From positions 1 to 64,000 of the forward strand of contig QZKS01000052.1 in assembly GCA_003599865.1 (NCBI GenBank): a stretch of DNA of 64,000 bases, given 5' to 3'. Position 1 is the first letter of the stretch. Every line of letters starts with the position of its first letter. The DNA is from Desulfobacteraceae bacterium (GTDB taxonomy: Bacteria; Desulfobacterota; Desulfobacteria; Desulfobacterales; SURF-7). Of this stretch, positions 1-64,000 are shown one piece after another. The notes below the pieces were generated by a model that was not told the origin of the DNA, searched no databases, and saw only the letters and a program-made list of their open reading frames with translations. Position numbers and translations under genes: made by a program.

Positions 1-2
1 AA

Positions 3-620
3 ATCGGCAGTGTCATCCGGGACAACCTGTATATCTACGGAATTTTGGGAGTAGGTGACATTAATGATAAGAAAACCATTTATAATTATGATCCGGACAG
101 GGATGTCGCTGATGTCGGGATCAACTATCTTGACATCAAAACCGACCCCACCTTCGTATATGGCTTAGGCGTCACCGCAATCATGCATGAAGAGAAACTG
201 GATGAAGAAGTTTTTTTCAGGATCGGTTTTGATGCAAAGTATCGCAGGATAAGCTTTGATTCAAACAATACGAACGTTAACATCATAAACTATGCCGAGG
301 GGAGCGCCATTCAAACCTATCCTGCTTCCTATGCGATGAACGTCAATGAATTCCAGGCAGCCATCGTGGCCTCATATCAATATGAAAAATTCGCTCCTTA
401 TGTCGGGTTCAGGATATCCGACTGGAATGGTGAAGAAGAGCTTGTAGTGAACAGTTTTACCTCCGGCAATATCAATTATAACGGAAGCCTTGAAACCAAC
501 GGGCGAAAAGGGTATTGCGTCGGCATCACCTATTATATCTCAAAAACATTTTCCATTGGAATCGAAGGCAGGGAAAGAGATGAGGAAGCTTGGAACATCA
601 ATGCACAAATGAGGTTTTAA
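3..620 (+). CDS. Outer-membrane beta-barrel protein, C-terminal part
   Basis: The reading frame is open from the left edge, so this is the C-terminal part of a longer protein; an internal TTG at 45 is not the start. The visible 205 residues alternate polar and hydrophobic residues in short stretches separated by Gly/Asn/Asp-rich turns, with many aromatics, and the last residue is Phe (NAQMRF), the usual C-terminal signature of bacterial outer-membrane beta-barrels. It has no catalytic motif. The likely role is an outer-membrane porin-like or surface protein. The family cannot be named from this part alone. Confidence 0.6.
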   Translation: MGSVIRDNLYIYGILGVGDINDKKTIYNYDPDRDVADVGINYLDIKTDPTFVYGLGVTAIMHEEKLDEEVFFRIGFDAKYRRISFDSNNTNVNIINYAEGSAIQTYPASYAMNVNEFQAAIVASYQYEKFAPYVGFRISDWNGEEELVVNSFTSGNINYNGSLETNGRKGYCVGITYYISKTFSIGIEGRERDEEAWNINAQMRF

Positions 621-820
621 TTCATTTGCTTGTTATGCGACATCCCTGTGAATCAATGCCAAGGTATTTCAATTCAATTAGATTCATTCATTATTTAATT
701 GTCAGTTCCTCCAAATAATGCTATCGTCCCCCAAAAAATAAATACGATAATGGTTTCAGAATCTTGTACAGGTAAACATCCAAATCAATCACCTATTGTT
801 CTTTTCCGGGGAGGTTTTAT

Positions 821-2485
821 ATGTGGCATACGCTGAGCATTGCAAAAAAGATCTGGTTCAGTATTATTATTCTGATAATCGGATACTTTATTTCAATGAT
901 CTTCGGATTTTCAAGGGGAATCCAGACGGAATCGCTTCTGTTGGATGTATCAAACTCACTTTTCCCGGCCTCACAGCAGAGTCAGGCTGCCCTGACTGCA
1001 TTCAAGGAACAGATCAAATTCTACGAAAATGTAGTTATTATCGGCGATAGTTCATCTATCGAAGCTGCCCAAAAAAAAGCAATCGAAACAACCGATAATC
1101 TTCAAGCCATCCTTGATAAATCCAATATCACCGGAGAGAATCTGAATGAAGTTAAAAAACTCATTAAGTTACACTCCAATTTCAGCTCAACAGCCAATGC
1201 TGTTTACAGTGCCATGAATTCCGATTCGGAAAACGGAAACAATACAGAAAAAATAACGGAGCTGGCCGAACAGACCAAAATTCTCCAAAAACGGCTGGAA
1301 ATATTGACCGACTCATTCTCGGAAGAACTCCGCTCTAATCTTTCCAGTGTTCGAAATGCCACTAGAAAGCTCAGGATTCTGAACCTCACCCTGTTTTTTG
1401 TTGTCGCTGTCGGTGCCTCCATTCTGATCTTTTTTATTGTCAAAAAATCCATCAGCGAACCTCTCATCAAGACCGTAAAAATGATTCGCGATATTGCGGA
1501 AGGAGAGGGAGATCTGACCAAGCGGCTTGATGTAACCAGTAAGGATGAGGTGGGAGATCTGTCATTGTGGTTCAATACATTTATTAACAATCTTCAAAGA
1601 ATGATTCAACACATTGCTCAAAATGCAGATATTTTGAAAACCGCCTCCAAGGAACTGACGGATTTGTCTTCTCTCATGAGTGACGGTGCCAATCAGATGT
1701 CCGGAAAATCCAATACCGTAGCATCTGCTGCCGAAGAAATGAATTATAATATGGATTCTGTTGCCGCAGCAATGGAAGAGGCTTCCACCAATACAGGAAT
1801 GGTTGCCACCGCCGCAGAACAAATGACCTCGACCATTAACGAAATCGCTCAAAACTCGGAAAAAGCGGCAATTATAACCAATCAGGCGGTGGCTCAGGCA
1901 AAAAAAGCCTCGGACCGCGTGGAAGAACTGGGTGTTGCAGCAAAAGAGGTAGGCAAGGTTACGGAAGCCATTACAGAAATCTCAGAGCAGACCAACCTTC
2001 TGGCCCTCAATGCCACAATTGAAGCAGCCCGTGCCGGTGATGCAGGTAAGGGTTTTGCCGTTGTAGCCAATGAAATCAAGGAACTCGCAAGACAGACCGC
2101 AGAAGCCACACATGATATCAAACAGAAAATTGAAGGCATCCAGGGAACCACGGCAGGAACCGTATCCGATATTGAACAGATCTCAAAAATCATTAACGAT
2201 GTTAATGAAATCGTTTCAACCATTGCTACCGCGGTTGAGGAGCAGTCTGTAACCACAAAAGAGATTGCAAGCAATGTTGTTCAGGTTTCCGGAGGCATCC
2301 ATGATGTAAACGAAAATGTAGCGCAGAGTTCTGCAGTGGCCGGTCAAATCGCCGGTGATATCTCCGAAGTGAACCAGGCAGCCAATGAAATGTCCAATAG
2401 CAGTTCCCAGCTGAACATCAATGCGGAAAAACTGACGAATCTCGCCGTTCAGCTCAATGACCTTGTCGGAAAGTTCAAGGTATAG
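821..2485 (+). CDS. Methyl-accepting chemotaxis protein
   Basis: This is a transmembrane chemoreceptor that passes a periplasmic signal to CheA/CheW. TM1 covers about residues 10-30, a helical periplasmic sensor about 31-186, TM2 about 187-207, a HAMP linker about 208-262 and the cytoplasmic signalling hairpin 275-554. The conserved hairpin tip ([21 protein letters not shown]) lies at about residue 386. Alanine- and glutamate-rich methylation-type helices flank it, and no C-terminal CheR-docking pentapeptide is seen. The ATG at 821 has a GGGAGG ribosome site about 8 bases upstream. The next gene starts 15 bases after the stop, so the two are probably co-transcribed. Confidence 0.93.
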
Positions 2486-2499
2486 CGAACATTCCGGCT

Positions 2500-4008
2500 A
2501 TGAAAGTTCAGCGGATTCCAAAGGGAACCATCCGACTTTTGATTCTACTATTGAGCGGTTTTTGCGTAGCTCAAATACTGTCAACCGTTCACCTCTATTT
2601 TTCCAATACCGCCTTTCACGACAAGCTGATGGCAGTCCATCATGCCGGATACCTGGCCGTACCCAATATGCAGGTTGCACCGCATCTAAATGACTGGACA
2701 TCCGCTTTTAACGGCGGCCTTTTCTTCTCCCTTACGTCCGGTCTTGCGCTGACCATTTTTTCAATTTTTGCCGCCTGGGTCCGGTTCAACCTGTCCTGGG
2801 AAAAAACAGTTCCGATCATTCTGAACCTGATATGGGTTGCCGGCCTGATCATGGTCAACCGCAATGGTTTTTCTTCCCTGATTACGGCTTATCTGATCTT
2901 TATTCCGTGTACGATCCTTCCATTTTTCAGAAAGCTGTTTTCATGCCTGTCTTCATGCAATGATCAACTCCCGGCAAAATTTTCTCTGTTTTTTCATGTC
3001 CTGTTGTTTGTTCTGTTTTCCATTGGCTGTGCTTCACAGATGAAGGTGGAAAAATTTCTGGATATCCGGGATTTTCTGTTTCTCGGAAACCCGACCGGAG
3101 AAGCAATCAATGCCTTTTATTATGACAACAGTCTGTATTCAGCTAACTACTTTAAATCCTTTTCGCAAAAACTGATTAAAACCTGTGACCTGGAATCCCT
3201 CCGGGATAAGCAACTGAAGCAGCAGATACGCCGCATTCTCAACTATCATGATTATTTGTCTTTAGAATCCTTTGCTCAAGCGGATCTGAAAACAACAGTC
3301 CAGGATGACATGATCTGTCTGTCTCATCAAAAAAAAATCATACTGACTGTTTCTGTCCAGGATTTCTTGCGTTCGACAAAGCAGTATATCCATCTGTTTG
3401 AGTCCAAAACCGACAGACATGCCATTTTTCGGATCATAACAATGGCCTCCCTTTTATTTGTCGGAGCGATTCTTCTGTACTCCATAACCTTTCTGCTCCC
3501 ATTTCTGCTGACAAAAAACGTTCTCAATCCGGCCTGGTCAGTAGTGACCGCTGCACTGATATGTATTTTGATTCTTGTTGTGTTGCTTGGCGTGAAAGGA
3601 AGTAATAAAATCAATGACCTCAAACATGTTGCCGCTGCCCTGAAATCTGAAGACTCCATCACGCGAATCAAAGCCCTTCGCTATATTGTTGATCAAACAA
3701 TGGATATCACTCTCTTTCCCGAATCTGAAACCCTGGCTATTAACGGAACAATACCCGAACGATACTGGATCGCAAAAGCTCTTTCCCGGAGCCGCAACCC
3801 AGACAGCCGGAATACCCTGTTGCGGCTGTTGGAGGATAACCATTTCAATGTTGTCTGCATGGCTTTGCATTCCATGGGGAAACAGGGCAGGAAAACAGAT
3901 ATCCCGATCATCCTTGAAAAAATTCAATCTTCGAATAACTGGTATGTCCAGTGGTATGCCTATAAGGCACTGAGGAATCTCGGGTGGTATCAAAAAATAA
4001 TGAACTGA
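2500..4008 (+). CDS. Multi-pass membrane protein with C-terminal HEAT-like repeats
   Basis: The family is not recognised. There is an N-terminal hydrophobic helix (about 10-28), three or four further membrane helices up to about residue 175, a hydrophilic loop of about 130 residues, and two strong helices at about 310-375 (LLFVGAILLYSITFLLPFLL and the ALICILILVVLLGVKG stretch). The last 130 residues carry two or three helical repeats of PBS-lyase/HEAT type ('YWIAKALSRSRNPDSRNTLL', 'VVCMALHSMGKQG', 'YVQWYAYKALRNLGW'), a scaffold for protein contacts on one side of the membrane. It sits 15 bases after the chemoreceptor and overlaps the protease gene downstream, which suggests one transcription unit. 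Function unknown. Confidence 0.7.
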   Translation: MKVQRIPKGTIRLLILLLSGFCVAQILSTVHLYFSNTAFHDKLMAVHHAGYLAVPNMQVAPHLNDWTSAFNGGLFFSLTSGLALTIFSIFAAWVRFNLSWEKTVPIILNLIWVAGLIMVNRNGFSSLITAYLIFIPCTILPFFRKLFSCLSSCNDQLPAKFSLFFHVLLFVLFSIGCASQMKVEKFLDIRDFLFLGNPTGEAINAFYYDNSLYSANYFKSFSQKLIKTCDLESLRDKQLKQQIRRILNYHDYLSLESFAQADLKTTVQDDMICLSHQKKIILTVSVQDFLRSTKQYIHLFESKTDRHAIFRIITMASLLFVGAILLYSITFLLPFLLTKNVLNPAWSVVTAALICILILVVLLGVKGSNKINDLKHVAAALKSEDSITRIKALRYIVDQTMDITLFPESETLAINGTIPERYWIAKALSRSRNPDSRNTLLRLLEDNHFNVVCMALHSMGKQGRKTDIPIILEKIQSSNNWYVQWYAYKALRNLGWYQKIMN

Positions 4009-4613
4009 AAATCTTTTTGTTTTCCTGTTTATGGGTCGGCCTCCTGGAAGCAGTCTGGGTTTTCCTGCTATCCGGGAAAACGGGTTTGGCCGGTTTGGGA
4101 GCACTCCGCATCGTACAATCCATTCTCATACTGATCACCGCCTATCATGTTGACGGGAACTTCCATTTCATGGGACTGTCTTCGGACCGGATCCAAACCG
4201 GATTGCAAAAAGGGCTGCTCTGGTCCTCTGCTTTCGGGGTGATTACCGGTATCGGATTTTTCTTTCTGTACCAAAACCATATCAATCCCTTTCGGGTTTT
4301 TCATGTTAACCTTCCCCAAGAGCCTTTTCATACCGTATTGTTTTTTCTGGTCGGCGGGCTGGTTGCTCCGATTGCGGAAGAGCTGTTTTTCCGGGGTATC
4401 CTTTATCGTTTTTTTCGAAAATGGGGTTTGCTTTTTGCCATCGCCTCCAGCACCATGATATTTTCTTTGGCACATCCGGGCGCCTCTTATGTCCAAATTA
4501 CAGGCGGTATTGTTTTCGCGATATCCTATGAAAAAGAAAAAAATCTGATCGTTCCCATCACCATTCATTCTCTTGGCAATCTCTCCCTTTTTTCTTTATC
4601 GCTTTTCACTTGA
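3984..4613 (+). CDS. CPBP-family intramembrane metalloprotease
   Basis: This is an Abi/CAAX-type membrane protease. Several hydrophobic helices are present, and the family motifs are in order: EELFFRGILYRFF (motif EExxxR, glutamates that bind the metal), a later His in 'SLAHPGASY', and a final 'HSLGNLS' His/Asn motif. The best start is GTG at 3984, which overlaps the preceding gene by 25 bases; no in-frame ATG fits the first helix. Known relatives cleave prenylated or small membrane peptides, or serve in bacteriocin self-immunity. The substrate here is unknown. Confidence 0.85.
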   Translation: MVSKNNELKIFLFSCLWVGLLEAVWVFLLSGKTGLAGLGALRIVQSILILITAYHVDGNFHFMGLSSDRIQTGLQKGLLWSSAFGVITGIGFFFLYQNHINPFRVFHVNLPQEPFHTVLFFLVGGLVAPIAEELFFRGILYRFFRKWGLLFAIASSTMIFSLAHPGASYVQITGGIVFAISYEKEKNLIVPITIHSLGNLSLFSLSLFT

Positions 4614-4737
4614 CAATGCTGCAAGCCTGAGCCAAAACCGTTAATGATTCATCTTCTGTAATTTTCTTCTTACCCAAAATCATCCGGTTACCGTGATATG
4701 GTGTCCGGAATGAATCTTTGCAATGTAGGACGCAACT

Positions 4738-5967
4738 ATGCCTGTTTATGAATACAAAGCGTTAAATGCAAAAGGAAAAACAGTATCCGGCATCATTGAT
4801 ACCGAAAGCGCGGTCACGGCAAGACAGAAGTTGCGTGCTTCCCAGATTTTCCCCATTGACATTAAAGAGGTGTATGCAACAAAAAAATCTGCGGATAAAC
4901 CGGGCTCTGTTGCTTTATCCCATCTGTTTTCAAAAGTAAAAAAAACTGAAATCACCATGATGACCAGGCAATTGTCCACACTTGTCGGTGCCGGTTTCCC
5001 CCTGGTCTCCGCCATCTCCACACTGATCCCGCAAACCAAATCACAGTTGTTCAAAAAAATTCTTTCGCAGATCAAGGATTCCATTGAAGAGGGGAACAGT
5101 TTTGCCGGAGCGCTCTCACTGTATCCGGAAACATTCTCACAAATATATATCAATATGGTGCGGGCAGGAGAATCATCCGGAACGCTGGAAATCGTACTGG
5201 AGCGTCTGGCCGATATTACCGAAAATCAGCAGGCCCTGACCAACAAGATCAGATCCATGCTTGCGTATCCTGCGATCATGGCAGTCATTGGTTCCGGAGT
5301 CCTTTTTTTCCTCATGGCCTATATTGTTCCGAGAATTACAACGATTTTTAAAGACGTTAACCGGGCATTACCCACTCCCACCAGAATTCTGATCAGTACG
5401 GGTGATTTTTTAAAAGCATACTGGTGGTTGCTCTTCCTGCTGATGATTGCCGTTTTTTTCTGTTTTAAGGCATTACGCAAACGGGAAAAAGGCAAATACA
5501 TGATTGATCGTTTTTTGCTTTCTCTCCCCGTTGCAGGAGAGTTATTGCGCAAACTGGCTGTGGCACGGTTTGCCCGCACGCTGGGATCTCTTCTGGAAAA
5601 TGGCGTCACCATGCTCTCTTCGCTGGAAATCGTAAAAAATATAGCCGGCAACGTTATCATCGCAGAGGTTGTTGAAAATGCCGCAAGGGAAGTTGAAAAA
5701 GGCAATGCCCTGGGAAAGTCTATCGAGGCATATGATGTTTTTCCGCATCTTTCCGTCCAGATGATTCAGGTGGGAGAGCAGAGCGGTGAGCTGGAATCCA
5801 TGCTCAACAAAGTGGCGGATGTTTATGAAAATGAGGTGGAATCAACGGTAATAGCAATGACATCCTGGCTGGAACCGGTAATTATCCTGGTAATGGGTGT
5901 TGTTGTTGCTTTTATTGTTTTATCCATTGTTCTCCCGATTATGGAAATGAACAGACTGGTTCAATAA
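4738..5967 (+). CDS. gspF: Type II secretion inner-membrane platform protein GspF
   Basis: GspF is the polytopic inner-membrane protein that couples the GspE ATPase to pseudopilus assembly. The 409-residue length is normal. It begins with the typical 'MPVYEYKALNAKGKTVSG' and has two T2SF domains (about 75-195 and 275-400), each followed by long hydrophobic helices (VLFFLMAYIVPRITTIF; the last 25 residues LEPVIILVMGVVVAFIVLSIVLPI). It is the only gsp gene on the plus strand. It is convergent with the minus-strand gsp operon and ends 8 bases from the stop of the operon's last gene, so it must have its own promoter in 4614-4737. Confidence 0.96.
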   Translation: MPVYEYKALNAKGKTVSGIIDTESAVTARQKLRASQIFPIDIKEVYATKKSADKPGSVALSHLFSKVKKTEITMMTRQLSTLVGAGFPLVSAISTLIPQTKSQLFKKILSQIKDSIEEGNSFAGALSLYPETFSQIYINMVRAGESSGTLEIVLERLADITENQQALTNKIRSMLAYPAIMAVIGSGVLFFLMAYIVPRITTIFKDVNRALPTPTRILISTGDFLKAYWWLLFLLMIAVFFCFKALRKREKGKYMIDRFLLSLPVAGELLRKLAVARFARTLGSLLENGVTMLSSLEIVKNIAGNVIIAEVVENAAREVEKGNALGKSIEAYDVFPHLSVQMIQVGEQSGELESMLNKVADVYENEVESTVIAMTSWLEPVIILVMGVVVAFIVLSIVLPIMEMNRLVQ

Positions 5968-5975
5968 CAGAACAG

Positions 5976-6956
5976 TTAAAAATCAGACTTGAAAATGATT
6001 CCGAAACGCTTATCCTCCGTTTTGCCAGGTATCCGGAGGGCTTCCTTTTGCTTTAAAGATTCAATAAAACCAGTTCGCTGTTCCCTGTTATATTTATGGG
6101 CGCTTGTAACAGATCCATATATATTCCCGACATAAAAACCGCTACCCACTACACTGATCAATCCCCCGAGGGCATAATTTTCATGATCAAATGCTTCATA
6201 TGCAGCAAATCCCAACGCGAAATTCAATAAAAAAGCGGTAATGGAATCCTGATATCTTTCACAATACAATTGGCCCAGACCGGGAACAATGGAAAGACTG
6301 CCGGCAAGAACCGGATTCTTTGCAGGCAGAAAAGCATACTTTTTAAGCTCATCCTTCAGTTCCGGTATGTGCAATTCTTCCTGACCTTCCGGACTGATCT
6401 TGTTGAAATAGCTGTTCGCATGCATTTCATTTTCAATAACGGAAAGGCGGTAGGATGGTTGCTCGAGCCAGATCCAGCCGAGCTCATAATATGCCAGATC
6501 CTTGATCTGCCAATCCGTTGCCCACACCGCCAGATTGTTCAAAGATATAATGGCATCCCCTTTACGGTCCAGGGCAAGATAGGCGCGTGCAATCAGAAAG
6601 GAAGCACTTCCGGTATACCCGGTATCTCCAAAGTCTTCCTGAAATTGATGAAAAAAACGGATTGCTTCCCGGTAGCTGCCGGATCGATACAGGGAAAGTC
6701 CGATCTGATAGGTCGCCCTTTCTTTCCGTTCATCCTGCGGGAAAAAAAAGACAAACCGTTTAAATTCAGATTCGGCGCAACGATAATCTTCTTTTGAAAA
6801 GCAATCCTCTGCATAGCGGAATTGTTCATCTGCAGTGACCCGGATCTCTGTTCCTGCCCCGGCAGCGGCAGGAATAAGGAAGCAGAAAAAAATCAAGCTG
6901 GAAAACAGCATTTGCGAAGGAAGATAAACCCAGTGTTTCCGGGAGACAAATTGCAT
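5976..6956 (-). CDS. TPR-repeat exported protein with C-terminal membrane segment
   Basis: An N-terminal signal sequence (about 12-35, ending AAAGAG) is followed by TPR-like helical pairs (FRYAEDCFSKEDYRCAESEFKRFVFFFP; ATYQIGLSLYRSGSYREAIRFFHQF), then a glycine-rich hydrophobic region at about 215-290 (SLSIVPGLGQLYCERYQDSITAF, GGLISVVGSGFYVGNIYGS) of the type often fused to TPRs in envelope proteins. The start ATG follows the stop of the YidD-like gene with no gap (TGAATG), so translation is coupled. As the last gene of the T2SS operon it could be an assembly or periplasmic accessory factor; this is inference. Confidence 0.75.
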   Translation of the reverse strand: MQFVSRKHWVYLPSQMLFSSLIFFCFLIPAAAGAGTEIRVTADEQFRYAEDCFSKEDYRCAESEFKRFVFFFPQDERKERATYQIGLSLYRSGSYREAIRFFHQFQEDFGDTGYTGSASFLIARAYLALDRKGDAIISLNNLAVWATDWQIKDLAYYELGWIWLEQPSYRLSVIENEMHANSYFNKISPEGQEELHIPELKDELKKYAFLPAKNPVLAGSLSIVPGLGQLYCERYQDSITAFLLNFALGFAAYEAFDHENYALGGLISVVGSGFYVGNIYGSVTSAHKYNREQRTGFIESLKQKEALRIPGKTEDKRFGIIFKSDF

Positions 6957-7367
6957 TCAATCTGATTTCCACCAAAAATCGTTGTTTTCAACCGGATCAT
7001 AGGTAAAAAACCGGTGCCCTTTTTCAATAACAAAGGAATGATTGACCTCATCACGGCCGCACCTCATGAGACGATCGCAGGTCATAATCCACCCTGTTAT
7101 CCCCCCGTGTTTTTCAATGGCATCCATTGCATATTTTGAACAGGATGGAAACATGGAGCAACGATCTCCATCGGCACCGGAAAGATATTGCCGAAAAAAC
7201 CGGATGGGCAAGAGAAGTGAACTCCTATCGGTTACGGAACCGGTCTCCTCTTTTTTTTCACCGGATGCGGCTATGTTGCAAGGGGAAAAAAGCAACCCGG
7301 CAAGGATAAAAAAAATAAAAATATGAAAAATTTTATTTATGGGACGAGACGCGCTCACTGTCAACAC
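6957..7367 (-). CDS. Exported YidD-like protein
   Basis: The middle of this protein carries the YidD signature: 'PIRFFRQYLSGADGDRCSMFPSCSKYAMDAIEKHGGITGWIMTCDRLMRC', including the paired Cys positions CSMFPSC and the late RLMRC. Ordinary YidD proteins are short, lie beside yidC/rnpA and help membrane-protein insertion. Here the domain follows an N-terminal signal-like helix (HIFIFFILAGLLFSPC, about 14-29) and sits inside a type II secretion operon. The start is taken as GTG at 7367, one base after the gspE stop; an ATG alternative was not found. Function in secretion is inference. Confidence 0.85.
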   Translation of the reverse strand: MLTVSASRPINKIFHIFIFFILAGLLFSPCNIAASGEKKEETGSVTDRSSLLLPIRFFRQYLSGADGDRCSMFPSCSKYAMDAIEKHGGITGWIMTCDRLMRCGRDEVNHSFVIEKGHRFFTYDPVENNDFWWKSD

Positions 7368-7368
7368 C

Positions 7369-9084
7369 TTATCGTTGCGTTACACGCAGTACCTCGGAAA
7401 TGCTGGTCAAACCTTTTACCACCTTTTTGATGCCATCCTTTCGAAGCGTAATCATCCCCTGGTTCAAAGCCTCATTCATGATAAGGTTGGAGTCAAATGT
7501 TTCGAGTATCATTCTCTTGATCCGGCTGTTCATGACCAGAATCTCGGAAATGCTGAGCCGGCCTTTATACCCGGTATGGAAGCAGTTTTCACATCCTTTT
7601 GCCCGGTAAAGAACATCATTTTCCGCGAGCTCATTCGTAATGCCAATGCTTTTCTTGGCTGCCTCATCCGGAATATATGCTTCCCTGCAATCTTTGCACA
7701 AAATCCGGACAAGCCGCTGCGCCATTACCGCAATAACAGAGGAGGATATTAGAAACGGCTCAATCCCGATATCCACCAGCCTGGTAATTGCACTGGCCGC
7801 ATCGTTTGTATGAAGGGTAGAAAAAACCAGATGGCCTGTCAGTGCGGACTGAACGGCAATATCAGCCGTTTCCTTGTCTCGAATTTCTCCCACCAGCATG
7901 ACATCCGGGTCCTGACGCATGATGGAGCGAAGACCGCGCGCAAAAGTCAGATCAATTTTCGGATTGACCTGGATCTGACCGATTCCTTCAATCTGATATT
8001 CTACCGGATCTTCAATGGTGATGATATTGATATCCGGTTTGTTGATGGTGGACAAAATTGCATACAACGTTGTTGTTTTTCCACTGCCGGTAGGCCCTGT
8101 CACCAGAATAATGCCATTGGGAGATCGGATTAACTCCTGAATCTGATTCAGATCCTCCTGTTCAAACCCGATATCGGTAAGCGTCAAGAGAGAACTGCTC
8201 TTATTGAGCAGCCTGAGAACAACCCTTTCGCCAAATGTTATGGGAATGGTTGACACCCGGATATCGATGACCTGATTTCCCTTCCGAACCTCTATCCGGC
8301 CATCCTGCGGCAACCTCTTTTCCGCGATGTTCATCCTGGCCATAACCTTGATCCTTGAAATCAAGGCCGCCTGAATCCATTTGGGGGGCATCAGCATATC
8401 GTAGAGTATCCCATCCACCCGATATCGGACCTTAAAACTGTCCTGATACGGCTCGATATGAATATCACTGGCACCTGCTTTAATGGACTGTGAGATAATA
8501 TGGTTTACAAGCTTGATAATGGGTGCATCACTTGTGTCATCCAGGAGATCGGCAGTTTCTTCAATGGAATCAATGATGGAACTGCTGTTCTCTTCCATAT
8601 CCTGAACAAGCTGCTGTGCTGAGCCCTGACTATGGTCATAAGAAAGATTTATGGCAGCCAGAATGGCTTCCTTGGTGGAAAGGACCGGCTGGTATTCATC
8701 CTTTTCCATGATTCTGGCGAGGTCATCCATTTGCTGAATATGAGATGGATCATTGACGGCAATTACACAATCGGACACATCCAGTATGGACTCATGTTTT
8801 GAAAAATCGAGCGGCACCATGAAGTATTTTTTTAAAAACTGAATCGAAACATTACGGGGCAGATCCGCTCGTATATTGCCGATGGAAATCTCGGGAAGGA
8901 ACGGAATATCATAGCGAATGCTTCTGGCCTTCAGAAGCTGTTTTTCCGTTATCACATTGTTACCCAGCAGAATATCCCCGACATCCTGTTCTATTCCCTG
9001 GGCTTTTACTTCCAAGGCTTTTTGAATTTCCTCTTCCGGTATGCCGAACTCTTCCTGCAGTATTTTGGATAAAGATTTTATCAT
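7369..9084 (-). CDS. gspE: Type II secretion ATPase GspE
   Basis: This cytoplasmic hexameric ATPase drives pseudopilus assembly. The N-terminal MshEN-like domain covers about 1-150. Walker A is 'GPTGSGKTTTL' at about residues 330-340, the Asp box is 'ITIEDPVEYQIEGIGQIQVN', Walker B is 'MLVGEIRDKETA', and the His box is 'FSTLHTNDA'. A four-cysteine zinc module is present (CKDC and, about 30 residues on, CENC), typical of GspE and PilB. The length of 571 is normal. It follows gspD after 115 bases and is followed within 1 base by the YidD-like gene. Confidence 0.97.
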   Translation of the reverse strand: MIKSLSKILQEEFGIPEEEIQKALEVKAQGIEQDVGDILLGNNVITEKQLLKARSIRYDIPFLPEISIGNIRADLPRNVSIQFLKKYFMVPLDFSKHESILDVSDCVIAVNDPSHIQQMDDLARIMEKDEYQPVLSTKEAILAAINLSYDHSQGSAQQLVQDMEENSSSIIDSIEETADLLDDTSDAPIIKLVNHIISQSIKAGASDIHIEPYQDSFKVRYRVDGILYDMLMPPKWIQAALISRIKVMARMNIAEKRLPQDGRIEVRKGNQVIDIRVSTIPITFGERVVLRLLNKSSSLLTLTDIGFEQEDLNQIQELIRSPNGIILVTGPTGSGKTTTLYAILSTINKPDINIITIEDPVEYQIEGIGQIQVNPKIDLTFARGLRSIMRQDPDVMLVGEIRDKETADIAVQSALTGHLVFSTLHTNDAASAITRLVDIGIEPFLISSSVIAVMAQRLVRILCKDCREAYIPDEAAKKSIGITNELAENDVLYRAKGCENCFHTGYKGRLSISEILVMNSRIKRMILETFDSNLIMNEALNQGMITLRKDGIKKVVKGLTSISEVLRVTQR

Positions 9085-9199
9085 CTATTCACAAAGTTGA
9101 AAATTATCTGTTTAATGGCTTTGTATTCACCCGGCAGGTAATCAAACAGATTCCGTCATGCCGGAGTCATATCACTGTATGATGACTGCGCTGAAACAA

Positions 9200-11242
9200 T
9201 CAGTTTTTTCCCATATTTTCGTCATCCGAGTGAAGTTGCCCGGAGCTGCCGCCGTACATCTTGATTCTTCCCTCTTTCATCAGCTTTTCAATGTCCGCTT
9301 TCTTGTTGTTTTTCATCGTTTCGGAATCCTCCGGTCCCCGGATAACATGCGGTGTCAGAAAAAAGTACAGATTGGTCTTCTCACCGGACTCGCTGATGGA
9401 TTTAAACAGGTACCCAAGCAATGGGACGCTTCCCAGGCAGGGAACAGCCGACTCTGATTTGGTTATACTGTCATCAATGAGACCACCGATTGCAATCGTA
9501 TTTTTGTCATTGATGATAACCGTTGTTTCGATGGTTCGCTTCAGGGTTGTCGGCGTGATTTCCCCGGTATTGAGCTGAGAAATGGCCGCCTGGTCGAGCT
9601 TATTAATTTCCTGATAAATTTTCAACCGAACCAGTCCATCCTTGCTGATCTGCGGTGTAACCTTCAAGGTGAAACCGACATCTTTATATTCATAATTATT
9701 ATAGGTCTCGGAGGAAGAAGTTGTTCCGGTTTTGGTCAGATAGGGGACATTGCTTCCCACAGTAATTACAGCTTCTTCGTTATCGGTTGTGATGATTTGA
9801 GGCGTAGACAGAATATGGACATCCTTATCGCTCTTCATGGCATTGATCAATGCCCCGAGACTTGCAAATGTCATATCGCCTACTTTTATGGTTTCGCCGA
9901 AAACGCCCATGGAATAACCGGCCGGGAATGTAGCCGCCCCGGCATTGGCAGTCGCTACCAGATTTCCGATATTGGAGTATTGCCCTTTACCACCGAAACC
10001 GCCACCAGCAATCCAATCCTTGCTTCCCAGGGTGAAGTCCTCCCCGGCCACCCATTCGGTTCCCAACTCAAAACCTTTTTCCACATTCACTTCCATGATC
10101 AGGCATTCAATATAAACCATGGATCGCGGGATATCCAGTTTCCTGATAATTTCTTCCATGGTAAGGTAATCATCCTTATCCGCCATAAGAATCAGACTGT
10201 TTGTCGCTTTATCTGCGGTTATCTTTGTTGTTCCGGACACTACAGGCGGCGCTTTTTTCCCTTTTGCATCAGCTGTTTCCGTTTTACTCGGCAGCATCTG
10301 AAGTACCTTGGCAAGTTCTTCGGCATTTGCATATTCAAGATAATAAACATGAATATTTTCCTTGCCCCTGGGAACATCCTTATCCAGCATCCGGATCAGC
10401 CTTTTCACTCTTAGCGTGTCCGCCTCACTTGCAAGCAGAACGATGGTATTGGTTCTCTCATCCGCTACAAAAGCAATCTCCCTGCCGTTTTCGCTCTTCT
10501 TTTTTACAGCAGGATTCTCCTTTTTAAATACGGTTTCCAAAAGCTTTACCAGCTTGGAGGAATCAGCCGACTCCAGAGGAATAATGGTGATTTCTCTTCC
10601 AATACCTGTGACATCTACCGCGGAAAGGATTCTGAGAAGCCGCTGAATATTGGAGTAAATGTCGGTGACAATCAGCATGTTTGTCTGTGTGTAAGCCAGA
10701 ATGACACTATTCTTGGAAACAAGCGGTGCAAACAACTGTTTGATCTCATTGGCATCCGCATATTTCAGCGGGATCAACTGTGTAACGAGCTTGTCCGTAG
10801 ATTCCGCGCCTTCATCCGTCAGGTACGTTTCGACATTTTTGGTCCTGGCATCCGGAGATGAAACAATTTTAATCACTTCTCCTGCCTCTACCGTGGAATA
10901 ACCGTGTACTTCCAATACAGACTCAAATACCTTGAACGCCTCTTTTTCAGAAATTTTGGCAGGAGAGATAATGGTGACCTTACCTTTAACGCGATCATCC
11001 ACGACAAAATTCTTTCCCGACAACTCGCTGATAAACTTTATAAAAACATTTAAGTCCACATTGTTGAAATCAATGGAAACAAAACGCTCCTGTCCATTGC
11101 TTTCCCCCTTAATGGGCTTGCTGTCAAATTTCTGGATATTGTTTTTTTCAACACCCTCGATACCGAAAACCGTACCAAGTGTCATCAACATCATGACGGA
11201 AATACTGGTGATAATTTTTGCTATGTTAAAAAAATGTTTCAT
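9200..11242 (-). CDS. gspD: Type II secretion outer-membrane secretin GspD
   Basis: GspD forms the multimeric channel in the outer membrane. The signal peptide covers about 1-28 (ITSISVMMLMTLGTVFG). It is followed by the N0 domain (FVSIDFNNVDLNVFIKFISELSGKNFVVDDRVKGKVTI is its conserved core), N1-N3 KH-like repeats (for example 'IIPLESADSSKLVKLLETVF'), and the secretin core at about 380-640 ('VGSNVPYLTKTG', 'VGFTLKVTPQIS', 'AIGGLIDDS', 'VPCLGSVPLLGYLFKS'). The tail of about 35 hydrophilic residues is a possible pilotin-binding S-domain, but no pilotin gene is seen in the window. It starts 16 bases after gspC. Confidence 0.97.
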   Translation of the reverse strand: MKHFFNIAKIITSISVMMLMTLGTVFGIEGVEKNNIQKFDSKPIKGESNGQERFVSIDFNNVDLNVFIKFISELSGKNFVVDDRVKGKVTIISPAKISEKEAFKVFESVLEVHGYSTVEAGEVIKIVSSPDARTKNVETYLTDEGAESTDKLVTQLIPLKYADANEIKQLFAPLVSKNSVILAYTQTNMLIVTDIYSNIQRLLRILSAVDVTGIGREITIIPLESADSSKLVKLLETVFKKENPAVKKKSENGREIAFVADERTNTIVLLASEADTLRVKRLIRMLDKDVPRGKENIHVYYLEYANAEELAKVLQMLPSKTETADAKGKKAPPVVSGTTKITADKATNSLILMADKDDYLTMEEIIRKLDIPRSMVYIECLIMEVNVEKGFELGTEWVAGEDFTLGSKDWIAGGGFGGKGQYSNIGNLVATANAGAATFPAGYSMGVFGETIKVGDMTFASLGALINAMKSDKDVHILSTPQIITTDNEEAVITVGSNVPYLTKTGTTSSSETYNNYEYKDVGFTLKVTPQISKDGLVRLKIYQEINKLDQAAISQLNTGEITPTTLKRTIETTVIINDKNTIAIGGLIDDSITKSESAVPCLGSVPLLGYLFKSISESGEKTNLYFFLTPHVIRGPEDSETMKNNKKADIEKLMKEGRIKMYGGSSGQLHSDDENMGKN

Positions 11243-11258
11243 ATCTGATCCTGGTTGA

Positions 11259-12116
11259 TTATTTAATTGAGTATTCGATCACCTTTTCTTTGCCACGCCG
11301 CTTCAACTGCAGCGTAACGTCAGATGCACTTGTCAGATTATCATAAAATTTCAATGCATCATCAACCGTTTGTATCGGACTTCCATCCACACCGGTAATA
11401 ATATCACCATTCCTCAGTCCCATCTGCCTGAAGATAGATCTGGGTTTTACACTGCTCAATGTCAAACCATCCGGTCTTCCATTTTCAAAATGCGGTCTGA
11501 TTTTGGCCTGCCCCATCAGTTCGGTAACATTTGCCATGGCACTTTCAACCTGGGATCGTTGCAAAGTGATCTTTTGAGTGCTCTCTGCCGGTGATGCACC
11601 TTCACCTGCAACGTTTCGTCTTTCAAAACTCTTTGGCGAGGCGCTCTTTGCAGTCTCCTCAATACTCAACACTTCATCCCGTCCATTAACATCCAGCACA
11701 ACCTTTTCTCTTAATATCAACTTTACCACTGCATGTTGAACAGGATCTCCCACACGATACAAATTCTGTTTTCTTTCCTTGGTTTCCTCAATCACGGCAA
11801 AAGTTGTCTTACCGGTTACGGTTCCCCAAAGTTTTAGACTTAACTCAGTTTCCTGCATCCCTTCAAGGTCCATGTCGACCGGTTTTTTCTTGCTCGATGT
11901 TTCCGCACCGGTCTTAAACAGATTCCGGTCAGTAATCTTTTTGTAATAGGCAAGAGGCTTTGAAATATTGCTCCGAACCACCGGAATTTTTTTCATATCG
12001 GATTCCGGCGTCTGCAAAACCATATTTGCCGAAACAATTCGATAAAATCCCCTGACACCGATATAGATCCCGATAGTCAGCAGGCACAGGTTCAAAATGA
12101 TGAAAATTTTATTCAT
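11259..12116 (-). CDS. gspC: Type II secretion protein GspC with PDZ domain
   Basis: GspC links the inner-membrane platform to the secretin. It has one N-terminal membrane helix (MNKIFIILNLCLLTIGIYIG), a periplasmic HR domain ('YYKKITDRNLFKTG', 'LSLKLWGTVTG...AVIEE') and a C-terminal PDZ domain with 'IFRQMGLRNGDIITGVDGSPIQTVDDALKFY'. The frame extends to a TTG at 12164, but the ATG at 12116 places the membrane helix at the N-terminus and has a GAGGGTGG upstream, so it is preferred. It lies between gspN and gspD, in the middle of the operon. Confidence 0.9.
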   Translation of the reverse strand: MNKIFIILNLCLLTIGIYIGVRGFYRIVSANMVLQTPESDMKKIPVVRSNISKPLAYYKKITDRNLFKTGAETSSKKKPVDMDLEGMQETELSLKLWGTVTGKTTFAVIEETKERKQNLYRVGDPVQHAVVKLILREKVVLDVNGRDEVLSIEETAKSASPKSFERRNVAGEGASPAESTQKITLQRSQVESAMANVTELMGQAKIRPHFENGRPDGLTLSSVKPRSIFRQMGLRNGDIITGVDGSPIQTVDDALKFYDNLTSASDVTLQLKRRGKEKVIEYSIK

Positions 12117-12179
12117 TTGTATTGATGGTCCACCCTCTAAACCCCAAAATGGCTGCAATCTCAAGTTTCCCGATAACGA

Positions 12180-13058
12180 TCAAAAAAATCTGGGTTTTTC
12201 AAAAGTACCCTGCAGTTTCACAGGGAATCCCTCTCCACTGCTTTTCTTAAGCAATCGTTTTACAACAGGCCCCAGTTTTCCAAGTTTGTCCGTAAATACA
12301 GGGTTGGGATTTACGGTTCCACTCAAATTCAAAACACTTTTTTCTATCCTTCTATTGATCAGAATCGTTCCGGAAAGGCTGCCGTCAACATCCCCCCCCA
12401 TATTGACAAAACGATTCAGCTTGACCTCACTTCGATTAGACTCAAAATTTGCCTCTATTTTTTGTAAGTTCAATTTATCCAATCCATGCAATGAAGAGGA
12501 AAAATCAATGACAAGCTCAGATAAAACAAGATCACCGATAAAGGTATTCCTGTTATCCTCCCCTTTTTTGTAATTCACCCGCCCATCAAGGGAACCGCTT
12601 GCATCATGGGGGAAATGGTCTTTCAGAAAAAGAATGTCACCAATCTGAATATGGTCCAGCTCTACATCTGCCGTATTCACCAGAAAATCTTTTCCTCCCA
12701 AACCGATTGTTGCTTCAATCATCCCCTCATAGACTTCACAATCAATATCAATCGCAATTTTCCCTGCCAATAATGATAACAGCCCGGGGGTTATCGAAAG
12801 CCTGTTTGCATCCATAAAAGGCTTCCCGCTATTTTGAATGCTGACGTTTACAAACTTCAAGCCAATGGGGAAAGCAGGTCTGACATCTTCAATGGAAACC
12901 GATAAACCCGGAGCCATCCGGCCGATCTTTGACAGCAGAAATTCTTTTATGGTTATCGAAGGAAAAAGATAATACAGGAAAAAAAGAGTCACGCAGATAC
13001 TATAAACTGCATACAGAATTTTATGATTTACTTTTCCCATTTTCCTGTAACTGTTCAA
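12180..13058 (-). CDS. gspN: Type II secretion protein GspN
   Basis: This is a GspN-type protein, an optional T2SS component common in this operon order (L-M-N-C-D). It has one N-terminal membrane anchor (about 12-32, ILYAVYSICVTLFFLYYLFPS) and a long AsmA-like beta-rich periplasmic domain ('PAFPIGLKFVNVSI', 'GSLDGRVNYKKG', 'DVDGSLSGTILI'). The exact role of GspN is not well defined; membership rests on position, topology and fold pattern. It starts 3 bases after gspM ends. Confidence 0.82.
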   Translation of the reverse strand: MNSYRKMGKVNHKILYAVYSICVTLFFLYYLFPSITIKEFLLSKIGRMAPGLSVSIEDVRPAFPIGLKFVNVSIQNSGKPFMDANRLSITPGLLSLLAGKIAIDIDCEVYEGMIEATIGLGGKDFLVNTADVELDHIQIGDILFLKDHFPHDASGSLDGRVNYKKGEDNRNTFIGDLVLSELVIDFSSSLHGLDKLNLQKIEANFESNRSEVKLNRFVNMGGDVDGSLSGTILINRRIEKSVLNLSGTVNPNPVFTDKLGKLGPVVKRLLKKSSGEGFPVKLQGTFEKPRFF

Positions 13059-13061
13059 CGA

Positions 13062-13610
13062 TCAGGATTCTACGGTTTCCGCCTGCAGAACAACCGTAAT
13101 AAATCCATCCTGTTTTCCTTTCTTGGAGATCGAAAGCCTTTTCACAAAAACCATGTTTTTTGATGTTTCAATTCCATGAAGATAAGATGTTAGCTGATTC
13201 AAGGTAATATCCTGTAGTTTCATCTCAACAATGGATTTTTTCAATCCTGCTTCCTGACTCTTGGATGAAGTCGGTTTCATATAACTGATATGTTCTTTAA
13301 TACCGGAAGTTCCTGCCAACTGATCCAGAAAGGAAAAAAGGGTAAATTTTTTATCCCGCTGTAAAATACTCTGTTCAGACAACGCAGAACTTCTTTTCAA
13401 TAAATCAAATTCATTTTTCAAAGCCGCCATTTCCATTAGGGCTCTTTTCCTTGCAACAAGATCATCTTCCATGCGGGACTTCTTATGGATCACAGGCGAA
13501 ATCACCAGCTGGATCAACAAGAAAAACAGCACGGCAATCCCCGCTGCTGCGAGGCCTATCTGCTCTCTTTTGCTGTACTTACGATCAAGATATCGAAGTA
13601 ATCTTTCCAT
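13062..13610 (-). CDS. gspM: Type II secretion protein GspM
   Basis: This small bitopic platform protein partners GspL. It has a short basic cytoplasmic N-terminus (RLLRYLDRKYSKREQ), a single membrane helix at about 19-39 (IGLAAAGIAVLFFLLIQLVISPV), a coiled-coil stretch at about 40-80 and a ferredoxin-like periplasmic domain. The 'LDRKYSKREQIGLAAAGIAVL' start is typical of GspM. The 182-residue length is normal. It lies 31 bases downstream of gspL and 3 bases before gspN. Confidence 0.87.
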   Translation of the reverse strand: MERLLRYLDRKYSKREQIGLAAAGIAVLFFLLIQLVISPVIHKKSRMEDDLVARKRALMEMAALKNEFDLLKRSSALSEQSILQRDKKFTLFSFLDQLAGTSGIKEHISYMKPTSSKSQEAGLKKSIVEMKLQDITLNQLTSYLHGIETSKNMVFVKRLSISKKGKQDGFITVVLQAETVES

Positions 13611-13641
13611 AAATCACTTTTTAGCACATCATCACTGGAAA

Positions 13642-15102
13642 CTATAGGTCCAATTTCAGCTTGAACGCTATTCTTTTTCCGGTTTTATCCGAATTGGCCG
13701 AACTGATCGTAACCTTTTGGAAGATACTCCCTTTTTCCAGAAGACTTTTCATTTCATCCACGGAGTTGAATGTCGACGTATCTCCGGCAATAGTGACATT
13801 GTCTGGCCCGATCACAAGATTATCCAGTTCAATATCCATGTCCTTTGGTAGCAGGCTGCTTATTTCATTCAGGATATCAATGGACCGTAATTCTTTCCCC
13901 GTATGATCCGATATCATGGATTGCTTTTTCAGTTCATCAACCTCAGCTCGAAGTTGCCGCTGCTGGATAAATGGATCATGAATTGCCGAATCCGGGAATG
14001 CCTGCTTATAAATTGCCGAAATCCGTGAATTCAGATCAGCCATTTCACTACCCATCGAATAAAAGTCGTAAAACAGATTGGAAAGTAACAAGAGAAAAAC
14101 CACTCCGGCAAGAATAGCTGTTTTAATAATATCATTCCGGTAAGCATTCCAATGTTTCTTTGCCGCAAACTGCCTGCGATGGAAATTCAACCCATGATTC
14201 CCTGAAGTCTCAAAGGTCGCCAGCGCCAATGCATTCTCCATCTGCTCAGGAATCCAGGGATGATCATCAGACTCTTTTCGTTGAATCCCCATATCCTGAA
14301 TCAAGTCTACCTGTTTCACCGGGATTTCGAGTTTGCCGGAAACCTCATTCCGGAAGTCGACACAATCCGTTCCATAGCCCGCCATAAAAACGATTTTCGG
14401 CTGAAATGCAATGCCGAGTGTATCTTCTGCTGCTGAAACTGTCTGAACAATTCCCTTGCAGATTAATTCTGCCGGTTTTACACCGGAACTGTTGCAGACA
14501 GTTGAACGAATCATCTGAATCTGTCCGTCAGAGATAACAAATAATGTTGCACGGTTCCGGTATACATCAACGAGCAGACATTGATCAGGCGTGTCCGCCT
14601 GTTTCGCAATGCATAGTGCGATTGAATACCCGCTGATGGTTACCACTTGAGGATTCAATGAAATGGTTTGCAGAGTGGAAAGAATTTTATCCAGTTTTGA
14701 TTTTTCCAGCACTGCTGCCAGAATGCTTGTCCGGTCCTGCTGCCTGGCATGGGGTATATTTTGAAAATCAATGATCGTCTGATCAATCGGCAACGGCATG
14801 GTGGGTTCTAATTCAAATTGCAAAACCTGCTTGATTTTTCGCGTTTCCTTAAATGGAACCTGAATATTCCGATAAAAAGCCAGTTCTGCCGGAAAAGATG
14901 CGACACACTCGACTTCTTTCAGATCGATATTTTCTTGAATAATTTTTAATGCCCTGGTTTGTTCGGAATCTTTTTCTTCGATATCGGATTCCCATGAAAC
15001 ATGATAAAAGGCCTCCACCTCATTGCCTTTGATACTGCTTGCAATGACTACTGCGGCTATGCTGCTGCTACGGATGTCAAGCCCAAGAATTTTTCTGCTC
15101 AT
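13642..15102 (-). CDS. gspL: Type II secretion protein GspL
   Basis: GspL is the platform protein with an actin-like cytoplasmic domain that recruits GspE. The N-terminus 'MSRKILGLDIRSSSIAAVVI' is the ATPase-fold phosphate-1-like strand. 'VPFKETRKIKQVLQFELEPTMPLPIDQTIIDFQ' matches the PilM/GspL family. A single membrane helix (about residues 330-350, AILAGVVFLLLLSNLFY) precedes a PilN/GspM-like periplasmic domain. The frame opens at 15153, but the ATG at 15102 gives the conventional start. The 154 bases between gspK and this start are larger than elsewhere in the operon and could hold an internal promoter. Confidence 0.92.
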   Translation of the reverse strand: MSRKILGLDIRSSSIAAVVIASSIKGNEVEAFYHVSWESDIEEKDSEQTRALKIIQENIDLKEVECVASFPAELAFYRNIQVPFKETRKIKQVLQFELEPTMPLPIDQTIIDFQNIPHARQQDRTSILAAVLEKSKLDKILSTLQTISLNPQVVTISGYSIALCIAKQADTPDQCLLVDVYRNRATLFVISDGQIQMIRSTVCNSSGVKPAELICKGIVQTVSAAEDTLGIAFQPKIVFMAGYGTDCVDFRNEVSGKLEIPVKQVDLIQDMGIQRKESDDHPWIPEQMENALALATFETSGNHGLNFHRRQFAAKKHWNAYRNDIIKTAILAGVVFLLLLSNLFYDFYSMGSEMADLNSRISAIYKQAFPDSAIHDPFIQQRQLRAEVDELKKQSMISDHTGKELRSIDILNEISSLLPKDMDIELDNLVIGPDNVTIAGDTSTFNSVDEMKSLLEKGSIFQKVTISSANSDKTGKRIAFKLKLDL

Positions 15103-15256
15103 GTCAGTATATAATGCAACCCGGCTTTCAAAAAAAACTGAATCATTAACCAATCCTGAATGGATTACAACCCGATGCCTTTTCTATCAAATGGATATTA
15201 GGCCAATATTTTTATTTCATTAGCTATCATTTATGAAGCAATGGTTCAGATATAGT

Positions 15257-16327
15257 CTATTCCGTTTGCCAACTCAAGACCCTGCAGGTGTTTTTTCCGG
15301 ATTTATTTTCCCGCTGCACCATTGCGGTTGTTGTCACCTTGACATTACCCATCTCTCCGGTTGCCCTGATCCGGAAAAAGTCACTCTTTGTCGTGATCAG
15401 ATTCGGAGCGATTTCCAGGCTGCCGCAACCCGGAGCGTTTTTATACCAGTTTGGGTTTGACAGATCATGAGTATAGTTGCCATCCGTCATTTCTTCCCGG
15501 TAGCCAACAATCTCCTGAGCCAGCGGCAGGTCATTCAGTTGAAGCAATGCTGCAATGACCGGCAATTCTGCCGTATTGATATTGATCTTTCCCGGAAAAG
15601 TGAATTTATTGCCTGTTGTTTGTGTTTCCATTCCATAGACCGTTACATATTGGGACAGCATTTCCCATCCTCCGACGCTCTCCACCAGCTTTGCGACCCC
15701 CTTTACCTGGAGAAGTTCATCCACATATAGCATGGGGCTGTTTCTGCATGTATACGGCGGTTCCAGGTCCTTATAATAATCAGACTCCGCTCCGTTAACA
15801 CCGGTTATCAAGTCGTCATCCCCGGAGTCAAGCCAATCTTTGATCGAATTCACAATGGCGGAAGCACTCGTATCATCATCCTCATTTTCTCCGGATGTGA
15901 TATATCCGACAAACCGTTCCCACATATTCATCTGGTCTTGATTGAAATCCCTCCCGTCCGGAAATTTAACCAGGGCATTGACCTGAATTTTGGAAAGCTC
16001 ATCCTGAATCTCCACTGCCAGGGTGCCTTCCGGAAATGGGATGTCTCCCATCAAATCGGTCACGGTCTCCTTGTCAGCCCAATCCTCTTGAAGGGAATCC
16101 ACCTCTCCGTCATTTTTATCCTTTACCAGTAATGCCATCGCCATATGAATCCCTGAGGAGGTCAAATGGGAAAGTTTCAACCGATCTCTGGTAACTCCCG
16201 TAAATTCCGCTGCGTCTCCTGCCCGCCTGTTTAATTCCATTGTCGTGGCGATCAGAAGCGTAATCACCGTAATGGTGATAATCAGGGCAACTCCTTGATT
16301 CTTCTTTTTCATGCCATCACCCTTCAT
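15257..16327 (-). CDS. gspK: Type II secretion minor pseudopilin GspK
   Basis: GspK is the large pseudopilin at the tip of the pseudopilus. The prepilin leader KKKNQG is followed by a hydrophobic helix (VALIITITVITLLIATTMELNRR). The large globular domain has the family's 'SIKDWLDSGDDD', 'PPYTCRNSPMLYVDELLQVKGV' and 'ININTAELPVIAALL' segments. ATG 16327 overlaps the gspJ stop (ATGA). A second ATG at 16312, with AAGGGTGA upstream, gives the shorter leader usual in prepilins and may be the real start. The Gly-Val cleavage site for prepilin peptidase is clear, but gspO is not in the window. Confidence 0.93.
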   Translation of the reverse strand: MKGDGMKKKNQGVALIITITVITLLIATTMELNRRAGDAAEFTGVTRDRLKLSHLTSSGIHMAMALLVKDKNDGEVDSLQEDWADKETVTDLMGDIPFPEGTLAVEIQDELSKIQVNALVKFPDGRDFNQDQMNMWERFVGYITSGENEDDDTSASAIVNSIKDWLDSGDDDLITGVNGAESDYYKDLEPPYTCRNSPMLYVDELLQVKGVAKLVESVGGWEMLSQYVTVYGMETQTTGNKFTFPGKININTAELPVIAALLQLNDLPLAQEIVGYREEMTDGNYTHDLSNPNWYKNAPGCGSLEIAPNLITTKSDFFRIRATGEMGNVKVTTTAMVQRENKSGKNTCRVLSWQTE

Positions 16328-17019
16328 GAGGGTTCCTGCGCCTTTTCAAATCGATAAACCGGCAATTGAACCCTGGTCTGGAAACGATGAGAAACCGACT
16401 CCTTCCCGATTTCCAGGCGGATGCCGATCGATACCGGTGTTTCATATTTGAATTCGGATGACTCGGAATTCCATGATGCATGTTCTTCGCCCTCCTTATC
16501 ATAATATGTAAAAACAAGTGATTTGACATTCTCGCAAATCACCGGATCCTGGTTGTTCTCATCAATGGGCTTATCGAAATAGAGACGATCCGACCGTTTT
16601 AAAACCATCATGTTGTCATCGGTTTCATCGACATAATAAACAATTTCCGCCACACCCTTTGGCTCTTTCTTCCCAAATGCGATGTGAGAGGCAGATGTAA
16701 ACCTCAGTTTCGGAAAATCCTTATGTTGGCTGGAAGATTCTTCACCAAGGAGATGATGGATATCCGGATCAGTGTTTATTTCCGGCTGGGAGTAACGTTC
16801 AACAGGGGTCACATAAAGACCCTTCATATCTATTATCATCCTGTCCAGACAGGTTTTGGCCATCTCGTTGAAGGCAAGGTTCTCCTCAATCACTCCGACA
16901 CTGCCTAAAATCTGGTTAAAGGATCCGAAAAGAGTGGTGATCATAATACCAAAAATAAAAATTGCCAGTAAAATCTCAAGCAGGGTAAAACCAAAATCCC
17001 TTTTTCTTTCCTTGTTCAT
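16324..17019 (-). CDS. gspJ: Type II secretion minor pseudopilin GspJ
   Basis: This minor pseudopilin is in the tip complex with GspI and GspK. It has a prepilin leader MNKERKRDFG, then FTLLEILLAIFIFGIMITTLFGSF with the Glu at position +5. The globular domain includes 'CLDRMIIDMKGLYV' and 'IVYYVDETDDNMMVLKRSDR', typical of GspJ. The frame is open to 17100, but the ATG at 17019 places the leader directly before the cleavage site and lies 20 bases after the gspI stop, so it is chosen. Confidence 0.92.
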   Translation of the reverse strand: MNKERKRDFGFTLLEILLAIFIFGIMITTLFGSFNQILGSVGVIEENLAFNEMAKTCLDRMIIDMKGLYVTPVERYSQPEINTDPDIHHLLGEESSSQHKDFPKLRFTSASHIAFGKKEPKGVAEIVYYVDETDDNMMVLKRSDRLYFDKPIDENNQDPVICENVKSLVFTYYDKEGEEHASWNSESSEFKYETPVSIGIRLEIGKESVSHRFQTRVQLPVYRFEKAQEPS

Positions 17020-17038
17020 TTTTAAATGTATCAGCAAG

Positions 17039-17437
17039 CTATTCCTGCATAAACCGGTAAGAAATGATCGAATAACTGAACTCCCCTTCGTTAAAGCCAA
17101 TAGAGACTTCCATTTTTTTTACTTTTTCCGCTAATGTTCCAAGGGTTTCCGATTCGATGTTGCTCACAGAGCTCTTCCAGACATACCCTTGAAAATATTC
17201 ACCAAAGTCCCCTTCTTCCATCTCGTCATTTTCTATTTTTTTGGTAGAGAGCTGGGACATCTTTTCCTCTGCAAGGAACGGTGCCTGCGTATCAAACTGC
17301 GTATTCAAACTGAGAAGCACTGTTTTGGAATGCAGCCCCCAAATGGTCGTGATCACAATGGCGATAATTGAAAATGCAATCATGACTTCAAGAAGGGTGA
17401 ACCCTTCATTATTATTTTTATCGAAAGGCTTCAACAT
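17039..17437 (-). CDS. gspI: Type II secretion minor pseudopilin GspI
   Basis: This is a short pseudopilin with leader MLKPFDKNNNEG and the helix FTLLEVMIAFSIIAIVITTIWGL, Glu at +5. The domain includes 'PFLAEEKMSQLS', matching the GspI 'A..lA..km' region. ATG 17437 is preferred over an upstream TTG at 17446. It overlaps the end of gspH by 20 bases, which suggests coupled translation. GspI nucleates the tip complex with J and K; that is family knowledge. Confidence 0.9.
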   Translation of the reverse strand: MLKPFDKNNNEGFTLLEVMIAFSIIAIVITTIWGLHSKTVLLSLNTQFDTQAPFLAEEKMSQLSTKKIENDEMEEGDFGEYFQGYVWKSSVSNIESETLGTLAEKVKKMEVSIGFNEGEFSYSIISYRFMQE

Positions 17438-17936
17438 ACTCTTCAACCCATTTCACAGAAGGCAAAAAAGCCTCTATCATCAAGGATACTTTTCGGTCAT
17501 CAGGGCCTCCAATATGAATGATTGCCGGATCAGCGTATCCTTGTTTGTTGAATGATATTTCAACCGTGCCCTGCAGGACTTTCCCTCTTCCCGGGAATTC
17601 AACATCCAGAAGCCTAACCGATTCCGGTAGAGGGTAACTGTTTTCATAGGCTTTTTTCAATGCCTCTTCCGTATCAACCGATTCGTCAGTAACCCATAAC
17701 CTACTATTATCAATATCAATGTTCAGATAATAATGTTTTTGATGCTGCACCGCATTATTTCGCAGAAGCCTGGCTTTGACCACCAGCCAACGAATAATTT
17801 CATTGGTATCATCCGGAAAAATAAATCCTGACAATCGCGGTGTGGCAAACACAAGCATCACCGACATGATGATGACGACCACAATCAGCTCGATTAGTGT
17901 AAACCCTTTGTTATTTTTTGCTTTTCGAAAAAACAT
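17418..17936 (-). CDS. gspH: Type II secretion minor pseudopilin GspH
   Basis: The prepilin leader MFFRKAKNNKG is followed by FTLIELIVVVIIMSVMLVFATPRL, Glu at +5. The 172-residue length and beta-rich domain fit GspH, which joins the tip complex to the GspG shaft. It starts 40 bases after gspG and overlaps gspI at its 3' end. The assignment as H rather than another minor pseudopilin rests on gene order and length. Confidence 0.87.
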   Translation of the reverse strand: MFFRKAKNNKGFTLIELIVVVIIMSVMLVFATPRLSGFIFPDDTNEIIRWLVVKARLLRNNAVQHQKHYYLNIDIDNSRLWVTDESVDTEEALKKAYENSYPLPESVRLLDVEFPGRGKVLQGTVEISFNKQGYADPAIIHIGGPDDRKVSLMIEAFLPSVKWVEEYVEAFR

Positions 17937-17975
17937 TCCCGCAACAGCAACCAGTTGATTGACGTTTTGATACGG

Positions 17976-18422
17976 CTATTCGATTTCCCAGTTATTGATA
18001 TCTTTTGCAGCATCCTCTCCACCGGGAGCTCCATCAGAACCATAGGAGATCAGATCAAAATTGCCATTAACACCGGGACTGATATAGACAAATTCATTTC
18101 CCCATGGATCTTTTGGAAGATTTGATTTTTCAAGATATCCGCCTTTACGCCATTTTTTCGGCAGAACTCCTGTTTCCGGCGGCCGAACGAGAGCCTCAAG
18201 CCCCTGTTCCGTGCTTGGATATACGCCATTATCGAGCTTATACAGTTTCAATGCAGACTCAATGGCCTTGACGTCTATTCTGGCCTTGTTTTGTCTGGCC
18301 TCATCCGGTGCATCCATAAAATTAGGTGCGATCACCATGGCAAGTATACCCAAAATAACAATCACAACCATTAATTCAATAAAGGTGAACCCTGAGTTAT
18401 TGATTTGGTTTACCGGTTTCAT
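17976..18422 (-). CDS. gspG: Type II secretion major pseudopilin GspG
   Basis: This is the major subunit of the pseudopilus. The leader MKPVNQINNSG is followed by FTFIELMVVIVILGILAMVIAPNF. The family's hallmark segment 'ARIDVKAIESALKLYKLDNGVYPSTEQGLEALV' is present, as are the calcium-loop region 'GYLEKSNLPKDPWGNEFVYISPG' and 'FDLISYGSDGAPGGE'. It is the first gene of the minus-strand operon, with GGAGGG about 10 bases before ATG. Confidence 0.97.
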   Translation of the reverse strand: MKPVNQINNSGFTFIELMVVIVILGILAMVIAPNFMDAPDEARQNKARIDVKAIESALKLYKLDNGVYPSTEQGLEALVRPPETGVLPKKWRKGGYLEKSNLPKDPWGNEFVYISPGVNGNFDLISYGSDGAPGGEDAAKDINNWEIE

Positions 18423-18554
18423 TAGATAATTTCCCTCCGATGTTCTACATTCGCGTTATTCAGCCATACTTCATCTATGTAACTCTTCTTGTTTTTTCCC
18501 TGCGTTTCATCCAGATTAAAAAACGGTTGGACTTTACATAAAGGACAATTTTTT

Positions 18555-18581
18555 ATTATAATATCCCCTATTCGTATTCAA
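18555..18581 (-). promoter_or_regulatory. Putative sigma-70-type promoter of the gspG operon
   Basis: On the minus strand a perfect TATAAT (18560-18555) is preceded by TTGAAT (18581-18576) with a 15-base spacer, about 130 bases before the gspG ATG. The spacer is shorter than ideal, so the -35 call is weak. No sigma-54 GG-N10-GC element was seen in this gap. Confidence 0.4.
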
Positions 18582-18616
18582 GGATTAAAAGGGATGAATT
18601 ACTTTACCATATGATC

Positions 18617-18790
18617 ATGTCAAATCAGACAGATGTAATTAAAATCAGATGTGAATGTTCCAACACAGATGTGATCTTTGTTGATCAGGACAGAGCCTAT
18701 TGTACCAAGTGTATATCCAAAAAAATTGTTCCCCCGCCCCTGAATAAAAAAACCGCCAAAAATAAAAAAAATGGCGGCGATATCTCTTAA
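18617..18790 (+). CDS. Small Cys4 (zinc-ribbon-like) protein, 57 residues
   Basis: The family is not recognised. This 57-codon frame has a CxC pair (residues 12 and 14) and, 15 residues later, a CxxC pair (29 and 32) in 'IRCECSNTDVIFVDQDRAYCTKCISKKI', a pattern that suits a one-metal zinc ribbon. The remaining 20 residues are Lys/Pro/Asn-rich. An ATG six bases upstream (18611) is in the same frame. It lies between gspG and the ParA partner gene, on the opposite strand to both. Real-gene status rests on the Cys pattern only. Confidence 0.5.
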   Translation: MSNQTDVIKIRCECSNTDVIFVDQDRAYCTKCISKKIVPPPLNKKTAKNKKNGGDIS

Positions 18791-18800
18791 TAGATAAATT

Positions 18801-19133
18801 TTACCCACTAAATTCTTTCAAAACTTTGCTGTCATCCCCTTGATCGACATCATCCAGAGCAAATTTAATGGCCGCTTCAATAAAGGCGGACTTATTCTCA
18901 ATCATGACCCCTGCAAGTTTCAACTCGTGGAATTTACGCGTAAACCGATCAAGAAGATCCAGAGAAAGATAAAATCCGGCCTTTTTTTTCCGGGCATTAC
19001 CCCCGCTCTTCTTTTCTTCTAAAGAAGAGCCCCTCTTGTTTTCTCTGTCATCCAGGCCAATTGCTGCTATAACCGGATCGAATGGATTATTTTCAAAAAA
19101 TTCAGGTTTTTTATTTTTCTCCTCGATCGTCAT
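18801..19133 (-). CDS. Ribbon-helix-helix-like partner of ParA
   Basis: This is a 110-residue, highly charged protein. The N-terminal 45 residues look disordered. The C-terminal half 'KKKAGFYLSLDLLDRFTRKFHELKLAGVMIENKSAFIEAAIKFALDDV' has the strand-helix-helix pattern of ribbon-helix-helix DNA-binding proteins that accompany small ParA ATPases. Its start overlaps the parA-like gene by 23 bases, so the two are translationally coupled. It could be a centromere- or cargo-binding partner, or an autoregulator. Confidence 0.65.
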   Translation of the reverse strand: MTIEEKNKKPEFFENNPFDPVIAAIGLDDRENKRGSSLEEKKSGGNARKKKAGFYLSLDLLDRFTRKFHELKLAGVMIENKSAFIEAAIKFALDDVDQGDDSKVLKEFSG

Positions 19134-19890
19134 CCCCGTCTACCCTCCTGATCAATTTGCGATACCCTTCCGCTCCAATGGCATTGCTTTGATATTCAAA
19201 AATGGTTTTTCCATGTGAAGGTGCTTCCGATAAACGGACATTGTAGTGAATCGGATCACAGATTTGTCGTTTAAACATTTTTTGCAGCTGCTTTAATATC
19301 TCATAGCTCTGACGGGTCCTTTTATCAAACATAGTCGGCAGTATATATTTTAATTGAAGGTCTGCGTTAAGCTTCTGAGCGGAAAGCAAATATCCAAAAA
19401 AAGTTTTCAGCCCTTCCAGCGACGGGCCTTGCAATGCAACCGGGCACAAGACCTCATCCACTGCCATTAAAATATTGACACTTAATACATCCCATCCAGG
19501 TGCACAGTCAAAAATCAGGTAATCAAGCGTCCCCTTTTTGGGCAAAAGTGCCTGCCCCAAAACAGTCTGCCGGATATCTCTGGGCTGCTCACCAAGCCAG
19601 TTTTTGAGTTCTACCAGACCTATTCCTCCGGAAATCAACCAAAGATTTTTCCGGGAAGGATGAATCACTTCCTTTTTGGATATATATTCACCGTTTTTAT
19701 CCCTGCCGGTAATAAATTCATAAAGTCCATATTTGGGAGCGACTCCTAAAAATTTTGAGGTCTGGCCTTGGGTATCACAATCAACCAGTAATACTCTGTG
19801 CCCCAGTTCTGATAGCCCATATGCCAAATTTACGGCCGTTGTTGTCTTGCCGACACCGCCCTTTGCCATTGCAACTGCTATTTTTCTCAT
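19111..19890 (-). CDS. ParA/MinD-family ATPase
   Basis: This is a deviant-Walker ATPase. 'MRKIAVAMAKGGVGKTTTAVNLAYGLSELG' carries the KGGVGKTT motif, 'VLLVDCDTQGQTSKFLG' is switch I, and 'YLIFDCAPGWDVLSVNILMAVDEVLCPV' is the Walker B/switch II region. Such proteins position plasmids, chromosomes or protein cargoes on the nucleoid. The ATG at 19890 (GGAG upstream) is preferred to a TTG at 19902. There is no ParB and no plasmid replication gene nearby. The coupled ribbon-helix-helix gene and the T2SS operon downstream suggest cargo positioning or local regulation; this is speculation. Confidence 0.88.
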   Translation of the reverse strand: MRKIAVAMAKGGVGKTTTAVNLAYGLSELGHRVLLVDCDTQGQTSKFLGVAPKYGLYEFITGRDKNGEYISKKEVIHPSRKNLWLISGGIGLVELKNWLGEQPRDIRQTVLGQALLPKKGTLDYLIFDCAPGWDVLSVNILMAVDEVLCPVALQGPSLEGLKTFFGYLLSAQKLNADLQLKYILPTMFDKRTRQSYEILKQLQKMFKRQICDPIHYNVRLSEAPSHGKTIFEYQSNAIGAEGYRKLIRRVDGDDDRGEK

Positions 19891-20235
19891 TTTTCGCTCC
19901 AAATTGACAACTCACTATTTTCCTGTCCGCGTTTTATACCTATCTTCTATAGAATAATCAACTGATTCTTAGTTGTTTTTTGCCGGTTTGCCACTTGTAA
20001 TGCCGGCTCACTGCCCTTTTTTATAAAGATATTGAACCATAAATAAGAAAATTATTAAAATATGCTTGCCCAATTATTCATAATGCTATATGAAATCTTT
20101 TACATAATGCCATATGAAATTTTTATAACATACTTGTAAATAATACCAAAACGGTCCAATTCATCGCACAAAGAAATTAAATTCAAGACACTGATAAATG
20201 CTTCACCTTTTGTGTAAACACCAAAAGAGACAGAA
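19891..20235. other. Intergenic region between divergent parA-like and receiver genes
   Basis: This 345-base AT-rich region serves as the promoter area for both flanking genes. No small gene is seen. Its only clear structure is the tandem repeat at 20079-20127, reported separately. Confidence 0.7.
20079..20127. repeat. Two tandem 24-bp direct repeats
   Basis: CATAATGCTATATGAAATCT at 20079 recurs as CATAATGCCATATGAAATTT at 20103. The repeats are head to tail with a 24-base period, about two and a half helix turns. They lie about 110-160 bases upstream of the receiver gene and about 190 bases upstream of the parA-like gene, and could be binding sites for a regulator of either. Confidence 0.6.
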
Positions 20236-20625
20236 ATGCAAAAGAAATATAAAATTCTGATAATTGATGACAGTGAGGAAATATTAAAAACCTATAAAAA
20301 ATTTTTTAATAAAAAAAAATATCTGGTTTCAACTGCCTCAAACGGATTGGATGGTTTAAAAATACTCCAGACCGAACAAAATGATTTTGATTTGATCATC
20401 ACTGATATTGTTATGCCCAATATCAGCGGTGTTGGCATTATCTCCATTGTGAAAAAAAAATTTCCAAATATACTGGTCATTGCCATTACCGGTTGGGGGG
20501 AACATCCGGAATTGCTGGCATCGGAGGCGGAAGCGGATCTTGTACTTGAAAAACCAATTGATCTGATGGAACTGGAAAAACGCATGGTCAACCTTATCCA
20601 GTCAAAAACCGATCAACATTTGTGA
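20236..20625 (+). CDS. Single-domain response regulator
   Basis: This is a stand-alone receiver domain of 129 residues. It has the acidic pair 'IIDDSEE' at 10-12, the phospho-acceptor Asp57 in 'LIITDIVMPNISG', the Thr of 'AITGWGE' near residue 87 and the conserved Lys in 'VLEKPID'. There is no output domain. It is followed after 48 bases by a sigma-54 activator that lacks a receiver, so the pair may act together as a split NtrC-like regulator. The cognate kinase is not in the window. Confidence 0.93.
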   Translation: MQKKYKILIIDDSEEILKTYKKFFNKKKYLVSTASNGLDGLKILQTEQNDFDLIITDIVMPNISGVGIISIVKKKFPNILVIAITGWGEHPELLASEAEADLVLEKPIDLMELEKRMVNLIQSKTDQHL

Positions 20626-20673
20626 TATACAGAGTGAACATATATTAAAACTTAACCGAAATTATTGAATATC

Positions 20674-21714
20674 ATGCAAAATGGACCTCCCATTATCGGC
20701 GTTAGCCCAGCCATTGAAAGAATCAGAGACCTGATCAATCATGTTGCGGATACAGGTCTGAATATTGTCATTTCCGGAGAAACAGGTGTTGGAAAAGAAG
20801 TTATCGCACAAAACCTGTATCAGAAATCACCTAGAAGGGGAAAACCGTTTGTCAAAGTGAACTGTGCCGCCCTTCCTGAAGGTCTCCTGGAAAGCGAGCT
20901 TTATGGTTACGAGCGAGGCGCATTTACAGGCGCTGAACAAAAAAGAAAAGGAAAATTTGAACTGGCAAACGGTGGGGTTCTGTTTCTGGATGAAATTGGT
21001 GATATGCCGATTTTATTGCAGTCAAAACTTCTTCATGTTCTCCAAAGTGGAGAATTTGCGCCATTAGGGTCAGAAAAAGAATTTAAAACAGATACCTGGC
21101 TTATTGCAGCGACCAACCATGATCTGGAGGATGAAATTAAAAAACAGAAATTTCGTGAAGATCTGTATTACCGTTTAAATATTATCAAATTTTATATCCC
21201 CCCTCTTCGGGAAAGGATCGAGGATATTCCGCATCTGATCAATTACTACATTGAAATGTATACATCTCAATACAACAACCGCAGCATTCTCCAGCCCAAC
21301 AGCAGAATATTACAAAAATTATCCGATTATCACTGGCCGGGCAATGTCAGAGAGCTGCAAAATGTATTGAAAAGAGTGCTTGTACTCGGCACTTGGGATG
21401 AAATTATCGGTGAGCTCGACTACAACAGCAATAGATCGACAAATACGGTCAGCCACGAACCGAACCAAGCTAAAACACCTCAATTTACACCCCAATCCTT
21501 ATTTTTTGAAAATGGTCGAGCACCATCCTTGGAATCCTTTTCATTGAAAGAAATTAAGAAAACCGCTCTGGATAAAATCGAAAAAGAAGCAATTGCCTAC
21601 GTATTGGAAAAAACAGGCTGGAACCGAAGCCGGGCTTCAAAAATATTAAAAATCAGTTATAAAACCTTATTATATAAAATCAGTGATTTGGGTATACAAC
21701 CGCCCCTCACATAG
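20674..21714 (+). CDS. Sigma-54-dependent transcriptional activator without sensor domain
   Basis: The AAA+ domain starts almost at the N-terminus. Walker A is 'GETGVGKEVIAQ', the sigma-54 contact loop is GAFTGA in 'YERGAFTGAEQ', Walker B is 'GGVLFLDEIGDM', and the arginine-finger region and 'YHWPGNVRELQN' follow. The C-terminus has a Fis-type helix-turn-helix ('TGWNRSRASKILKISYKTLLYKI'). A TTG three codons upstream (20665) is less likely than ATG 20674. No receiver or PAS is fused; the preceding single-domain receiver is the likely partner. Confidence 0.93.
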   Translation: MQNGPPIIGVSPAIERIRDLINHVADTGLNIVISGETGVGKEVIAQNLYQKSPRRGKPFVKVNCAALPEGLLESELYGYERGAFTGAEQKRKGKFELANGGVLFLDEIGDMPILLQSKLLHVLQSGEFAPLGSEKEFKTDTWLIAATNHDLEDEIKKQKFREDLYYRLNIIKFYIPPLRERIEDIPHLINYYIEMYTSQYNNRSILQPNSRILQKLSDYHWPGNVRELQNVLKRVLVLGTWDEIIGELDYNSNRSTNTVSHEPNQAKTPQFTPQSLFFENGRAPSLESFSLKEIKKTALDKIEKEAIAYVLEKTGWNRSRASKILKISYKTLLYKISDLGIQPPLT

Positions 21715-21806
21715 GGGTTATCAGTTGAAATTGAATCTGAATTGACGGGTGATGTACACAACAGACCGAATTAAAACCGCTCGGAATTCCGGTCAGTCGA
21801 TCCTGG

Positions 21807-23237
21807 TCATATATCTTTTATCTCAAACCTGGTAATCAGACGTGATAAGTATGTTCTTTGAATGCCCATAATCGTAGCCGCCTTACTTCGATTCCCCCCG
21901 GTATTTCTGAGATTTAACTTAATAAATTCTTTTTTAAATTCATTCAGCGCATCTTCTAACGGAATCCCGACCTGCATACCTGGATATTTTGTCTTTGGAT
22001 CCAAAATCGGCAGATCATCCGGCAAAACCGCCTTTCCATTTCCCATAACAACCGCCCGTTCTAGCGCATTGCGTAACTCTCGTACATTCCCAGGCCAACT
22101 ATATCCCAACATCTTTTCCATTGCCTCTTTGGATATGATCAGCTTTGGCGTTCCCCTTTCCAGCTTAAAATACTCAATGAAATGTTCCGCGAGCAAAGGA
22201 ATATCGTCCTTTCTTTCTCGGAGGGGCGGCATCTCGATTGTGACGACATTCAGTCGATAATACAGATCCTCCCTGAATTTACCGTCTTCAATTTCCTGAA
22301 GAATTTCCCGGTTTGTTGCAGAGATCACCCGCACATTAACATGAACCGGTACATTTCCGCCAACCCGATAAAAAATGCCTTCCTGTAAGACTCTGAGCAG
22401 TTTTGCCTGCATGCTCGGACTCATCTCAGCGATTTCATCAAGAAAAAGTGTCCCCTGGTCGGCCAGCTCAAATTTACCGATTTTTTTATTCATCGCACCA
22501 GTATAAGCACCTTTCTCATGTCCAAAAAGCTCATCCTCCAGTAATGACTCAGGAAGAGCCGCACAATTTAATACAATCAATGGTTTATCTTTCCGAAGCC
22601 CTTCCCGGTGAATCAATCTTGCGAGCAGTTCCTTTCCTGTACCACTTTCACCTAAAATCAATGTGCTTGTGGTTGAATTGGCAACCTTCTTGGCTTCCAG
22701 CATGATCTTTTGAATTGAACTACTATTCCCCACAATTTGGTATTTGACCGCGAGTTCTTCTTTCAAATCCCTGTTCTCACGATCCACTTGTACTATCTTA
22801 CGGGCATTACCGATTGCATGGGCGGCAAGCTCTCCAAATTCTGTTAATATTTTCAAATCATTTTCTACAAACGATGTCCCATTTATACGGTCAATAATCT
22901 CCACAACGCCGATAATTTCATCTCCGACTTTCATGGGCGCACATACGATTGACTGGGTTTGATAACCAATAGATTCGCTGATATCCTTGTTCCAGCGTGG
23001 ATCTCTCCGTACATCCGAAATCAGCAAAGGCTCACCAGTCTGAGCTACCATACCGGCAATTCCTTCACCAACCTTAATTTTAAACCGTTTCAATTCTTCT
23101 TTTTTGTCACCGGTAGCAACTTTGAAATACAAATCACCTGCCTCTTGATCCAGCAAGAGTAAAGATCCGGCCTTTGCCTGCATAATACGTACAGCTTTTT
23201 CAACAGTAAATTCCAGAAACTGATCCAGGTTCTGCAT
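21807..23237 (-). CDS. GAF-domain sigma-54-dependent activator (NifA-like architecture)
   Basis: It has an N-terminal GAF sensor (about 5-155, 'AVRIMQAKAGSLLLLDQEAGDLYFKVATG'), then an AAA+ domain with Walker A 'GESGTGKELLARLIH', the sigma-54 loop variant GAYTGA, Walker B 'GTLFLDEIAEM' and 'YSWPGNVRELRNALERAV', then a C-terminal Fis-type helix-turn-helix ('TGGNRSKAATIMGIQRTYLSRLI'). The architecture matches NifA-like regulators, but nothing nearby suggests nitrogen fixation. It is convergent with the preceding activator gene. The ligand is unknown. Confidence 0.92.
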   Translation of the reverse strand: MQNLDQFLEFTVEKAVRIMQAKAGSLLLLDQEAGDLYFKVATGDKKEELKRFKIKVGEGIAGMVAQTGEPLLISDVRRDPRWNKDISESIGYQTQSIVCAPMKVGDEIIGVVEIIDRINGTSFVENDLKILTEFGELAAHAIGNARKIVQVDRENRDLKEELAVKYQIVGNSSSIQKIMLEAKKVANSTTSTLILGESGTGKELLARLIHREGLRKDKPLIVLNCAALPESLLEDELFGHEKGAYTGAMNKKIGKFELADQGTLFLDEIAEMSPSMQAKLLRVLQEGIFYRVGGNVPVHVNVRVISATNREILQEIEDGKFREDLYYRLNVVTIEMPPLRERKDDIPLLAEHFIEYFKLERGTPKLIISKEAMEKMLGYSWPGNVRELRNALERAVVMGNGKAVLPDDLPILDPKTKYPGMQVGIPLEDALNEFKKEFIKLNLRNTGGNRSKAATIMGIQRTYLSRLITRFEIKDI

Positions 23238-23499
23238 AGGTAAAGGTTCTCCGGGCGGATAAAAAAATCTTTAGGCCCAATTATGGTTTACATTCTAAAA
23301 TCACCAGTAATTATGATTAGGATAAGATAGTTGAAAGCAAGGCTATCTTGGTCGAAATGAATCCGAGTTGAGCATAACCGAAAGTGAACTACGTGTCAAA
23401 TAAAAGGGAATGTTGGGGAGTCATGAGGAAACAACGGTAACTTACTTTATTTATGAAGATACTGTATCGGTAAAATGGAAAAGTGCTGCATCATTGCGA

Positions 23500-23661
23500 T
23501 CACTCCAGACGTAAAGATCGTCTGCGATCTTTTCCAGATCGCCTGTCAACGTCACTCCTTCGCTCAGGAATATAGGAAGTATAGGAAAATTGACGCCGAT
23601 CATAACCGGAACGACGTCCGCTATTATCGTCGGACTTGGATTGTTTTGTTAAATCCGCCAT
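23500..23661 (-). CDS. Small Arg-rich protein with RRSGxDRR repeats, 53 residues
   Basis: The frame ATG 23661 to TGA 23500 encodes 53 residues with three spaced copies of an Arg motif: 'RRSGYDRR' (16-23), 'ERRSDVDRR' (33-41) and 'RRSGKDRR' (41-48). Such short RRSGxDRR proteins occur in anaerobic proteobacteria and have no known function. The Arg/Asp/Ser composition and repetition are hard to explain by chance in an otherwise AT-rich gap, so I consider it a gene although no strong ribosome site is seen. It stands alone between the GAF activator and the solute-binding-like gene, on the same strand as both. Confidence 0.65.
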   Translation of the reverse strand: MADLTKQSKSDDNSGRRSGYDRRQFSYTSYIPERRSDVDRRSGKDRRRSLRLE

Positions 23662-24168
23662 AACATATTCTTTAAATTCAATTTTATAAGGTTGATCTCA
23701 GCATCACTCGTTCACAATCAATCTGCTTTCAGTGTTGGTTTCAACTCTTCCAAAATAGCGTCAGCACAGATATATTTCATTCCAATAAAAAAGCAATTCA
23801 AAAATCATATCCCTATTACCGGCTCCTCCATCATTCTTTTTCTTTATTTTTCAACAGAATGAAGAACCCTATTCTTTCAAACCCGATATGAATATGAACC
23901 CCGTTTATCGAGCGAACCGGCGTATAGCGACTATTCAGCGGAATGCAAAAAATATACCTCGATATGCTGTTTCAAATTTTCGCAGTTTTTATATTAAAAT
24001 AAAAAAGGTTACCATCAACAATCGGATACATCATTGATGCATCCTGTAAAGAATATCACCTGAATTACATGAAAAAGGCTATTTTTTTTCAACTATTGTG
24101 GAAAATAATACATATGAAAAATCAGGGCTTTTTAGATTGTATAGGATTCAAAAGGTTATCATAAGTGG
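23662..24168. other. Long AT-rich intergenic region
   Basis: About 500 bases without a convincing gene on either strand. A 31-codon plus-strand frame at the right end has no supporting feature. No RNA gene or recognisable terminator was found. Confidence 0.6.
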
Positions 24169-25107
24169 TCATTTTGCACCCGCAACTTTTGCAAACCGTA
24201 CATCAACAAATTTCTCCAGATCAATTTTATTTTGCATTATTTTCATCGTATCACACATGTAATCCTGAATCGCAGCCAGATCTTCGAGGACAGGAAACAA
24301 TTCCCCTGTTGTGATACGATCAGCAGGTTCGGTAAGAACGCGCTCCACAACTGCCTTATCCTGGCCAAGAAACTCAGCTCCGATAACTGCAGCCGCAGAA
24401 GGTTGCGCATCAATGGACATGCCTGACCTTACCAGGCTTGTGATGAGTTCCTGAACACCATCCGGATTTTTTGCGATAACTTCATCACGAACCACAAAAA
24501 CACAACAAGGGTGGTTTGGCCAAAGATCTTTTGAAAGGCATACTTCTTCGCAAAGACCTCCGGCAATTGCCTGTGAGCCAATTGGTTCTGCGACAATAAA
24601 TCCGCCGATTTCACCTTCTTCGTCATATTTAATGGCATCATTCATCATCATCGGAGCCATTACCTCCAGTGTAACGTCAATGCCCGGCTCATTGCTGGTG
24701 CCGGGTTTTAATCCCTTCTCTGAAAGCAGCTTGTGAAATAGCATGTTGTGCACAGAAAGCTGATACGGAATCAAAACCACTTTGCCGGCAAAATCTTCAA
24801 TTTTCTCTATATTTGCAGCTTTGCTTTTTACCAATACGCTGCCGGATTTATGGGTAAACAGAATCAGCTTTATACCGATTCCGGATTTAAATAGATCCAT
24901 TGCAGTGGGTGCCAGGATAAATGCTCCATCAATATTTCCGCTCGCCAGCGCATCAGCGACTTCATTCCATCCATTCTTCATGACTGTTTTCAGTGTGCAA
25001 TGCTGAAATACTTCCTTCCCTTTCTTTTGTTTCAGCTCTGTCACGCCCAGAATGAGATGATCAGTAATTTTCAGATGTCCTACCTTAATAATCGGTTTTT
25101 CTGCCAT
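24169..25107 (-). CDS. NMT1/NrtA-like solute-binding-fold protein lacking a signal peptide
   Basis: This has a periplasmic-binding-protein type 2 fold of the NMT1/THI5-NrtA group: 'IIKVGHLKITDHLILGVTE', 'WNEVADALASGNIDGAFILAPTAMDLFKSGI', 'AGKVVLIPYQLSVHNMLFHKLLSEKGLKPG', 'GFIVAEPIGSQAIAGGLCEEV'. The ATG at 25107 with AGGAGG upstream gives a protein with no signal peptide or lipobox, so it should stay in the cytoplasm, unlike transport receptors. No permease or ATPase gene is adjacent. It may be a cytosolic ligand sensor; cheX lies just upstream on the same strand. Confidence 0.82.
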   Translation of the reverse strand: MAEKPIIKVGHLKITDHLILGVTELKQKKGKEVFQHCTLKTVMKNGWNEVADALASGNIDGAFILAPTAMDLFKSGIGIKLILFTHKSGSVLVKSKAANIEKIEDFAGKVVLIPYQLSVHNMLFHKLLSEKGLKPGTSNEPGIDVTLEVMAPMMMNDAIKYDEEGEIGGFIVAEPIGSQAIAGGLCEEVCLSKDLWPNHPCCVFVVRDEVIAKNPDGVQELITSLVRSGMSIDAQPSAAAVIGAEFLGQDKAVVERVLTEPADRITTGELFPVLEDLAAIQDYMCDTMKIMQNKIDLEKFVDVRFAKVAGAK

Positions 25108-25236
25108 GGGCTTTCCTCCTTGTCATAAAATAAGTTGCGGTATGAAATTGCTGCAAATATTTTTTTTGTTTATTCAATGATCCCACATGTGGTTAACGAC
25201 TGTACAACATAGATTAAGAAACCGGACTTACTGATA

Positions 25237-25695
25237 TTAGTCAAAACAGACTTCAATTGTGAAATCTCCATCTTCGGTTGTAAACGGAATAGCGAATTTA
25301 GGTCCACTTGAAATGCTGATAATGGTATGATTTTCTCCAGTGATTACGGTTGGTATTGCTGCATGAAATATTTTACCCATTTCTTCAAGTCCAACCCTGG
25401 CCTGCCCGGAAATCATATTGGTTAATTCACCAACCGCATCCTGAACATCCCTGTTAATAGTCTCAATCTTTTCACCCAGCATATTGGATACAATTTTTAA
25501 AATACATTTTTTTTTAAAGGTCACTGAGATGGTCCCATTCTGCTCTCCTGTGATGCCGATTACCCCTGAGATATCCCCCCTGGCAATGGAGTCTTTTTTT
25601 AAATATACTTTCCCGGCTTTTGATTGTATAAAAGCCATCGTTTCCAAGACTTTTACAGTCGCAAGAATGAAAGGATTAATCATTTTGGCATCCAC
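25237..25695 (-). CDS. cheX: CheX-like chemotaxis phosphatase
   Basis: This 152-residue CheC/CheX-family protein carries the catalytic ExxN motif in 'DAVGELTNMISGQAR' (Glu90, Asn93); CheX dephosphorylates CheY-P. There is one such motif, as in CheX, not two as in CheC. The start is GTG 25695, with GGGAGG about 8 bases upstream; an ATG at 25683 is the alternative. It lies 129 bases upstream of the NrtA-like gene and may form an operon with it. Other chemotaxis genes here: only the receptor at 821-2485. Confidence 0.88.
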   Translation of the reverse strand: MDAKMINPFILATVKVLETMAFIQSKAGKVYLKKDSIARGDISGVIGITGEQNGTISVTFKKKCILKIVSNMLGEKIETINRDVQDAVGELTNMISGQARVGLEEMGKIFHAAIPTVITGENHTIISISSGPKFAIPFTTEDGDFTIEVCFD

Positions 25696-25959
25696 AGAAT
25701 CAGCCTCCCTTTATTAACTACCGGCATTGAAACGAAAAAAAGGCGGTCAATTGAACCATCCGTATCAGAAGGTCCATGACATAACCAACAGATTCCCAAA
25801 GAAAATCTTTTACTGTGCCGCAGGATCTATTGAATGATTTTACTATGAAATAATCAGAAAAGAGTAAAAGGCGTTGGTGCAATTTGTTTATATTTATATG
25901 AAGTCTATATCACAATTACTGATTTCAGTCCATACCAACTTCAATCTAAAAAATCATTA

Positions 25960-27087
25960 TCATTTTCCCAATAAGTACAAAGCGTCCTGTGATGACTCAG
26001 AAATTCCTTTGGAGATAATCAAATTCCGGCCAATGATCATCCCGTCAGCCACTATCTGATGGCTGCGATGCCCTGTTCTTTTTGAGACTGTTTTTACACT
26101 TGGATATTTATAATTTATATATTGGGTGAGATTGGGATCTTCTACTGCAACAACCTCCCAATTCTTTACAGTTACCCTGTTATTACGCTGGTCCTGATCC
26201 TTGAGTTTCTGGCGAAATCCTTCAATAATTCCAATTGCAAAATCGGTTTTATGATACCGGCTGTAAGAAACACCGATAGTATATTCTTCCCACTTTCGGT
26301 CAATAAAATACTTTATAAATTCATATATATATTCGGCAATCTTTACATTTTTATCGATTCCGCTTATTTCAAGCACCCGCCCCATTTTTGCTTTAAACAG
26401 AACATATGCGGATATCCACACCCCCTTGACGAAATAATAATCAATAATCAGATTTGCCAGATAATAGTCCTCTCGAAAATGACGTAACATGGGAGAACCC
26501 AGAAAAATGCTTTTATAGCTTCTGTCTGCATTGGTTTGAACAGCCTTAATATTATATTTTCGAATCAATTGCCTTGCCTTCGCCATAGCTGCCTCAGCTT
26601 CGTTTTGGTTTTGGCTTCCAGCCAAGGCCATCAATTTTTGGATTCGAACCATTATTTTATCTTCCGATGAAACAACATTCTGTTGAATCTGTTCATGAAG
26701 TGTCTGATATCGTCCTGAAGCTTTTGGATTGGCTCTCAACAGATGGCAGGCATTCCGAAAAATCGGGCCATGCTCCGGCTCATCCACTCCACCCAAAACC
26801 TCTGATGCAAGCTGATGTGCCATTTCATGAAGCATTACTTCCCTTATGGAATCCCAAGGATGATTTATGACAAAATCAGTGCTGAGACAGATTTCTTTTT
26901 TCGATCTCGACCAGCTTCCAAGACATTTTTTCATCCCAGACAAACGAAACAAGGGCATTCGCATTTGTCTTTTGATGTCAGGGGCCAAAATCGAAAGTGC
27001 CAACTCCCACTCACATGAAAGTCCCTGGATAATACGATTTTCCAATTCTTCCCGACAGATCTTGCTGCTGATATTCTGCATCGGCAT
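25960..27087 (-). CDS. SprT-like / DUF2786 protein
   Basis: The N-terminal zinc-metalloprotease-like SprT region has 'VMLHEMAHQLASEVLGGVDEPEHGPIFRNACHLL' with the HExxH zinc site (His87, Glu88, His91). It is followed at about residue 145 by the DUF2786 segment 'IMVRIQKLMALAGSQNQNEAEAAMAKARQLIRKYNI'. The C-terminal 190 residues are not assigned. The pairing of SprT-like and DUF2786 domains is known in bacteria and phages; the role is unknown. The 264-base gap downstream of the stop holds nothing recognisable. Confidence 0.82.
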   Translation of the reverse strand: MPMQNISSKICREELENRIIQGLSCEWELALSILAPDIKRQMRMPLFRLSGMKKCLGSWSRSKKEICLSTDFVINHPWDSIREVMLHEMAHQLASEVLGGVDEPEHGPIFRNACHLLRANPKASGRYQTLHEQIQQNVVSSEDKIMVRIQKLMALAGSQNQNEAEAAMAKARQLIRKYNIKAVQTNADRSYKSIFLGSPMLRHFREDYYLANLIIDYYFVKGVWISAYVLFKAKMGRVLEISGIDKNVKIAEYIYEFIKYFIDRKWEEYTIGVSYSRYHKTDFAIGIIEGFRQKLKDQDQRNNRVTVKNWEVVAVEDPNLTQYINYKYPSVKTVSKRTGHRSHQIVADGMIIGRNLIISKGISESSQDALYLLGK

Positions 27088-27183
27088 GATACGTTAGCCC
27101 AATAAGATTAAGACAATATCCCCAAAAAACAACAATGATGAAATTGCCGCATTATTTTGAAAGGTATTCAAAATTTAAAGCAA

Positions 27184-27708
27184 TCACACTTCATGGACAT
27201 CAATTACGACGGATTCAAGATATTTCTTTACATCTCCAAGACTCAGATGAAAAGCCGCTTTTCCGGATAATATCAGATAATCATGGAATTCATCACCGCA
27301 CAATTTGGCAAACAACGGTCCAACCATAATGCCTGGATCAGAAAGATTCGAGACCTTACCGATCTCTTTTACATACAAATCCAACCGTTGTTTGAGAATT
27401 GAAAAATAGTCGAACCCATTACCCAGGGAAGGTGTCAATGCTGCCGATATGCTTTTCGACAATTCGTTTATCCGATTCCAGAATGATTCTAAAACCACGT
27501 TCTTCAGGGGTGTATTTTCGAAAAAATAGGAGATCCCCCAACCAATTGTCAAAATTTTTAAAAGTTGAAGTTCATATTCCATCGTAACAGGACTGATTCC
27601 GTCATTTTCCGGTTTACCTTTTATCAACTTCAGAATATCATTTCTATCCAAAGCAAAATTAACCAATATTTCCACAGAATCATCTAATGCAGCTGCTTTT
27701 CTTTCCAT
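27184..27708 (-). CDS. Hypothetical alpha-helical protein
   Basis: Not recognised. The 174-residue protein is predicted mostly helical (for example 'LLKILTIGWGISYFFENTPLKNVVLESFWNRINELSKSISAAL') with no signal peptide. The frame is open to 27807, which would overlap the CRM-domain gene; the ATG at 27708 with AAGGGAAA directly upstream lies 26 bases after that gene's stop and is the likelier start. It is the last gene of the run 30325-27184 (helicase, small protein, CRM protein, this). Confidence 0.7.
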   Translation of the reverse strand: MERKAAALDDSVEILVNFALDRNDILKLIKGKPENDGISPVTMEYELQLLKILTIGWGISYFFENTPLKNVVLESFWNRINELSKSISAALTPSLGNGFDYFSILKQRLDLYVKEIGKVSNLSDPGIMVGPLFAKLCGDEFHDYLILSGKAAFHLSLGDVKKYLESVVIDVHEV

Positions 27709-27733
27709 TTTTCCCTTATATTTTGAAGAACCC

Positions 27734-28045
27734 TTATCGATCCGGTAAAATGATTTTCCGTTTCTCCAGATCATGATGTTTGCGGTAAAGAATAGCCGTA
27801 TGGCCAACCATACCTACCATTTCACATCCTGACTTTTTCTGAAAATCGTTTATAATTTCCATTTTTTGATCTTTTTCCTTAAAATCAATAAATTTTACCT
27901 TTATCAACTCGTGGGTTTCCAGTGCACTTTCAACAGCCTTTAACACTTCGGAAGTGTTACCTTTTTGACCAATTAAAACGACTGGCTTCAAGCTATGGGC
28001 AACGCCTCGAAGATATTTCCGTTGAAATCCCCTCAGTTTTTCCAT
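27734..28045 (-). CDS. yhbY: CRM-domain RNA-binding protein (YhbY family)
   Basis: This 103-residue protein begins 'MEKLRGFQRKYLRGVAHSLKPVVLIGQKG' and continues 'VLKAVESALETHELIKVKFIDFKEKDQKMEIINDFQKKSGCEMVGMVGHTAILYRKH', which is the whole CRM (YhbY) domain with its GxxG-type 'GQKG' loop. YhbY binds pre-50S ribosomal particles. The frame runs open to 28291, but that extension has no domain; the ATG at 28045 has GGAGAA upstream and is chosen. Confidence 0.9.
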   Translation of the reverse strand: MEKLRGFQRKYLRGVAHSLKPVVLIGQKGNTSEVLKAVESALETHELIKVKFIDFKEKDQKMEIINDFQKKSGCEMVGMVGHTAILYRKHHDLEKRKIILPDR

Positions 28046-28064
28046 ACCATTCTCCGATCCTTTA

Positions 28065-28448
28065 TCATTCTGACTGGTTGTTCCTTTTTGCATCCAGCAT
28101 CTCTTCCGCCTCTTCAATTGAATTTGCATTTTGTGCATGATATCCAATAGATACAGATACTTTATCAAACTGAAAATGCGCAAATGAGCCAAATCGTTTG
28201 ACCACCCTGACGACATTCGACATTCCAGACTCAGATAGTATCTTCTGGGCGCGATATATGAAGGCTTCCGTTTCATCCGGTTGTACATCATATTCTCTGA
28301 GATCTGTAATGCAATCGAATCCCTTTTTCAGATTCCGAATCTGATGTTCAATTTCACGGATAAGAGACTCCTTATCATCTTGTTCCGATACTTTACCAAT
28401 TTTAATATAAAGCCTGTTTTTGTCAGTGTCCGCTTCAACTTGATACAT
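28065..28448 (-). CDS. STAS-like hypothetical protein
   Basis: A 127-residue protein with 'RLYIKIGKVSEQDDKESLIREIEHQIRNLKKGFDCITDLREYDVQPDETEAFIYRAQKILSESG', a pattern of alternating strands and helices like the SpoIIAA/STAS-like fold; the call is tentative. The ATG at 28448 has GGAGG six bases upstream, while the frame itself opens at a TTG. It starts 15 bases after the helicase stop, so it is co-transcribed with it. Confidence 0.7.
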   Translation of the reverse strand: MYQVEADTDKNRLYIKIGKVSEQDDKESLIREIEHQIRNLKKGFDCITDLREYDVQPDETEAFIYRAQKILSESGMSNVVRVVKRFGSFAHFQFDKVSVSIGYHAQNANSIEEAEEMLDAKRNNQSE

Positions 28449-28462
28449 AACGGCCTCCGTGT

Positions 28463-30325
28463 TCAATTTACGCCGATCTGCTGCACAGTATCTGTAAGCT
28501 CTTCAACAAATCGACTTTTATATGCCGGTTGTCCCCTTCTGAAATTTGAATAACTGACATATAAATAATGCGCTGCTCTGGTGATCGCAACATACATCAA
28601 TCGTCTTTCTTCCTGCAATTCAGCCTTTGATTCTTTTGATTTCCAGTGAGGAAAAAGATCCTCTTCACAGGCTGCGATAAAAACAGCCGAATATTCCAGT
28701 CCCTTGCTGGCATGAATTGTCGATAAATTTACGCCGGCTCCATCGTCTATCTCTTCTTCCTTGTCTTCCTTTACCAGAGACGCTTCTTCAAGGTAATCAA
28801 CAATACTCGTCTTTTGTGAAGCAGAATAAATTAATTCTTCAATATTCTCCACACGAGAGGTATAATCCGATTCCGTCTTCGAATATCCGCGTAAATAGTC
28901 GAGATATCCGGTTTCAGATAACACGCACTGAATGGCTTCGGAAGGAACCTGCTCCCTGATCCGGTCTATGATGCCGATCAGCCCGGAGAGACTCATATGG
29001 ACCTTCGGCGTTACCATCCGATCCTGAAGAACCTTTCTCGCTGCATCCTGCAGGCTCATTTCCGATATGATGACACTTCCAATTTTCTGAACCATACCCG
29101 GCCCGATACCGCGTTTGGGGATATTGATGATCCGTTCAAAAGAAACATCATCTTTTGGAAAAACAGAAGCCGCAAGATAGCAATTGATATCCAGAATCTC
29201 CTTTCGCTCAAAAAACCCCTTTGATCCCAGCATTCGATAAGGTATTCCGAAATACCGGAATGCTTTTTCAAATGTCAGTGAACAGAACTTGGTCCGATAC
29301 AGAACCGCCATTTTATCATATGGCACACCCGTATCTCTCAGTACCCTTATTTTCCGGCATACCCATTTGGCCTCTTCCTCTTCATTGTAAAAATCATGAA
29401 GCTCTACAACGCCACCTTTTTTTAGCGAAAAGCACTCTTTATCCATCTTGTCCGGGTTATTGTCAATCAGGCTGTTTGCGAGCTGAACGATTTCACTGGA
29501 TGATCTATAATTTTGTTCCAGCCGAAAAACACGGGCGTTTTCATACTTTTTTTCAAAGGTAAGAAAATGATTCACATTACTTCCCCGAAATCCGTAAATC
29601 GCCTGCCAGTCGTCTCCGACACAAAAGAGATTGGAGCCGGAAAAAAAGAGACGTGTCAATTCCTCCTGTAAATTATTGGAATCCTGATATTCGTCAACAA
29701 GGATGAATTGAAAAAGGTCTTGATACTGTTTCCGCACATCCGGGAAATCCCGTAATAAATTTCGAGTCAACAGCAGAATATTGTCAAAATCCACAGCATT
29801 TGCTTTTCGCAGTCCCTTCTCATATTCATCGTAGATATCAGACAATCGAATATGGGAAACATAAGTTTTTTGATCAAAGTACTGTCCAGGATTTCCCGAA
29901 TTTTTCGCACTGGAAATTTGTCCGGAAATTGCCGGAACATACTTCTTGTCAAAATTCAATCCAACGATAATTTCAGCCAGAAGCTTCTTTTGTTGATATT
30001 CCGCATAAATCTGGAGGGGAAGCTGATATCCTAGAAGGCGACAATGGGACTTCAGTATCAGATAGCAGGCACTATGGTATGTCCGCACCCAGGGAAACCG
30101 GTCCATCCCTAATCCCGTCATCCGCACAAGCCGGCTCTTCATTTCTCCTGCTGCTTTATTGGTAAACGTAATCGCAAGAATCCTTTTTGAATCGTATCCA
30201 TTCCGAATCAGATGGGCAATCTTAGCGGTCAAAGTTCGCGTTTTTCCGGACCCCGCACCTGCGATTACGAGCGCCGGAGAACCGATGTGTTCAACAGCCG
30301 CTTTCTGCTGGTTTGACAACTCCAT
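28463..30325 (-). CDS. UvrD/Rep-family ATP-dependent DNA helicase
   Basis: This is a superfamily 1 helicase of about 620 residues: Q motif 'LSNQQKAAVEH', Walker A 'VIAGAGSGKTRTLTAKIAHLI', motif Ia 'ILAITFTNKAAGEMKSRL', motif II 'FILVDEYQDSNNLQEEL', motif III 'GDDWQAIYGFRGS', motif IV 'LEQNYRSS', motif V 'GVNLSTIHASKGLEYSAVFIA' and motif VI 'EERRLMYVAITRAAHYLYVSY'. It unwinds DNA 3' to 5' in repair or replication restart. The ATG at 30325 with AGGGG upstream is preferred over an earlier in-frame start. It is slightly shorter than UvrD and closest to Rep/PcrA in length. Confidence 0.94.
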   Translation of the reverse strand: MELSNQQKAAVEHIGSPALVIAGAGSGKTRTLTAKIAHLIRNGYDSKRILAITFTNKAAGEMKSRLVRMTGLGMDRFPWVRTYHSACYLILKSHCRLLGYQLPLQIYAEYQQKKLLAEIIVGLNFDKKYVPAISGQISSAKNSGNPGQYFDQKTYVSHIRLSDIYDEYEKGLRKANAVDFDNILLLTRNLLRDFPDVRKQYQDLFQFILVDEYQDSNNLQEELTRLFFSGSNLFCVGDDWQAIYGFRGSNVNHFLTFEKKYENARVFRLEQNYRSSSEIVQLANSLIDNNPDKMDKECFSLKKGGVVELHDFYNEEEEAKWVCRKIRVLRDTGVPYDKMAVLYRTKFCSLTFEKAFRYFGIPYRMLGSKGFFERKEILDINCYLAASVFPKDDVSFERIINIPKRGIGPGMVQKIGSVIISEMSLQDAARKVLQDRMVTPKVHMSLSGLIGIIDRIREQVPSEAIQCVLSETGYLDYLRGYSKTESDYTSRVENIEELIYSASQKTSIVDYLEEASLVKEDKEEEIDDGAGVNLSTIHASKGLEYSAVFIAACEEDLFPHWKSKESKAELQEERRLMYVAITRAAHYLYVSYSNFRRGQPAYKSRFVEELTDTVQQIGVN

Positions 30326-30593
30326 ATTTTCCCCTTTTATCGATATTCCGCCTAAAAGCAATCTTCGCTAAAAAACTTTCATGCAGATATTTTCATGAAA
30401 AAATCTTTCGGATCTTCCATTCACAAAGATCCGATCGATAATGTATATGTCTTTCCACAACTGTCAAATAAAAAAAATTAGTTTTTTTTCAATATCGGCT
30501 TTCAGCAGACAGGGTATAATTTTTTGGTGTTTGATAAACAGGGGAAAAAAGATGCGGATTGTATTTCAACAAACCATGATGGTTTTCAACAAA

Positions 30594-31556
30594 TCATGAA
30601 TCGGCCGGCTTCATTGAACCGCCGGCGTACAAATCCAATATATATCTTTCGGGATTAACCTGGATATTGTTAACCCTTACCTCATAATGGAGATGCGGGC
30701 CAGTGCTTCTTCCTGTATTTCCAACACGGGCAATGATATCCCCTCTTTTCACAATATCTCCACGGTTCTTCAATATTTTATAGCAGTGCGCATATCGTGT
30801 GGAAATACCATGTCCATGATCAATGAGTACGGTATTTCCAAGAAGGCCTTTACTGCCTGCAAAAGCAATAATCCCATCGGCTGTTGCAACAATCGGTGAA
30901 CCTTTGGATGTCGCGATATCAAGCCCCTTATGCATTTCTCTTTTTCCTGTAAATGGTGATGCCCTGTATCCGAATCCGGAAGAAATGATACCGAATGTAG
31001 GAAGAATAGAAGGTGTGGAAGCAAGAAGATTACGTTTCTCCTCCAATTTATGCAGAACACTTTCCAGACCTTCCGATTGAATCTTGGATGCATATTCCAG
31101 GCTGTCAATCTGGTCATGCATTTCACGAATCAACCGATCATGTTTTTTTTCAAGCGACGCATCAACATCAAGATCTTCCGGTATGGATCCTCCAATACCA
31201 AAAAGGCTCTCTGAATCATCCGCCTTCTCGATATTCGCAATGATTCTGATTTTTTTCTCAAACTGATTCAGATCGATGAGCTTGCCTTTAAGCAAGTTAA
31301 TCTCATCAGCAAACTTTTGAATTTGAAGATGCTGCGTCTCAATCTCCTGCTGCTGGCCGGCAATGTTCATTCGCAATGCCTGACTATCGGCGATGTCCTT
31401 TCGCAACAGAATATAATTTGAAACAATTCCCACCAGACCAATTAAACAAAGCACCAGAACAGTGCATACGGCGATCGCTGAAGATTTTGGAAAGGTTACC
31501 TGATTAACCTTTGATCCTGAATTGCGAAAAATAATGAGTGTAATTTTATGTTGCAT
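30594..31556 (-). CDS. M23-family peptidoglycan peptidase, membrane anchored
   Basis: It has a single membrane helix at about 25-47 (SAIAVCTVLVLCLIGLVGIVSNYIL), then a periplasmic coiled coil at about 55-185, then the LytM/M23 domain: 'GFGYRASPFTGKREMHKGLDIATSKGSPIVATADGIIAFAG', with zinc ligands in HKGLD, 'GHGISTRYAHC' and 'TGPHLHYEVRVN'. All three metal motifs are intact, so it is probably an active endopeptidase. ATG 31556 is used; a GTG 12 bases upstream is possible. It is a single-gene unit. Confidence 0.93.
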   Translation of the reverse strand: MQHKITLIIFRNSGSKVNQVTFPKSSAIAVCTVLVLCLIGLVGIVSNYILLRKDIADSQALRMNIAGQQQEIETQHLQIQKFADEINLLKGKLIDLNQFEKKIRIIANIEKADDSESLFGIGGSIPEDLDVDASLEKKHDRLIREMHDQIDSLEYASKIQSEGLESVLHKLEEKRNLLASTPSILPTFGIISSGFGYRASPFTGKREMHKGLDIATSKGSPIVATADGIIAFAGSKGLLGNTVLIDHGHGISTRYAHCYKILKNRGDIVKRGDIIARVGNTGRSTGPHLHYEVRVNNIQVNPERYILDLYAGGSMKPADS

Positions 31557-31899
31557 ACCAGTTTTCACACAGTTTGAGTAATATTTCGATTCATGTAACC
31601 GCTTTAGCCCAAAACCAAATTACGATATTCCAAATCTTAGATGTGTCAACCAGCCCATTTCCATACTGATCGTTTTCATGCCCGAATAAAATAGCAAAAC
31701 GAATGCCATCGAATACCCAAATTTAAACCCCTGCTGCCATAAAAAATATTAATTAAAAAAATTAAATGGTTACTAATAAAAACGTCTGATATACTTTGAT
31801 AGATGGCATTTACGAAGATACAATCAAAAACGTTGTTTGCTGTCAACTTCTTTATACGCTTTCGTGTATTTTTCCATACTTTCAAACCGATGCAGCCAT
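31557..31899. other. Intergenic region without recognised features
   Basis: This 343-base, AT-rich region lies between two minus-strand genes. The 76-codon minus frame crossing it has no domain and overlaps the phosphoesterase end, so it is not called. No clear terminator. Confidence 0.6.
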
Positions 31900-32544
31900 T
31901 CAGCATCCGATGAAATCAACCTTCGGCATCCGGTTCGCCTCAAGCTGAATAATCGCCCCATCACCTATCTTCCCCAGGCTGCAATTCACGACAGTCGTTT
32001 TTCCGATAAGCACTTGTCCGATATCTTCATGAATATGCCCGCAAAGAAAAAGCAAAGGCTGTTTATGGGCAATGAAGTTATATATATTCCGGCTGCCGGC
32101 ATGCATTCTTCCCAAAACCCGATCCAACGCACCAAATGGAGGAGGATGCATCACAAGTATCGATTGATCGGTTAGAACCGATCCTATTGTACGAAAATGT
32201 TTTTTCTCCCGGATACAGACTCTTGTTCGAAATGGAAGCAATAGCGCCCCACTCATGCCGATAAAATGAAAACCGTTCTCCTTGAATGACTTTCCGTGAA
32301 TGGAATGAATAGATGATGTTTTGGAGATCAATTTATCAACGGTTGGGAAGTCCGAATTTCCCCGAACCGTAAGAACCGGTATCTGAAAAGTGCTGATATA
32401 TTCGATTGTATCCCCGGGATAAAAATAATTGGTAATATCTCCGGCAATAACCAGAATATCCGGCTTATATTGATCAATATTCTTTCGAATCTTTGCCAGA
32501 TTCCCTTTTTTACCATGGATATCGGCAACCGCATATAACAGCAT
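31900..32544 (-). CDS. Calcineurin-like metallophosphoesterase
   Basis: A 214-residue phosphoesterase with the metal-binding motifs in order: DxH ('YAVADIHGKKGN'), GD ('LVIAGDITNYF'), GNxD ('VRGNSDFP'), His ('LVMHPPPFG') and GHxH ('FLCGHIHEDIG'). All ligands are present, so it is likely active; the substrate cannot be told. It has no signal peptide. It is divergent from the small anchored protein gene at 32887. Confidence 0.9.
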   Translation of the reverse strand: MLLYAVADIHGKKGNLAKIRKNIDQYKPDILVIAGDITNYFYPGDTIEYISTFQIPVLTVRGNSDFPTVDKLISKTSSIHSIHGKSFKENGFHFIGMSGALLLPFRTRVCIREKKHFRTIGSVLTDQSILVMHPPPFGALDRVLGRMHAGSRNIYNFIAHKQPLLFLCGHIHEDIGQVLIGKTTVVNCSLGKIGDGAIIQLEANRMPKVDFIGC

Positions 32545-32886
32545 ATAATGGTATCAAGCTCCTGATGAGAAGATTCAAAAGGCCAAAGAAGTTCGCTGTT
32601 GCAAAATCATAACCGGACCCAATGGATAACGAATGAAAAAGTTGAATCTTTTAAAGGTGGTTACAACAATATTTTGTCGGTTATATTTCATGGAAAGCCT
32701 ACAAGTCAATACCCAATTGACAAATACCCCGTTCCACATATCCTGGTTACAATATTATTGATCAAAGCGCTTGTTTGATTACCTTTTATATGGTATTTGA
32801 AAAAATCTTTTTCAGTTTATATTGTATATTCGTGTTTTATTTTATATGGTTGGATAGTTAATTACGATTGAAAGGATGGACGACCA
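32545..32886. other. Divergent promoter region
   Basis: 342 AT-rich bases between divergent genes. I see no small gene or structured RNA. Confidence 0.6.
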
Positions 32887-33363
32887 ATGCCCCAAACCAA
32901 CAAAATCGCCCCGTTTGTACTGACAGTTATTATCGGAGTGGCCTTACAGATACTGTTTATTTTTCCGGATATAAAGGATACCCCATCAAAAGCAGCAATC
33001 GAGTTTACAGAGGCATTTTTCAAAGCCGATCAGAAGACTATGACGGAGAGGATGTGCGGGGAAAGCAAAACGATCAATGGCATCGACGTTATTGATCGAT
33101 ACATTCACAAAAAAACCCGGGAAGCATCTGATCTTGGATATGGGATGTTCTATATGAAAAACTCCGTAACCGATCTGAGAACCCATATTATCAGCCGGGA
33201 TGATTCATCTGTTGAACTGCGGTTAACCGGCAAAGCAAAACCGGTTCTCAAATCATTTTTTACCGGGGAAGATGCAAAACCCATTGACGAGATAATCCGG
33301 GTAATAAACGATAATGGGAAATGGAAAGTGTGTGGAAATGTTTTTTCCATAGCCGGTTTGTAA
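32887..33363 (+). CDS. Membrane-anchored hypothetical protein
   Basis: Not recognised. A signal anchor at about 8-28 (APFVLTVIIGVALQILFIFP) is followed by a 130-residue domain whose pattern ('AAIEFTEAFFKADQKTMTERMC' ... 'VELRLTGKAKP' ... 'IRVINDNGKWKVCGNVF') resembles an NTF2-like/DUF4878 cone fold. Two Cys (in 'RMCGES' and 'KVCGN') could form a disulfide in the periplasm. It has AAAGGATGG upstream of the ATG. The IS element lies about 240 bases downstream. Confidence 0.65.
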   Translation: MPQTNKIAPFVLTVIIGVALQILFIFPDIKDTPSKAAIEFTEAFFKADQKTMTERMCGESKTINGIDVIDRYIHKKTREASDLGYGMFYMKNSVTDLRTHIISRDDSSVELRLTGKAKPVLKSFFTGEDAKPIDEIIRVINDNGKWKVCGNVFSIAGL

Positions 33364-33750
33364 CGGATTGCTCCTGTTTAAAACAGCATAAAAAAACCGC
33401 ACAGGCACAGAGAGAACAGGATCAATTGAATGAATCCGTCTAGGAGACAAAAAAACGGATCCATTCAAAATCTCCGCAACAATGCAGAAAACTATCTGGC
33501 GGATAATGTCTGCATCTGCAAAGCGACTTCATACCGAATGTGGCGAACCCCATATGAACTCGCTTTTTGATCTGTACTCTCCATGTCTCTGCGGTTTTCT
33601 ACAAGCTATCTCAAAAAAACTATTTCCATTTAGGGTTTTGAGACAATCATTAAGCGTTTGAAATTAAATATAAATTTTCATCTCGGTAACTATTTGAAAA
33701 AATTAAAAATAAATCTAGACATAACGTCCTGAATATGTAATATAATCAGG

Positions 33751-34523
33751 ATGGAACTGACAAATGAACAATGGAATCGGATAGAGCCCATAATTACTGC
33801 AACATCCCCAGTAAAAGATCCACGAGGACGCAAAGAACGTGATCCTCGGGAAGTGATGAACGGGATCTTATGGATTTTACGAACCGGCGCACCCTGGAAG
33901 GATTTACCGCCACGGTATCCGCCGTACCAGACGTGCCATAGGCGATTCCAGCAATGGGTAAGGCAAGGTGTCTTCCGGATCATTGCCCAGGAGCTTGCAC
34001 AAGACCTGTATGAACGAGGCGGAATTGATATCCGGGAAGCCTTTATCGACGGGACGTTTGTGCCGGCAAAAAAAGGGGTCTTGCTGTCGGCAAGACAAAG
34101 CGTGGCAAGGGCACCAAGATCATGGCAATCGCAGACGCTGCTGGTTTTCCTGTCGCCGCTCACGTTGAGAGCGCTTCGCCCCATGAAGTAAAATTGGTTG
34201 AGGCGACTATCGACAGCAGTTTTACCCGATATGCTCCCGATAGGCTTATTGGCGACAAGGCGTATGACAGTGATAAACTTGACCAGCAGCTTTCCGAAGA
34301 GCGTGCCATTGAGTTGATTGCACCCCACAAAAGGAATCGGAAAAAGTTGCAAACCCAGGATGGGCGAAAACTTCGTCGCTATCGACGGAGATGGAAAGTT
34401 GAACGTCTCTTTGCCTGGCTTCAAAATTTTAGACGTTTGGTTGTAAGGTACGAGTATCATGTTGAAAATTTTCTCGGTTTACTTCAGCTTGGATGCTCTA
34501 TAATTTTGCTTCGTTTATTTTGA
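33751..34523 (+). CDS. IS5-family transposase, made by programmed -1 frameshift
   Basis: ORF A (33751-34191) encodes the N-terminal DUF4096-like region '[71 protein letters not shown]' up to '[11 protein letters not shown]', the first catalytic Asp. The -1 frame continues '[32 protein letters not shown]' and on through '[14 protein letters not shown]' (second Asp) and '[24 protein letters not shown]' (Glu of the DDE triad) to 34523. The joined product is about 257 residues, and DDE is intact only after frameshifting, so this is not a decayed gene. Unshifted ORF A would end after 146 residues. Confidence 0.88.
34068..34078 (+). promoter_or_regulatory. Slippery sequence for -1 ribosomal frameshift
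   Basis: Seven A then four G (AAAAAAAGGGG) in the transposase gene. In the zero frame it reads gca aaa aaa ggg, and slipping back one base continues in the frame of the catalytic domain. A7G is the classical slippery type used by IS5/IS427 elements. Confidence 0.75.
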
Positions 34524-34540
34524 GATGGCTTGTAAATAAA

Positions 34541-34573
34541 AAGCCCCGCTCAGTCGAAACCAAAGCGGGGCTT
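34541..34573 (-). terminator. Intrinsic terminator of the cobalamin riboswitch
   Basis: A perfect 10-bp stem, AAGCCCCGCT (34541-34550) with AGCGGGGCTT (34564-34573), 13-base loop. On the minus strand it is followed at once by TTTTTATTTA (34542-34532). It lies about 50 bases after the riboswitch aptamer, the usual place for an expression platform. On the plus strand no good T-run follows, so it acts on minus-strand transcripts. Confidence 0.85.
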
Positions 34574-34624
34574 GTCTATTTCTTTGCCCGGACATCACCT
34601 TGACCTCGAAGGTACATATTCCAT

Positions 34625-34800
34625 CTTTCTGTTATCCGGATAGGTCTCCTGGCTCGTGGATTCATTGATAAAATCGCTCCTTCCCAGCCGAATCAACAGC
34701 CAGTGGTCTTTCTTGCGTTTATCATCTCCACTTACAGTGGCGGGCCCGCAGCGGTTTCTCACCGCTTTCCCTTTTATGCCGTAACGGCACCCGGATAAAA
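34625..34800 (-). ncRNA. Cobalamin (B12) riboswitch
   Basis: Read on the minus strand, all core elements appear in order: GGGTGCC near the 5' end, GGGAAAGCGGTGAGAAACCGC, GCGGGCCCGCCACTGTAAG, GACCACTGGC, GGCTGGGAAGGAGCGAT and the B12 box GAGCCAGGAGACC, followed by TATCCGG pairing back to the 5' CCGGGT side. It should bind adenosylcobalamin or a related corrinoid and control the terminator downstream. No gene follows: the IS5 element begins directly behind the terminator. The B12-dependent mutase gene icmF lies upstream on the same strand, not downstream, so it is not the regulated gene. Confidence 0.95.
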
Positions 34801-34812
34801 ATCAATTTGTTG

Positions 34813-34843
34813 TATATAATGAAGATTTCAAAAAAAATGTCAA
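34813..34843 (-). promoter_or_regulatory. Putative promoter of the riboswitch transcript
   Basis: On the minus strand a perfect TTGACA (34843-34838) is followed by an AT-rich element, TATATA at 34818-34813 (19-base spacer; an ATTATA at 17 bases is an alternative). It lies just ahead of the aptamer, so the riboswitch seems to have its own promoter and not to be only the tail of the icmF transcript. Confidence 0.5.
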
Positions 34844-34876
34844 GCCAAAACAGAACGGTTGCATTTTTTTCTATAA

Positions 34877-37800
34877 TTACATATTCCTCCGATATTGGCC
34901 ACCGACACCGTACAGGGCTTTGGTGATCTGCCCCATGGAACAAACCCTTACGGTATTCATTAATTCCTGGAAGACATTATCTCCTGATAGGGCGACCTGC
35001 TGAAGCCGATATAAGGCATCTGCCGATTTTTTTTCATTTCTTTTCTGGAATTCATGAAGTCGTCTCAACTGCGACGCTTTTTCCTCCTCTGTCGCACGTG
35101 CAAGCTCTATGCAGGAAGAGACCTCCTCTTCCGAGATATGAGGATTACGGAATGTGTTCACACCGATGATCGGCAGTTCTCCCGAATGTTTTTTATGCTC
35201 ATAATACAATGATTCCTCCTGAATACTGCTCCTCTGATATCCGGTCTCCATAGCGCCAAGGACTCCTCCTCTGGCGGTAATCCTGTCAAACTCCATCAGA
35301 ACAGCCTCTTCAACCAGATGGGTCAACTCTTCGACAATAAAACTCCCCTGATACACATTCTCATTCATGGAAAGTCCCCATTCCCGATTGATAATCAACT
35401 GGATTGCCAGTGCCCGTCTTACCGATTCATCGGTCGGTGTCGTAATAGCCTCGTCATAGGCATTTGTGTGCAGACTGTTGCAATTATCATAGATGGCACA
35501 TAATGCCTGAAGAGTTGTCCGGATATCATTAAACTGAATTTCCTGACTGTGCAGAGAGCGCCCGGAAGTCTGAATATGATATTTCAGCATTTGCGACCGC
35601 TCAGAGCCTTTATATTTTTCCCGCAGGGCTATGGACCATATTCTTCGTGCAACACGCCCGATAACGGTGTACTCCGGATCCATCCCATTGGAAAAAAAGA
35701 AAGAAAAGTTGGGTGCAAAACGATCCAGGGGCATATTTCTGGAAAGATAATACTCAAGATACGTAAAACCATTGGCAAGTGTTAATGCCAATTGGGTAAT
35801 AGGGTTGGCGCCGGCTTCCGCGATATGATATCCGGAAATCGATACCGAATAAAAATTGCGGACTTTTTTATCAATAAAAAACTGCTGGATATCTCCCATC
35901 ATTTTCAAGGCAAACTCAATGGAGAGTATGCAGGTATTCTGGCCTTGATCCTCTTTCAGGATATCCGCCTGAACCGTTCCCCGGATGTTGGACAGTACAT
36001 GAGCACGGATGTTTTGATATACTTCGGCGGAAGGTTCCTTGCCGTTTTCGGCTTTGTATTTTTCCACCTGCTGATCAATGGCCGTGTTCATAAACATGGC
36101 CAGAATAATCGGAGCCGGCCCGTTAATGGTCATTGAAACCGAGGTGTCGGCCGCACACAGCTCAAAACCGTCATACAGGGTGCGGACATCATCAATCGTA
36201 CAGACACTGACACCTGACGTTCCGACTTTTCCATATATATCCGGACGGATTTCCGGATCATATCCATACAGTGTGACGGAATCAAAGGCTGTTGATAGAC
36301 GGGTGGCGGAATGATTCGCAGACAGGAGTTTAAACCTTCTGTTCGTCCGATGGGGATCTCCCTCACCGGCAAACATTCTGGTGGGATCTTCATCGGTCCG
36401 TTTCAGCGGGAATACGCCGGCAGTATATGGAAATCTCCCTGGAAGATTCTCTTCACGCATCCATCGATACAATTCACCGGGATCCACATACTTGGGCAAT
36501 GATATTCTGGGAATTTTCAGCTTTGAAAGAGATTCCGTATATAAGGGAACACGAAGCTCCCGATCCCGTACTTTATAAACATACTCCTCACCACTATATT
36601 CATCCTTGATTGTATCCCAATCCTGAACAAGACGATCTGTTTCCGGATTAAGCTGTTCTCTCGTTTTATGCATGGAATCGATAAGTTTTTTATGAAAATT
36701 GGAATTATCCTCCAAACCCTCCTGGTTCAGTGTTTCTATCGTTTTCTCCAGATGCCAGACATTTCTGACAATTTCCGCCTGCTCCTTTGTGTATCGATGG
36801 TATTGCCTTACGGTGTCAGCGATTTCGGAAAGGTACCGGACACGATCCGGCGGAATAATAATCGATTTCGAGGTGGATTGTTTGGTCCTGGGTCTGGGAC
36901 GATTCGAAGCAAACTTTACTCCGGTTTTGGCCTCTATTGTATCCAGGATACCAAAATACAGGGCGGTTACGCCATCATCGTTAAACTTGGAGGCAATGGT
37001 TCCATAAACCGGCATCTCTTCCTTGGGTGTATTCCATGCCTTGCGGTTCCGCTGCACCTGTTTTCGAACATCTCTGAGCGCATCCTCGCTCCCCTGCTTT
37101 TCAAACTTATTGATCACGATGATATCGGCATAATCCAGCATGTCAATCTTTTCAAGCTGGGTTGCCGCACCGAATTCACTGGTCATGACATAAATTGATA
37201 TATCCGCCAGATCATGCACCCGGGAATTCCCCTGACCAATGCCGGCGGTTTCGGCTATGACCAGATCAAACCCTGCGGCCTTAGCGACCTGGATTGCTTC
37301 CGGCATGGATTCCGGCACCTCGGAATTCGACTTCCGGGTGGCGAGACTGCGCATGTATAATCTTGGATTTCCAAGGCTGTTCATGCGGATTCGATCCCCC
37401 AAAAGCGCTCCTCCGGTTTTTCGGCGTGACGGATCTCCGCATATGACGGCGACATGAATATCTTCCATGTCCATTAAGAGACGGATCAGGATTTCATCTG
37501 TCAGAGAAGATTTTCCGGCGCCTCCCGTGCCGGTAATACCGATTACCGGTACATTCCGGTTACCGATTTTTTCCGCAAGCTGGGCCTTGATCTTTTTCAG
37601 GTTGCCGTTTTCACTGTCTTTTGCATGACCGACAAAGGTAATCAGATGGGCAATGGACAGCCGATTTTCCGTTGAAAGGTTTTTCAGATCAAACGCCGTA
37701 CTCTTTATGGTTGAAAAATCCATCTGTTCCACCATATGGTTGATCATCCCCTGCAATCCTCTCTTTGCCCCTTCTTCCGGAGAATAGATTTTGGTCACTC

Positions 37801-38152
37801 CATATGCTTGCAGTTCCTTGATTTCATCCGGGACAATGACACCGCCGCCGCCGCCGAATATTTTGATGTGGGCAGCATTTTTCTCCTGTAACAGATCCAC
37901 CATATACTTAAAAAACTCCATATGGCCGCCCTGGTAACTGGATACGGCGATGCCCTGCACATCCTCGTCAATTGCCGCTTCCACAATTTCCTGTGCAGAG
38001 CGGTTGTGGCCCAGATGAACCACCTCCACACCGGTATCCTGGAGAATCCTCCGCATGATATTGATCGATGCATCATGGCCATCAAACAGTGATGTGGCCG
38101 TAATGACCCGTATCGTATTATTCGGTTTGTAAACCTCTACCCCAACAGACAT
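34877..38152 (-). CDS. icmF: Fused isobutyryl-CoA mutase IcmF
   Basis: This 1091-residue enzyme interconverts isobutyryl-CoA and n-butyryl-CoA using adenosylcobalamin. Domains in order: B12-binding domain (about 12-150; base-off His in '[15 protein letters not shown]' and '[12 protein letters not shown]'); MeaB-like GTPase chaperone domain with P-loop '[13 protein letters not shown]' at about 205-217 and 'VINKFEKQG'; linker; then the TIM-barrel substrate domain ('[34 protein letters not shown]', '[26 protein letters not shown]'). The ATG at 38152 has AGGAG upstream. The tetR gene lies 84 bases upstream on the same strand, likely one operon. Some relatives act on isovaleryl- or pivalyl-CoA, so substrate choice is not certain. 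Confidence 0.95.
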
Positions 38153-38236
38153 TTTTCCTGCTCCTTTCCAAAAACCTGACTGACACACACAATATTTTTT
38201 GCATTCAAAAATAGTAACTGAATGAATTCATTTTTT

Positions 38237-38905
38237 TTATGTTTCCAGCATGCCAAAAATCGTTTTCGTTTGAAAGTCAATAAACTCATCGATTGAATAA
38301 TGGCGGGTATAGTACCAGCGGCGAAACGCCCATGATTGCCCCAGAATCGATATATTATGAGCAATAAGATCAATGGTTTTCCGGTCCAGTTTCGGAAAGT
38401 CGGCCGTTGTGTTGATTTTGGTCAGAACATCCACAAAAATGCCGGTTATCCGTATCTCATTCTCCAGAACTTTTTTTTTCCACTGAAGCGGCAGAAACTG
38501 CGTTACCTGGTACATCAGAAGGATATGATCCGACATCAGGTCACAGACCATAAAAAATTCCCGGATCACCTGTGCCAGTGTTTTCCGCCCCGGAGTCACG
38601 CCGGCCAATATTTTCCCGACACTGACCTCAACCTCCGAATGGATGGCATCACAAACCAGATACAGGACATCCTCTTTGGATGTAACATACTCATACAGCG
38701 AGCCGATGGAAAATCCGGACAACCTGGCAATCTGCCTGGTAGTTGTTTTATGAAATCCATTTTTGATAAAAAGCTGTACCGACGCATCGACAATTTGTCT
38801 TCTTCTCTGTTTAACAAGGTCAGGATCTTTGATCTGGGTGGGGACATCTTTTGTTCTGCCTTCGGATGACCTGTCCGCTTCTTGTTTGTCTTCATCTGTT
38901 CCCAC
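38237..38905 (-). CDS. TetR-family regulator, probably of icmF
   Basis: The TetR helix-turn-helix at about 35-85 reads 'RRRQIVDASVQLFIKNGFHKTTTRQIARLSGFSIGSLYEYVTSKEDVLYLV', followed by a helical ligand domain ('FFMVCDLMSDHILLMYQVTQFLPLQW'). The start is GTG 38905. A near-palindromic operator lies 25 bases upstream and the acyl-CoA mutase gene follows, so an acyl-CoA-responsive autoregulator of this operon is the best guess, as in other TetR regulators of beta-oxidation. Ligand not shown by the sequence. Confidence 0.9.
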   Translation of the reverse strand: MGTDEDKQEADRSSEGRTKDVPTQIKDPDLVKQRRRQIVDASVQLFIKNGFHKTTTRQIARLSGFSIGSLYEYVTSKEDVLYLVCDAIHSEVEVSVGKILAGVTPGRKTLAQVIREFFMVCDLMSDHILLMYQVTQFLPLQWKKKVLENEIRITGIFVDVLTKINTTADFPKLDRKTIDLIAHNISILGQSWAFRRWYYTRHYSIDEFIDFQTKTIFGMLET

Positions 38906-38929
38906 AAGGTACCGCCTTTGTTAATAGTC

Positions 38930-38947
38930 TGAATGAGCGCTCGGTCA
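38930..38947. promoter_or_regulatory. Putative TetR operator upstream of tetR-icmF
   Basis: TGAATGAGCGCTCGGTCA is an 18-bp near-palindrome (GAGCGCTC core, TGA/TCA outer arms). It resembles the TGA-N-GA/TC-N-TCA sites of TetR regulators of fatty-acid catabolism. It lies 25 bases upstream of the tetR start, where bound protein would block transcription of the operon. Confidence 0.6.
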
Positions 38948-39161
38948 AAGATGTAATGATTATCACTGATTTTAAATATTTGTCAAGATTTTACAGTTCG
39001 GGAATTGCCGTTCAGATGACTATATTTTTTTTTATCTTATTTTTCAAAATATTGGAAACTGCGGTTGAATTCACCATGCACGTTAGCGAACCGGTGAAAT
39101 GATTTTATGCTTTGATTTCATCTATGGGTGATATCTGTTTTCCATGTTGAATACGTTCTGG

Positions 39162-39181
39162 ACTCCGGTTTTCACCGGAGT
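39162..39181. repeat. REP-like hairpin
   Basis: ACTCCGGT-TTTC-ACCGGAGT forms an 8-bp stem with a 4-base loop, embedded in GTTCTGG...GACGG. Short 'tccggttttcaccgga' hairpins are dispersed as intergenic repeats in many proteobacterial genomes. Only one copy was seen in this window. Confidence 0.5.
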
Positions 39182-39264
39182 GACGGAATTGGGACTTTTT
39201 ACGGTTTCATTAACCTTATGTCAATCGCTTTTTGAATTCTATATAGTGGCCCCCGAACTATATA

Positions 39265-39360
39265 TTGCCTAACAAAAATAATTTTTCAGATTTTTGTTAG
39301 GCAAAAAATCTTGACAAATATTGCCTAACAATATATTGTATCAGTCAATTTGTTAGGCAA
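39265..39360. promoter_or_regulatory. Duplicated inverted-repeat operator array of the nucleotidyltransferase operon
   Basis: TTGCCTAACAA occurs at 39265-39275 and 39321-39331, and its reverse complement TTGTTAGGCAA at 39294-39304 and 39350-39360. Each pair has an 18-base spacer, and the two pairs are offset by exactly 56 bases. The third half-site lies between a TTGACA -35 (39311-39316) and a -10-like TATTGT (39334-39339), so a bound repressor would block the promoter. The array ends 29 bases before the first ATG of the two-gene operon. Confidence 0.8.
39311..39339 (+). promoter_or_regulatory. Putative promoter of the nucleotidyltransferase operon
   Basis: TTGACA at 39311 and TATTGT at 39334 with a 17-base spacer, placed inside the second operator unit, about 50 bases before the ATG at 39390. 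Confidence 0.6.
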
Positions 39361-39389
39361 TATTACATTAATTGGCAGAAAAGGGGCAT

Positions 39390-39704
39390 ATGAATTTCTT
39401 AAAAAGTATCATAGAAGAAGAGCAACATCGTTTAATGGCTCTTAAAAAAAAATATCAATCCGAAATTCTCTCACTCCCAAGAGGAAGTATTTCGATAAAA
39501 AAAAGAAATAAGAAAAAATATATATACCTTGCGGTTCGTGAAAAAGAAAAGGTTAAATTTCAATATATCGGCCCTGCGCTCTCCCAAAAACCGGAAGATA
39601 TTATTCAAAAAATACAAAAAAGAAAAGATTTTGAAGAAAAATTAAAAAAGGTCAAAAAAGATTTAATGGAGATTAAAAAAGTACTTCATGGAAAAAAGAT
39701 ATAA
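39390..39704 (+). CDS. Small basic coiled-coil protein, partner of the nucleotidyltransferase
   Basis: A 104-residue Lys-rich protein: N-terminal helix 'LKSIIEEEQHRLMALKKKYQSEILSLPRGSISIKKRNKKKYIYLAVREKEKVKFQYIGP', then a C-terminal charged helix ('FEEKLKKVKKDLMEIKKVLHG'). The central 'GSISIKK..KKKYIYL..RE..KVKFQYIG' is a small beta-hairpin pattern seen in uncharacterised proteins next to nucleotidyltransferases; I cannot name the family firmly. ATG 39390 is chosen over the TTG at 39372. It overlaps the next gene by 17 bases, as antitoxin genes often do with toxins. Confidence 0.75.
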   Translation: MNFLKSIIEEEQHRLMALKKKYQSEILSLPRGSISIKKRNKKKYIYLAVREKEKVKFQYIGPALSQKPEDIIQKIQKRKDFEEKLKKVKKDLMEIKKVLHGKKI

Positions 39705-40380
39705 GCTTCTATATAAAGTATTAGAAGAATTGCATACAGCCGGTGTTCTTGAAAAGTTCATTCTTGTTGGTAGCTGGTGCCATTATTTTTATCAGTTTCT
39801 ATTTGACGGAGCACCGGAAATCCCTCTGTTAAGAACAACCGATATAGATTTTCTTGTACCGAATCCGGTGCATATCGAAAGAAAAATTGATGTCTCAACA
39901 TTATTGAACAATCTTGGTTTTGACAGTGATTTTGATTACCATTCCGGATTGGTTAAGTATGTCCATCCTGACCTTGAAATCCAATTTCTAACCCCAGCAA
40001 TAGGACGGAGTAAAAAAACACCATATGAAATTAAAAAATTCAACATCAATGCAGAAGGTCTTCGCTACCTGACGCTGCTTCAGGAAAATAGATTTCCAAT
40101 AATACATAATCATATAACACTATGGATTCCTGAACCGGAAGCATATATTCTTCATAAAATATTGATCAGCCAAAAAAGAAAGGATGAGATAAAAAGAAAC
40201 AAAGATCTGATATCTGCAAAAGAGATTGGTGAATTTTGTCTTACTATAGAAAACCGCAGGGAACGGATAAAATCGATATTTTTGAGTTTGCCACTGAAAT
40301 GGCAAAAAAATATTTTAAACAACGTAGTCCAGATCTCACCGCAATTACATGGTTTTCTGCACCTCTCTCATACAAAATAA
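39688..40380 (+). CDS. Nucleotidyltransferase-fold protein (MNT/AbiEii-like)
   Basis: A 230-residue protein with the polymerase-beta-type signature: 'KFILVGSWCHYFYQ' (the hG[GS] helix start) followed by 'PLLRTTDIDFLVPNP' (DxD metal ligands). A helical C-terminal half follows ('EAYILHKILISQKRKDEIKRNKDLISAKEIGEFC'), like AbiEii/MenA-type toxin nucleotidyltransferases. Active-site residues look intact. It is AT-rich compared with the flanking genes and is coupled to a small basic partner under a shared operator array, so a toxin-antitoxin or abortive-infection role is likely but unproved. Confidence 0.8.
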   Translation: MEKRYKLLYKVLEELHTAGVLEKFILVGSWCHYFYQFLFDGAPEIPLLRTTDIDFLVPNPVHIERKIDVSTLLNNLGFDSDFDYHSGLVKYVHPDLEIQFLTPAIGRSKKTPYEIKKFNINAEGLRYLTLLQENRFPIIHNHITLWIPEPEAYILHKILISQKRKDEIKRNKDLISAKEIGEFCLTIENRRERIKSIFLSLPLKWQKNILNNVVQISPQLHGFLHLSHTK

Positions 40381-40520
40381 CCAAAGCATCCGGCAGTATT
40401 TCCTGTCAGTTGAGGGTTTGTCTCGTCGAGTTGTGTCCGGTAGGAGAGCGACGAGATGACAATCTGGCTGGCGATTACTTGGCACACATCCTCTGACGAA
40501 CGCTTTTGGAACAGTGACAT
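40368..40520 (-). pseudogene. Truncated second integron cassette gene
   Basis: A 50-codon frame begins 20 bases after the attC-like site with ATG 40520: 'MSLFQKRSSEDVCQVIASQ', then 'IVISSLSYRTQLDETNPQLTGN'. The last few codons run into the 3' end of the oppositely oriented nucleotidyltransferase gene and hit a stop there. It looks like the N-terminus of a cassette gene that was cut when the AT-rich operon joined the array. Family not recognised. Confidence 0.45.
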
Positions 40521-40539
40521 GATTCCCATTCTTTAGTCC

Positions 40540-40613
40540 TTCCAACGTTCGGCTTCAGTCGCGAGTGAAACGAGTCGGACTGGAAGTCATTGTTGAGCCC
40601 CGACACGTTAATG
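40540..40613 (-). other. attC-like integron recombination site
   Basis: This 74-base segment directly follows, and overlaps, the stop codon of the cassette gene. Read on the minus strand it has CATTAAC at one end and GTTGGAA at the other (near RYYYAAC and GTTRRRY), outer arms AACGT/ACGTT, inner arms GGCTCA and TGAAGCC that pair with one extra unpaired A (the extrahelical base), and a paired terminal segment (AGTCCGA with TCGCGACT). Order and spacing fit a folded attC. The last core base deviates from consensus. No integrase gene is in the window. Confidence 0.72.
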
Positions 40614-41138
40614 ATGAATTGAAAGTTCTTTAATATCGCCGCTCCCTTGGTAGATGATGTATCCGGCCTGAATGGCATCCAATGGAATGGACCCGACGAC
40701 AGCAGCCTCTATGTGAGGCATTAGTGTGTGCCGGTGCGCATTTTCTGTATGCTGCCGATCTGCGAGATCTTTTGGCGAGAAGTACTCACCACTTACTTTT
40801 GTGACATCAATTTTCAGCCACACCGCAGCAGACCACCCTTGACGAACCGGAACAAAGATTCGCCAACTCGACATGGGGCACGCTTTGCTATAAGCGATTG
40901 GGTCAAAATCGTGGAAATCGAAAAGGCTGATCCCACCGATGTGGCGAACATATGGGTAATGGTCTGGCCCCCGACTAGTTTTCCAGCGTTCGGCATCGGG
41001 GATATCGGGATTAGCGATAACTTCCCCGGCACAACGGATTGACTCGAATCGATCTGGACGGGTTGTGTGCCAGATCGCATTACGCAACATTTCTGGGAAT
41101 CCGTCATCACTCATAACTGCGTTCATCAGCGGCCCAAC
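40546..41138 (-). mobile_element. Integron gene cassette without integrase (relic array)
   Basis: The unit runs from a 5' core GTTGGGC (41138-41132), five bases before the gene's ATG, to the GTT of the attC-like site at 40546. This is the compact cassette layout: short leader, one gene, attC at its stop codon. The gene's base composition is GC-richer than the flanking AT-rich operon. No attC is seen upstream of 41138, so the array is reduced to one whole and one partial cassette. Confidence 0.65.
40608..41126 (-). CDS. Integron-cassette-encoded protein of unknown function
   Basis: Not recognised. The 172-residue protein is soluble, without signal peptide: 'NAIWHTTRPDRFESIRCAGEVIANPDIPDAERW', 'YPYVRHIGGISLFDFHDFDPIAYSKACPMSSWRIFVPVRQ', 'AAVWLKIDVTKV'. 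The opening (WHTTRPDRFESIRCAG) recalls ADP-ribosyltransferase-like folds that begin with an H-T/H-x-T strand and an 'I...G' helix, but that resemblance is weak. Cassette genes of unknown function in relic arrays are often defence or toxin related. The stop codon is part of the attC-like site. Confidence 0.75.
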   Translation of the reverse strand: MNAVMSDDGFPEMLRNAIWHTTRPDRFESIRCAGEVIANPDIPDAERWKTSRGPDHYPYVRHIGGISLFDFHDFDPIAYSKACPMSSWRIFVPVRQGWSAAVWLKIDVTKVSGEYFSPKDLADRQHTENAHRHTLMPHIEAAVVGSIPLDAIQAGYIIYQGSGDIKELSIHH

Positions 41139-41741
41139 ATATTGATTGATAGGTCAATTTTCCCTGACCAGTTCGGGCACTTTTTCCCTGACAAGTTCCA
41201 AATCAGGGGGTTTTCAGGCATTTTTGCCCTGATATTTTCACAATAAATCGCTTGAAAAAAGTGAAATGTTCCGTATATCGAAACCGGAATACCATAACAT
41301 CATCAACGATAAAGTTTTACAACAGAATCATTTTCTCCCCATTAAGTCAATATCAAATTTATCGGAAACTGTCGGATAACGTCCTTGAAATTATGCACAT
41401 TCACCGCTGTTCCATCCGCAGGGAACGAATCTGCTGCAAATGGTTTAAAAAATAATCCATTCAGAACCGGGATAAAAAACGAAACCCGGATGAATTGAGA
41501 CAGATGCAGAACAAACTGAGAGAAGGCTTATCCGCCGAACCCGGCACCAGATAAAAAATATTGGCGCTTACAGAATGCTCTGGAGCAAGTGCTGGATACT
41601 GGATGGATATCGCGCTGCCCTGCGCGAAAGAAATTTGTTTTGATTTTCCGGCTGTTTGTGATAGGTAAAAAGTTCTCAAACTTACTGAAGTATATGGAAT
41701 GATAACTTGTTTAACAACGCAGAAACAAAGGATGAGCAAAA
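41139..41741. other. Intergenic region at the edge of the accessory island
   Basis: About 600 bases. The first 100 carry the CCCTGA repeats listed separately. Beyond them a 31-codon plus-strand fragment (41459-41554, 'NRDKKRNPDELRQMQNKLREG' in part) looks coding but begins after a stop and may be gene debris. A plus 67-codon frame at 41252 and a minus 92-codon frame at 41739 have no supporting features. The thiolase ribosome site is at the right end. Confidence 0.5.
41154..41233. repeat. CCCTGA-type direct and inverted repeats, possible transposon end
   Basis: TTTTCCCTGACCAGTTC (from 41159) and TTTTTCCCTGACAAGTTC (from 41182) repeat with a 24-base offset. A third degenerate copy TTTTTGCCCTGATATTTTC starts at 41221, and ATCAGGG at 41203-41209 is its inverted partner. 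Multiple short terminal repeats are typical of IS21 or Tn7-like ends, but no transposase is present. Confidence 0.45.
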
Positions 41742-42917
41742 ATGAAAGAGGCCGTGATTGTCAGTGCTGTTCGTACCCCTTTAGGCAGCTTTAACGGAAG
41801 CCTGGGACAGATTGGTGCTACCGAACTGGGTGGTCTCGTAATCCGTGAGGCTCTCAAAAAAGCCAATATACCAATGAATCAGGTGAATGAAGTGATCATG
41901 GGTCAGGTTCTTCCCTGCGGATATGGTCAGAATCCTGCAAAACAGGCTGCTGTAAAAGCCGGAATGCCGTGGGAAACGGAATGCATTACAATCAATAAGG
42001 TTTGCGGTTCCGCCTTAAAAGCGGTCATGCTGGGCGCTCAGGCGATTCAGTTGGGTGATGCGGATGTGGTTGTTGCAGGCGGCATGGAAAACATGACCAT
42101 GGCTCCCTACTACCTTGAAAAAGGAAGATTCGGTTACAGAATGGGACCGGGAAAAATACAGGATCATATGGTTCATGACGGCTTGTGGGATATAGTCAAT
42201 GATTTCCACATGGGGATGTCCAATGAACTCTGCTCGGAAAAATACAATGTCAGCCGTGAAGAACAGGATCGTTATGCAGCGGAATCCTATCGGCGTGCAA
42301 TGGAAGCCATCCGTTCCGGAAGATTCAGGGATGAAATCGTACCGGTTGACATACCGGGCAAAAAAGGGAAAACCATCGTGTTTGCACAGGATGAATGCCC
42401 TGCTGAGACCAGCTATGCAACCCTTTCTGAATTAAAAAGCGCGTTCAAAAAAGATGGCGTCGGTACAGCAGGCAATGCATCCATTATCAGTGATGGAGCT
42501 GCTGCTGTCGTATTGATGTCCCGGGAAAAAGCCGAAAGCCTCGGATGTGAAGTCCTGGTGACCATTGGCGCCCAGGCCTCCTATGGAATCGACATGAAAT
42601 ATGTTCTGGTGGCACCGATATGGGCTGTTCCAAAATGTCTGAAAAAGGAAGGGATCGGGAAAGAGGATATTGATCTTTATGAAATCAACGAGGCATTCAG
42701 CGGTTCAACAGTTTCTGTGCTGAAGGAACTGAAGCTGGATGCAAATAAGGTCAATGTCAACGGCGGAAGTGTCGCCCTGGGCCATCCCATTGGCGCCAGC
42801 GGCTGCCGGGTTCTGGTGACATTGATTCATGAAATGATCAAACAGGATAAAAAAACCGGCCTTGCTTCTTTATGTCTGGGTGGCGGAGAAGCGGTTGCCT
42901 TGATTGTCAAACGATAA
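41742..42917 (+). CDS. Acetyl-CoA C-acetyltransferase (thiolase)
   Basis: This 391-residue thiolase condenses or cleaves acyl-CoA and acetyl-CoA. The nucleophile is Cys88 in 'INKVCGSALKAVMLG'. The His of 'NGGSVALGHPIGASGCRVL' and the second Cys of 'LASLCLGGGEAVALIVKR' are intact. 'MKEAVIVSAVRTPLGSFNGSL' is the usual start. Length and motifs fit AtoB/PhaA-type acetoacetyl-CoA thiolases. It is followed after 29 bases by 3-hydroxybutyryl-CoA dehydrogenase, so the pair makes or breaks 3-hydroxybutyryl-CoA. Confidence 0.95.
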   Translation: MKEAVIVSAVRTPLGSFNGSLGQIGATELGGLVIREALKKANIPMNQVNEVIMGQVLPCGYGQNPAKQAAVKAGMPWETECITINKVCGSALKAVMLGAQAIQLGDADVVVAGGMENMTMAPYYLEKGRFGYRMGPGKIQDHMVHDGLWDIVNDFHMGMSNELCSEKYNVSREEQDRYAAESYRRAMEAIRSGRFRDEIVPVDIPGKKGKTIVFAQDECPAETSYATLSELKSAFKKDGVGTAGNASIISDGAAAVVLMSREKAESLGCEVLVTIGAQASYGIDMKYVLVAPIWAVPKCLKKEGIGKEDIDLYEINEAFSGSTVSVLKELKLDANKVNVNGGSVALGHPIGASGCRVLVTLIHEMIKQDKKTGLASLCLGGGEAVALIVKR

Positions 42918-42946
42918 AGGATTCCCCATATAAATTCAGGAGGTGA

Positions 42947-43801
42947 ATGATGACGATAAAAATATTTGGCGTAATCGGGGCCGGACAGATGGGAAATGGT
43001 ATTGCCCAGGTCGCAGCATCCAGCGGTCTTCAGGTGATCATGAATGATATCAAGATTGAATTTGTCGAAAAAGGGTTTTCCTTCATTGAAAAAAATCTTC
43101 AGCGAAGTGTCGACAAGGGCAAGCTCGCTCCGGAGAAAAAAGATGAAATCCTGGGCCGGATCACCAAAAGCACCAATCTTCAGGATATGGAATCCGCCGA
43201 CTTCATGGTGGAGGCTGCAACGGAAAATGAGGAACTGAAATTCGGAATCTTCCGGAAACTGGATCAGATCTGCAGGCCCGAAGCGATCCTGTCCACCAAT
43301 ACCTCATCCATTCCCATCGGAAGAATTGCTTCCCAGACCAAACGTCCGGGAAAGGTAATTGGAATGCATTTTATGAATCCCGTACCGGTCATGAAGCTGA
43401 TTGAGGTGATTCGCGGTATTGCCACTTCCGATGAGACATTTAAGACCACCTGGGATTTATGTGAAGCCTTTGGGAAGACTCCGGCTGAGGCCGCAGATTT
43501 CCCCGGATTTATCGCAAACCGCATCCTGATGCCCATGATCAACGAAGCCGTCTTTTGCCTGTATCATGGTGTGGGGAAAAAAGAAGACATCGATACGGTC
43601 ATGAAACTCGGCATGAATCACCCCATGGGGCCGCTGGCCCTGGCCGACCTCATTGGTCTTGATACCTGCCTTGCCATCATGGAAACCCTGTATGATGGAT
43701 TCAAGGACTCCAAATACCGCCCCTGCCCTCTTCTGCGAAAATATGTGGAGGCCGGCTGGCTGGGAAGGAAGACGGGGAAGGGTTTTTATAGCTACCAATA
43801 A
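42947..43801 (+). CDS. hbd: 3-hydroxybutyryl-CoA dehydrogenase
   Basis: A 284-residue dehydrogenase with the NAD-binding Rossmann motif 'GVIGAGQMGNGIAQVAASSGLQVIMNDI', catalytic Ser/His/Glu/Asn segments 'LSTNTSSIPIGRIA', 'VIGMHFMNPVPVMKLIEVI' and 'DFPGFIANRILMPMINEAVF', and the dimerisation domain 'GMNHPMGPLALADLIGLDTCLAIMETLYDGF'. A perfect AGGAGGTGA precedes two ATGs (42947 and 42950), and the second has the better spacing. It acts with the thiolase upstream; the butyryl-CoA produced would be an IcmF substrate. Confidence 0.96.
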   Translation: MMTIKIFGVIGAGQMGNGIAQVAASSGLQVIMNDIKIEFVEKGFSFIEKNLQRSVDKGKLAPEKKDEILGRITKSTNLQDMESADFMVEAATENEELKFGIFRKLDQICRPEAILSTNTSSIPIGRIASQTKRPGKVIGMHFMNPVPVMKLIEVIRGIATSDETFKTTWDLCEAFGKTPAEAADFPGFIANRILMPMINEAVFCLYHGVGKKEDIDTVMKLGMNHPMGPLALADLIGLDTCLAIMETLYDGFKDSKYRPCPLLRKYVEAGWLGRKTGKGFYSYQ

Positions 43802-43887
43802 CGTGGCCCAAATCAACACGGCTTGCCTTTTGATTCCCTCCTTATTGAGTGGGGGATCAAAAGGGTTCGCCCATCAGGGAGGTTTTT

Positions 43888-44397
43888 ATGAAGGAAAAAA
43901 CAAAAAAAAATGTTTTTAACGCTTTTATCGGAGAGGCAAAAGCATATTTCCGGTTGCTGGCATATGCTGAAAAGGCAGACGAGGAAGATGCGCCGCAAAT
44001 CGCCCTGCTCTTCCGCGCCATTGCCGAAGCAGAGCGCGTGCATGCAATGCGCAATTTGAATCTGGCCAAGGATCTTGTCGTAAAAGACACGGATACCAAT
44101 CTGGAAAACTCCTTTCAACGCGAAAAATCCATCAGTGAGAATATCTATCCGGATTTCCTCAAAGATGCCGAGGAGGAAGGGGAAACCGCCGCGGCACTTG
44201 CCTTCAGCCATGCCAGGGATGCCGAGAGCTATCACGCGAAGCTGTATGAGCGCGCGATCTATCATATGATCAAAGATCAAATGGGAACCTATCACATCTG
44301 CCAGGTCTGCGGTTATGTGACCGATAAAAACCTTCCGGACAAATGTCCGGTCTGTGGTGCACCCAAGGAGAAATTTAAGACACTGTCCGGTGATTGA
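43888..44397 (+). CDS. Rubrerythrin-family protein
   Basis: A 169-residue protein with a ferritin-like di-iron domain: 'KNVFNAFIGEAKAYFRLLAYAEKADEE', 'IALLFRAIAEAERVHAMRNL', and 'FLKDAEEEGETAAALAFSHARDAESYHAKLYERAI', supplying the Glu/His ligands. A C-terminal rubredoxin-like knuckle pair follows (CQVCGY and CPVCGA, 12 residues between). It reduces peroxide in anaerobes. The frame opens at 43849, but the ATG at 43888 follows GGGAGG and gives the normal N-terminus. It lies 86 bases after hbd. Confidence 0.95.
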   Translation: MKEKTKKNVFNAFIGEAKAYFRLLAYAEKADEEDAPQIALLFRAIAEAERVHAMRNLNLAKDLVVKDTDTNLENSFQREKSISENIYPDFLKDAEEEGETAAALAFSHARDAESYHAKLYERAIYHMIKDQMGTYHICQVCGYVTDKNLPDKCPVCGAPKEKFKTLSGD

Positions 44398-44425
44398 TCA
44401 TCAACATCCGATCGTTGATGATCAA
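44394..44425. repeat. Perfect inverted repeat overlapping the rubrerythrin stop codon
   Basis: TTGATCATCAAC (44394-44405) and GTTGATGATCAA (44414-44425) form a 12-bp perfect stem with an 8-base loop; the TGA stop is inside the left arm. No T-run follows, so it may be a transcript-end stabiliser or a protein-binding palindrome and not a classical terminator. Confidence 0.6.
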
Positions 44426-44585
44426 CCGCAACCGTTCATAATTTAAATCCGCTGATTTTTTTCTCTATTTGTTATTTCAACTTGATTTTACAAAACCGAA
44501 ACCGTATGGGAAACTGTAATGTCTGTGTTCAATGTCCGGTTTGGAAAAAGATCATGTTTAATCCTTTCATGAAGGGAGAAATAAA

Positions 44586-45992
44586 GTGGGTGGTGTATTT
44601 GGATGTACCTTGAATGAAGACTGTGTCTGCGACCTTTTTTATGGGACGGATTATTTGTCGCATCTGGGAACAAGACGTGGCGGTATGGCTGTCAAAGGCC
44701 CGGGAATCTTTGAACGTTCCATCCACAATATCGAAAATGATTATTTTCGAACCAAGTTCGAATCCGATTTGCCCAAATTCAAAGGAGGCCTTCAGGGAAT
44801 CGGTGTGATCAGTGATACCGATGCCCAGCCCATGGTCATCAGTTCCCACCTGGGCCAGTTTGCCATTGTGACCGTCGCCAAAATCAACAATATTGAAGAT
44901 CTGTCCCGGAAGGCATTTCAAAAACACCGCCATTTTTCCGAATTGAGCAGCCAGGGAATCAATCCTACGGAACTTGTCGCCAACCTGATCTGCGAAGAGG
45001 CTTCTTTTACCGCAGGCATCCAATATGCGCAGGAGGTTATTCAGGGTTCCTGCTCCATGCTGATTATTGCCGAAGACGGACTGTATGCCGCCCGGGATAA
45101 ACTGGGCCGAACCCCCCTGATCATTGGGAAAAAGGAAAACGGTTATGCCGTATCCTCCGAGACATGCGCATTTCCCAATCTGAACTATGAGACGGAATAT
45201 GAACTGGGTCCCGGTGAAATCGTCCGGTTAACATCCGGTGGATATGAACAGCTGAAAACGCCGGGAGAAAAAATGCAGATCTGTTCATTCTTATGGGTTT
45301 ACTATGGATATCCGGCCTCATCATACGAGAACATCAGTGTGGAACAGGTCCGATATCGCTGCGGGGCAGCCCTTGCAAAAAATGACAATGTGCAGATTGA
45401 TTTTATTTCCGGAATCCCGGATTCGGGTATTGGTCATGCTCTTGGATATGCCCATGAAAAAAAACTCCCCTATCAGCGCGCTTTTGTCAAATACACCCCC
45501 ACCTGGCCCCGGAGCTTTATGCCCCAGAACCAGCAGACCCGGGATCTGGTGGCCCGGATGAAGCTGATTCCGGTCCGGTCTCTGATTCAGGGGAAAAAAA
45601 TTCTGTTTTGTGAAGATTCCATTGTCCGCGGGACACAACTGAAAGATAATGTTCAGGTTCTGTATGATTATGGCGTCAAGGAGGTCCACATGCGGCCGGC
45701 CTGCCCGACACTGATTTATCCTTGTGTATTTTTAAATTTTTCCACATCCCGTTCCACCCTTGATCTTGCCGGACGAAAGGCCATTCAGGAGATTGAAGGC
45801 AGGGAGGATAAAGATCTTGAATTATATGCAACCGCAAATTCCGAAAAAAATCTAGCCATGATTGAAAAGATCCGGCAAAAACTGCGCTTGACGACGCTGG
45901 TATATCAGCGGATGGATGATATGATCCAGTCCATTGGATTACCCAAGGAAAGATTATGTACCCATTGCTGGGACGGCACCAGTTATTTCTAA
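44586..45992 (+). CDS. PurF-like amidophosphoribosyltransferase paralog lacking the catalytic cysteine
   Basis: The protein has the PurF layout: an Ntn-hydrolase glutaminase domain (1-230, 'YGTDYLSHLGTRRGGMAVKG', 'GSCSMLIIAEDGLYAARDKLGRTPLIIG') and a PRTase domain with the PRPP loop 'ILFCEDSIVRGTQL'. The cluster cysteines of Fe-S PurF enzymes are kept ('ICSFLWVYYGYPAS', 'LIYPC', 'LCTHC'). The start must be GTG 44586: GAAGGGAG lies 7 bases upstream, a stop (TAA) lies 9 codons upstream, and no other start exists between. The protein thus begins Met-Gly-Gly-Val-Phe-Gly, where PurF has Met-Cys-Gly; without that N-terminal Cys it cannot hydrolyse glutamine. glnA follows after 30 bases. Role uncertain. 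Confidence 0.85.
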   Translation: MGGVFGCTLNEDCVCDLFYGTDYLSHLGTRRGGMAVKGPGIFERSIHNIENDYFRTKFESDLPKFKGGLQGIGVISDTDAQPMVISSHLGQFAIVTVAKINNIEDLSRKAFQKHRHFSELSSQGINPTELVANLICEEASFTAGIQYAQEVIQGSCSMLIIAEDGLYAARDKLGRTPLIIGKKENGYAVSSETCAFPNLNYETEYELGPGEIVRLTSGGYEQLKTPGEKMQICSFLWVYYGYPASSYENISVEQVRYRCGAALAKNDNVQIDFISGIPDSGIGHALGYAHEKKLPYQRAFVKYTPTWPRSFMPQNQQTRDLVARMKLIPVRSLIQGKKILFCEDSIVRGTQLKDNVQVLYDYGVKEVHMRPACPTLIYPCVFLNFSTSRSTLDLAGRKAIQEIEGREDKDLELYATANSEKNLAMIEKIRQKLRLTTLVYQRMDDMIQSIGLPKERLCTHCWDGTSYF

Positions 45993-46022
45993 ACCTGTCA
46001 GGATAAAAATAAGGAAATCGCC

Positions 46023-47351
46023 ATGATTTGCAATAATGAAGAAGATGTCATTCGATTTGTTAAAGAAAACAATGTCAGTTTTATCCAGTTCTGGTTTACG
46101 GATGTCCTGGGTTTCCTGAAAAGTTTTTCCGTCACTTCTTCCGAGCTGGAAGAGGGCCTGACGGAGGGAATGGGTTTTGACGGCTCCTCTGTAGAAGGAT
46201 TTGCCCGGATTGAGGAAAGCGATATGATTGCCAAGCCGGATCCGACAACCCTGCAGCTCATTCCCTGGCGGAATGATGACAAACCCGTGGCCCGCCTTTT
46301 CTGTGACATATTGAATCCCGATGGAACGCCCTATGCCGGCGACCCCCGTTATGTGTTCAAACGGCTGCTGAAAAAAGTGAAAGATCAGGGATATACCTTC
46401 TATATCGGGCCTGAACTGGAATTTTTCTATTTTCACGATGATACGGAGCCGAAAATCCTGGACAAAGGGGGGTATTTTGACTCCCGTCCCATCGACATGG
46501 GAAGCTCCCTGAAGCGGGAAACCATATTCGCCCTTCAGGCAATGGGGATTCAGGTTGAATACAGCCATCATGAGGTCGCCCCGAGCCAGCATGAAATCGA
46601 CCTTCGATATGATGAAGGCCTCCTGATGGCGGACAAAACCATGACCTATCGGATTGTTGTGAAAGAAATCGCCAGACAGCATGGAAGATATGCCACATTC
46701 ATGCCCAAACCCATTGCCAAGGAAAACGGCAGCGGCATGCATGTTCATCAATCCCTTTTCAAAGGGGATCGAAATGCTTTCCATGATACCGGCGATCAAT
46801 ATCACCTGTCGGATCTGGCCAAACATTATATTGCCGGCCTGCTTCATCATGCACCGGAAATTACTGCCATCACGAATCAGTGGGTGAATTCGTACAAACG
46901 GCTTGTGCCCGGATATGAGGCCCCGGTTTATGTGTCCTGGGCCCGGAGAAACCGCTCTGCCATGATCCGGGTTCCCATGTACAAACCCGGCAAAGAAAAA
47001 GCGACCCGGATTGAATTTCGCTCCCCTGATCCGGCCTGCAACCCCTATCTGGCGTATGCGGTCATGCTGGGAGCCGGACTGGAAGGAATTGAAAAAAAAT
47101 ACCCTCTTCCTGCGCCCATCGAAGAAGACATCTATGAAATGAAAGCGCAGGAACGGAAACAGCACGGGATCGAAGATCTGCCGGAAAATCTGTACGCCGC
47201 CATCCAGCTTACGGAAAAAAGCAGCCTGGTCAAAAATATACTGGGAGATCACGTTCACGCGAAATTTATCGAAAACAAAAAGATTGAATGGGATCTGTAT
47301 CGGACTCATGTCAGCAGATATGAGATTGAACGTTATCTGCCTAAACTATAG
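46023..47351 (+). CDS. glnA: Glutamine synthetase type I
   Basis: A 442-residue glutamine synthetase that makes glutamine from glutamate, ammonia and ATP. It has the beta-Grasp domain (1-100, 'QFWFTDVLGFLKSFSVTSSELEEGLTEGMGFDGSSVEGF'), metal-ligand segments 'GPELEFFYF' and 'YSHHEVAPSQHEIDLRY', the His 'KENGSGMHVHQSLF', the ATP/glutamate segment 'NQWVNSYKRLVPGYEAPVYVSWARRNRSAMIRVP' and 'ATRIEFRSPDPACNPYLAYAVML'. The length fits the GSI-alpha type, which lacks an obvious C-terminal adenylylation Tyr loop; here it ends 'YEIERYLPKL'. It starts after AAGGAA and is co-transcribed with the PurF-like gene. Confidence 0.96.
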   Translation: MICNNEEDVIRFVKENNVSFIQFWFTDVLGFLKSFSVTSSELEEGLTEGMGFDGSSVEGFARIEESDMIAKPDPTTLQLIPWRNDDKPVARLFCDILNPDGTPYAGDPRYVFKRLLKKVKDQGYTFYIGPELEFFYFHDDTEPKILDKGGYFDSRPIDMGSSLKRETIFALQAMGIQVEYSHHEVAPSQHEIDLRYDEGLLMADKTMTYRIVVKEIARQHGRYATFMPKPIAKENGSGMHVHQSLFKGDRNAFHDTGDQYHLSDLAKHYIAGLLHHAPEITAITNQWVNSYKRLVPGYEAPVYVSWARRNRSAMIRVPMYKPGKEKATRIEFRSPDPACNPYLAYAVMLGAGLEGIEKKYPLPAPIEEDIYEMKAQERKQHGIEDLPENLYAAIQLTEKSSLVKNILGDHVHAKFIENKKIEWDLYRTHVSRYEIERYLPKL

Positions 47352-47618
47352 GATTTCTGCTGCCCGCGCCATCATTGTCTGGACAGTTCCGAACAGGCTT
47401 CTGTCTTCATGACGGAATAAATACTCCAATCATTTGAATTTAAAAAATTTATAAAAAGCCTAAGGCCGTCAAACAGGATCGGAGTACGGATGATCCGCAG
47501 AATTGTATTTGAAATAAATAAAAAATTTATGATTGATTCGACAGTACAAGTAATATATCAAGGAAAATCTTATCAGCATTATAACCGTTAATGTAAAATC
47601 TTACTGGGCCTGTTGAAT

Positions 47619-49679
47619 ATGAATGAATGCATCCTGGACATTATCATCGTTAATTACAAGAGTACCAATTTTTTAATCAAGAGTCTGAAATCCATATACA
47701 ATGATATTGGCCAGCACCTTGTAAATATTTTTATCCAGGATAATGCTTCCCATGACGGCATCGAAGAGATCATGAAATGCTATCCGGGAATCCAGCTCAC
47801 CATCAATACCAAAAACATCGGTTTTGCCAAAGCCATCAACAATACCATTAAAAACAGCCGTTCGCCCTATATCATGATCGTGAACCCGGACACCATCATC
47901 CGGAAGGGCTTCTTTCAAACCGTCCTCCGGTATATGGACGAACATCGGGATATTGGTATTGTCGGGCCCCAAATATTAAACCATGACGGATCGGTTCAAG
48001 GTTCCGCAAGGGCTTTCCCAACCCCGATTTCCGGCTTCTTTGGAAGAACCTCTTTTTTATCCCGATGGTTCCCCAACAACTGGATCACACGAAACAATAT
48101 TCTCACCAAAAAAATAAACGGCACACTGCCGGTTGAAGTGGACTGGATATCCGGTGCCTGTATGGTCATCAGAAGAAGCGCACTGGCCGATGTGGGCCTT
48201 CTGGATGAGCGGTTCTACATGTACTGGGAGGATGTTGACTGGTGCAAGCGGATGTGGATGAAGGGATGGAAGGTTGTCTATTATCCCAAGATACAGATGG
48301 TTCATTTTGTCGGCGGCAGCAGCAACAAGCGGCCGGCCAAATCCTTGTATGAATTTCACAGAAGCTGCTATCTCTATTTTGTAAAGCATAAGGCATGGCC
48401 TTCCATCATCCTGAAACCGGCGCTTTTCTTAGGGCTTTCTTCACGGCTGCTGCTGTTGTCGCTGTTCCTGTTCTTTCGTCGGGAAACGGCTGAATGCAGG
48501 GAAGTCGGGCAGCCAAAAATTCTGTTTTTGATTACCGAAGACTGGTATTTCTGGTCTCACCGCCTGCCATTGGCCCGTGCTGCCCGTGACTCAGGGTTTG
48601 AAGTTCTCATCGCCACCAGGGTGCATGGTCACCAGGAATGTATTCAACAGGAAGGATTCCGGCTGATTCCCATACGCCTGGAAAGAAAAAGCAAAAGCCT
48701 GCTGAAAGAATTGCAGGGTTTTATCGATATTGTCAAAATATACAAAAAGGAAAAGCCGGATATTGTCCATCATGTGGCCATCAAACCGGTTTTGTATGGT
48801 TCATGGGCGGCAAGGTTAACCCATGTCCCGTTTGTCGTGAACGCCATCGCAGGGCTTGGTTTCATTTTTGTCGCCCAGGGGAAAAAGTCCTCCATTATCC
48901 GGCGACTTGCACAGCTTGCCTATAAAACGGCATTTCTTCCCGAAAATACGATCGGCATTTTCCAGAACCCGGATGATCTGAATCTTTTTATAAACTCAAA
49001 AATACTGAAGAAAAAACGAACTGTTATTATTCGGGGTTCCGGTGTGGATACCTCGGTCTACCAGGATACACCGGAAAAAAACGGCGTTCCCTGTGTAGTG
49101 TTTGCCTCCAGGATGCTCTGGGATAAAGGTGTCGGTGAATATATTGACGCAGCCAAACAGATTCAGGAGCAGGGTATGAATTACCGGTTTTTACTGATTG
49201 GTGATCCTGATCCTGAAAACCCGATGTCGATTCCCAAAAGCTTTCTGGAGAAATGGCACCGCGAAGGCATTGTTGAATGGAGAAACCACAGCAATGAAAT
49301 ACCGGCAATATTTGCAGACGCCAATATTGTTGTTCTGCCTTCATATCGGGAGGGTCTTCCCAAGGTCTTGCTGGAAGCTGCTTCCTGCGGAAGGGCAATT
49401 GTGGCAACCGATGTCCCCGGTTGCCGTGAAATTGTTCGCAATAATGAAACCGGTTTTTTGATTCCCCCGTATGACTCAAAGGCATTGGCCGAGGCAATCA
49501 TCAACCTCGCAACCAACCACGAAAAACGAATCCAAATGGGAAAAAGAAACCGGGAAATTGTCGTCAATGAATTTTCAGAAGAGATTGTCGTCCGGAAAAC
49601 CATGAACATCTATGATCATTTTTTAGGAAAATCCACCCAGGCAGGCCATCCGGATTCAGAACATCATCTATTGAACTGA
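47619..49679 (+). CDS. GT2-GT4 fusion glycosyltransferase
   Basis: Two glycosyltransferases are in one 686-residue chain. Residues 1-285 are a GT2 enzyme of rhamnosyltransferase type: 'LDIIIVNYKSTNFLIKSLKSI', 'NPDTIIRKGFF' with the DxD-like Asp, 'SGACMVIRRSALADVGLLDERFYMYWEDVDWCKRM' (the ED/W acceptor motif). A hydrophobic segment (about 265-290) follows. Residues about 300-675 are a GT4 enzyme: 'KILFLITEDWYFWSHRLPLARAARDSGFEVLIATRV', 'VVFASRMLWDKGVGEYIDAAK', 'VVLPSYREGLPKVLLEAASCGRAIVATDVPGC'. It probably adds two successive sugars to a cell-surface polysaccharide. ATG 47619 is preferred to TTG 47613. No other polysaccharide gene is adjacent. Confidence 0.9.
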   Translation: MNECILDIIIVNYKSTNFLIKSLKSIYNDIGQHLVNIFIQDNASHDGIEEIMKCYPGIQLTINTKNIGFAKAINNTIKNSRSPYIMIVNPDTIIRKGFFQTVLRYMDEHRDIGIVGPQILNHDGSVQGSARAFPTPISGFFGRTSFLSRWFPNNWITRNNILTKKINGTLPVEVDWISGACMVIRRSALADVGLLDERFYMYWEDVDWCKRMWMKGWKVVYYPKIQMVHFVGGSSNKRPAKSLYEFHRSCYLYFVKHKAWPSIILKPALFLGLSSRLLLLSLFLFFRRETAECREVGQPKILFLITEDWYFWSHRLPLARAARDSGFEVLIATRVHGHQECIQQEGFRLIPIRLERKSKSLLKELQGFIDIVKIYKKEKPDIVHHVAIKPVLYGSWAARLTHVPFVVNAIAGLGFIFVAQGKKSSIIRRLAQLAYKTAFLPENTIGIFQNPDDLNLFINSKILKKKRTVIIRGSGVDTSVYQDTPEKNGVPCVVFASRMLWDKGVGEYIDAAKQIQEQGMNYRFLLIGDPDPENPMSIPKSFLEKWHREGIVEWRNHSNEIPAIFADANIVVLPSYREGLPKVLLEAASCGRAIVATDVPGCREIVRNNETGFLIPPYDSKALAEAIINLATNHEKRIQMGKRNREIVVNEFSEEIVVRKTMNIYDHFLGKSTQAGHPDSEHHLLN

Positions 49680-49693
49680 CTTCCGGCATTGGA

Positions 49694-50563
49694 TCAATTT
49701 TCCGCAACATTCATCAGAAAAGACTGCAAGTTGGTACTCTTATGACGCAAACCCAGTTTTTTGCGGATGTTTTTTCTGTGATAATCCACCGCATTGGATG
49801 ATATCCGGAGAATATCGGCGATTTCCTTGGTCGGCCTTCCCTCTTTCACAAAAGAGGCGACCTTGATTTCCTGCGGTGTGAGATGTTGATGCAATACGGA
49901 CATCCGTTTTAAAAACGGCGACAGGATATCCCGGATATGTCCCTCGATAATCTCGATATACTGCTGCTGTCTGGGTGTCGGATTGGCATCTTTCAGCTTC
50001 TCCAGATAGCTCATGACAAAACTTCTCACATTGGATACAAACCGGTCTTCCATGTCCCGTTTATCCATTTCATGCTGCTGTAACAGTACCTTCAATGCTG
50101 TATTGGCATCCTCAAGATGCCTTGTTTTCTGCGCAAGTTCCTCTTCCCGTTTCCGGATCATCTCTTCCGCCTGTTTGATCGGGGTAATGTTTTCATGGCT
50201 TACGACAACCCGGCATGGCCCGGCGTCTTCCACCCTTGTGACCCGTAAGTAAAACCACATTTTTTTTTCAGGCGTATGACATGGATACTCCATGAGAAAC
50301 TCATCCAGGCCGCCGTTCATCACTTCCCGTATCCCGGCTGCCGATTGACGGGCATATTCCGCATCTTCTCCTTGAGCCGTATCACACACCTTCAGGTAAT
50401 TGATCCCGATCCAATCGGATCCCGACCGGAATGGATTGGAGGCGCCAAAATTACGCCAGGCCTTATTGGTTTCAATGATCACACCATTTTTATCCAGAAT
50501 TGCGACATGAGCGGACAGTGAGTCCAGTATGGTTTTTTCAAATGAACCGATGATTTTTTCCAT
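49694..50563 (-). CDS. PAS-LuxR transcriptional regulator
   Basis: It has an N-terminal PAS domain (about 10-130, 'LDSLSAHVAILDKNGVIIETNKAWRNFG', 'WFYLRVTRVEDAGPCRVVVSHENITPIKQAEE'), a coiled coil (about 130-185), then a helical region and a LuxR-type helix-turn-helix at about 225-285 ('LTPQEIKVASFVKEGRPTKEIADILRISSNAVDYHRKNIRKKLGL'). It is a one-component DNA-binding sensor, not a receiver protein. It is the last gene of the minus-strand group that includes sbtA-sbtM. The ligand is unknown. The ATG at 50563 follows GGGGAC. Confidence 0.9.
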   Translation of the reverse strand: MEKIIGSFEKTILDSLSAHVAILDKNGVIIETNKAWRNFGASNPFRSGSDWIGINYLKVCDTAQGEDAEYARQSAAGIREVMNGGLDEFLMEYPCHTPEKKMWFYLRVTRVEDAGPCRVVVSHENITPIKQAEEMIRKREEELAQKTRHLEDANTALKVLLQQHEMDKRDMEDRFVSNVRSFVMSYLEKLKDANPTPRQQQYIEIIEGHIRDILSPFLKRMSVLHQHLTPQEIKVASFVKEGRPTKEIADILRISSNAVDYHRKNIRKKLGLRHKSTNLQSFLMNVAEN

Positions 50564-50682
50564 TGTCCCCCTTTCGGGCAGTCACAATCTGCTCATCCTT
50601 TTCAGCAGCTCAAAACTTCAAGATATACCGGCATCTGCACGTTACAGGGCAGCTTTCTCTTCCCCGCAGCACCGCCTGTGAC

Positions 50683-51654
50683 TTACAGGGAGGTGCGTAA
50701 CTTCAGCTCGACAGGATGCGGCTTCAGATAGACCTGCCGGCTCAGATAAGGCTGTTCATATTTTCGAATATAGTGGTTGATCAGTGTAATCGGAACCAGA
50801 AGCGGGGCATTGCCGATTCGATATTCATCGATAATTTCAAGCAGCTCTTTTTTTTCATCCCCGGTCAACTGCTTTTTGAAATATCCCATCATATGCTGAA
50901 GAACATTCACCTGTTTTTTTGTTGTTGTTTTGAGTCTTAAGGCCTCCAGCAGCAATTCTTCATATCGCTGATACAATGCATCCGGTTCTGTCTTTTTTCC
51001 TTCGGCAACCAGTTTGCCCATGGCCCGATAGTGCACCGGACTGTGGGAAAGAATCAACAGTTTATGATGCGTATGAAAATCCACAAGCGTCCCCATCCGT
51101 TTGTCCTGCTTCAGGGTATCCCGCCAGCGTTTCAGGGTAAAAATACTTTCAATAAAATTCTCGCGCAATCCGGAGTCATTCAACCGGCCTTCCTCTTCAG
51201 CCGGAATCAGCGGGAAATGCTCAACAAACGCCCGGGCAAACAGACCAACCCCGTTTTTCAGAAAGCCGCCTTTATCATTGTAAACCTTGACCTTGAACAG
51301 GCCGCTGCTGGGGGAATCTTTTTTAAAAATAAACCCGCAAAGATTTTCCCCGGCAAGTTCCCTGACCCGCGACTTTGCCCAATGCTGCATCTGTTCGGTC
51401 AGATCTTTTTGGGTCTTGGAGGTAACCAGACGCGGATGATCCGGATCTCCCGTCAGCCTGAGGGTCTCCCGGGGAATTCCCAGTCCGCATTCCACCTCAG
51501 GGCAGACCGGCACATATTCCAGATACGCCCCCAGGGTGTCGGTAAGAAAGCGATCCCGGCAATGCCCGCCGTTCCAGCGAACACTTTCACCGGCCAGACA
51601 GGCACTGATCCCGATCCGGATAGGACCGGACTCGGCATAAATTTTGTTTGTCAT
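50683..51654 (-). CDS. DUF523-DUF1722 protein (YbgA-like)
   Basis: The N-terminal DUF523 domain (1-150) has 'RIGISACLAGESVRWNGGHCRD', 'YVPVCPEVECGLGIPRETLRL' and 'GFIFKKDSPSSGLFKVKVY'. The DUF1722 domain follows at about 190-310 ('LVDFHTHHKLLILSHSPVHYRAMGKLVAEGKK'). Stand-alone DUF523 enzymes include iron-sulfur thiouracil desulfidases that use a third Cys in a SPSCG motif; here that position is Ser (SPSSG), so the same chemistry may not apply. Function is unproved. Confidence 0.85.
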   Translation of the reverse strand: MTNKIYAESGPIRIGISACLAGESVRWNGGHCRDRFLTDTLGAYLEYVPVCPEVECGLGIPRETLRLTGDPDHPRLVTSKTQKDLTEQMQHWAKSRVRELAGENLCGFIFKKDSPSSGLFKVKVYNDKGGFLKNGVGLFARAFVEHFPLIPAEEEGRLNDSGLRENFIESIFTLKRWRDTLKQDKRMGTLVDFHTHHKLLILSHSPVHYRAMGKLVAEGKKTEPDALYQRYEELLLEALRLKTTTKKQVNVLQHMMGYFKKQLTGDEKKELLEIIDEYRIGNAPLLVPITLINHYIRKYEQPYLSRQVYLKPHPVELKLRTSL

Positions 51655-51708
51655 GTCCTTTTCCCTGAATTTCAGTCCTGGAACAAAAAAAGAACCGCAA
51701 CGATTGAA

Positions 51709-52086
51709 TCATTCCTGTTCACCCGAACCGATCAAAGGCAATTCCTGTTCCAGCTGAAAATACACCAGATAAGATTTCTCATCCGTCTCCTTATATTTTC
51801 TTCTTCTCAGGGAAGCAATCTGTTCCGGATCGTCATCCTCCCTGACTTTTTTTAAAAAAAGCCGTTTTCCATGATATCCTTCCCCCTCTTCCAGGAACAG
51901 ATAGATGGCATACGGATTCTCCTGCACATATTTGTGTGTCAGCCGGTCCCGCATGATAAACCCGAATGTCCCGTCTTCAAACAGATGCGGGCGGCTGTAA
52001 ACAGCGCTGTCCACCTTTCCGTCTTTTCCTGCTGTGGACAGGACCCCGACCCCTTTGGTGTTTTTGAAATAGGCCTGATAATCCAT
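51709..52086 (-). CDS. Pyridoxamine 5'-phosphate oxidase-like flavin-binding protein
   Basis: A 125-residue split-barrel protein: 'GVGVLSTAGKDGKVDSAVYSRPHLFEDGTFGFIMRDRLTHKYVQENPYAIYLFLEEGEGYHGKRLFLKKV' matches the PPOX/general stress protein 26 type that binds FMN or F420. AGGAGG lies 6 bases before the ATG. It is 154 bases downstream of sbtM on the same strand and might be a redox partner of the selenobiotic peptide, but such proteins are common and the link is only positional. Confidence 0.85.
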   Translation of the reverse strand: MDYQAYFKNTKGVGVLSTAGKDGKVDSAVYSRPHLFEDGTFGFIMRDRLTHKYVQENPYAIYLFLEEGEGYHGKRLFLKKVREDDDPEQIASLRRRKYKETDEKSYLVYFQLEQELPLIGSGEQE

Positions 52087-52240
52087 TGTGACCTCCTAAC
52101 CCTTGATCAGGTATCATTCGTATCTAATATCAAAATGATGGTTGCAACTCGATAATCTGTTCACATAATTACCACGATATCCCGTTTGGCAATCCGGAAA
52201 TGCCGGTATATGCCGGCAGCAAAAACCTTCCGACCGATTT

Positions 52241-53845
52241 TTATTCCGGCAAAAAACAGAAAGGATCTTTATCTTGAAAAACATTCAGGCCATAGCTGTA
52301 AATAACCGCCAGGCATCCCCTGCAGACAGGATTCAGGCTGCAATCCCGACAGGCTTGACTGCCTCTCCGATATTTTCCGGCAAGATCGGAATGATAAATA
52401 TCAAACAGGGATTGCCGTCGGATATTGCCGATCAGTGAAGGAAACTTGCGGCAGGCATGAACCTCGCCGTCCGGAAGCAGCGAAACAAAATTAAATGCCG
52501 CGCCGCATCCATACCCGGTGCATCCGCCGAAAAAAGCCGCCTTTTTTTCTTGCCGGATAATATTGATCAGGTTGTCCTTCAGACCCAGTATCGGATTGGT
52601 CTCTGCTGCTTTTTCATATTCATGCAAAAAGGAGATGAATGTTTCCTTTTCCGGCATTAGAAGATCTTTGCCCTCCCCGATGGTGGAAAGCCGGTTGAAC
52701 GTGAAAAAATCCGCGCGATCCCGGAGCAGTTCCCCCAGAGGAAGAACCTGATCCAGATTATCCCGGGTCAGGGTCAGCATGACCATGCTGTAAATATCCA
52801 TCTTCCTGAGCTGATCCAGAAAGGCAAGAGACCGGATGAAATGGCCTGTTCCCCGGATATAATCATTGTGTTCTGCCAGTCCTTCCAGACTGATCTGAAA
52901 AAAAAGGGGCTTTGTTTTCTCAAAAATTTTTTCCATCTGCGCTTCGGGGGTGGGGTTTCCCAGTATGGCCACGCCAAAACCCCTGTCCGACGCATCCTGA
53001 TACAGCCTGAGAAAATGCGGATATAAAAGCGGATTCCCTCCGGTAAAGGTGACCTGCCCTCTCACATTCATCCCGCGACAAAACCCGTAAAAATCATCCA
53101 GAACGGCAAGAGCCGCGTCATAGGTCATGGGATGTCTCTCGCTGCGGTCATAACAGTGCCTGCAGTGAAGATCGCATGTCTGGGTGATGTGCCACTGGAG
53201 TGTGAAAATATCGGCGGATTGGAATGGTTCCAGTGTTTCCGAAGGTCGGGACGGAATAGAAATATCCCTTTGAATCCGGGAGGGGGGCGATAAAAGGATG
53301 CCCTGCACAACCGCTCTTTTCAATGCGCTTTGAATGGCCTTGACGGATGTCCGGCCCATTTTCGAAGCTTCCCGCGGGTCAATCTCCTCAACGACAATCT
53401 TCAAGGCCAGGAGATCGATATCCAGCGCTTCACGGATATGAAACTCCCTGGTTATCGGATGACGCCAGATCATGACATGGACCGGGGAGGCCTCCGGCTG
53501 CGGGCAGGGATCTTTGTTGAAATCACCTGCGAAAATGGCTGCCAAATGCTTCCAGGAAACCGGAATCAGGGAGAGGGTCGGATTGACCGTTATCGTTTCA
53601 GGCGTTTTCCCGGAATCGGCATCCTCCGTCCGTATCTGGTTCACTTTCCATTCCAGGCGGGCAAGATCATCAATGTATTCCGGCAACGGAATGGATGCTT
53701 TCAGAGACGCCAGTGCATCCGGGAACATCCGCGGCTCCGGATGGGTATCCAATGCCGCCAGCACCCTGTCCCAGGTTTCCTTGCCAAGGATGCGGCGGCA
53801 GTTGGAAAAGACAGATTGAACCTTTTCATTACAAATACCGGTCAC
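52241..53845 (-). CDS. sbtM: Radical SAM/SPASM maturase of the selenobiotic peptide (SbtM-like)
   Basis: A 534-residue radical SAM enzyme that should modify the peptide encoded just upstream. After an N-terminal region of 210 residues comes the CX3CX2C cluster site 'CDLHCRHC' (Cys224, 228, 231), then 'GQVTFTGGNPLLYPHF'. A SPASM domain has eight further cysteines (442, 447, 465, 499, 502, 508, 511, 530) that would hold two auxiliary Fe-S clusters. The N-terminal extension and neighbouring precursor match the SbtM thio(seleno)oxazole-maturase family as I remember it; a profile search was not possible. The start is GTG 53845. The 80-base gap after sbtA contains the last SECIS hairpin. Confidence 0.88.
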   Translation of the reverse strand: MTGICNEKVQSVFSNCRRILGKETWDRVLAALDTHPEPRMFPDALASLKASIPLPEYIDDLARLEWKVNQIRTEDADSGKTPETITVNPTLSLIPVSWKHLAAIFAGDFNKDPCPQPEASPVHVMIWRHPITREFHIREALDIDLLALKIVVEEIDPREASKMGRTSVKAIQSALKRAVVQGILLSPPSRIQRDISIPSRPSETLEPFQSADIFTLQWHITQTCDLHCRHCYDRSERHPMTYDAALAVLDDFYGFCRGMNVRGQVTFTGGNPLLYPHFLRLYQDASDRGFGVAILGNPTPEAQMEKIFEKTKPLFFQISLEGLAEHNDYIRGTGHFIRSLAFLDQLRKMDIYSMVMLTLTRDNLDQVLPLGELLRDRADFFTFNRLSTIGEGKDLLMPEKETFISFLHEYEKAAETNPILGLKDNLINIIRQEKKAAFFGGCTGYGCGAAFNFVSLLPDGEVHACRKFPSLIGNIRRQSLFDIYHSDLAGKYRRGSQACRDCSLNPVCRGCLAVIYSYGLNVFQDKDPFCFLPE

Positions 53846-53901
53846 AATATCTCATCTAGAACTGTAAATGTCCGTTACCCTTTTGTGGGAGGCTGAACCC
53901 T

Positions 53902-53934
53902 ACACGCAAACTGCGTGTGAATGGACTAGCTTCA
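53902..53934 (-). promoter_or_regulatory. SECIS-like hairpin for UGA codon 74 of sbtA
   Basis: UGA 53934-53932 is followed by AGC TAG and, 13 bases after the UGA, by ACACGCA-GTT-TGCGTGT (53918-53902): a 7-bp perfect stem with GU in the loop. GGCTGAA around the UGA can also pair with TTCAGCC (53898-53892) as an outer stem. The stop codon lies between UGA and hairpin. Confidence 0.72.
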
Positions 53935-54153
53935 GCCGCTTTTGGCGGGTTTCTCGTCTTTCACATCCTCGTCGGTGCCACCGGCACCGGAAGAGCCGCC
54001 GCTTCAACCGCTTTGGGAGCTACCTGCTCCGTTTTTTTCGCCGCTTCAGGCGCTCTTACCGGACGAGCAGCCGTCCAGAACGAACGTAGATCCTGTGATC
54101 AGGCCGGCAACACAGAAACCTGCAAGGATCTTTTTCAAGTCTTTGACTTCCAT
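53926..54153 (-). CDS. sbtA: Selenocysteine-containing selenobiotic-type RiPP precursor (SbtA-like)
   Basis: A 75-residue peptide read from ATG 54153 (ribosome site GGAG) to TAG 53926, with in-frame UGA at codons 36, 50 and 74, each followed by AGC (Ser). Translating UGA as selenocysteine gives an N-terminal hydrophobic leader 'MEVKDLKKILAGFCVAGLI' with 'DGCSSGKSA', then a Gly/Ser-rich core with three small-residue-U-S motifs (SAUSG, SGUSG, SGUS at the end). Leader, Gly-Cys-Ser-Ser segment and repeated U/C-S motifs match the 'selenobiotic' RiPP precursors paired with SbtM radical SAM enzymes. Each UGA has its own hairpin (see SECIS entries). Without Sec insertion only a 35-residue leader would be made. 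Known members use Cys or Sec at these positions. Product chemistry is inferred. Confidence 0.88.
53974..54006 (-). promoter_or_regulatory. SECIS-like hairpin for UGA codon 50 of sbtA
   Basis: UGA 54006-54004, then 15 bases, then GGTGCC-GGT-GGCACC (53988-53974): a 6-bp perfect stem with loop GGU. Spacing and GGU position equal those of the first hairpin. Confidence 0.75.
54016..54048 (-). promoter_or_regulatory. SECIS-like hairpin for UGA codon 36 of sbtA
   Basis: UGA 54048-54046, then 15 bases, then GGAGC-AGGTA-GCTCC (54030-54016): a 5-bp perfect stem with GGU in the loop, the form bound by bacterial SelB. Confidence 0.75.
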
Positions 54154-54216
54154 AATGATCTCCTATCAGGTTAGAAGGTGAGGTGCTGCTTTTCCCCCCT
54201 GGGCAGGGGCTCATGA

Positions 54217-54265
54217 GACGAAACAATCATCTGTTTGAGGTATTGAAATTTTCTATTGTTTCGTC
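54217..54265. repeat. Inverted repeat upstream of sbtA
   Basis: GACGAAACAAT (54217-54227) and ATTGTTTCGTC (54255-54265) are perfect 11-bp arms separated by 27 bases, 64-112 bases upstream of the sbtA start in the 191-base gap to uvsE. They may be an operator for sbtA or a leader RNA stem. Confidence 0.6.
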
Positions 54266-54344
54266 CTGTATGATTGAAAATACACATATCAGAACCCTTT
54301 TTACCCGTCAATCCTGATTTTTTTCCTGCCCGTCATCCGTTCCG

Positions 54345-55238
54345 TTACCGCCCCAAATCCTGTTTCAGTTGAAGCACGGCCGGCTCTTTTTCCTTTGCCT
54401 CCACCTCAATCGTGATATCCAGGTCCAGCCAAGATACCGGCACATCCTTCGGGTCAATAAAATCATGATGCATCCGGATATTTTTCCCATCCCACCCGTT
54501 GATCGGGCTGGAAACATGAAACAGGGGCTCCCGGTTCCAGGTATGAAGTGCAGATTCCGTCGTTTCCTCTTCCGACACACCGTCGGGATGGCAGCGATGA
54601 TGATGCACGTCATACACCAGGGGAATTTTCATCTCACGGCATACGGGCAAGAGATCCTTTGGAGAATACAGCCGGTCGTCATTTTCCAGCGTCAATCGTT
54701 TTCGTACCGCATCCGGAAGCGTTACAAACACTTCCCTGAACCGGTTCAGCGCCTTTTGTTTATCATGATAAGCGCCGCCTGCATGGATATTGATCACATC
54801 CGCGTTGACCCATTCCGCAACCTCTGCGTGGTATGCCAGATCGCGAACCGCACTTTCGACCACTTCCGGTCTGGGGGAAGATAGAACAATGAACTGATCC
54901 GGGTGAAACGTGGTGCGGATGTTGTTTTCCCGGCTGAATTTCCCGGCCTCCTGAAACCGGCTGATGATCTCTTCGGCATCCGGCAGATCTTCCATGCGGT
55001 AGCCCCACTCCGGATGGGTTTTCAGCGGCAGGATCTGACTGTTGATCCGGAATGAAGATATACCGTTGCTCCGGCAATAGAAAAGCGCCGATAGCAGGCT
55101 TTCGGCATTGTGAAGACATATGCCGGAAAGAAGCCGTAAACGGGCATCTTCCGACAGACCGGATACGTATTTTGCCGTTGTCCTCCGAAAGCGGATCGGC
55201 TCTTTTTTGAATACACAGCATAACCCGAGACGTATCAT
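54345..55238 (-). CDS. uvsE: UV damage endonuclease UvsE
   Basis: A 297-residue TIM-barrel metal nuclease of the UvsE/UVDE family that incises DNA next to UV photoproducts. It has 'MIRLGLCCVF', 'FRINSQILPLKTHPEWGYRM', 'TFHPDQFIVLSSPRPEVVESAVRDLAYHAEVAEWV', 'VINIHAGGAYHDKQKALNRF', 'RLTLENDDRLYSPKDLLPVCREMKIPLVYDVHHHRC' and 'MHHDFIDPKDV', which supply the His/Glu/Asp metal ligands and the catalytic Lys region. ATG 55238 is preferred to the TTG at 55253. Confidence 0.94.
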   Translation of the reverse strand: MIRLGLCCVFKKEPIRFRRTTAKYVSGLSEDARLRLLSGICLHNAESLLSALFYCRSNGISSFRINSQILPLKTHPEWGYRMEDLPDAEEIISRFQEAGKFSRENNIRTTFHPDQFIVLSSPRPEVVESAVRDLAYHAEVAEWVNADVINIHAGGAYHDKQKALNRFREVFVTLPDAVRKRLTLENDDRLYSPKDLLPVCREMKIPLVYDVHHHRCHPDGVSEEETTESALHTWNREPLFHVSSPINGWDGKNIRMHHDFIDPKDVPVSWLDLDITIEVEAKEKEPAVLQLKQDLGR

Positions 55239-55289
55239 ATGAACACCCCGCAAGCTTCATCAACATAGCCCATGATAACAGCCCATTTG

Positions 55290-56492
55290 CTATTCCTTAC
55301 GGGCCCATACCGCATAAACCGGATCGGACAACCGGAATTCCGGATAATACTTGTCGTCAACCGGTCTCGGGAGGCCTCTCATGGAATAGGTTTGAAGTCC
55401 TTTGAAGCGTCCGCTCTGCAAAAAGTATTCAGATACCAGACCCATACGCTCAAACTCATGAAGCTCCGTCCAGAGCCGGGTAACCTTTGGCGGAAACCAG
55501 CGATTGGAAAAAGTAACCATAAAAATACCACCGGGTCGTAAGACATCTGCAACCATCCGGAAAATTCTCATGGGGTCTGTCAGGTATTCCACGGAATTGG
55601 TGCAAACAACCGCATCAAACGAATCTGCTTCAAACGGCAGCGAAACCGTTTGATTCAAATCCAGCACATGGTAGTCGGACAGTTGAGGGTTGGATGACAG
55701 TTCCTTTTGATTGAGCCCTACGCCCGAAAGGGAACCGATTCCCAGCTCCCGGTCAATATGGGATTCCCAGCTTGCCATCAGATCCAGCACCTTCATGCCC
55801 GGTTTCAGCTCTTGGGAATACAGATTCCGGATGACCGACCGCGCGGTTTCATCTACATGATGAACCATTCTCGGCTCCTGATAAAAACCGGCATCCGGCG
55901 TTTCGTCCTGCCGGGAATATCCATTGTCTGCCTGAAAATCGGTGGGTTCGCCATGGATGCGCGCCTGCATGCCGGGTCCTGTAGTGATGGTTTCCACCCA
56001 GTCGTAACAGGCCCCACCCTTTTCACGGTCTTTTCTCCACATGTCCCGGATCCGGAGAGATACGGCAAGCTCCTTTCCCGCAAGTGGGTGGTTGAAATCC
56101 ACAACCAATCGATCATCGGAAACATCCGCCAGCCGGAACGGCTCGACATTTTCCGGAAACACATGGGCAATCCCCTTGAGCAGTCCCTTGGGATAATACC
56201 GGCCCTTTCGCGGAATTATGGCGGTTTCCGAACGACCCAAACCGGAAAACTGTGAAGGTTTAACGGAAAAAATCTTTTTTTCCTGATACGCTTCCACCAT
56301 TCCATTTCCCGGCGGCGTCCATTCAATCCGGTCGTTCGGTCCGGCCTGCATGAGATTCTTATGCAGCTCCGACGGAAAACAGTCCCTCCAGAAATTCACA
56401 TTCAGGCCATAATAGGTTTCCGCATGAGTTGAATATTCCGTCTTCCAGTTAAGGCTGAATTCGATGTTCGCCAAAAAATCCCGATTATCCAT
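55290..56492 (-). CDS. SAM-dependent methyltransferase with N-terminal SlyD-like half
   Basis: A 400-residue protein. Residues about 1-175 contain 'IIPRKGRYYPKGLLKGIAHVFPENVEPFRLADVSDDRLVVDFNHPLAGKELAVSLRIRDMW'; the 'DFNHPLAGKEL' strand is diagnostic of SlyD-type FKBP isomerases. The C-terminal half is a class I methyltransferase: 'ELKPGMKVLDLMASWESHI' (motif I, degenerate Gly loop 'DLMASWES'), 'FDAVVCTNSVEYLTDPMRIFRMVADVLRPGGIFMVTFSNRWFP'. The ATG at 56492 follows GGGGAGG. The substrate is unknown. Confidence 0.85.
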   Translation of the reverse strand: MDNRDFLANIEFSLNWKTEYSTHAETYYGLNVNFWRDCFPSELHKNLMQAGPNDRIEWTPPGNGMVEAYQEKKIFSVKPSQFSGLGRSETAIIPRKGRYYPKGLLKGIAHVFPENVEPFRLADVSDDRLVVDFNHPLAGKELAVSLRIRDMWRKDREKGGACYDWVETITTGPGMQARIHGEPTDFQADNGYSRQDETPDAGFYQEPRMVHHVDETARSVIRNLYSQELKPGMKVLDLMASWESHIDRELGIGSLSGVGLNQKELSSNPQLSDYHVLDLNQTVSLPFEADSFDAVVCTNSVEYLTDPMRIFRMVADVLRPGGIFMVTFSNRWFPPKVTRLWTELHEFERMGLVSEYFLQSGRFKGLQTYSMRGLPRPVDDKYYPEFRLSDPVYAVWARKE

Positions 56493-56657
56493 AGCCGGCC
56501 TCCCCATTTTTTACGATTCATTTTTTCTCTTCCGATATCATCGTGAATAAGATGGATATGATTCAGGCTTTTTCAATCCGGAAAGAAAATGAGGATAATG
56601 GCAGGGAAAAACTACCATAGACAACTTGGTGAACAGGGAATCCGAGTCGATTTATGG

Positions 56658-59600
56658 TTAAACAAACTTCTTGATTTCTTTCAGATACTGCTGACTGTGG
56701 GACAGAAAAAAGGCCAGCGCCCGCGCAAAATCCGGACCCAGCACGCCATCGATAAACATCTGGCTGATTTCCTTCTGTCTTTGCAGAATAAACTGAGAAG
56801 AGATGAAAATATAGCGTTCTTCTTCGGTGATATCGGTGAGGAGTCGTTTCAGCGCACTGGCGGCTCTCGGCTGATACATCCAGAAGTAAAGGAGATCCAG
56901 CGCATGCACGCAAATGATTTTCTCAAGATCCTGAACCTCCATGTTTGTTTTCTTCCGGCTTTTGGGAGGCTGTTTTAAAATTTCAAGGGATCGCTTTTCC
57001 GGAAAAAGCAGCTCAAGCTGTGCATAAATATTGATTAAATCGGATAATTTTTTCTTGTACTCCCGAAACCGGGTATGGATATTTTTATAGGAATCAGCAG
57101 TCCCTTCAATCACACCGGCCATGATGTCCGAGGCTGTTTTGGAGATGATGGCCGCCCATTTCTGGAGGATGAGATTCACGTCCGGTACTGCCGCTATGGA
57201 TAATATGCCGCCGATCATGGTATTCAGGAGAACGGCAATGGGAATGGACAGAATGCTTCTGAAAAAATTGCCCCAGATCGCCCCTTTGGGCAGTCCCCGG
57301 AATGCATTGTGGGTTGACAGATAGACACCGTTTACAAGGGCCATGGCCGTGTAAAGCAAGACAGGATGGGTAGATGTTGTGATACCACAGGTTCGTTCCA
57401 GAAAAAGCATCTTTACGAAATATTCCAGCAAGGGAACGGAAAACCCGGTAAACAGAAGAGAGTCGGCAATCCGGTCCCAGCTTACATACGTATTCCAGCG
57501 TAAAAGCGGAGACCTCCTGAAACCGCCGCCACCCAGGACGGACTGTAAAATATTCCGCAGACCGGTAATACCGAACCATATAAATGCTCCAAAGTAGGAA
57601 AGCAGCCACCAGTCCTTGGTCAAAGCAAACGTTAAAAATGCCGGTACAAAACCGATAAACACCTTGAGCACATTCCGTAAATGCGAATTAAAATACGCCC
57701 AGGGAATTTTTTTAACCTCCTTTTGCACTTGCGCGATAGGCAGGTGCAGATCATTGGATATCCGCTTTTTGATTCCTCCCAGTGTGATCAGGTTGCTGTT
57801 TTTTGTCATGTGGGCCACATCCTCCTGCACAGCCCAATCCACTTTCAGGGTATGACCGATGATCGGATTTCCCAGCGATTCCGCCAACCGTTGAAACAAC
57901 CGGAAGGATTTTGCAATATTGGCTCTCGGCAGCAGGGTGAATCGTTTGTATACCGGGATACGGATGGGCAATTTGGAAAATGTTGATCCGGCCTGTTTCC
58001 GGATCTGTCCGGCTGCCCGCCTGCCAAGGGTTTCAATAACCGCCAGTCCCATGCCATGCGATCCCTGGGAGCGCCCTGTGGAATCACTTCCGATTCTTGT
58101 TTTCAGGATTTTCCGCTTGTACATGATCTGAAGCGAATTGATATCGTGCAGGATGGTATGTAGTTTTTCAACCCTTTCTTCTCTGTCCGGGGAGTCTTTA
58201 TCCTCAATCTTCCGGATAATATCCAGAATCAGGCGCTTTAAGGCAATGGGATTCTGATCATTAAGAGCTTCCTGTAGCTTGCTGATCGCCGGGATATGAT
58301 CGGTTTTACCGGCAGTCCAGTCTTTGAGATTGAACAGCTCCAGTCGTGATATCATGCCGTCGCAATCGTAAAGAAGTTCCAGGACATCTTCAACCTCGAT
58401 ATTGGAAAGATTCAGGGTGATCCTATGGCCGGATTGAAGTTTGGAAAGCCGGGTCAGCAGTTGTGATGCCGATATGGTCAGAAGGTACGGCACATCTTCA
58501 TCATCTTTTGGTATCTCCGGATCCGATACCCCGGGATTTTTTGCAAGGGCTACACAATTTAGAACAAGCCCTTCAACATCCAGATGGTTCATCGCATCAA
58601 ACCATCTTTCAATGCGATCTTTTTCTTCCGTGCCGGAAGCATTATAGGCCGACTGCAGCTCCTGTGCTTTCAGGGTCAGTGCATCCATTATTTTTTTCTG
58701 CAGAAATGCTTCCAGATGCAAGATGGATTTCTGGCCGATGCCCACAAAACGCATGAACTCCTGCTCATCAAATGGATTCAGATCGATTTCACAGGCTTTC
58801 CGAATATCCTCCAGATGATGCTCATTAACCATCCGGAAAAGTGTCATGACATGTTTTTGTTGATAAACCGATACCTGACGGCCCTGGGCCATCAGTTCCG
58901 TCACTTCCGGTTCTTCGAGAAAACAGAGAAACGCCTGTGAGTCTGCAAATCCCCTCGGAACCCAGACCAGGTTAATGTATTTGTTTCTGTATCGCACAAA
59001 ATACTCAATGCCGATCCGGATGTCGATATCCATGATCTTGGCCGCCTCCAGAAGCTCTGCGGCAAAACGCGGCTCAATATAATTATAATGGATGATTCTC
59101 AGACGCCGGATACCCTTGATCCATGCATCCATGATCAAATGGGTGGATGACTTCCTCCCTTTGGTATTGGCATCATGGACATGATCATCAAACGCGATCT
59201 GATTCCATTCTTCCGGCATTTCCAGCAGGTGATATTTTTTCAGTTGTTTTCGGACAATCCTCGGCTTTCCGGATGCAGTAATCCGGAAGTTATGCGCCAG
59301 TTTCAGCTGCCTGCGATGATTCCCCCTGGCGCGAACGACCTCCTTCATAATTTGCAGCAGTACCCGCGCTGTATTTTTGGGAAGTGATCCTTCTGCTGTT
59401 TCGAGCGCTTCTTCGTGAAGAAAAGAAAGGGCGCTTATTCGTTCATCCATACCACCGACCTCGATGGATGTCAGAAGACGGGCCATGGCATAGGCAATCC
59501 GCAAACTTCTGGATTCCGTCATTTCCTTGATGCCGTGGGGGTGGAAATAGCCGTAATACTGTCGACGGACATAATCCAGGTCATGCCCCCTTTCGCAGAC

Positions 59601-59708
59601 ATCATTCACGATGCGGATCAGCTCATAATCCCTTCTGTCAAACAGCAAACGGGAAATCTGTTCGGAAGGCTCGGTCTCAAACCGGTAAATCATATCATCC
59701 AATATCAT
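56658..59708 (-). CDS. Large PHP-like membrane protein of unknown function
   Basis: A 1016-residue protein whose family I do not recognise. Residues about 165-260 follow a PHP pattern: 'IAFDDHVHDANTKGRKSSTHLIMDAWIKGIRRLRIIHYNYIEPRFAAELLEAAKIMDIDIRIGIEYFVRYRN' is DxHxH-like with S...A...G...I.HYN...A...A...I...GIE, but the usual DH after the second strand is replaced by HYN, so metal sites are incomplete. A long helical region follows, then several membrane helices at about 690-870 (FIGFVPAFLTFALTKDWWLLSYFGAFIWFG; FRSILSIPIAVLLNTMIGGILSIAAVP) and a cytosolic helical tail. Membrane part and length recall Gcr-type 'site-specific recombinase' proteins; this needs a profile search. It is monocistronic. 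Confidence 0.7.
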   Translation of the reverse strand: MILDDMIYRFETEPSEQISRLLFDRRDYELIRIVNDVCERGHDLDYVRRQYYGYFHPHGIKEMTESRSLRIAYAMARLLTSIEVGGMDERISALSFLHEEALETAEGSLPKNTARVLLQIMKEVVRARGNHRRQLKLAHNFRITASGKPRIVRKQLKKYHLLEMPEEWNQIAFDDHVHDANTKGRKSSTHLIMDAWIKGIRRLRIIHYNYIEPRFAAELLEAAKIMDIDIRIGIEYFVRYRNKYINLVWVPRGFADSQAFLCFLEEPEVTELMAQGRQVSVYQQKHVMTLFRMVNEHHLEDIRKACEIDLNPFDEQEFMRFVGIGQKSILHLEAFLQKKIMDALTLKAQELQSAYNASGTEEKDRIERWFDAMNHLDVEGLVLNCVALAKNPGVSDPEIPKDDEDVPYLLTISASQLLTRLSKLQSGHRITLNLSNIEVEDVLELLYDCDGMISRLELFNLKDWTAGKTDHIPAISKLQEALNDQNPIALKRLILDIIRKIEDKDSPDREERVEKLHTILHDINSLQIMYKRKILKTRIGSDSTGRSQGSHGMGLAVIETLGRRAAGQIRKQAGSTFSKLPIRIPVYKRFTLLPRANIAKSFRLFQRLAESLGNPIIGHTLKVDWAVQEDVAHMTKNSNLITLGGIKKRISNDLHLPIAQVQKEVKKIPWAYFNSHLRNVLKVFIGFVPAFLTFALTKDWWLLSYFGAFIWFGITGLRNILQSVLGGGGFRRSPLLRWNTYVSWDRIADSLLFTGFSVPLLEYFVKMLFLERTCGITTSTHPVLLYTAMALVNGVYLSTHNAFRGLPKGAIWGNFFRSILSIPIAVLLNTMIGGILSIAAVPDVNLILQKWAAIISKTASDIMAGVIEGTADSYKNIHTRFREYKKKLSDLINIYAQLELLFPEKRSLEILKQPPKSRKKTNMEVQDLEKIICVHALDLLYFWMYQPRAASALKRLLTDITEEERYIFISSQFILQRQKEISQMFIDGVLGPDFARALAFFLSHSQQYLKEIKKFV

Positions 59709-59808
59709 ATGCTTTTCTGCCTGTTACGGGAAAAACAGCCCATATACCTGCCGTGCACCCATCATGAAATTCATCAATATCCCTATAATGACCAATTTTT
59801 GTAATAAA

Positions 59809-59962
59809 GTAAAGTGGTTTCATCTATCAGGGTAACCGCATTTGGAGTACCGAATATGTTGAAGATCCCGCCTATGCAGCGGACCCCACCATTCCCGGAA
59901 GCACGGACGGATGGATTCAGAATCCTTACGGCAGGCCGGTGGCAAGCGGAGAGCCGGAATAG
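59809..59962 (+). pseudogene. Possible C-terminal gene remnant
   Basis: A 50-codon frame between the PHP-like gene and putA, opening right after an in-frame TAA and without any ATG: it reads '...YQGNRIWSTEYVEDPAYA' and ends 'NPYGRPVASGEPE' before TAG 59960. The Pro/Gly/Tyr-rich sequence looks like coding rather than random DNA, so it may be what is left of a decayed secreted-protein gene. Confidence 0.3.
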
Positions 59963-59970
59963 AACGCTTT

Positions 59971-62900
59971 TCATTTGTTCAAAACAGCCCGTTCTCCCAG
60001 ATTGCCGTACCGGTGATAGTTGTCGCAGATGCTCTGCTCCCGGAAATAGTGGAGCATCTCGATCCGTCCTTCCATGAGAACCTTTGAGCGGGCGATATAC
60101 AATCCGGTTTTGGCCGCGGCCTGAAAAACAAGGGCCGGGACCCGGTCCGGGGCGGCGTAGCGGACCCGCTGAACCGTATTCAGGGAATCGGCCACATCCT
60201 GATCCGACTGGATCAGGAACGGCTCCTCTCCGGTCAATTTCCGGCCTTCGTGTCCGTTGAGAAAAGCGGTGACTGAATTGTTCATGCCTGCCTGGATGCT
60301 GACCTTCAATGTGCATCCGCTGATCCGGACAGCGGCAATACGGGCCAGGACATCAAACAGGGAATCGGCTTCATGCAGCCTGACCATCACGGTCCCCACC
60401 GGCAGGTATTTCACCAGATTGTCCTGTCCCCTTAAATGGAAGTAATCCTTGGCCTGAGAAAATTCTTCTTCCATCCAGTACAGACAGCTTTTTATGGCCA
60501 CAGCCGTTTTTTGCAGATCCTCTTTCCAATCGGGAAAACGTCCCCAGGAGGTTTCCCGCAGCCACAGGTTGGCCAGACGCTGCAAGGAATATTCTCCCCG
60601 GATCGCTCCGATCAAGGGGTTTCCGGTTTCCTCAAAATCCATGAACTGGGATACGTAATTGGGGCCGCCGGCCTTGATTCCGGCTCCCAGGGCGGATTTT
60701 TTCATTCCGCCAAAGGGCTGCCGCAAAACAATGGCACCGGTGGTTCCGCGGTTGATGTACAGATTTCCGGCCTCTATCTTTGACTTCCAGATCTCATGCT
60801 CACGACGGTCCAGGCTTTCCAGCCCGGAAGTAAGGCCGTATCCGGTCTGGTTGACCAGCCGGATGGCCTGATCCAGATCTTCCGCACACATCACCCCGAG
60901 CACCGGCCCGAAAAATTCGGTCATATGGGTATGGGAACCGGGCGATACGCCCCATTTGATGCCGGGCGTCCACATCCGGGGATTGTTCAGAATATTCTCA
61001 GGTTTCAGCAGCCAGGTTTCCCCTTCCTCCAACCGGGTCAGGGCATTTCGTAGATCTTTACCCGGTTCATGGATGAGCGGCCCCATTTTGTTTTCAAACG
61101 ACCAGACCGACCCGACAGCAAAACTCCCGGCTGCATCGGCCAGCTGCCTGGCAAAGGAGGCGTCTTCATACACTTCCTTTTCCAGAATCAGGAGAGATGT
61201 GGCGGAGCATTTCTGGCCGCAGTTTCCAAAAGCCGAATGGATCACATTCTTGATGGCCTGATCCCGGTCCGACATGGCGGTTACGATGACGGCATTTTTT
61301 CCGCCGGTTTCCGCAGCAAGGGAAAGGTCCGGACGATGGTTCAGAATCCGAAGGCCGGTTTCGGTTCCGCCGGTTAAAATCACATAATCGATATCCGGAT
61401 GATTCGTCAGTGCTTTCCCGACTTCGGCACCGGAACAGGGCAGGAACTGAAGGGTGTTTCCGGAAATGCCTGCTTTCCGGAAGCATTGGTACAGTATCCA
61501 GGCAGGCAGAACCGCCTCGGAAGAAGGCTTGAAAATGACGGTATTACCCGCGGCCAGACCGGCGACAATCCCTCCGCAGGGAATGGCAATGGGAAAATTC
61601 CATGGAGACAATACCAGGCCGACTCCTTTTCCCCGGCATTCCACTCCTTCCAGCCGGGAAAAAGCTTCAGCGGAAAAGGGATAGTATTCGCAGAAGTCAA
61701 TGGCTTCCGATACCTCCACATCCGCTTCGGTGATGATTTTTCCGGTTCCGGCCATGGCCGCACCGATCAGGTCCTTTCTGGATTCCCGAAGATGCATGGC
61801 CACCCGCGACAGTACCGCATGTCTCTCTTTTCGGGAAAGCTTCCGCCAGTTGTCCGGATCTTTTTTGGATGTGGATACTGCTTTTTCCGCATCCTGCGAT
61901 GATGCCAAGGCAAACCGGGCAACGCAGACCTTTTCCGGAAGCTGAGAGGGATCAAAACATTCGCGGATGTCAAGGCCCTGAAACATCTCCTCCCCTCCAA
62001 CAACAATGGGAATCTCAACCGGAGAGTCATTCACGCTTTTTTTCCATTGGTTCCGGATCTCGTCTGCCCATTCCCGATTCCCGGGCATGCACCAGTCCGT
62101 GTCCGGTTCGTTGGTAAACTGATGCTGATGAAAGGTGCCGCCGGCAGAGGAAAAAACTTCGGTTTTCCGGTTCTGGGTGCGGTTGGGTCCGATAGGCGCT
62201 TCGTTTCCGGCAGCACAGGAATCGACAAACTGTTTTTCCAGAAACCGCCATTGGCTTGATCCGGTTTTCAGGCCGGGAGCATACCGCAGGAAATTTTCTT
62301 CGGCCGTGTTTTCATCCAGCCTCCGGATCAGGTAGGCGATGGCGCTGATAAACTGCTCCTTTGTTGCCACCGGTGCGTATAAAACCATCTCCTCTCCGGT
62401 TTCGCAGATGGCACGGCGGACGTGATCCGCCATGCCTTCCAGCATCTCAAAGGAAAAAAACCTTTCCACCTTGTTTTTCCGGGCCAATTGATAGGCATAG
62501 GCCAGCTCAAACAGATTATGGGAGGCAATCCCAAGACGGGCAGCCCGGATATGTTCCGGCTCCATGCCGTATTCCACCATTCGTTTATAGTTTGCATCCA
62601 CATGAAGCTTCCGGTCATAGGTGGCAAGAGGCCAGTTCTGAAGAGCGGACTCCACCATCTCCATCTCCATATTGGCGCCCTTGACAATACGAATTTTAAT
62701 CGGGCCGCCGCCCTGCTCAACCCGCTTCCGGGCCCAATGGGTGAGCTGTTGCTGCATGGGAAAGGAGTCCGGCAGGTATGCCTGAAGCACAATCCCTGCG
62801 GAATGGTTTTTCAGCTCCGGTTGATCCAGTGTCTCAATAAAGGTTCTTGCCGTAATCGCAAGATCCCGGTATTCTTCCATGTCCAGATTGACGAATTTCC

Positions 62901-63579
62901 GGACTTCCGTCCCGTCTTTCCGCACAAAACGGTTGTTTTCAGCGGTTTGATACAACAGCGACAGCCGTTGTTTTAAAACGGAAATGGTATGGTCGAATGC
63001 CGGGGCATGAATCTGGGAATAGATGGTGGAGATTTTGACGGAAATATATTCGATCTCCGGATTCCGAAGGTCCTGCAGATAGGTTTCCAGCCGGTATCCG
63101 GCCTCTTCTTCTCCGAGGACCGCTTCACCCAGGTGATTGATATTCATCCGAACACCCTGCAGGCGTCGTTTCCGGAGATGCTCATGCAGGATATCGGCTT
63201 CTCCCGGTATGATGGCGCGGCTGCTGTCATGGCGCATCCTGTCGATCATTTTGGGAACCGCCAGATTGGGGATGTGCCTGCCAACGCTGAGGAACATCTG
63301 CATCAGCAGTTTTTCCACGGATGAAAAAAATTCCGGAACCCCGCTCTTTTGCAGAAGGTGATTGATCTGGTCCGCCACCCGGTGAGTGTTTTCCGAACGA
63401 AAGCTCTGGTCAATCAACCGGGTGAGAATAACCTTGTCCATCGGATGGGTCAGAAGCCTCATCATCTGCTCCTGAATTCCCTTTTCCTCCGCGGTCAGCA
63501 GGGCATTGGCTCTCTCCTGCCATTGTTCTGCCAGAAGAATAGCTTCCCGGACAATCTCCGGATACGGATCGTTATTCAT
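59971..63579 (-). CDS. putA: Bifunctional proline dehydrogenase / delta-1-pyrroline-5-carboxylate dehydrogenase PutA
   Basis: A 1202-residue PutA that oxidises proline to glutamate in two steps. The proline dehydrogenase barrel (about 100-480) has 'VRMNINHLGEAVLGEEEAGYRL', 'YISVKISTIYSQIH', 'FVNLDMEEYRDLAIT', 'IKIRIVKGANMEMEMVES' and 'GIASHNLFELAYAYQLA', with FAD and substrate residues. The aldehyde dehydrogenase part (about 560-1050) has 'LVLSPWNFPIAIPCGGIVAGLAAGNTVIFKPSSEA', 'LAAETGGKN' and the nucleophile in 'FGNCGQKCSATS'. There is no N-terminal ribbon-helix-helix, so unlike E. coli PutA it is not its own repressor. The start has GGAGG upstream. It lies 23 bases after the livF stop. Confidence 0.95.
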   Translation of the reverse strand: MNNDPYPEIVREAILLAEQWQERANALLTAEEKGIQEQMMRLLTHPMDKVILTRLIDQSFRSENTHRVADQINHLLQKSGVPEFFSSVEKLLMQMFLSVGRHIPNLAVPKMIDRMRHDSSRAIIPGEADILHEHLRKRRLQGVRMNINHLGEAVLGEEEAGYRLETYLQDLRNPEIEYISVKISTIYSQIHAPAFDHTISVLKQRLSLLYQTAENNRFVRKDGTEVRKFVNLDMEEYRDLAITARTFIETLDQPELKNHSAGIVLQAYLPDSFPMQQQLTHWARKRVEQGGGPIKIRIVKGANMEMEMVESALQNWPLATYDRKLHVDANYKRMVEYGMEPEHIRAARLGIASHNLFELAYAYQLARKNKVERFFSFEMLEGMADHVRRAICETGEEMVLYAPVATKEQFISAIAYLIRRLDENTAEENFLRYAPGLKTGSSQWRFLEKQFVDSCAAGNEAPIGPNRTQNRKTEVFSSAGGTFHQHQFTNEPDTDWCMPGNREWADEIRNQWKKSVNDSPVEIPIVVGGEEMFQGLDIRECFDPSQLPEKVCVARFALASSQDAEKAVSTSKKDPDNWRKLSRKERHAVLSRVAMHLRESRKDLIGAAMAGTGKIITEADVEVSEAIDFCEYYPFSAEAFSRLEGVECRGKGVGLVLSPWNFPIAIPCGGIVAGLAAGNTVIFKPSSEAVLPAWILYQCFRKAGISGNTLQFLPCSGAEVGKALTNHPDIDYVILTGGTETGLRILNHRPDLSLAAETGGKNAVIVTAMSDRDQAIKNVIHSAFGNCGQKCSATSLLILEKEVYEDASFARQLADAAGSFAVGSVWSFENKMGPLIHEPGKDLRNALTRLEEGETWLLKPENILNNPRMWTPGIKWGVSPGSHTHMTEFFGPVLGVMCAEDLDQAIRLVNQTGYGLTSGLESLDRREHEIWKSKIEAGNLYINRGTTGAIVLRQPFGGMKKSALGAGIKAGGPNYVSQFMDFEETGNPLIGAIRGEYSLQRLANLWLRETSWGRFPDWKEDLQKTAVAIKSCLYWMEEEFSQAKDYFHLRGQDNLVKYLPVGTVMVRLHEADSLFDVLARIAAVRISGCTLKVSIQAGMNNSVTAFLNGHEGRKLTGEEPFLIQSDQDVADSLNTVQRVRYAAPDRVPALVFQAAAKTGLYIARSKVLMEGRIEMLHYFREQSICDNYHRYGNLGERAVLNK

Positions 63580-63602
63580 AGCAAAGCCTCCATTAAGCAG
63601 TG

Positions 63603-64000
63603 TTATTCTCCCAGATATGCCTTTCGGATTTTCGGATTCTGAAGAAGAGCGCCGGCATCATCGCTCATGATGATGATGCCGGTTTCGAGCACGTATCCGC
63701 GGCTCGCTGATTGCAGTGCGATATTGGCATTCTGTTCGACCAGCAGAATGGTCGTTTTTTCCCGGTGGTTGATTTCGTGTATGATTTCAAAAATTCTTTT
63801 CACAATCAGCGGTGCCAGACCAAGAGAAGGCTCATCCAGCAGCAGCAGCCTTGGTTTGCTCATCAGGGCTCTTCCAATGGCCAGCATTTGCTGCTCGCCG
63901 CCGGACAAGGTCCCTCCCAATTGCTTTCTTCTCTCTTTGAGGACAGGAAACAGATCAAACACATGATCCATGTCTTTTTCCATATTCTGGCGGTCTTTCC
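63603..64000 (-). CDS. livF: Branched-chain amino acid ABC transporter ATPase LivF, C-terminal part
   Basis: The frame is open to the right edge, so the N-terminal part with Walker A is outside. Visible are the signature 'LGGTLSGGEQQMLAIGRALMSKPRLLLLDEPSLGLAPLIVKRIFEIIHEIN', the Walker B and D-loop, the H-loop region 'TILLVEQNANIALQSASRGYVLETG' and the LivF-type tail 'LLQNPKIRKAYLGE'. It energises uptake of branched-chain amino acids or proline-like substrates. It immediately precedes putA on the same strand, so transport and proline oxidation may be co-expressed. Confidence 0.95.
   Translation of the reverse strand, partial: KDRQNMEKDMDHVFDLFPVLKERRKQLGGTLSGGEQQMLAIGRALMSKPRLLLLDEPSLGLAPLIVKRIFEIIHEINHREKTTILLVEQNANIALQSASRGYVLETGIIIMSDDAGALLQNPKIRKAYLGE

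Follow-up and report, generated by a model that had tools for sequence, protein, structure and literature searches.

A three-UGA member of the SbtA/SbtM family of thio(seleno)oxazole RiPPs, with a SECIS-like hairpin after each UGA codon and a lipobox-like leader

Introduction

Does a short minus-strand frame that is interrupted by three UGA codons, lying between uvsE and a radical SAM gene, encode a selenocysteine-containing peptide, and if so, where would that peptide go and what might it do? The frame is found in the window, by which we mean the whole stretch of 64,000 nucleotides analysed here. The original prediction was of a hidden selenobiotic gene pair, in which a ribosomally made precursor (RiPP) with three selenocysteines (Sec, U) is followed by its radical SAM/SPASM maturase, and in which the precursor gene is overlooked by gene callers. 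The two genes were compared with their relatives, and the explanations that compete for them were weighed.

Results

The precursor frame and its maturase

The precursor frame, sbtA (53926..54153, minus strand), was found as it had been described. It has 75 codons, with a ribosome binding site, AGGAG (54160..54164, minus strand), six bases 5' of its ATG (54153); UGA occurs at codons 36 (54046..54048), 50 (54004..54006) and 74 (53932..53934), all on the minus strand and in the small-U-Ser contexts AUS, GUS and GUS, respectively, and the frame closes with a TAG stop. With UGA read as U, its translation is MEVKDLKKILAGFCVAGLITGSTFVLDGCSSGKSAUSGEKNGAGSSQSGUSGGSSGAGGTDEDVKDEKPAKSGUS. The expectation that gene calling would miss this peptide and report spurious plus-strand frames was borne out by a list of open reading frames made with the ordinary code and a minimum of 70 aa: sbtA is absent from it, and two plus-strand frames, 53868-54089 and 53917-54174, are listed over the peptide. 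The assignment of leader and core to the SbtA type was likewise upheld, as the SbtA leader model TIGR04081 matched the frame with 47 bits (E 1.5e-12; curated cut-off 30.5), the one SbtA above cut-off in the whole genome. A Pfam search of the peptide gave no match.

Directly downstream, 80 bases from the sbtA stop, sbtM (52241..53845, minus strand) starts with a GTG codon and encodes the predicted enzyme of 534 aa, for which a structural model of high confidence was obtained (pLDDT 91.7). Its proposed SbtM identity was confirmed by model TIGR04082, at 720.4 bits (E 1.3e-216) against a cut-off of 350. A single SbtM is above cut-off in this genome, and in a sample of the phylum such proteins were found in 39 of 395 genomes. 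The features by which an SbtA is recognised, namely Sec (UGA) in a Gly/Ser-rich core and an SbtM beside the precursor, are thus both present.

The radical SAM cluster motif of SbtM, C224-x3-C228-x2-C231 (53153..53176, minus strand), was invariant in an alignment of 46 of the 48 family sequences (L038 and L052 were left out), as were C442, C447, C465, C499, C502, C508, C511 and C530. A match to TIGR04085 delimits a SPASM domain at residues 447-530 (52256..52507, minus strand). Structure comparison with PDB chains predicts that residues 80-202 (53240..53608, minus strand) form an RRE-like leader-binding domain: the six best chains all belong to RiPP proteins, namely TbtB (twice), MibB and three lasso B1 leader-binding proteins. 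In RRE (PqqD-type) domains, three strands are followed by three helices. The radical SAM/SPASM RiPP maturases SkfB, SuiB and ChlB are 17-18% identical to SbtM over the aligned part; their chemistry, thioether and C-C links, is unlike that of SbtM.

Sec machinery and conservation of the UGA codons

The Sec machinery on which the predicted reading depends is encoded in the genome: selA, selB, selD and tRNA-Sec were all found above cut-off, with two selB genes and two Sec-like tRNAs, and selD holds an in-frame UGA of its own. In the 39 genomes with SbtM, tRNA-Sec was above cut-off in 37, the misses being G194 and G047.

A profile built from eight seed leaders was used to gather 45 precursors from 40 of the 48 SbtM loci. 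None was taken from L011, L012, L020, L023, L024, L049, L050 or L054; L020 is cut by a contig end, and only the tail of a UGA frame is visible there. Three UGAs were counted in 20 precursors, two in 15, one in four, four in four and none in two. Among the 110 U residues the following residue was Gly in 64 cases and Ser in 27. Several precursors (L019, L032, L028, L029 and L033b) have Cys in a similar motif, and L047 and L042b have Cys throughout in place of U.

The SbtA/SbtM pairs are thio(seleno)oxazole RiPPs (Lewis et al. 2021 Biochemistry 60:3347, as reviewed in PMC11002830), and TIGR04081 is listed as 'Selenobacteriocin' in PMC13188914. Like them, the pair in the window has leader and maturase above curated cut-offs, UGA in small-residue motifs and sbtA just upstream of sbtM. 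It differs in its three UGAs, shared with the 20 precursors above, whereas the reference member in PMC13188914 is apparently listed with two; in having Ser, a minority context, after every U; and in its lipobox-like leader.

In the nearest relative, L008 (SbtM 64-65% identical), U36 and U74 are UGA, the latter in a retained C-terminus KPAKSGUS, while U50 is replaced by the Ser codon TCA. Two database relatives, P0002 and P0003 (65-71% identical; protein records only), end at KPAKSG, where U74 would stand; position 36 is P in P0002 and G in P0003, and position 50 is G and C, respectively. Two further ones, again protein records only, end at GKSA, directly before U36. Such ends would be expected, in line with the original prediction, if gene callers truncate these genes at UGA. 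The predicted conservation of the UGA codons therefore stood in part, for UGA36 and UGA74 in L008, and failed for UGA50 there and seemingly for UGA36 in the two database relatives; within this small group of close relatives, the last Sec alone may be constant. Replacement of U by Cys in orthologs, also predicted, is clearer in the wider family and was seen only once among the closest relatives (P0003, position 50). All four of these database relatives bear a precomputed PF27804 label, but no such match was obtained when two of them were scanned with Pfam.

SECIS-like hairpins

As judged by folding of the sequence, each sbtA UGA carries its own SECIS-like hairpin on the minus strand: after UGA36 with loop AGGUA and -7.0 kcal/mol (54016..54030), after UGA50 with loop GGU and -11.3 kcal/mol (53973..53989), and after UGA74 with loop GUU and -8.0 kcal/mol (53902..53918). 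The loops begin 21-22 bases past their UGA. The last hairpin lies beyond the TAG stop, in non-coding DNA, and its core CACGCAGUYUGCGUG is retained in L008. The same register is seen in SelD of this genome, whose Sec UGA is followed by a GGU-loop hairpin with the loop at 21-23.

To count as a GU-loop hairpin, a fold in the 45 bases after the UGA had to have a stem of at least 4 pairs, an energy of -5 kcal/mol or better, and GU in the loop, its G being located 15-28 bases downstream of the UGA. Hairpins of this type were found at 77 of the 110 family UGA sites, including all three in sbtA, as against 2.5% in dinucleotide shuffles (20 rounds, maximum 5.5%), 1 of 26 core Cys codons and 3.2% of 1382 other-codon sites, which overlap one another. 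As the rule was fixed after the three sites of the window had been viewed, the real test is provided by the other 107 sites, 74 of which pass. At many of the 33 sites that fail the rule, the same position is occupied by a hairpin whose loop reads, for example, GGC, GGA or CGGGA; at others, among them two of the three in L009, no hairpin is present. The last two UGAs of L053 and L053b also lack a GU-loop hairpin, and these frames run past the chosen cut. Five of the six UGA codons that end a frame have no GU-loop hairpin; two of these five stand 12 bases downstream of a Sec codon. In L008, which provides the sixth, the stop begins 6 bases from the first base of the last Sec UGA, whose hairpin it shares. 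Minimum-energy z-scores, calculated over 50-base stretches, were good for the third sbtA site only. The count over the 110 sites suggests a rule by which such hidden genes may be recovered.

At gathering thresholds, the sole Rfam match in the window is a cobalamin riboswitch, and no SECIS family was found there.

Taken together, the family models above cut-off, the Sec machinery and the GU-loop hairpins identify sbtA/sbtM as a genuine three-UGA member of the thio(seleno)oxazole RiPP family, and as no new kind; UGA across the family and Cys in the same motif in some of its members add to the support for the selenobiotic pair as first proposed. From these features we infer that Sec is inserted at the sbtA UGAs.

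A leader with the layout of an export signal

Residues 1-29 of SbtA (54067..54153, minus strand) have the layout of a Sec-type signal peptide, with a Lys-rich start, a hydrophobic core and a lipobox-like L26-D-G-C29 (54067..54078, minus strand) whose Cys is encoded by TGC and not by UGA. A hydrophobic core, together with one or more Lys/Arg among the ten N-terminal residues, was present in 44 of 44 complete leaders (that of L014 is incomplete) versus 12 of 43 non-overlapping window ORFs of at least 150 aa, a difference that is partly built in because the leaders were chosen by profile. In 14 leaders, sbtA's among them, the core ends at a Cys (position 27-29) that is preceded by Gly and has L/V/M/A/G at -3; 17 had been called by script, and L025, L028 and L047, with their Cys elsewhere, were dropped. 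The codon of this Cys is TGC or TGT in all 14, never UGA, and a Cys in the middle of the hydrophobic core was in a lipobox context in none of nine cases. The motif reads LDGC in the window, which is not classic, Asp at -2 being off consensus, and LSGC in L008 and P0002.

The 30 complete leaders that remain were judged by a permissive rule; by it, they end in an A-x-A-like motif, AHA for example, immediately ahead of the first Sec or Cys core. On a quickly built SbtM tree the two kinds of leader fall into clusters, with 4 changes versus 11.7 in shuffles (the lipobox label was given to loci that have both kinds, and 8 of the 48 rows are without a label). At L033, L035 and L057, one SbtM is paired with one precursor of each ending. 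Lgt and LspA are encoded in the genome of the window.

SbtA leaders thus have the layout of Sec-type signal peptides, their two endings resembling those of lipoprotein and ordinary signal peptides, and in the window's group they end in a lipobox-like motif. Since the leader looks like an export signal, the product likely leaves the cytoplasm, and the layout suggests an exported, lipid-anchored peptide similar to the copper-binding bufferins. On this layout, the membrane or periplasm, besides the medium, would be the place to look for the product.

Genes around sbtA and sbtM

Neighbouring ORFs around the 48 SbtM loci were clustered, with flanks of about 5 kb at 18 loci and 1.5 kb at 29, and the 25 largest clusters were viewed by eye. 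SbtM aside, the clusters common to most loci appear, by their place, to be frames that overlap SbtM or run antisense to it. The smaller clusters occur mainly in close relatives and include an ABC-F-like ATPase (six loci), a small Cys-rich protein (five) and an HlyD/MacA-like adaptor (three); none of the clusters viewed was accepted as a partner of SbtA/SbtM. In the window, uvsE, before sbtA, and a PNPOx-like gene after sbtM, whose match is below the Pfam cut-off, were not counted in the pair. A plasmid search gave 73 plasmid records with a match, none of which covers 80% of SbtM.

Discussion

The SbtA/SbtM family was known already, and the three-UGA pair is a further member of it. Added by this analysis are the hairpin at each UGA, the signal-peptide/lipobox layout, the RRE-like domain and the possible double reading of UGA as Sec and Cys discussed below. 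In the literature searched, the two founding papers (Lewis et al. 2021; Haft and Basu 2011) aside, no statement was found that SbtA leaders are export signals, that SbtM has an RRE-like domain or that selC*/selB* occurs alongside SbtA.

The explanation that we consider probable is that of an SbtA/SbtM pair in which the UGAs are read as Sec, SbtM oxidises the Sec residues to selenooxazole rings and the peptide is exported and lipid-anchored. The UGAs with their hairpins would be supplied with Sec by SelA, SelB, SelD and tRNA-Sec. In SbtM, leader binding would fall to the RRE-like domain, and the formation of a ring (-4 H) at each U to the radical SAM core; this step is taken over from a published homologue, as SbtM chemistry on Cys and Sec substrates in vitro is described in PMC11002830. 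The leader would then act as a Sec/SPase II signal peptide, giving rise to a membrane-bound peptide.

An alternative, which we regard as possible though somewhat doubtful, is that the leader serves only in cytoplasmic recognition by the RRE-like domain of SbtM, with a hydrophobic stretch meant for docking, and that the core, once released, is exported or acts by a different route. The RRE-like domain itself, the non-classic lipobox and the adaptor gene (identified by eye) near SbtM in three close relatives, L016-L018, would suit such a leader. It does not account as readily for the Cys at 27-29 with its preceding Gly in 14 leaders, for the A-x-A-like ends before the first Sec/Cys core in others, or for the three loci in which one SbtM is paired with precursors of both endings.

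For a lipid-anchored selenooxazole peptide, the likeliest role would be to hold soft metal ions, Cu(I) for instance, at a site outside the cytoplasm. This is the weakest step of the proposal and is put forward tentatively, by analogy with the thiooxazole bufferins. In bufferins, which protect against copper, Cys residues are converted to thiooxazoles; the precursors have Sec-type signal peptides, and about 16% of the Buf2 group have lipoprotein ones (PMC12452194). SbtA shares with these MNIO (DUF692)-modified, copper-binding bufferins/oxazolins a short precursor, a Sec-type or lipoprotein signal peptide and a predicted five-membered ring, in their case formed from Cys. It differs in that the MNIO maturase is unrelated to the radical SAM of SbtM, in the use of selenium instead of sulphur, and in that its metal binding is proposed from analogy. 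No MNIO maturase was present among SbtM and the five neighbouring proteins covered by a Pfam scan. Cu(I) binding is described for bulbicupramide, which is tentatively classed as a thiooxazole peptide (PMC12538549). A lipidated MNIO product has been demonstrated in PMC12636315, and these DAG-RiPPs, or RiPP-lipoprotein hybrids, have a modified core behind a lipobox leader, as is proposed for SbtA; in contrast to SbtA, the examples shown are MNIO products, and the terms Sbt, selen- and radical are absent from the available text of that paper. If the exported-peptide explanation is true, a radical SAM, selenium-using family would represent an independent origin of exported oxazole-type metal ligands.

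That SbtA is instead a secreted antibiotic or signal, a 'selenobacteriocin', and not a metal-handling envelope peptide, appears unlikely. The name used in PMC13188914 speaks for it but is a label and not a test, and a lipid anchor would hold the peptide on its producer. The adaptor gene near three relatives would agree with secretion, but no immunity gene was recognised by eye among the 25 largest neighbour clusters.

A further question is which amino acid is inserted at the UGAs, as the genome encodes a second Sec-like tRNA (C38:23737-23828) with a UCA anticodon, U73 and an encoded CCA. Read by eye, its T-stem has 4 bp with a bulged A (8/4 form), and it is located 27 bases upstream of the second SelB, SelB2, which is 29% identical to the first. 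The ends given by ARAGORN were followed because they leave the encoded CCA; with these, G1 pairs with C72, which fits an encoded UCCA end, while the covariance model alternatively pairs the A before G1 with U73. G73 is needed for tRNA-Sec function (PMC5330540, PMC7609411), and among the top tRNA-Sec matches a simple pattern could read 27 of 29 loci, all 27 with G73. According to PMC7609411, a selC* tRNA-Cys is marked by U73, by an anticodon that is GCA or UCA and by a 4-bp T-stem containing a bulged A, and some groups have selB* downstream; U73, the UCA anticodon, the 8/4 form with bulged A and the downstream selB* are all found here. In contrast to the UCA form of Desulfobacterales described there, which has A1:U72 and cysS*, this tRNA has G1:C72, and cysS* was not found among ten C38 proteins scanned (two large ORFs of C38 were left out). 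The genome is a draft with 2.75% contamination by its own estimate; the base composition of the C38 stretch is within the spread of the window pieces, so contamination is not indicated. HdrA, beside selB2, has two UGAs, both at the very end of its C-terminus and followed by a weak fold at best; these were taken as stops, and HdrA was rejected as a selenoprotein.

With a selC*/selB* pair in the genome, the sbtA UGAs might be decoded both as Sec and as Cys. It is, in our judgement, improbable that they are mainly read as Cys by selC*/selB* to give a thiooxazole peptide. The features of the C38 tRNA allow for it, as does the activity of SbtM on both Cys and Sec substrates (PMC11002830), but the canonical tRNA-Sec, the first SelB and SelA are present in the same genome. 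Moreover, U73 tRNAs were found in 4 of the 39 SbtM genomes, among the five second matches over 56 bits that were examined, and the SbtM family is therefore seemingly independent of selC*-type tRNAs. Of these matches, that of G029 has the GCA anticodon and lies next to a SelB; the Sec-like tRNAs of G376 and G357 carry U73, with no SelB among the long ORFs of the surrounding 4.5 kb; and the second copy of G088 has G73 and a broken acceptor stem.

A broader and rather speculative proposal, unlikely to hold as a whole, is that SbtA is a selenium lipoprotein RiPP metallophore outside the membrane, convergent with the MNIO bufferins, with a leader that is both RRE ligand and lipoprotein signal. In this organism the UGAs would be read as Sec (tRNA-Sec/SelB) or Cys (selC*/SelB2), giving selenium or sulphur rings according to the selenium supply. 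The occurrence of selC*/selB* in the same genome offers a natural test of whether a single UGA gene can give two amino acids that are both served by one maturase.

Finally, although the frame stops under the ordinary code and two database relatives are recorded as ending just before U36, a reading of the sbtA UGAs as real stops, which would leave a 35-aa leader peptide or a decayed gene, is very improbable given the hairpins in fixed register at all three UGAs, the conserved core of the U74 hairpin in non-coding DNA, the KPAKSGUS retained in L008, and codon differences between the window and L008 that number 19, 12 and 30 at the first, second and third positions over 72 codons.

A second Sec-like tRNA and SelB in the genome

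The genome to which the window belongs carries, on another contig (C38), a second Sec-like tRNA (C38:23737-23828) with a UCA anticodon, U at the discriminator position (U73) and a bulged A in the T-stem. A second and divergent SelB (SelB2) starts downstream of it, at C38:23856, and together the two are a putative selC*/selB* pair, the Cys-type recoding tRNA and its SelB (PMC7609411). Sulphur-transport and Se/S-carrier-like genes were observed next to this pair.

Sec-like tRNAs with U73 were also found in other genomes containing SbtM. That of G029 has a GCA anticodon and immediately precedes a SelB gene (L091, 2795-2883, minus strand); those of G376 (L089) and G357 (L090) have a UCA anticodon and an unbulged T-stem, and SelB was absent among the long ORFs in the 4.5 kb fetched around them. 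The second tRNA-Sec copy of G088 (L092, 3247-3341, minus strand) has G73 and a mismatched acceptor stem, and is perhaps a decayed duplicate.

Precursor variants and other features

The SbtA-like precursors found near an SbtM at L047 and L042 contain Cys only, with repeated SCGG/SGCGG, and their genomes nevertheless carry tRNA-Sec. At L033, L035 and L057 one SbtM is accompanied by two SbtA precursors, one with a lipobox end and one with an A-x-A-like end. Five related loci (L016, L017, L018, L050 and L051) share a small Cys-rich protein encoded near SbtM.

As an internal control for the hairpins we used SelD of the window's genome (L006, contig C17), whose gene also contains a UGA in frame and, after it, a hairpin with a GGU loop.

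The minus strand of the window also holds a cobalamin riboswitch (34622-34809, 106.7 bits) and a gene fusing a DUF523-type (2-thiouracil desulfurase) domain to a DUF1722 domain (50683-51654).
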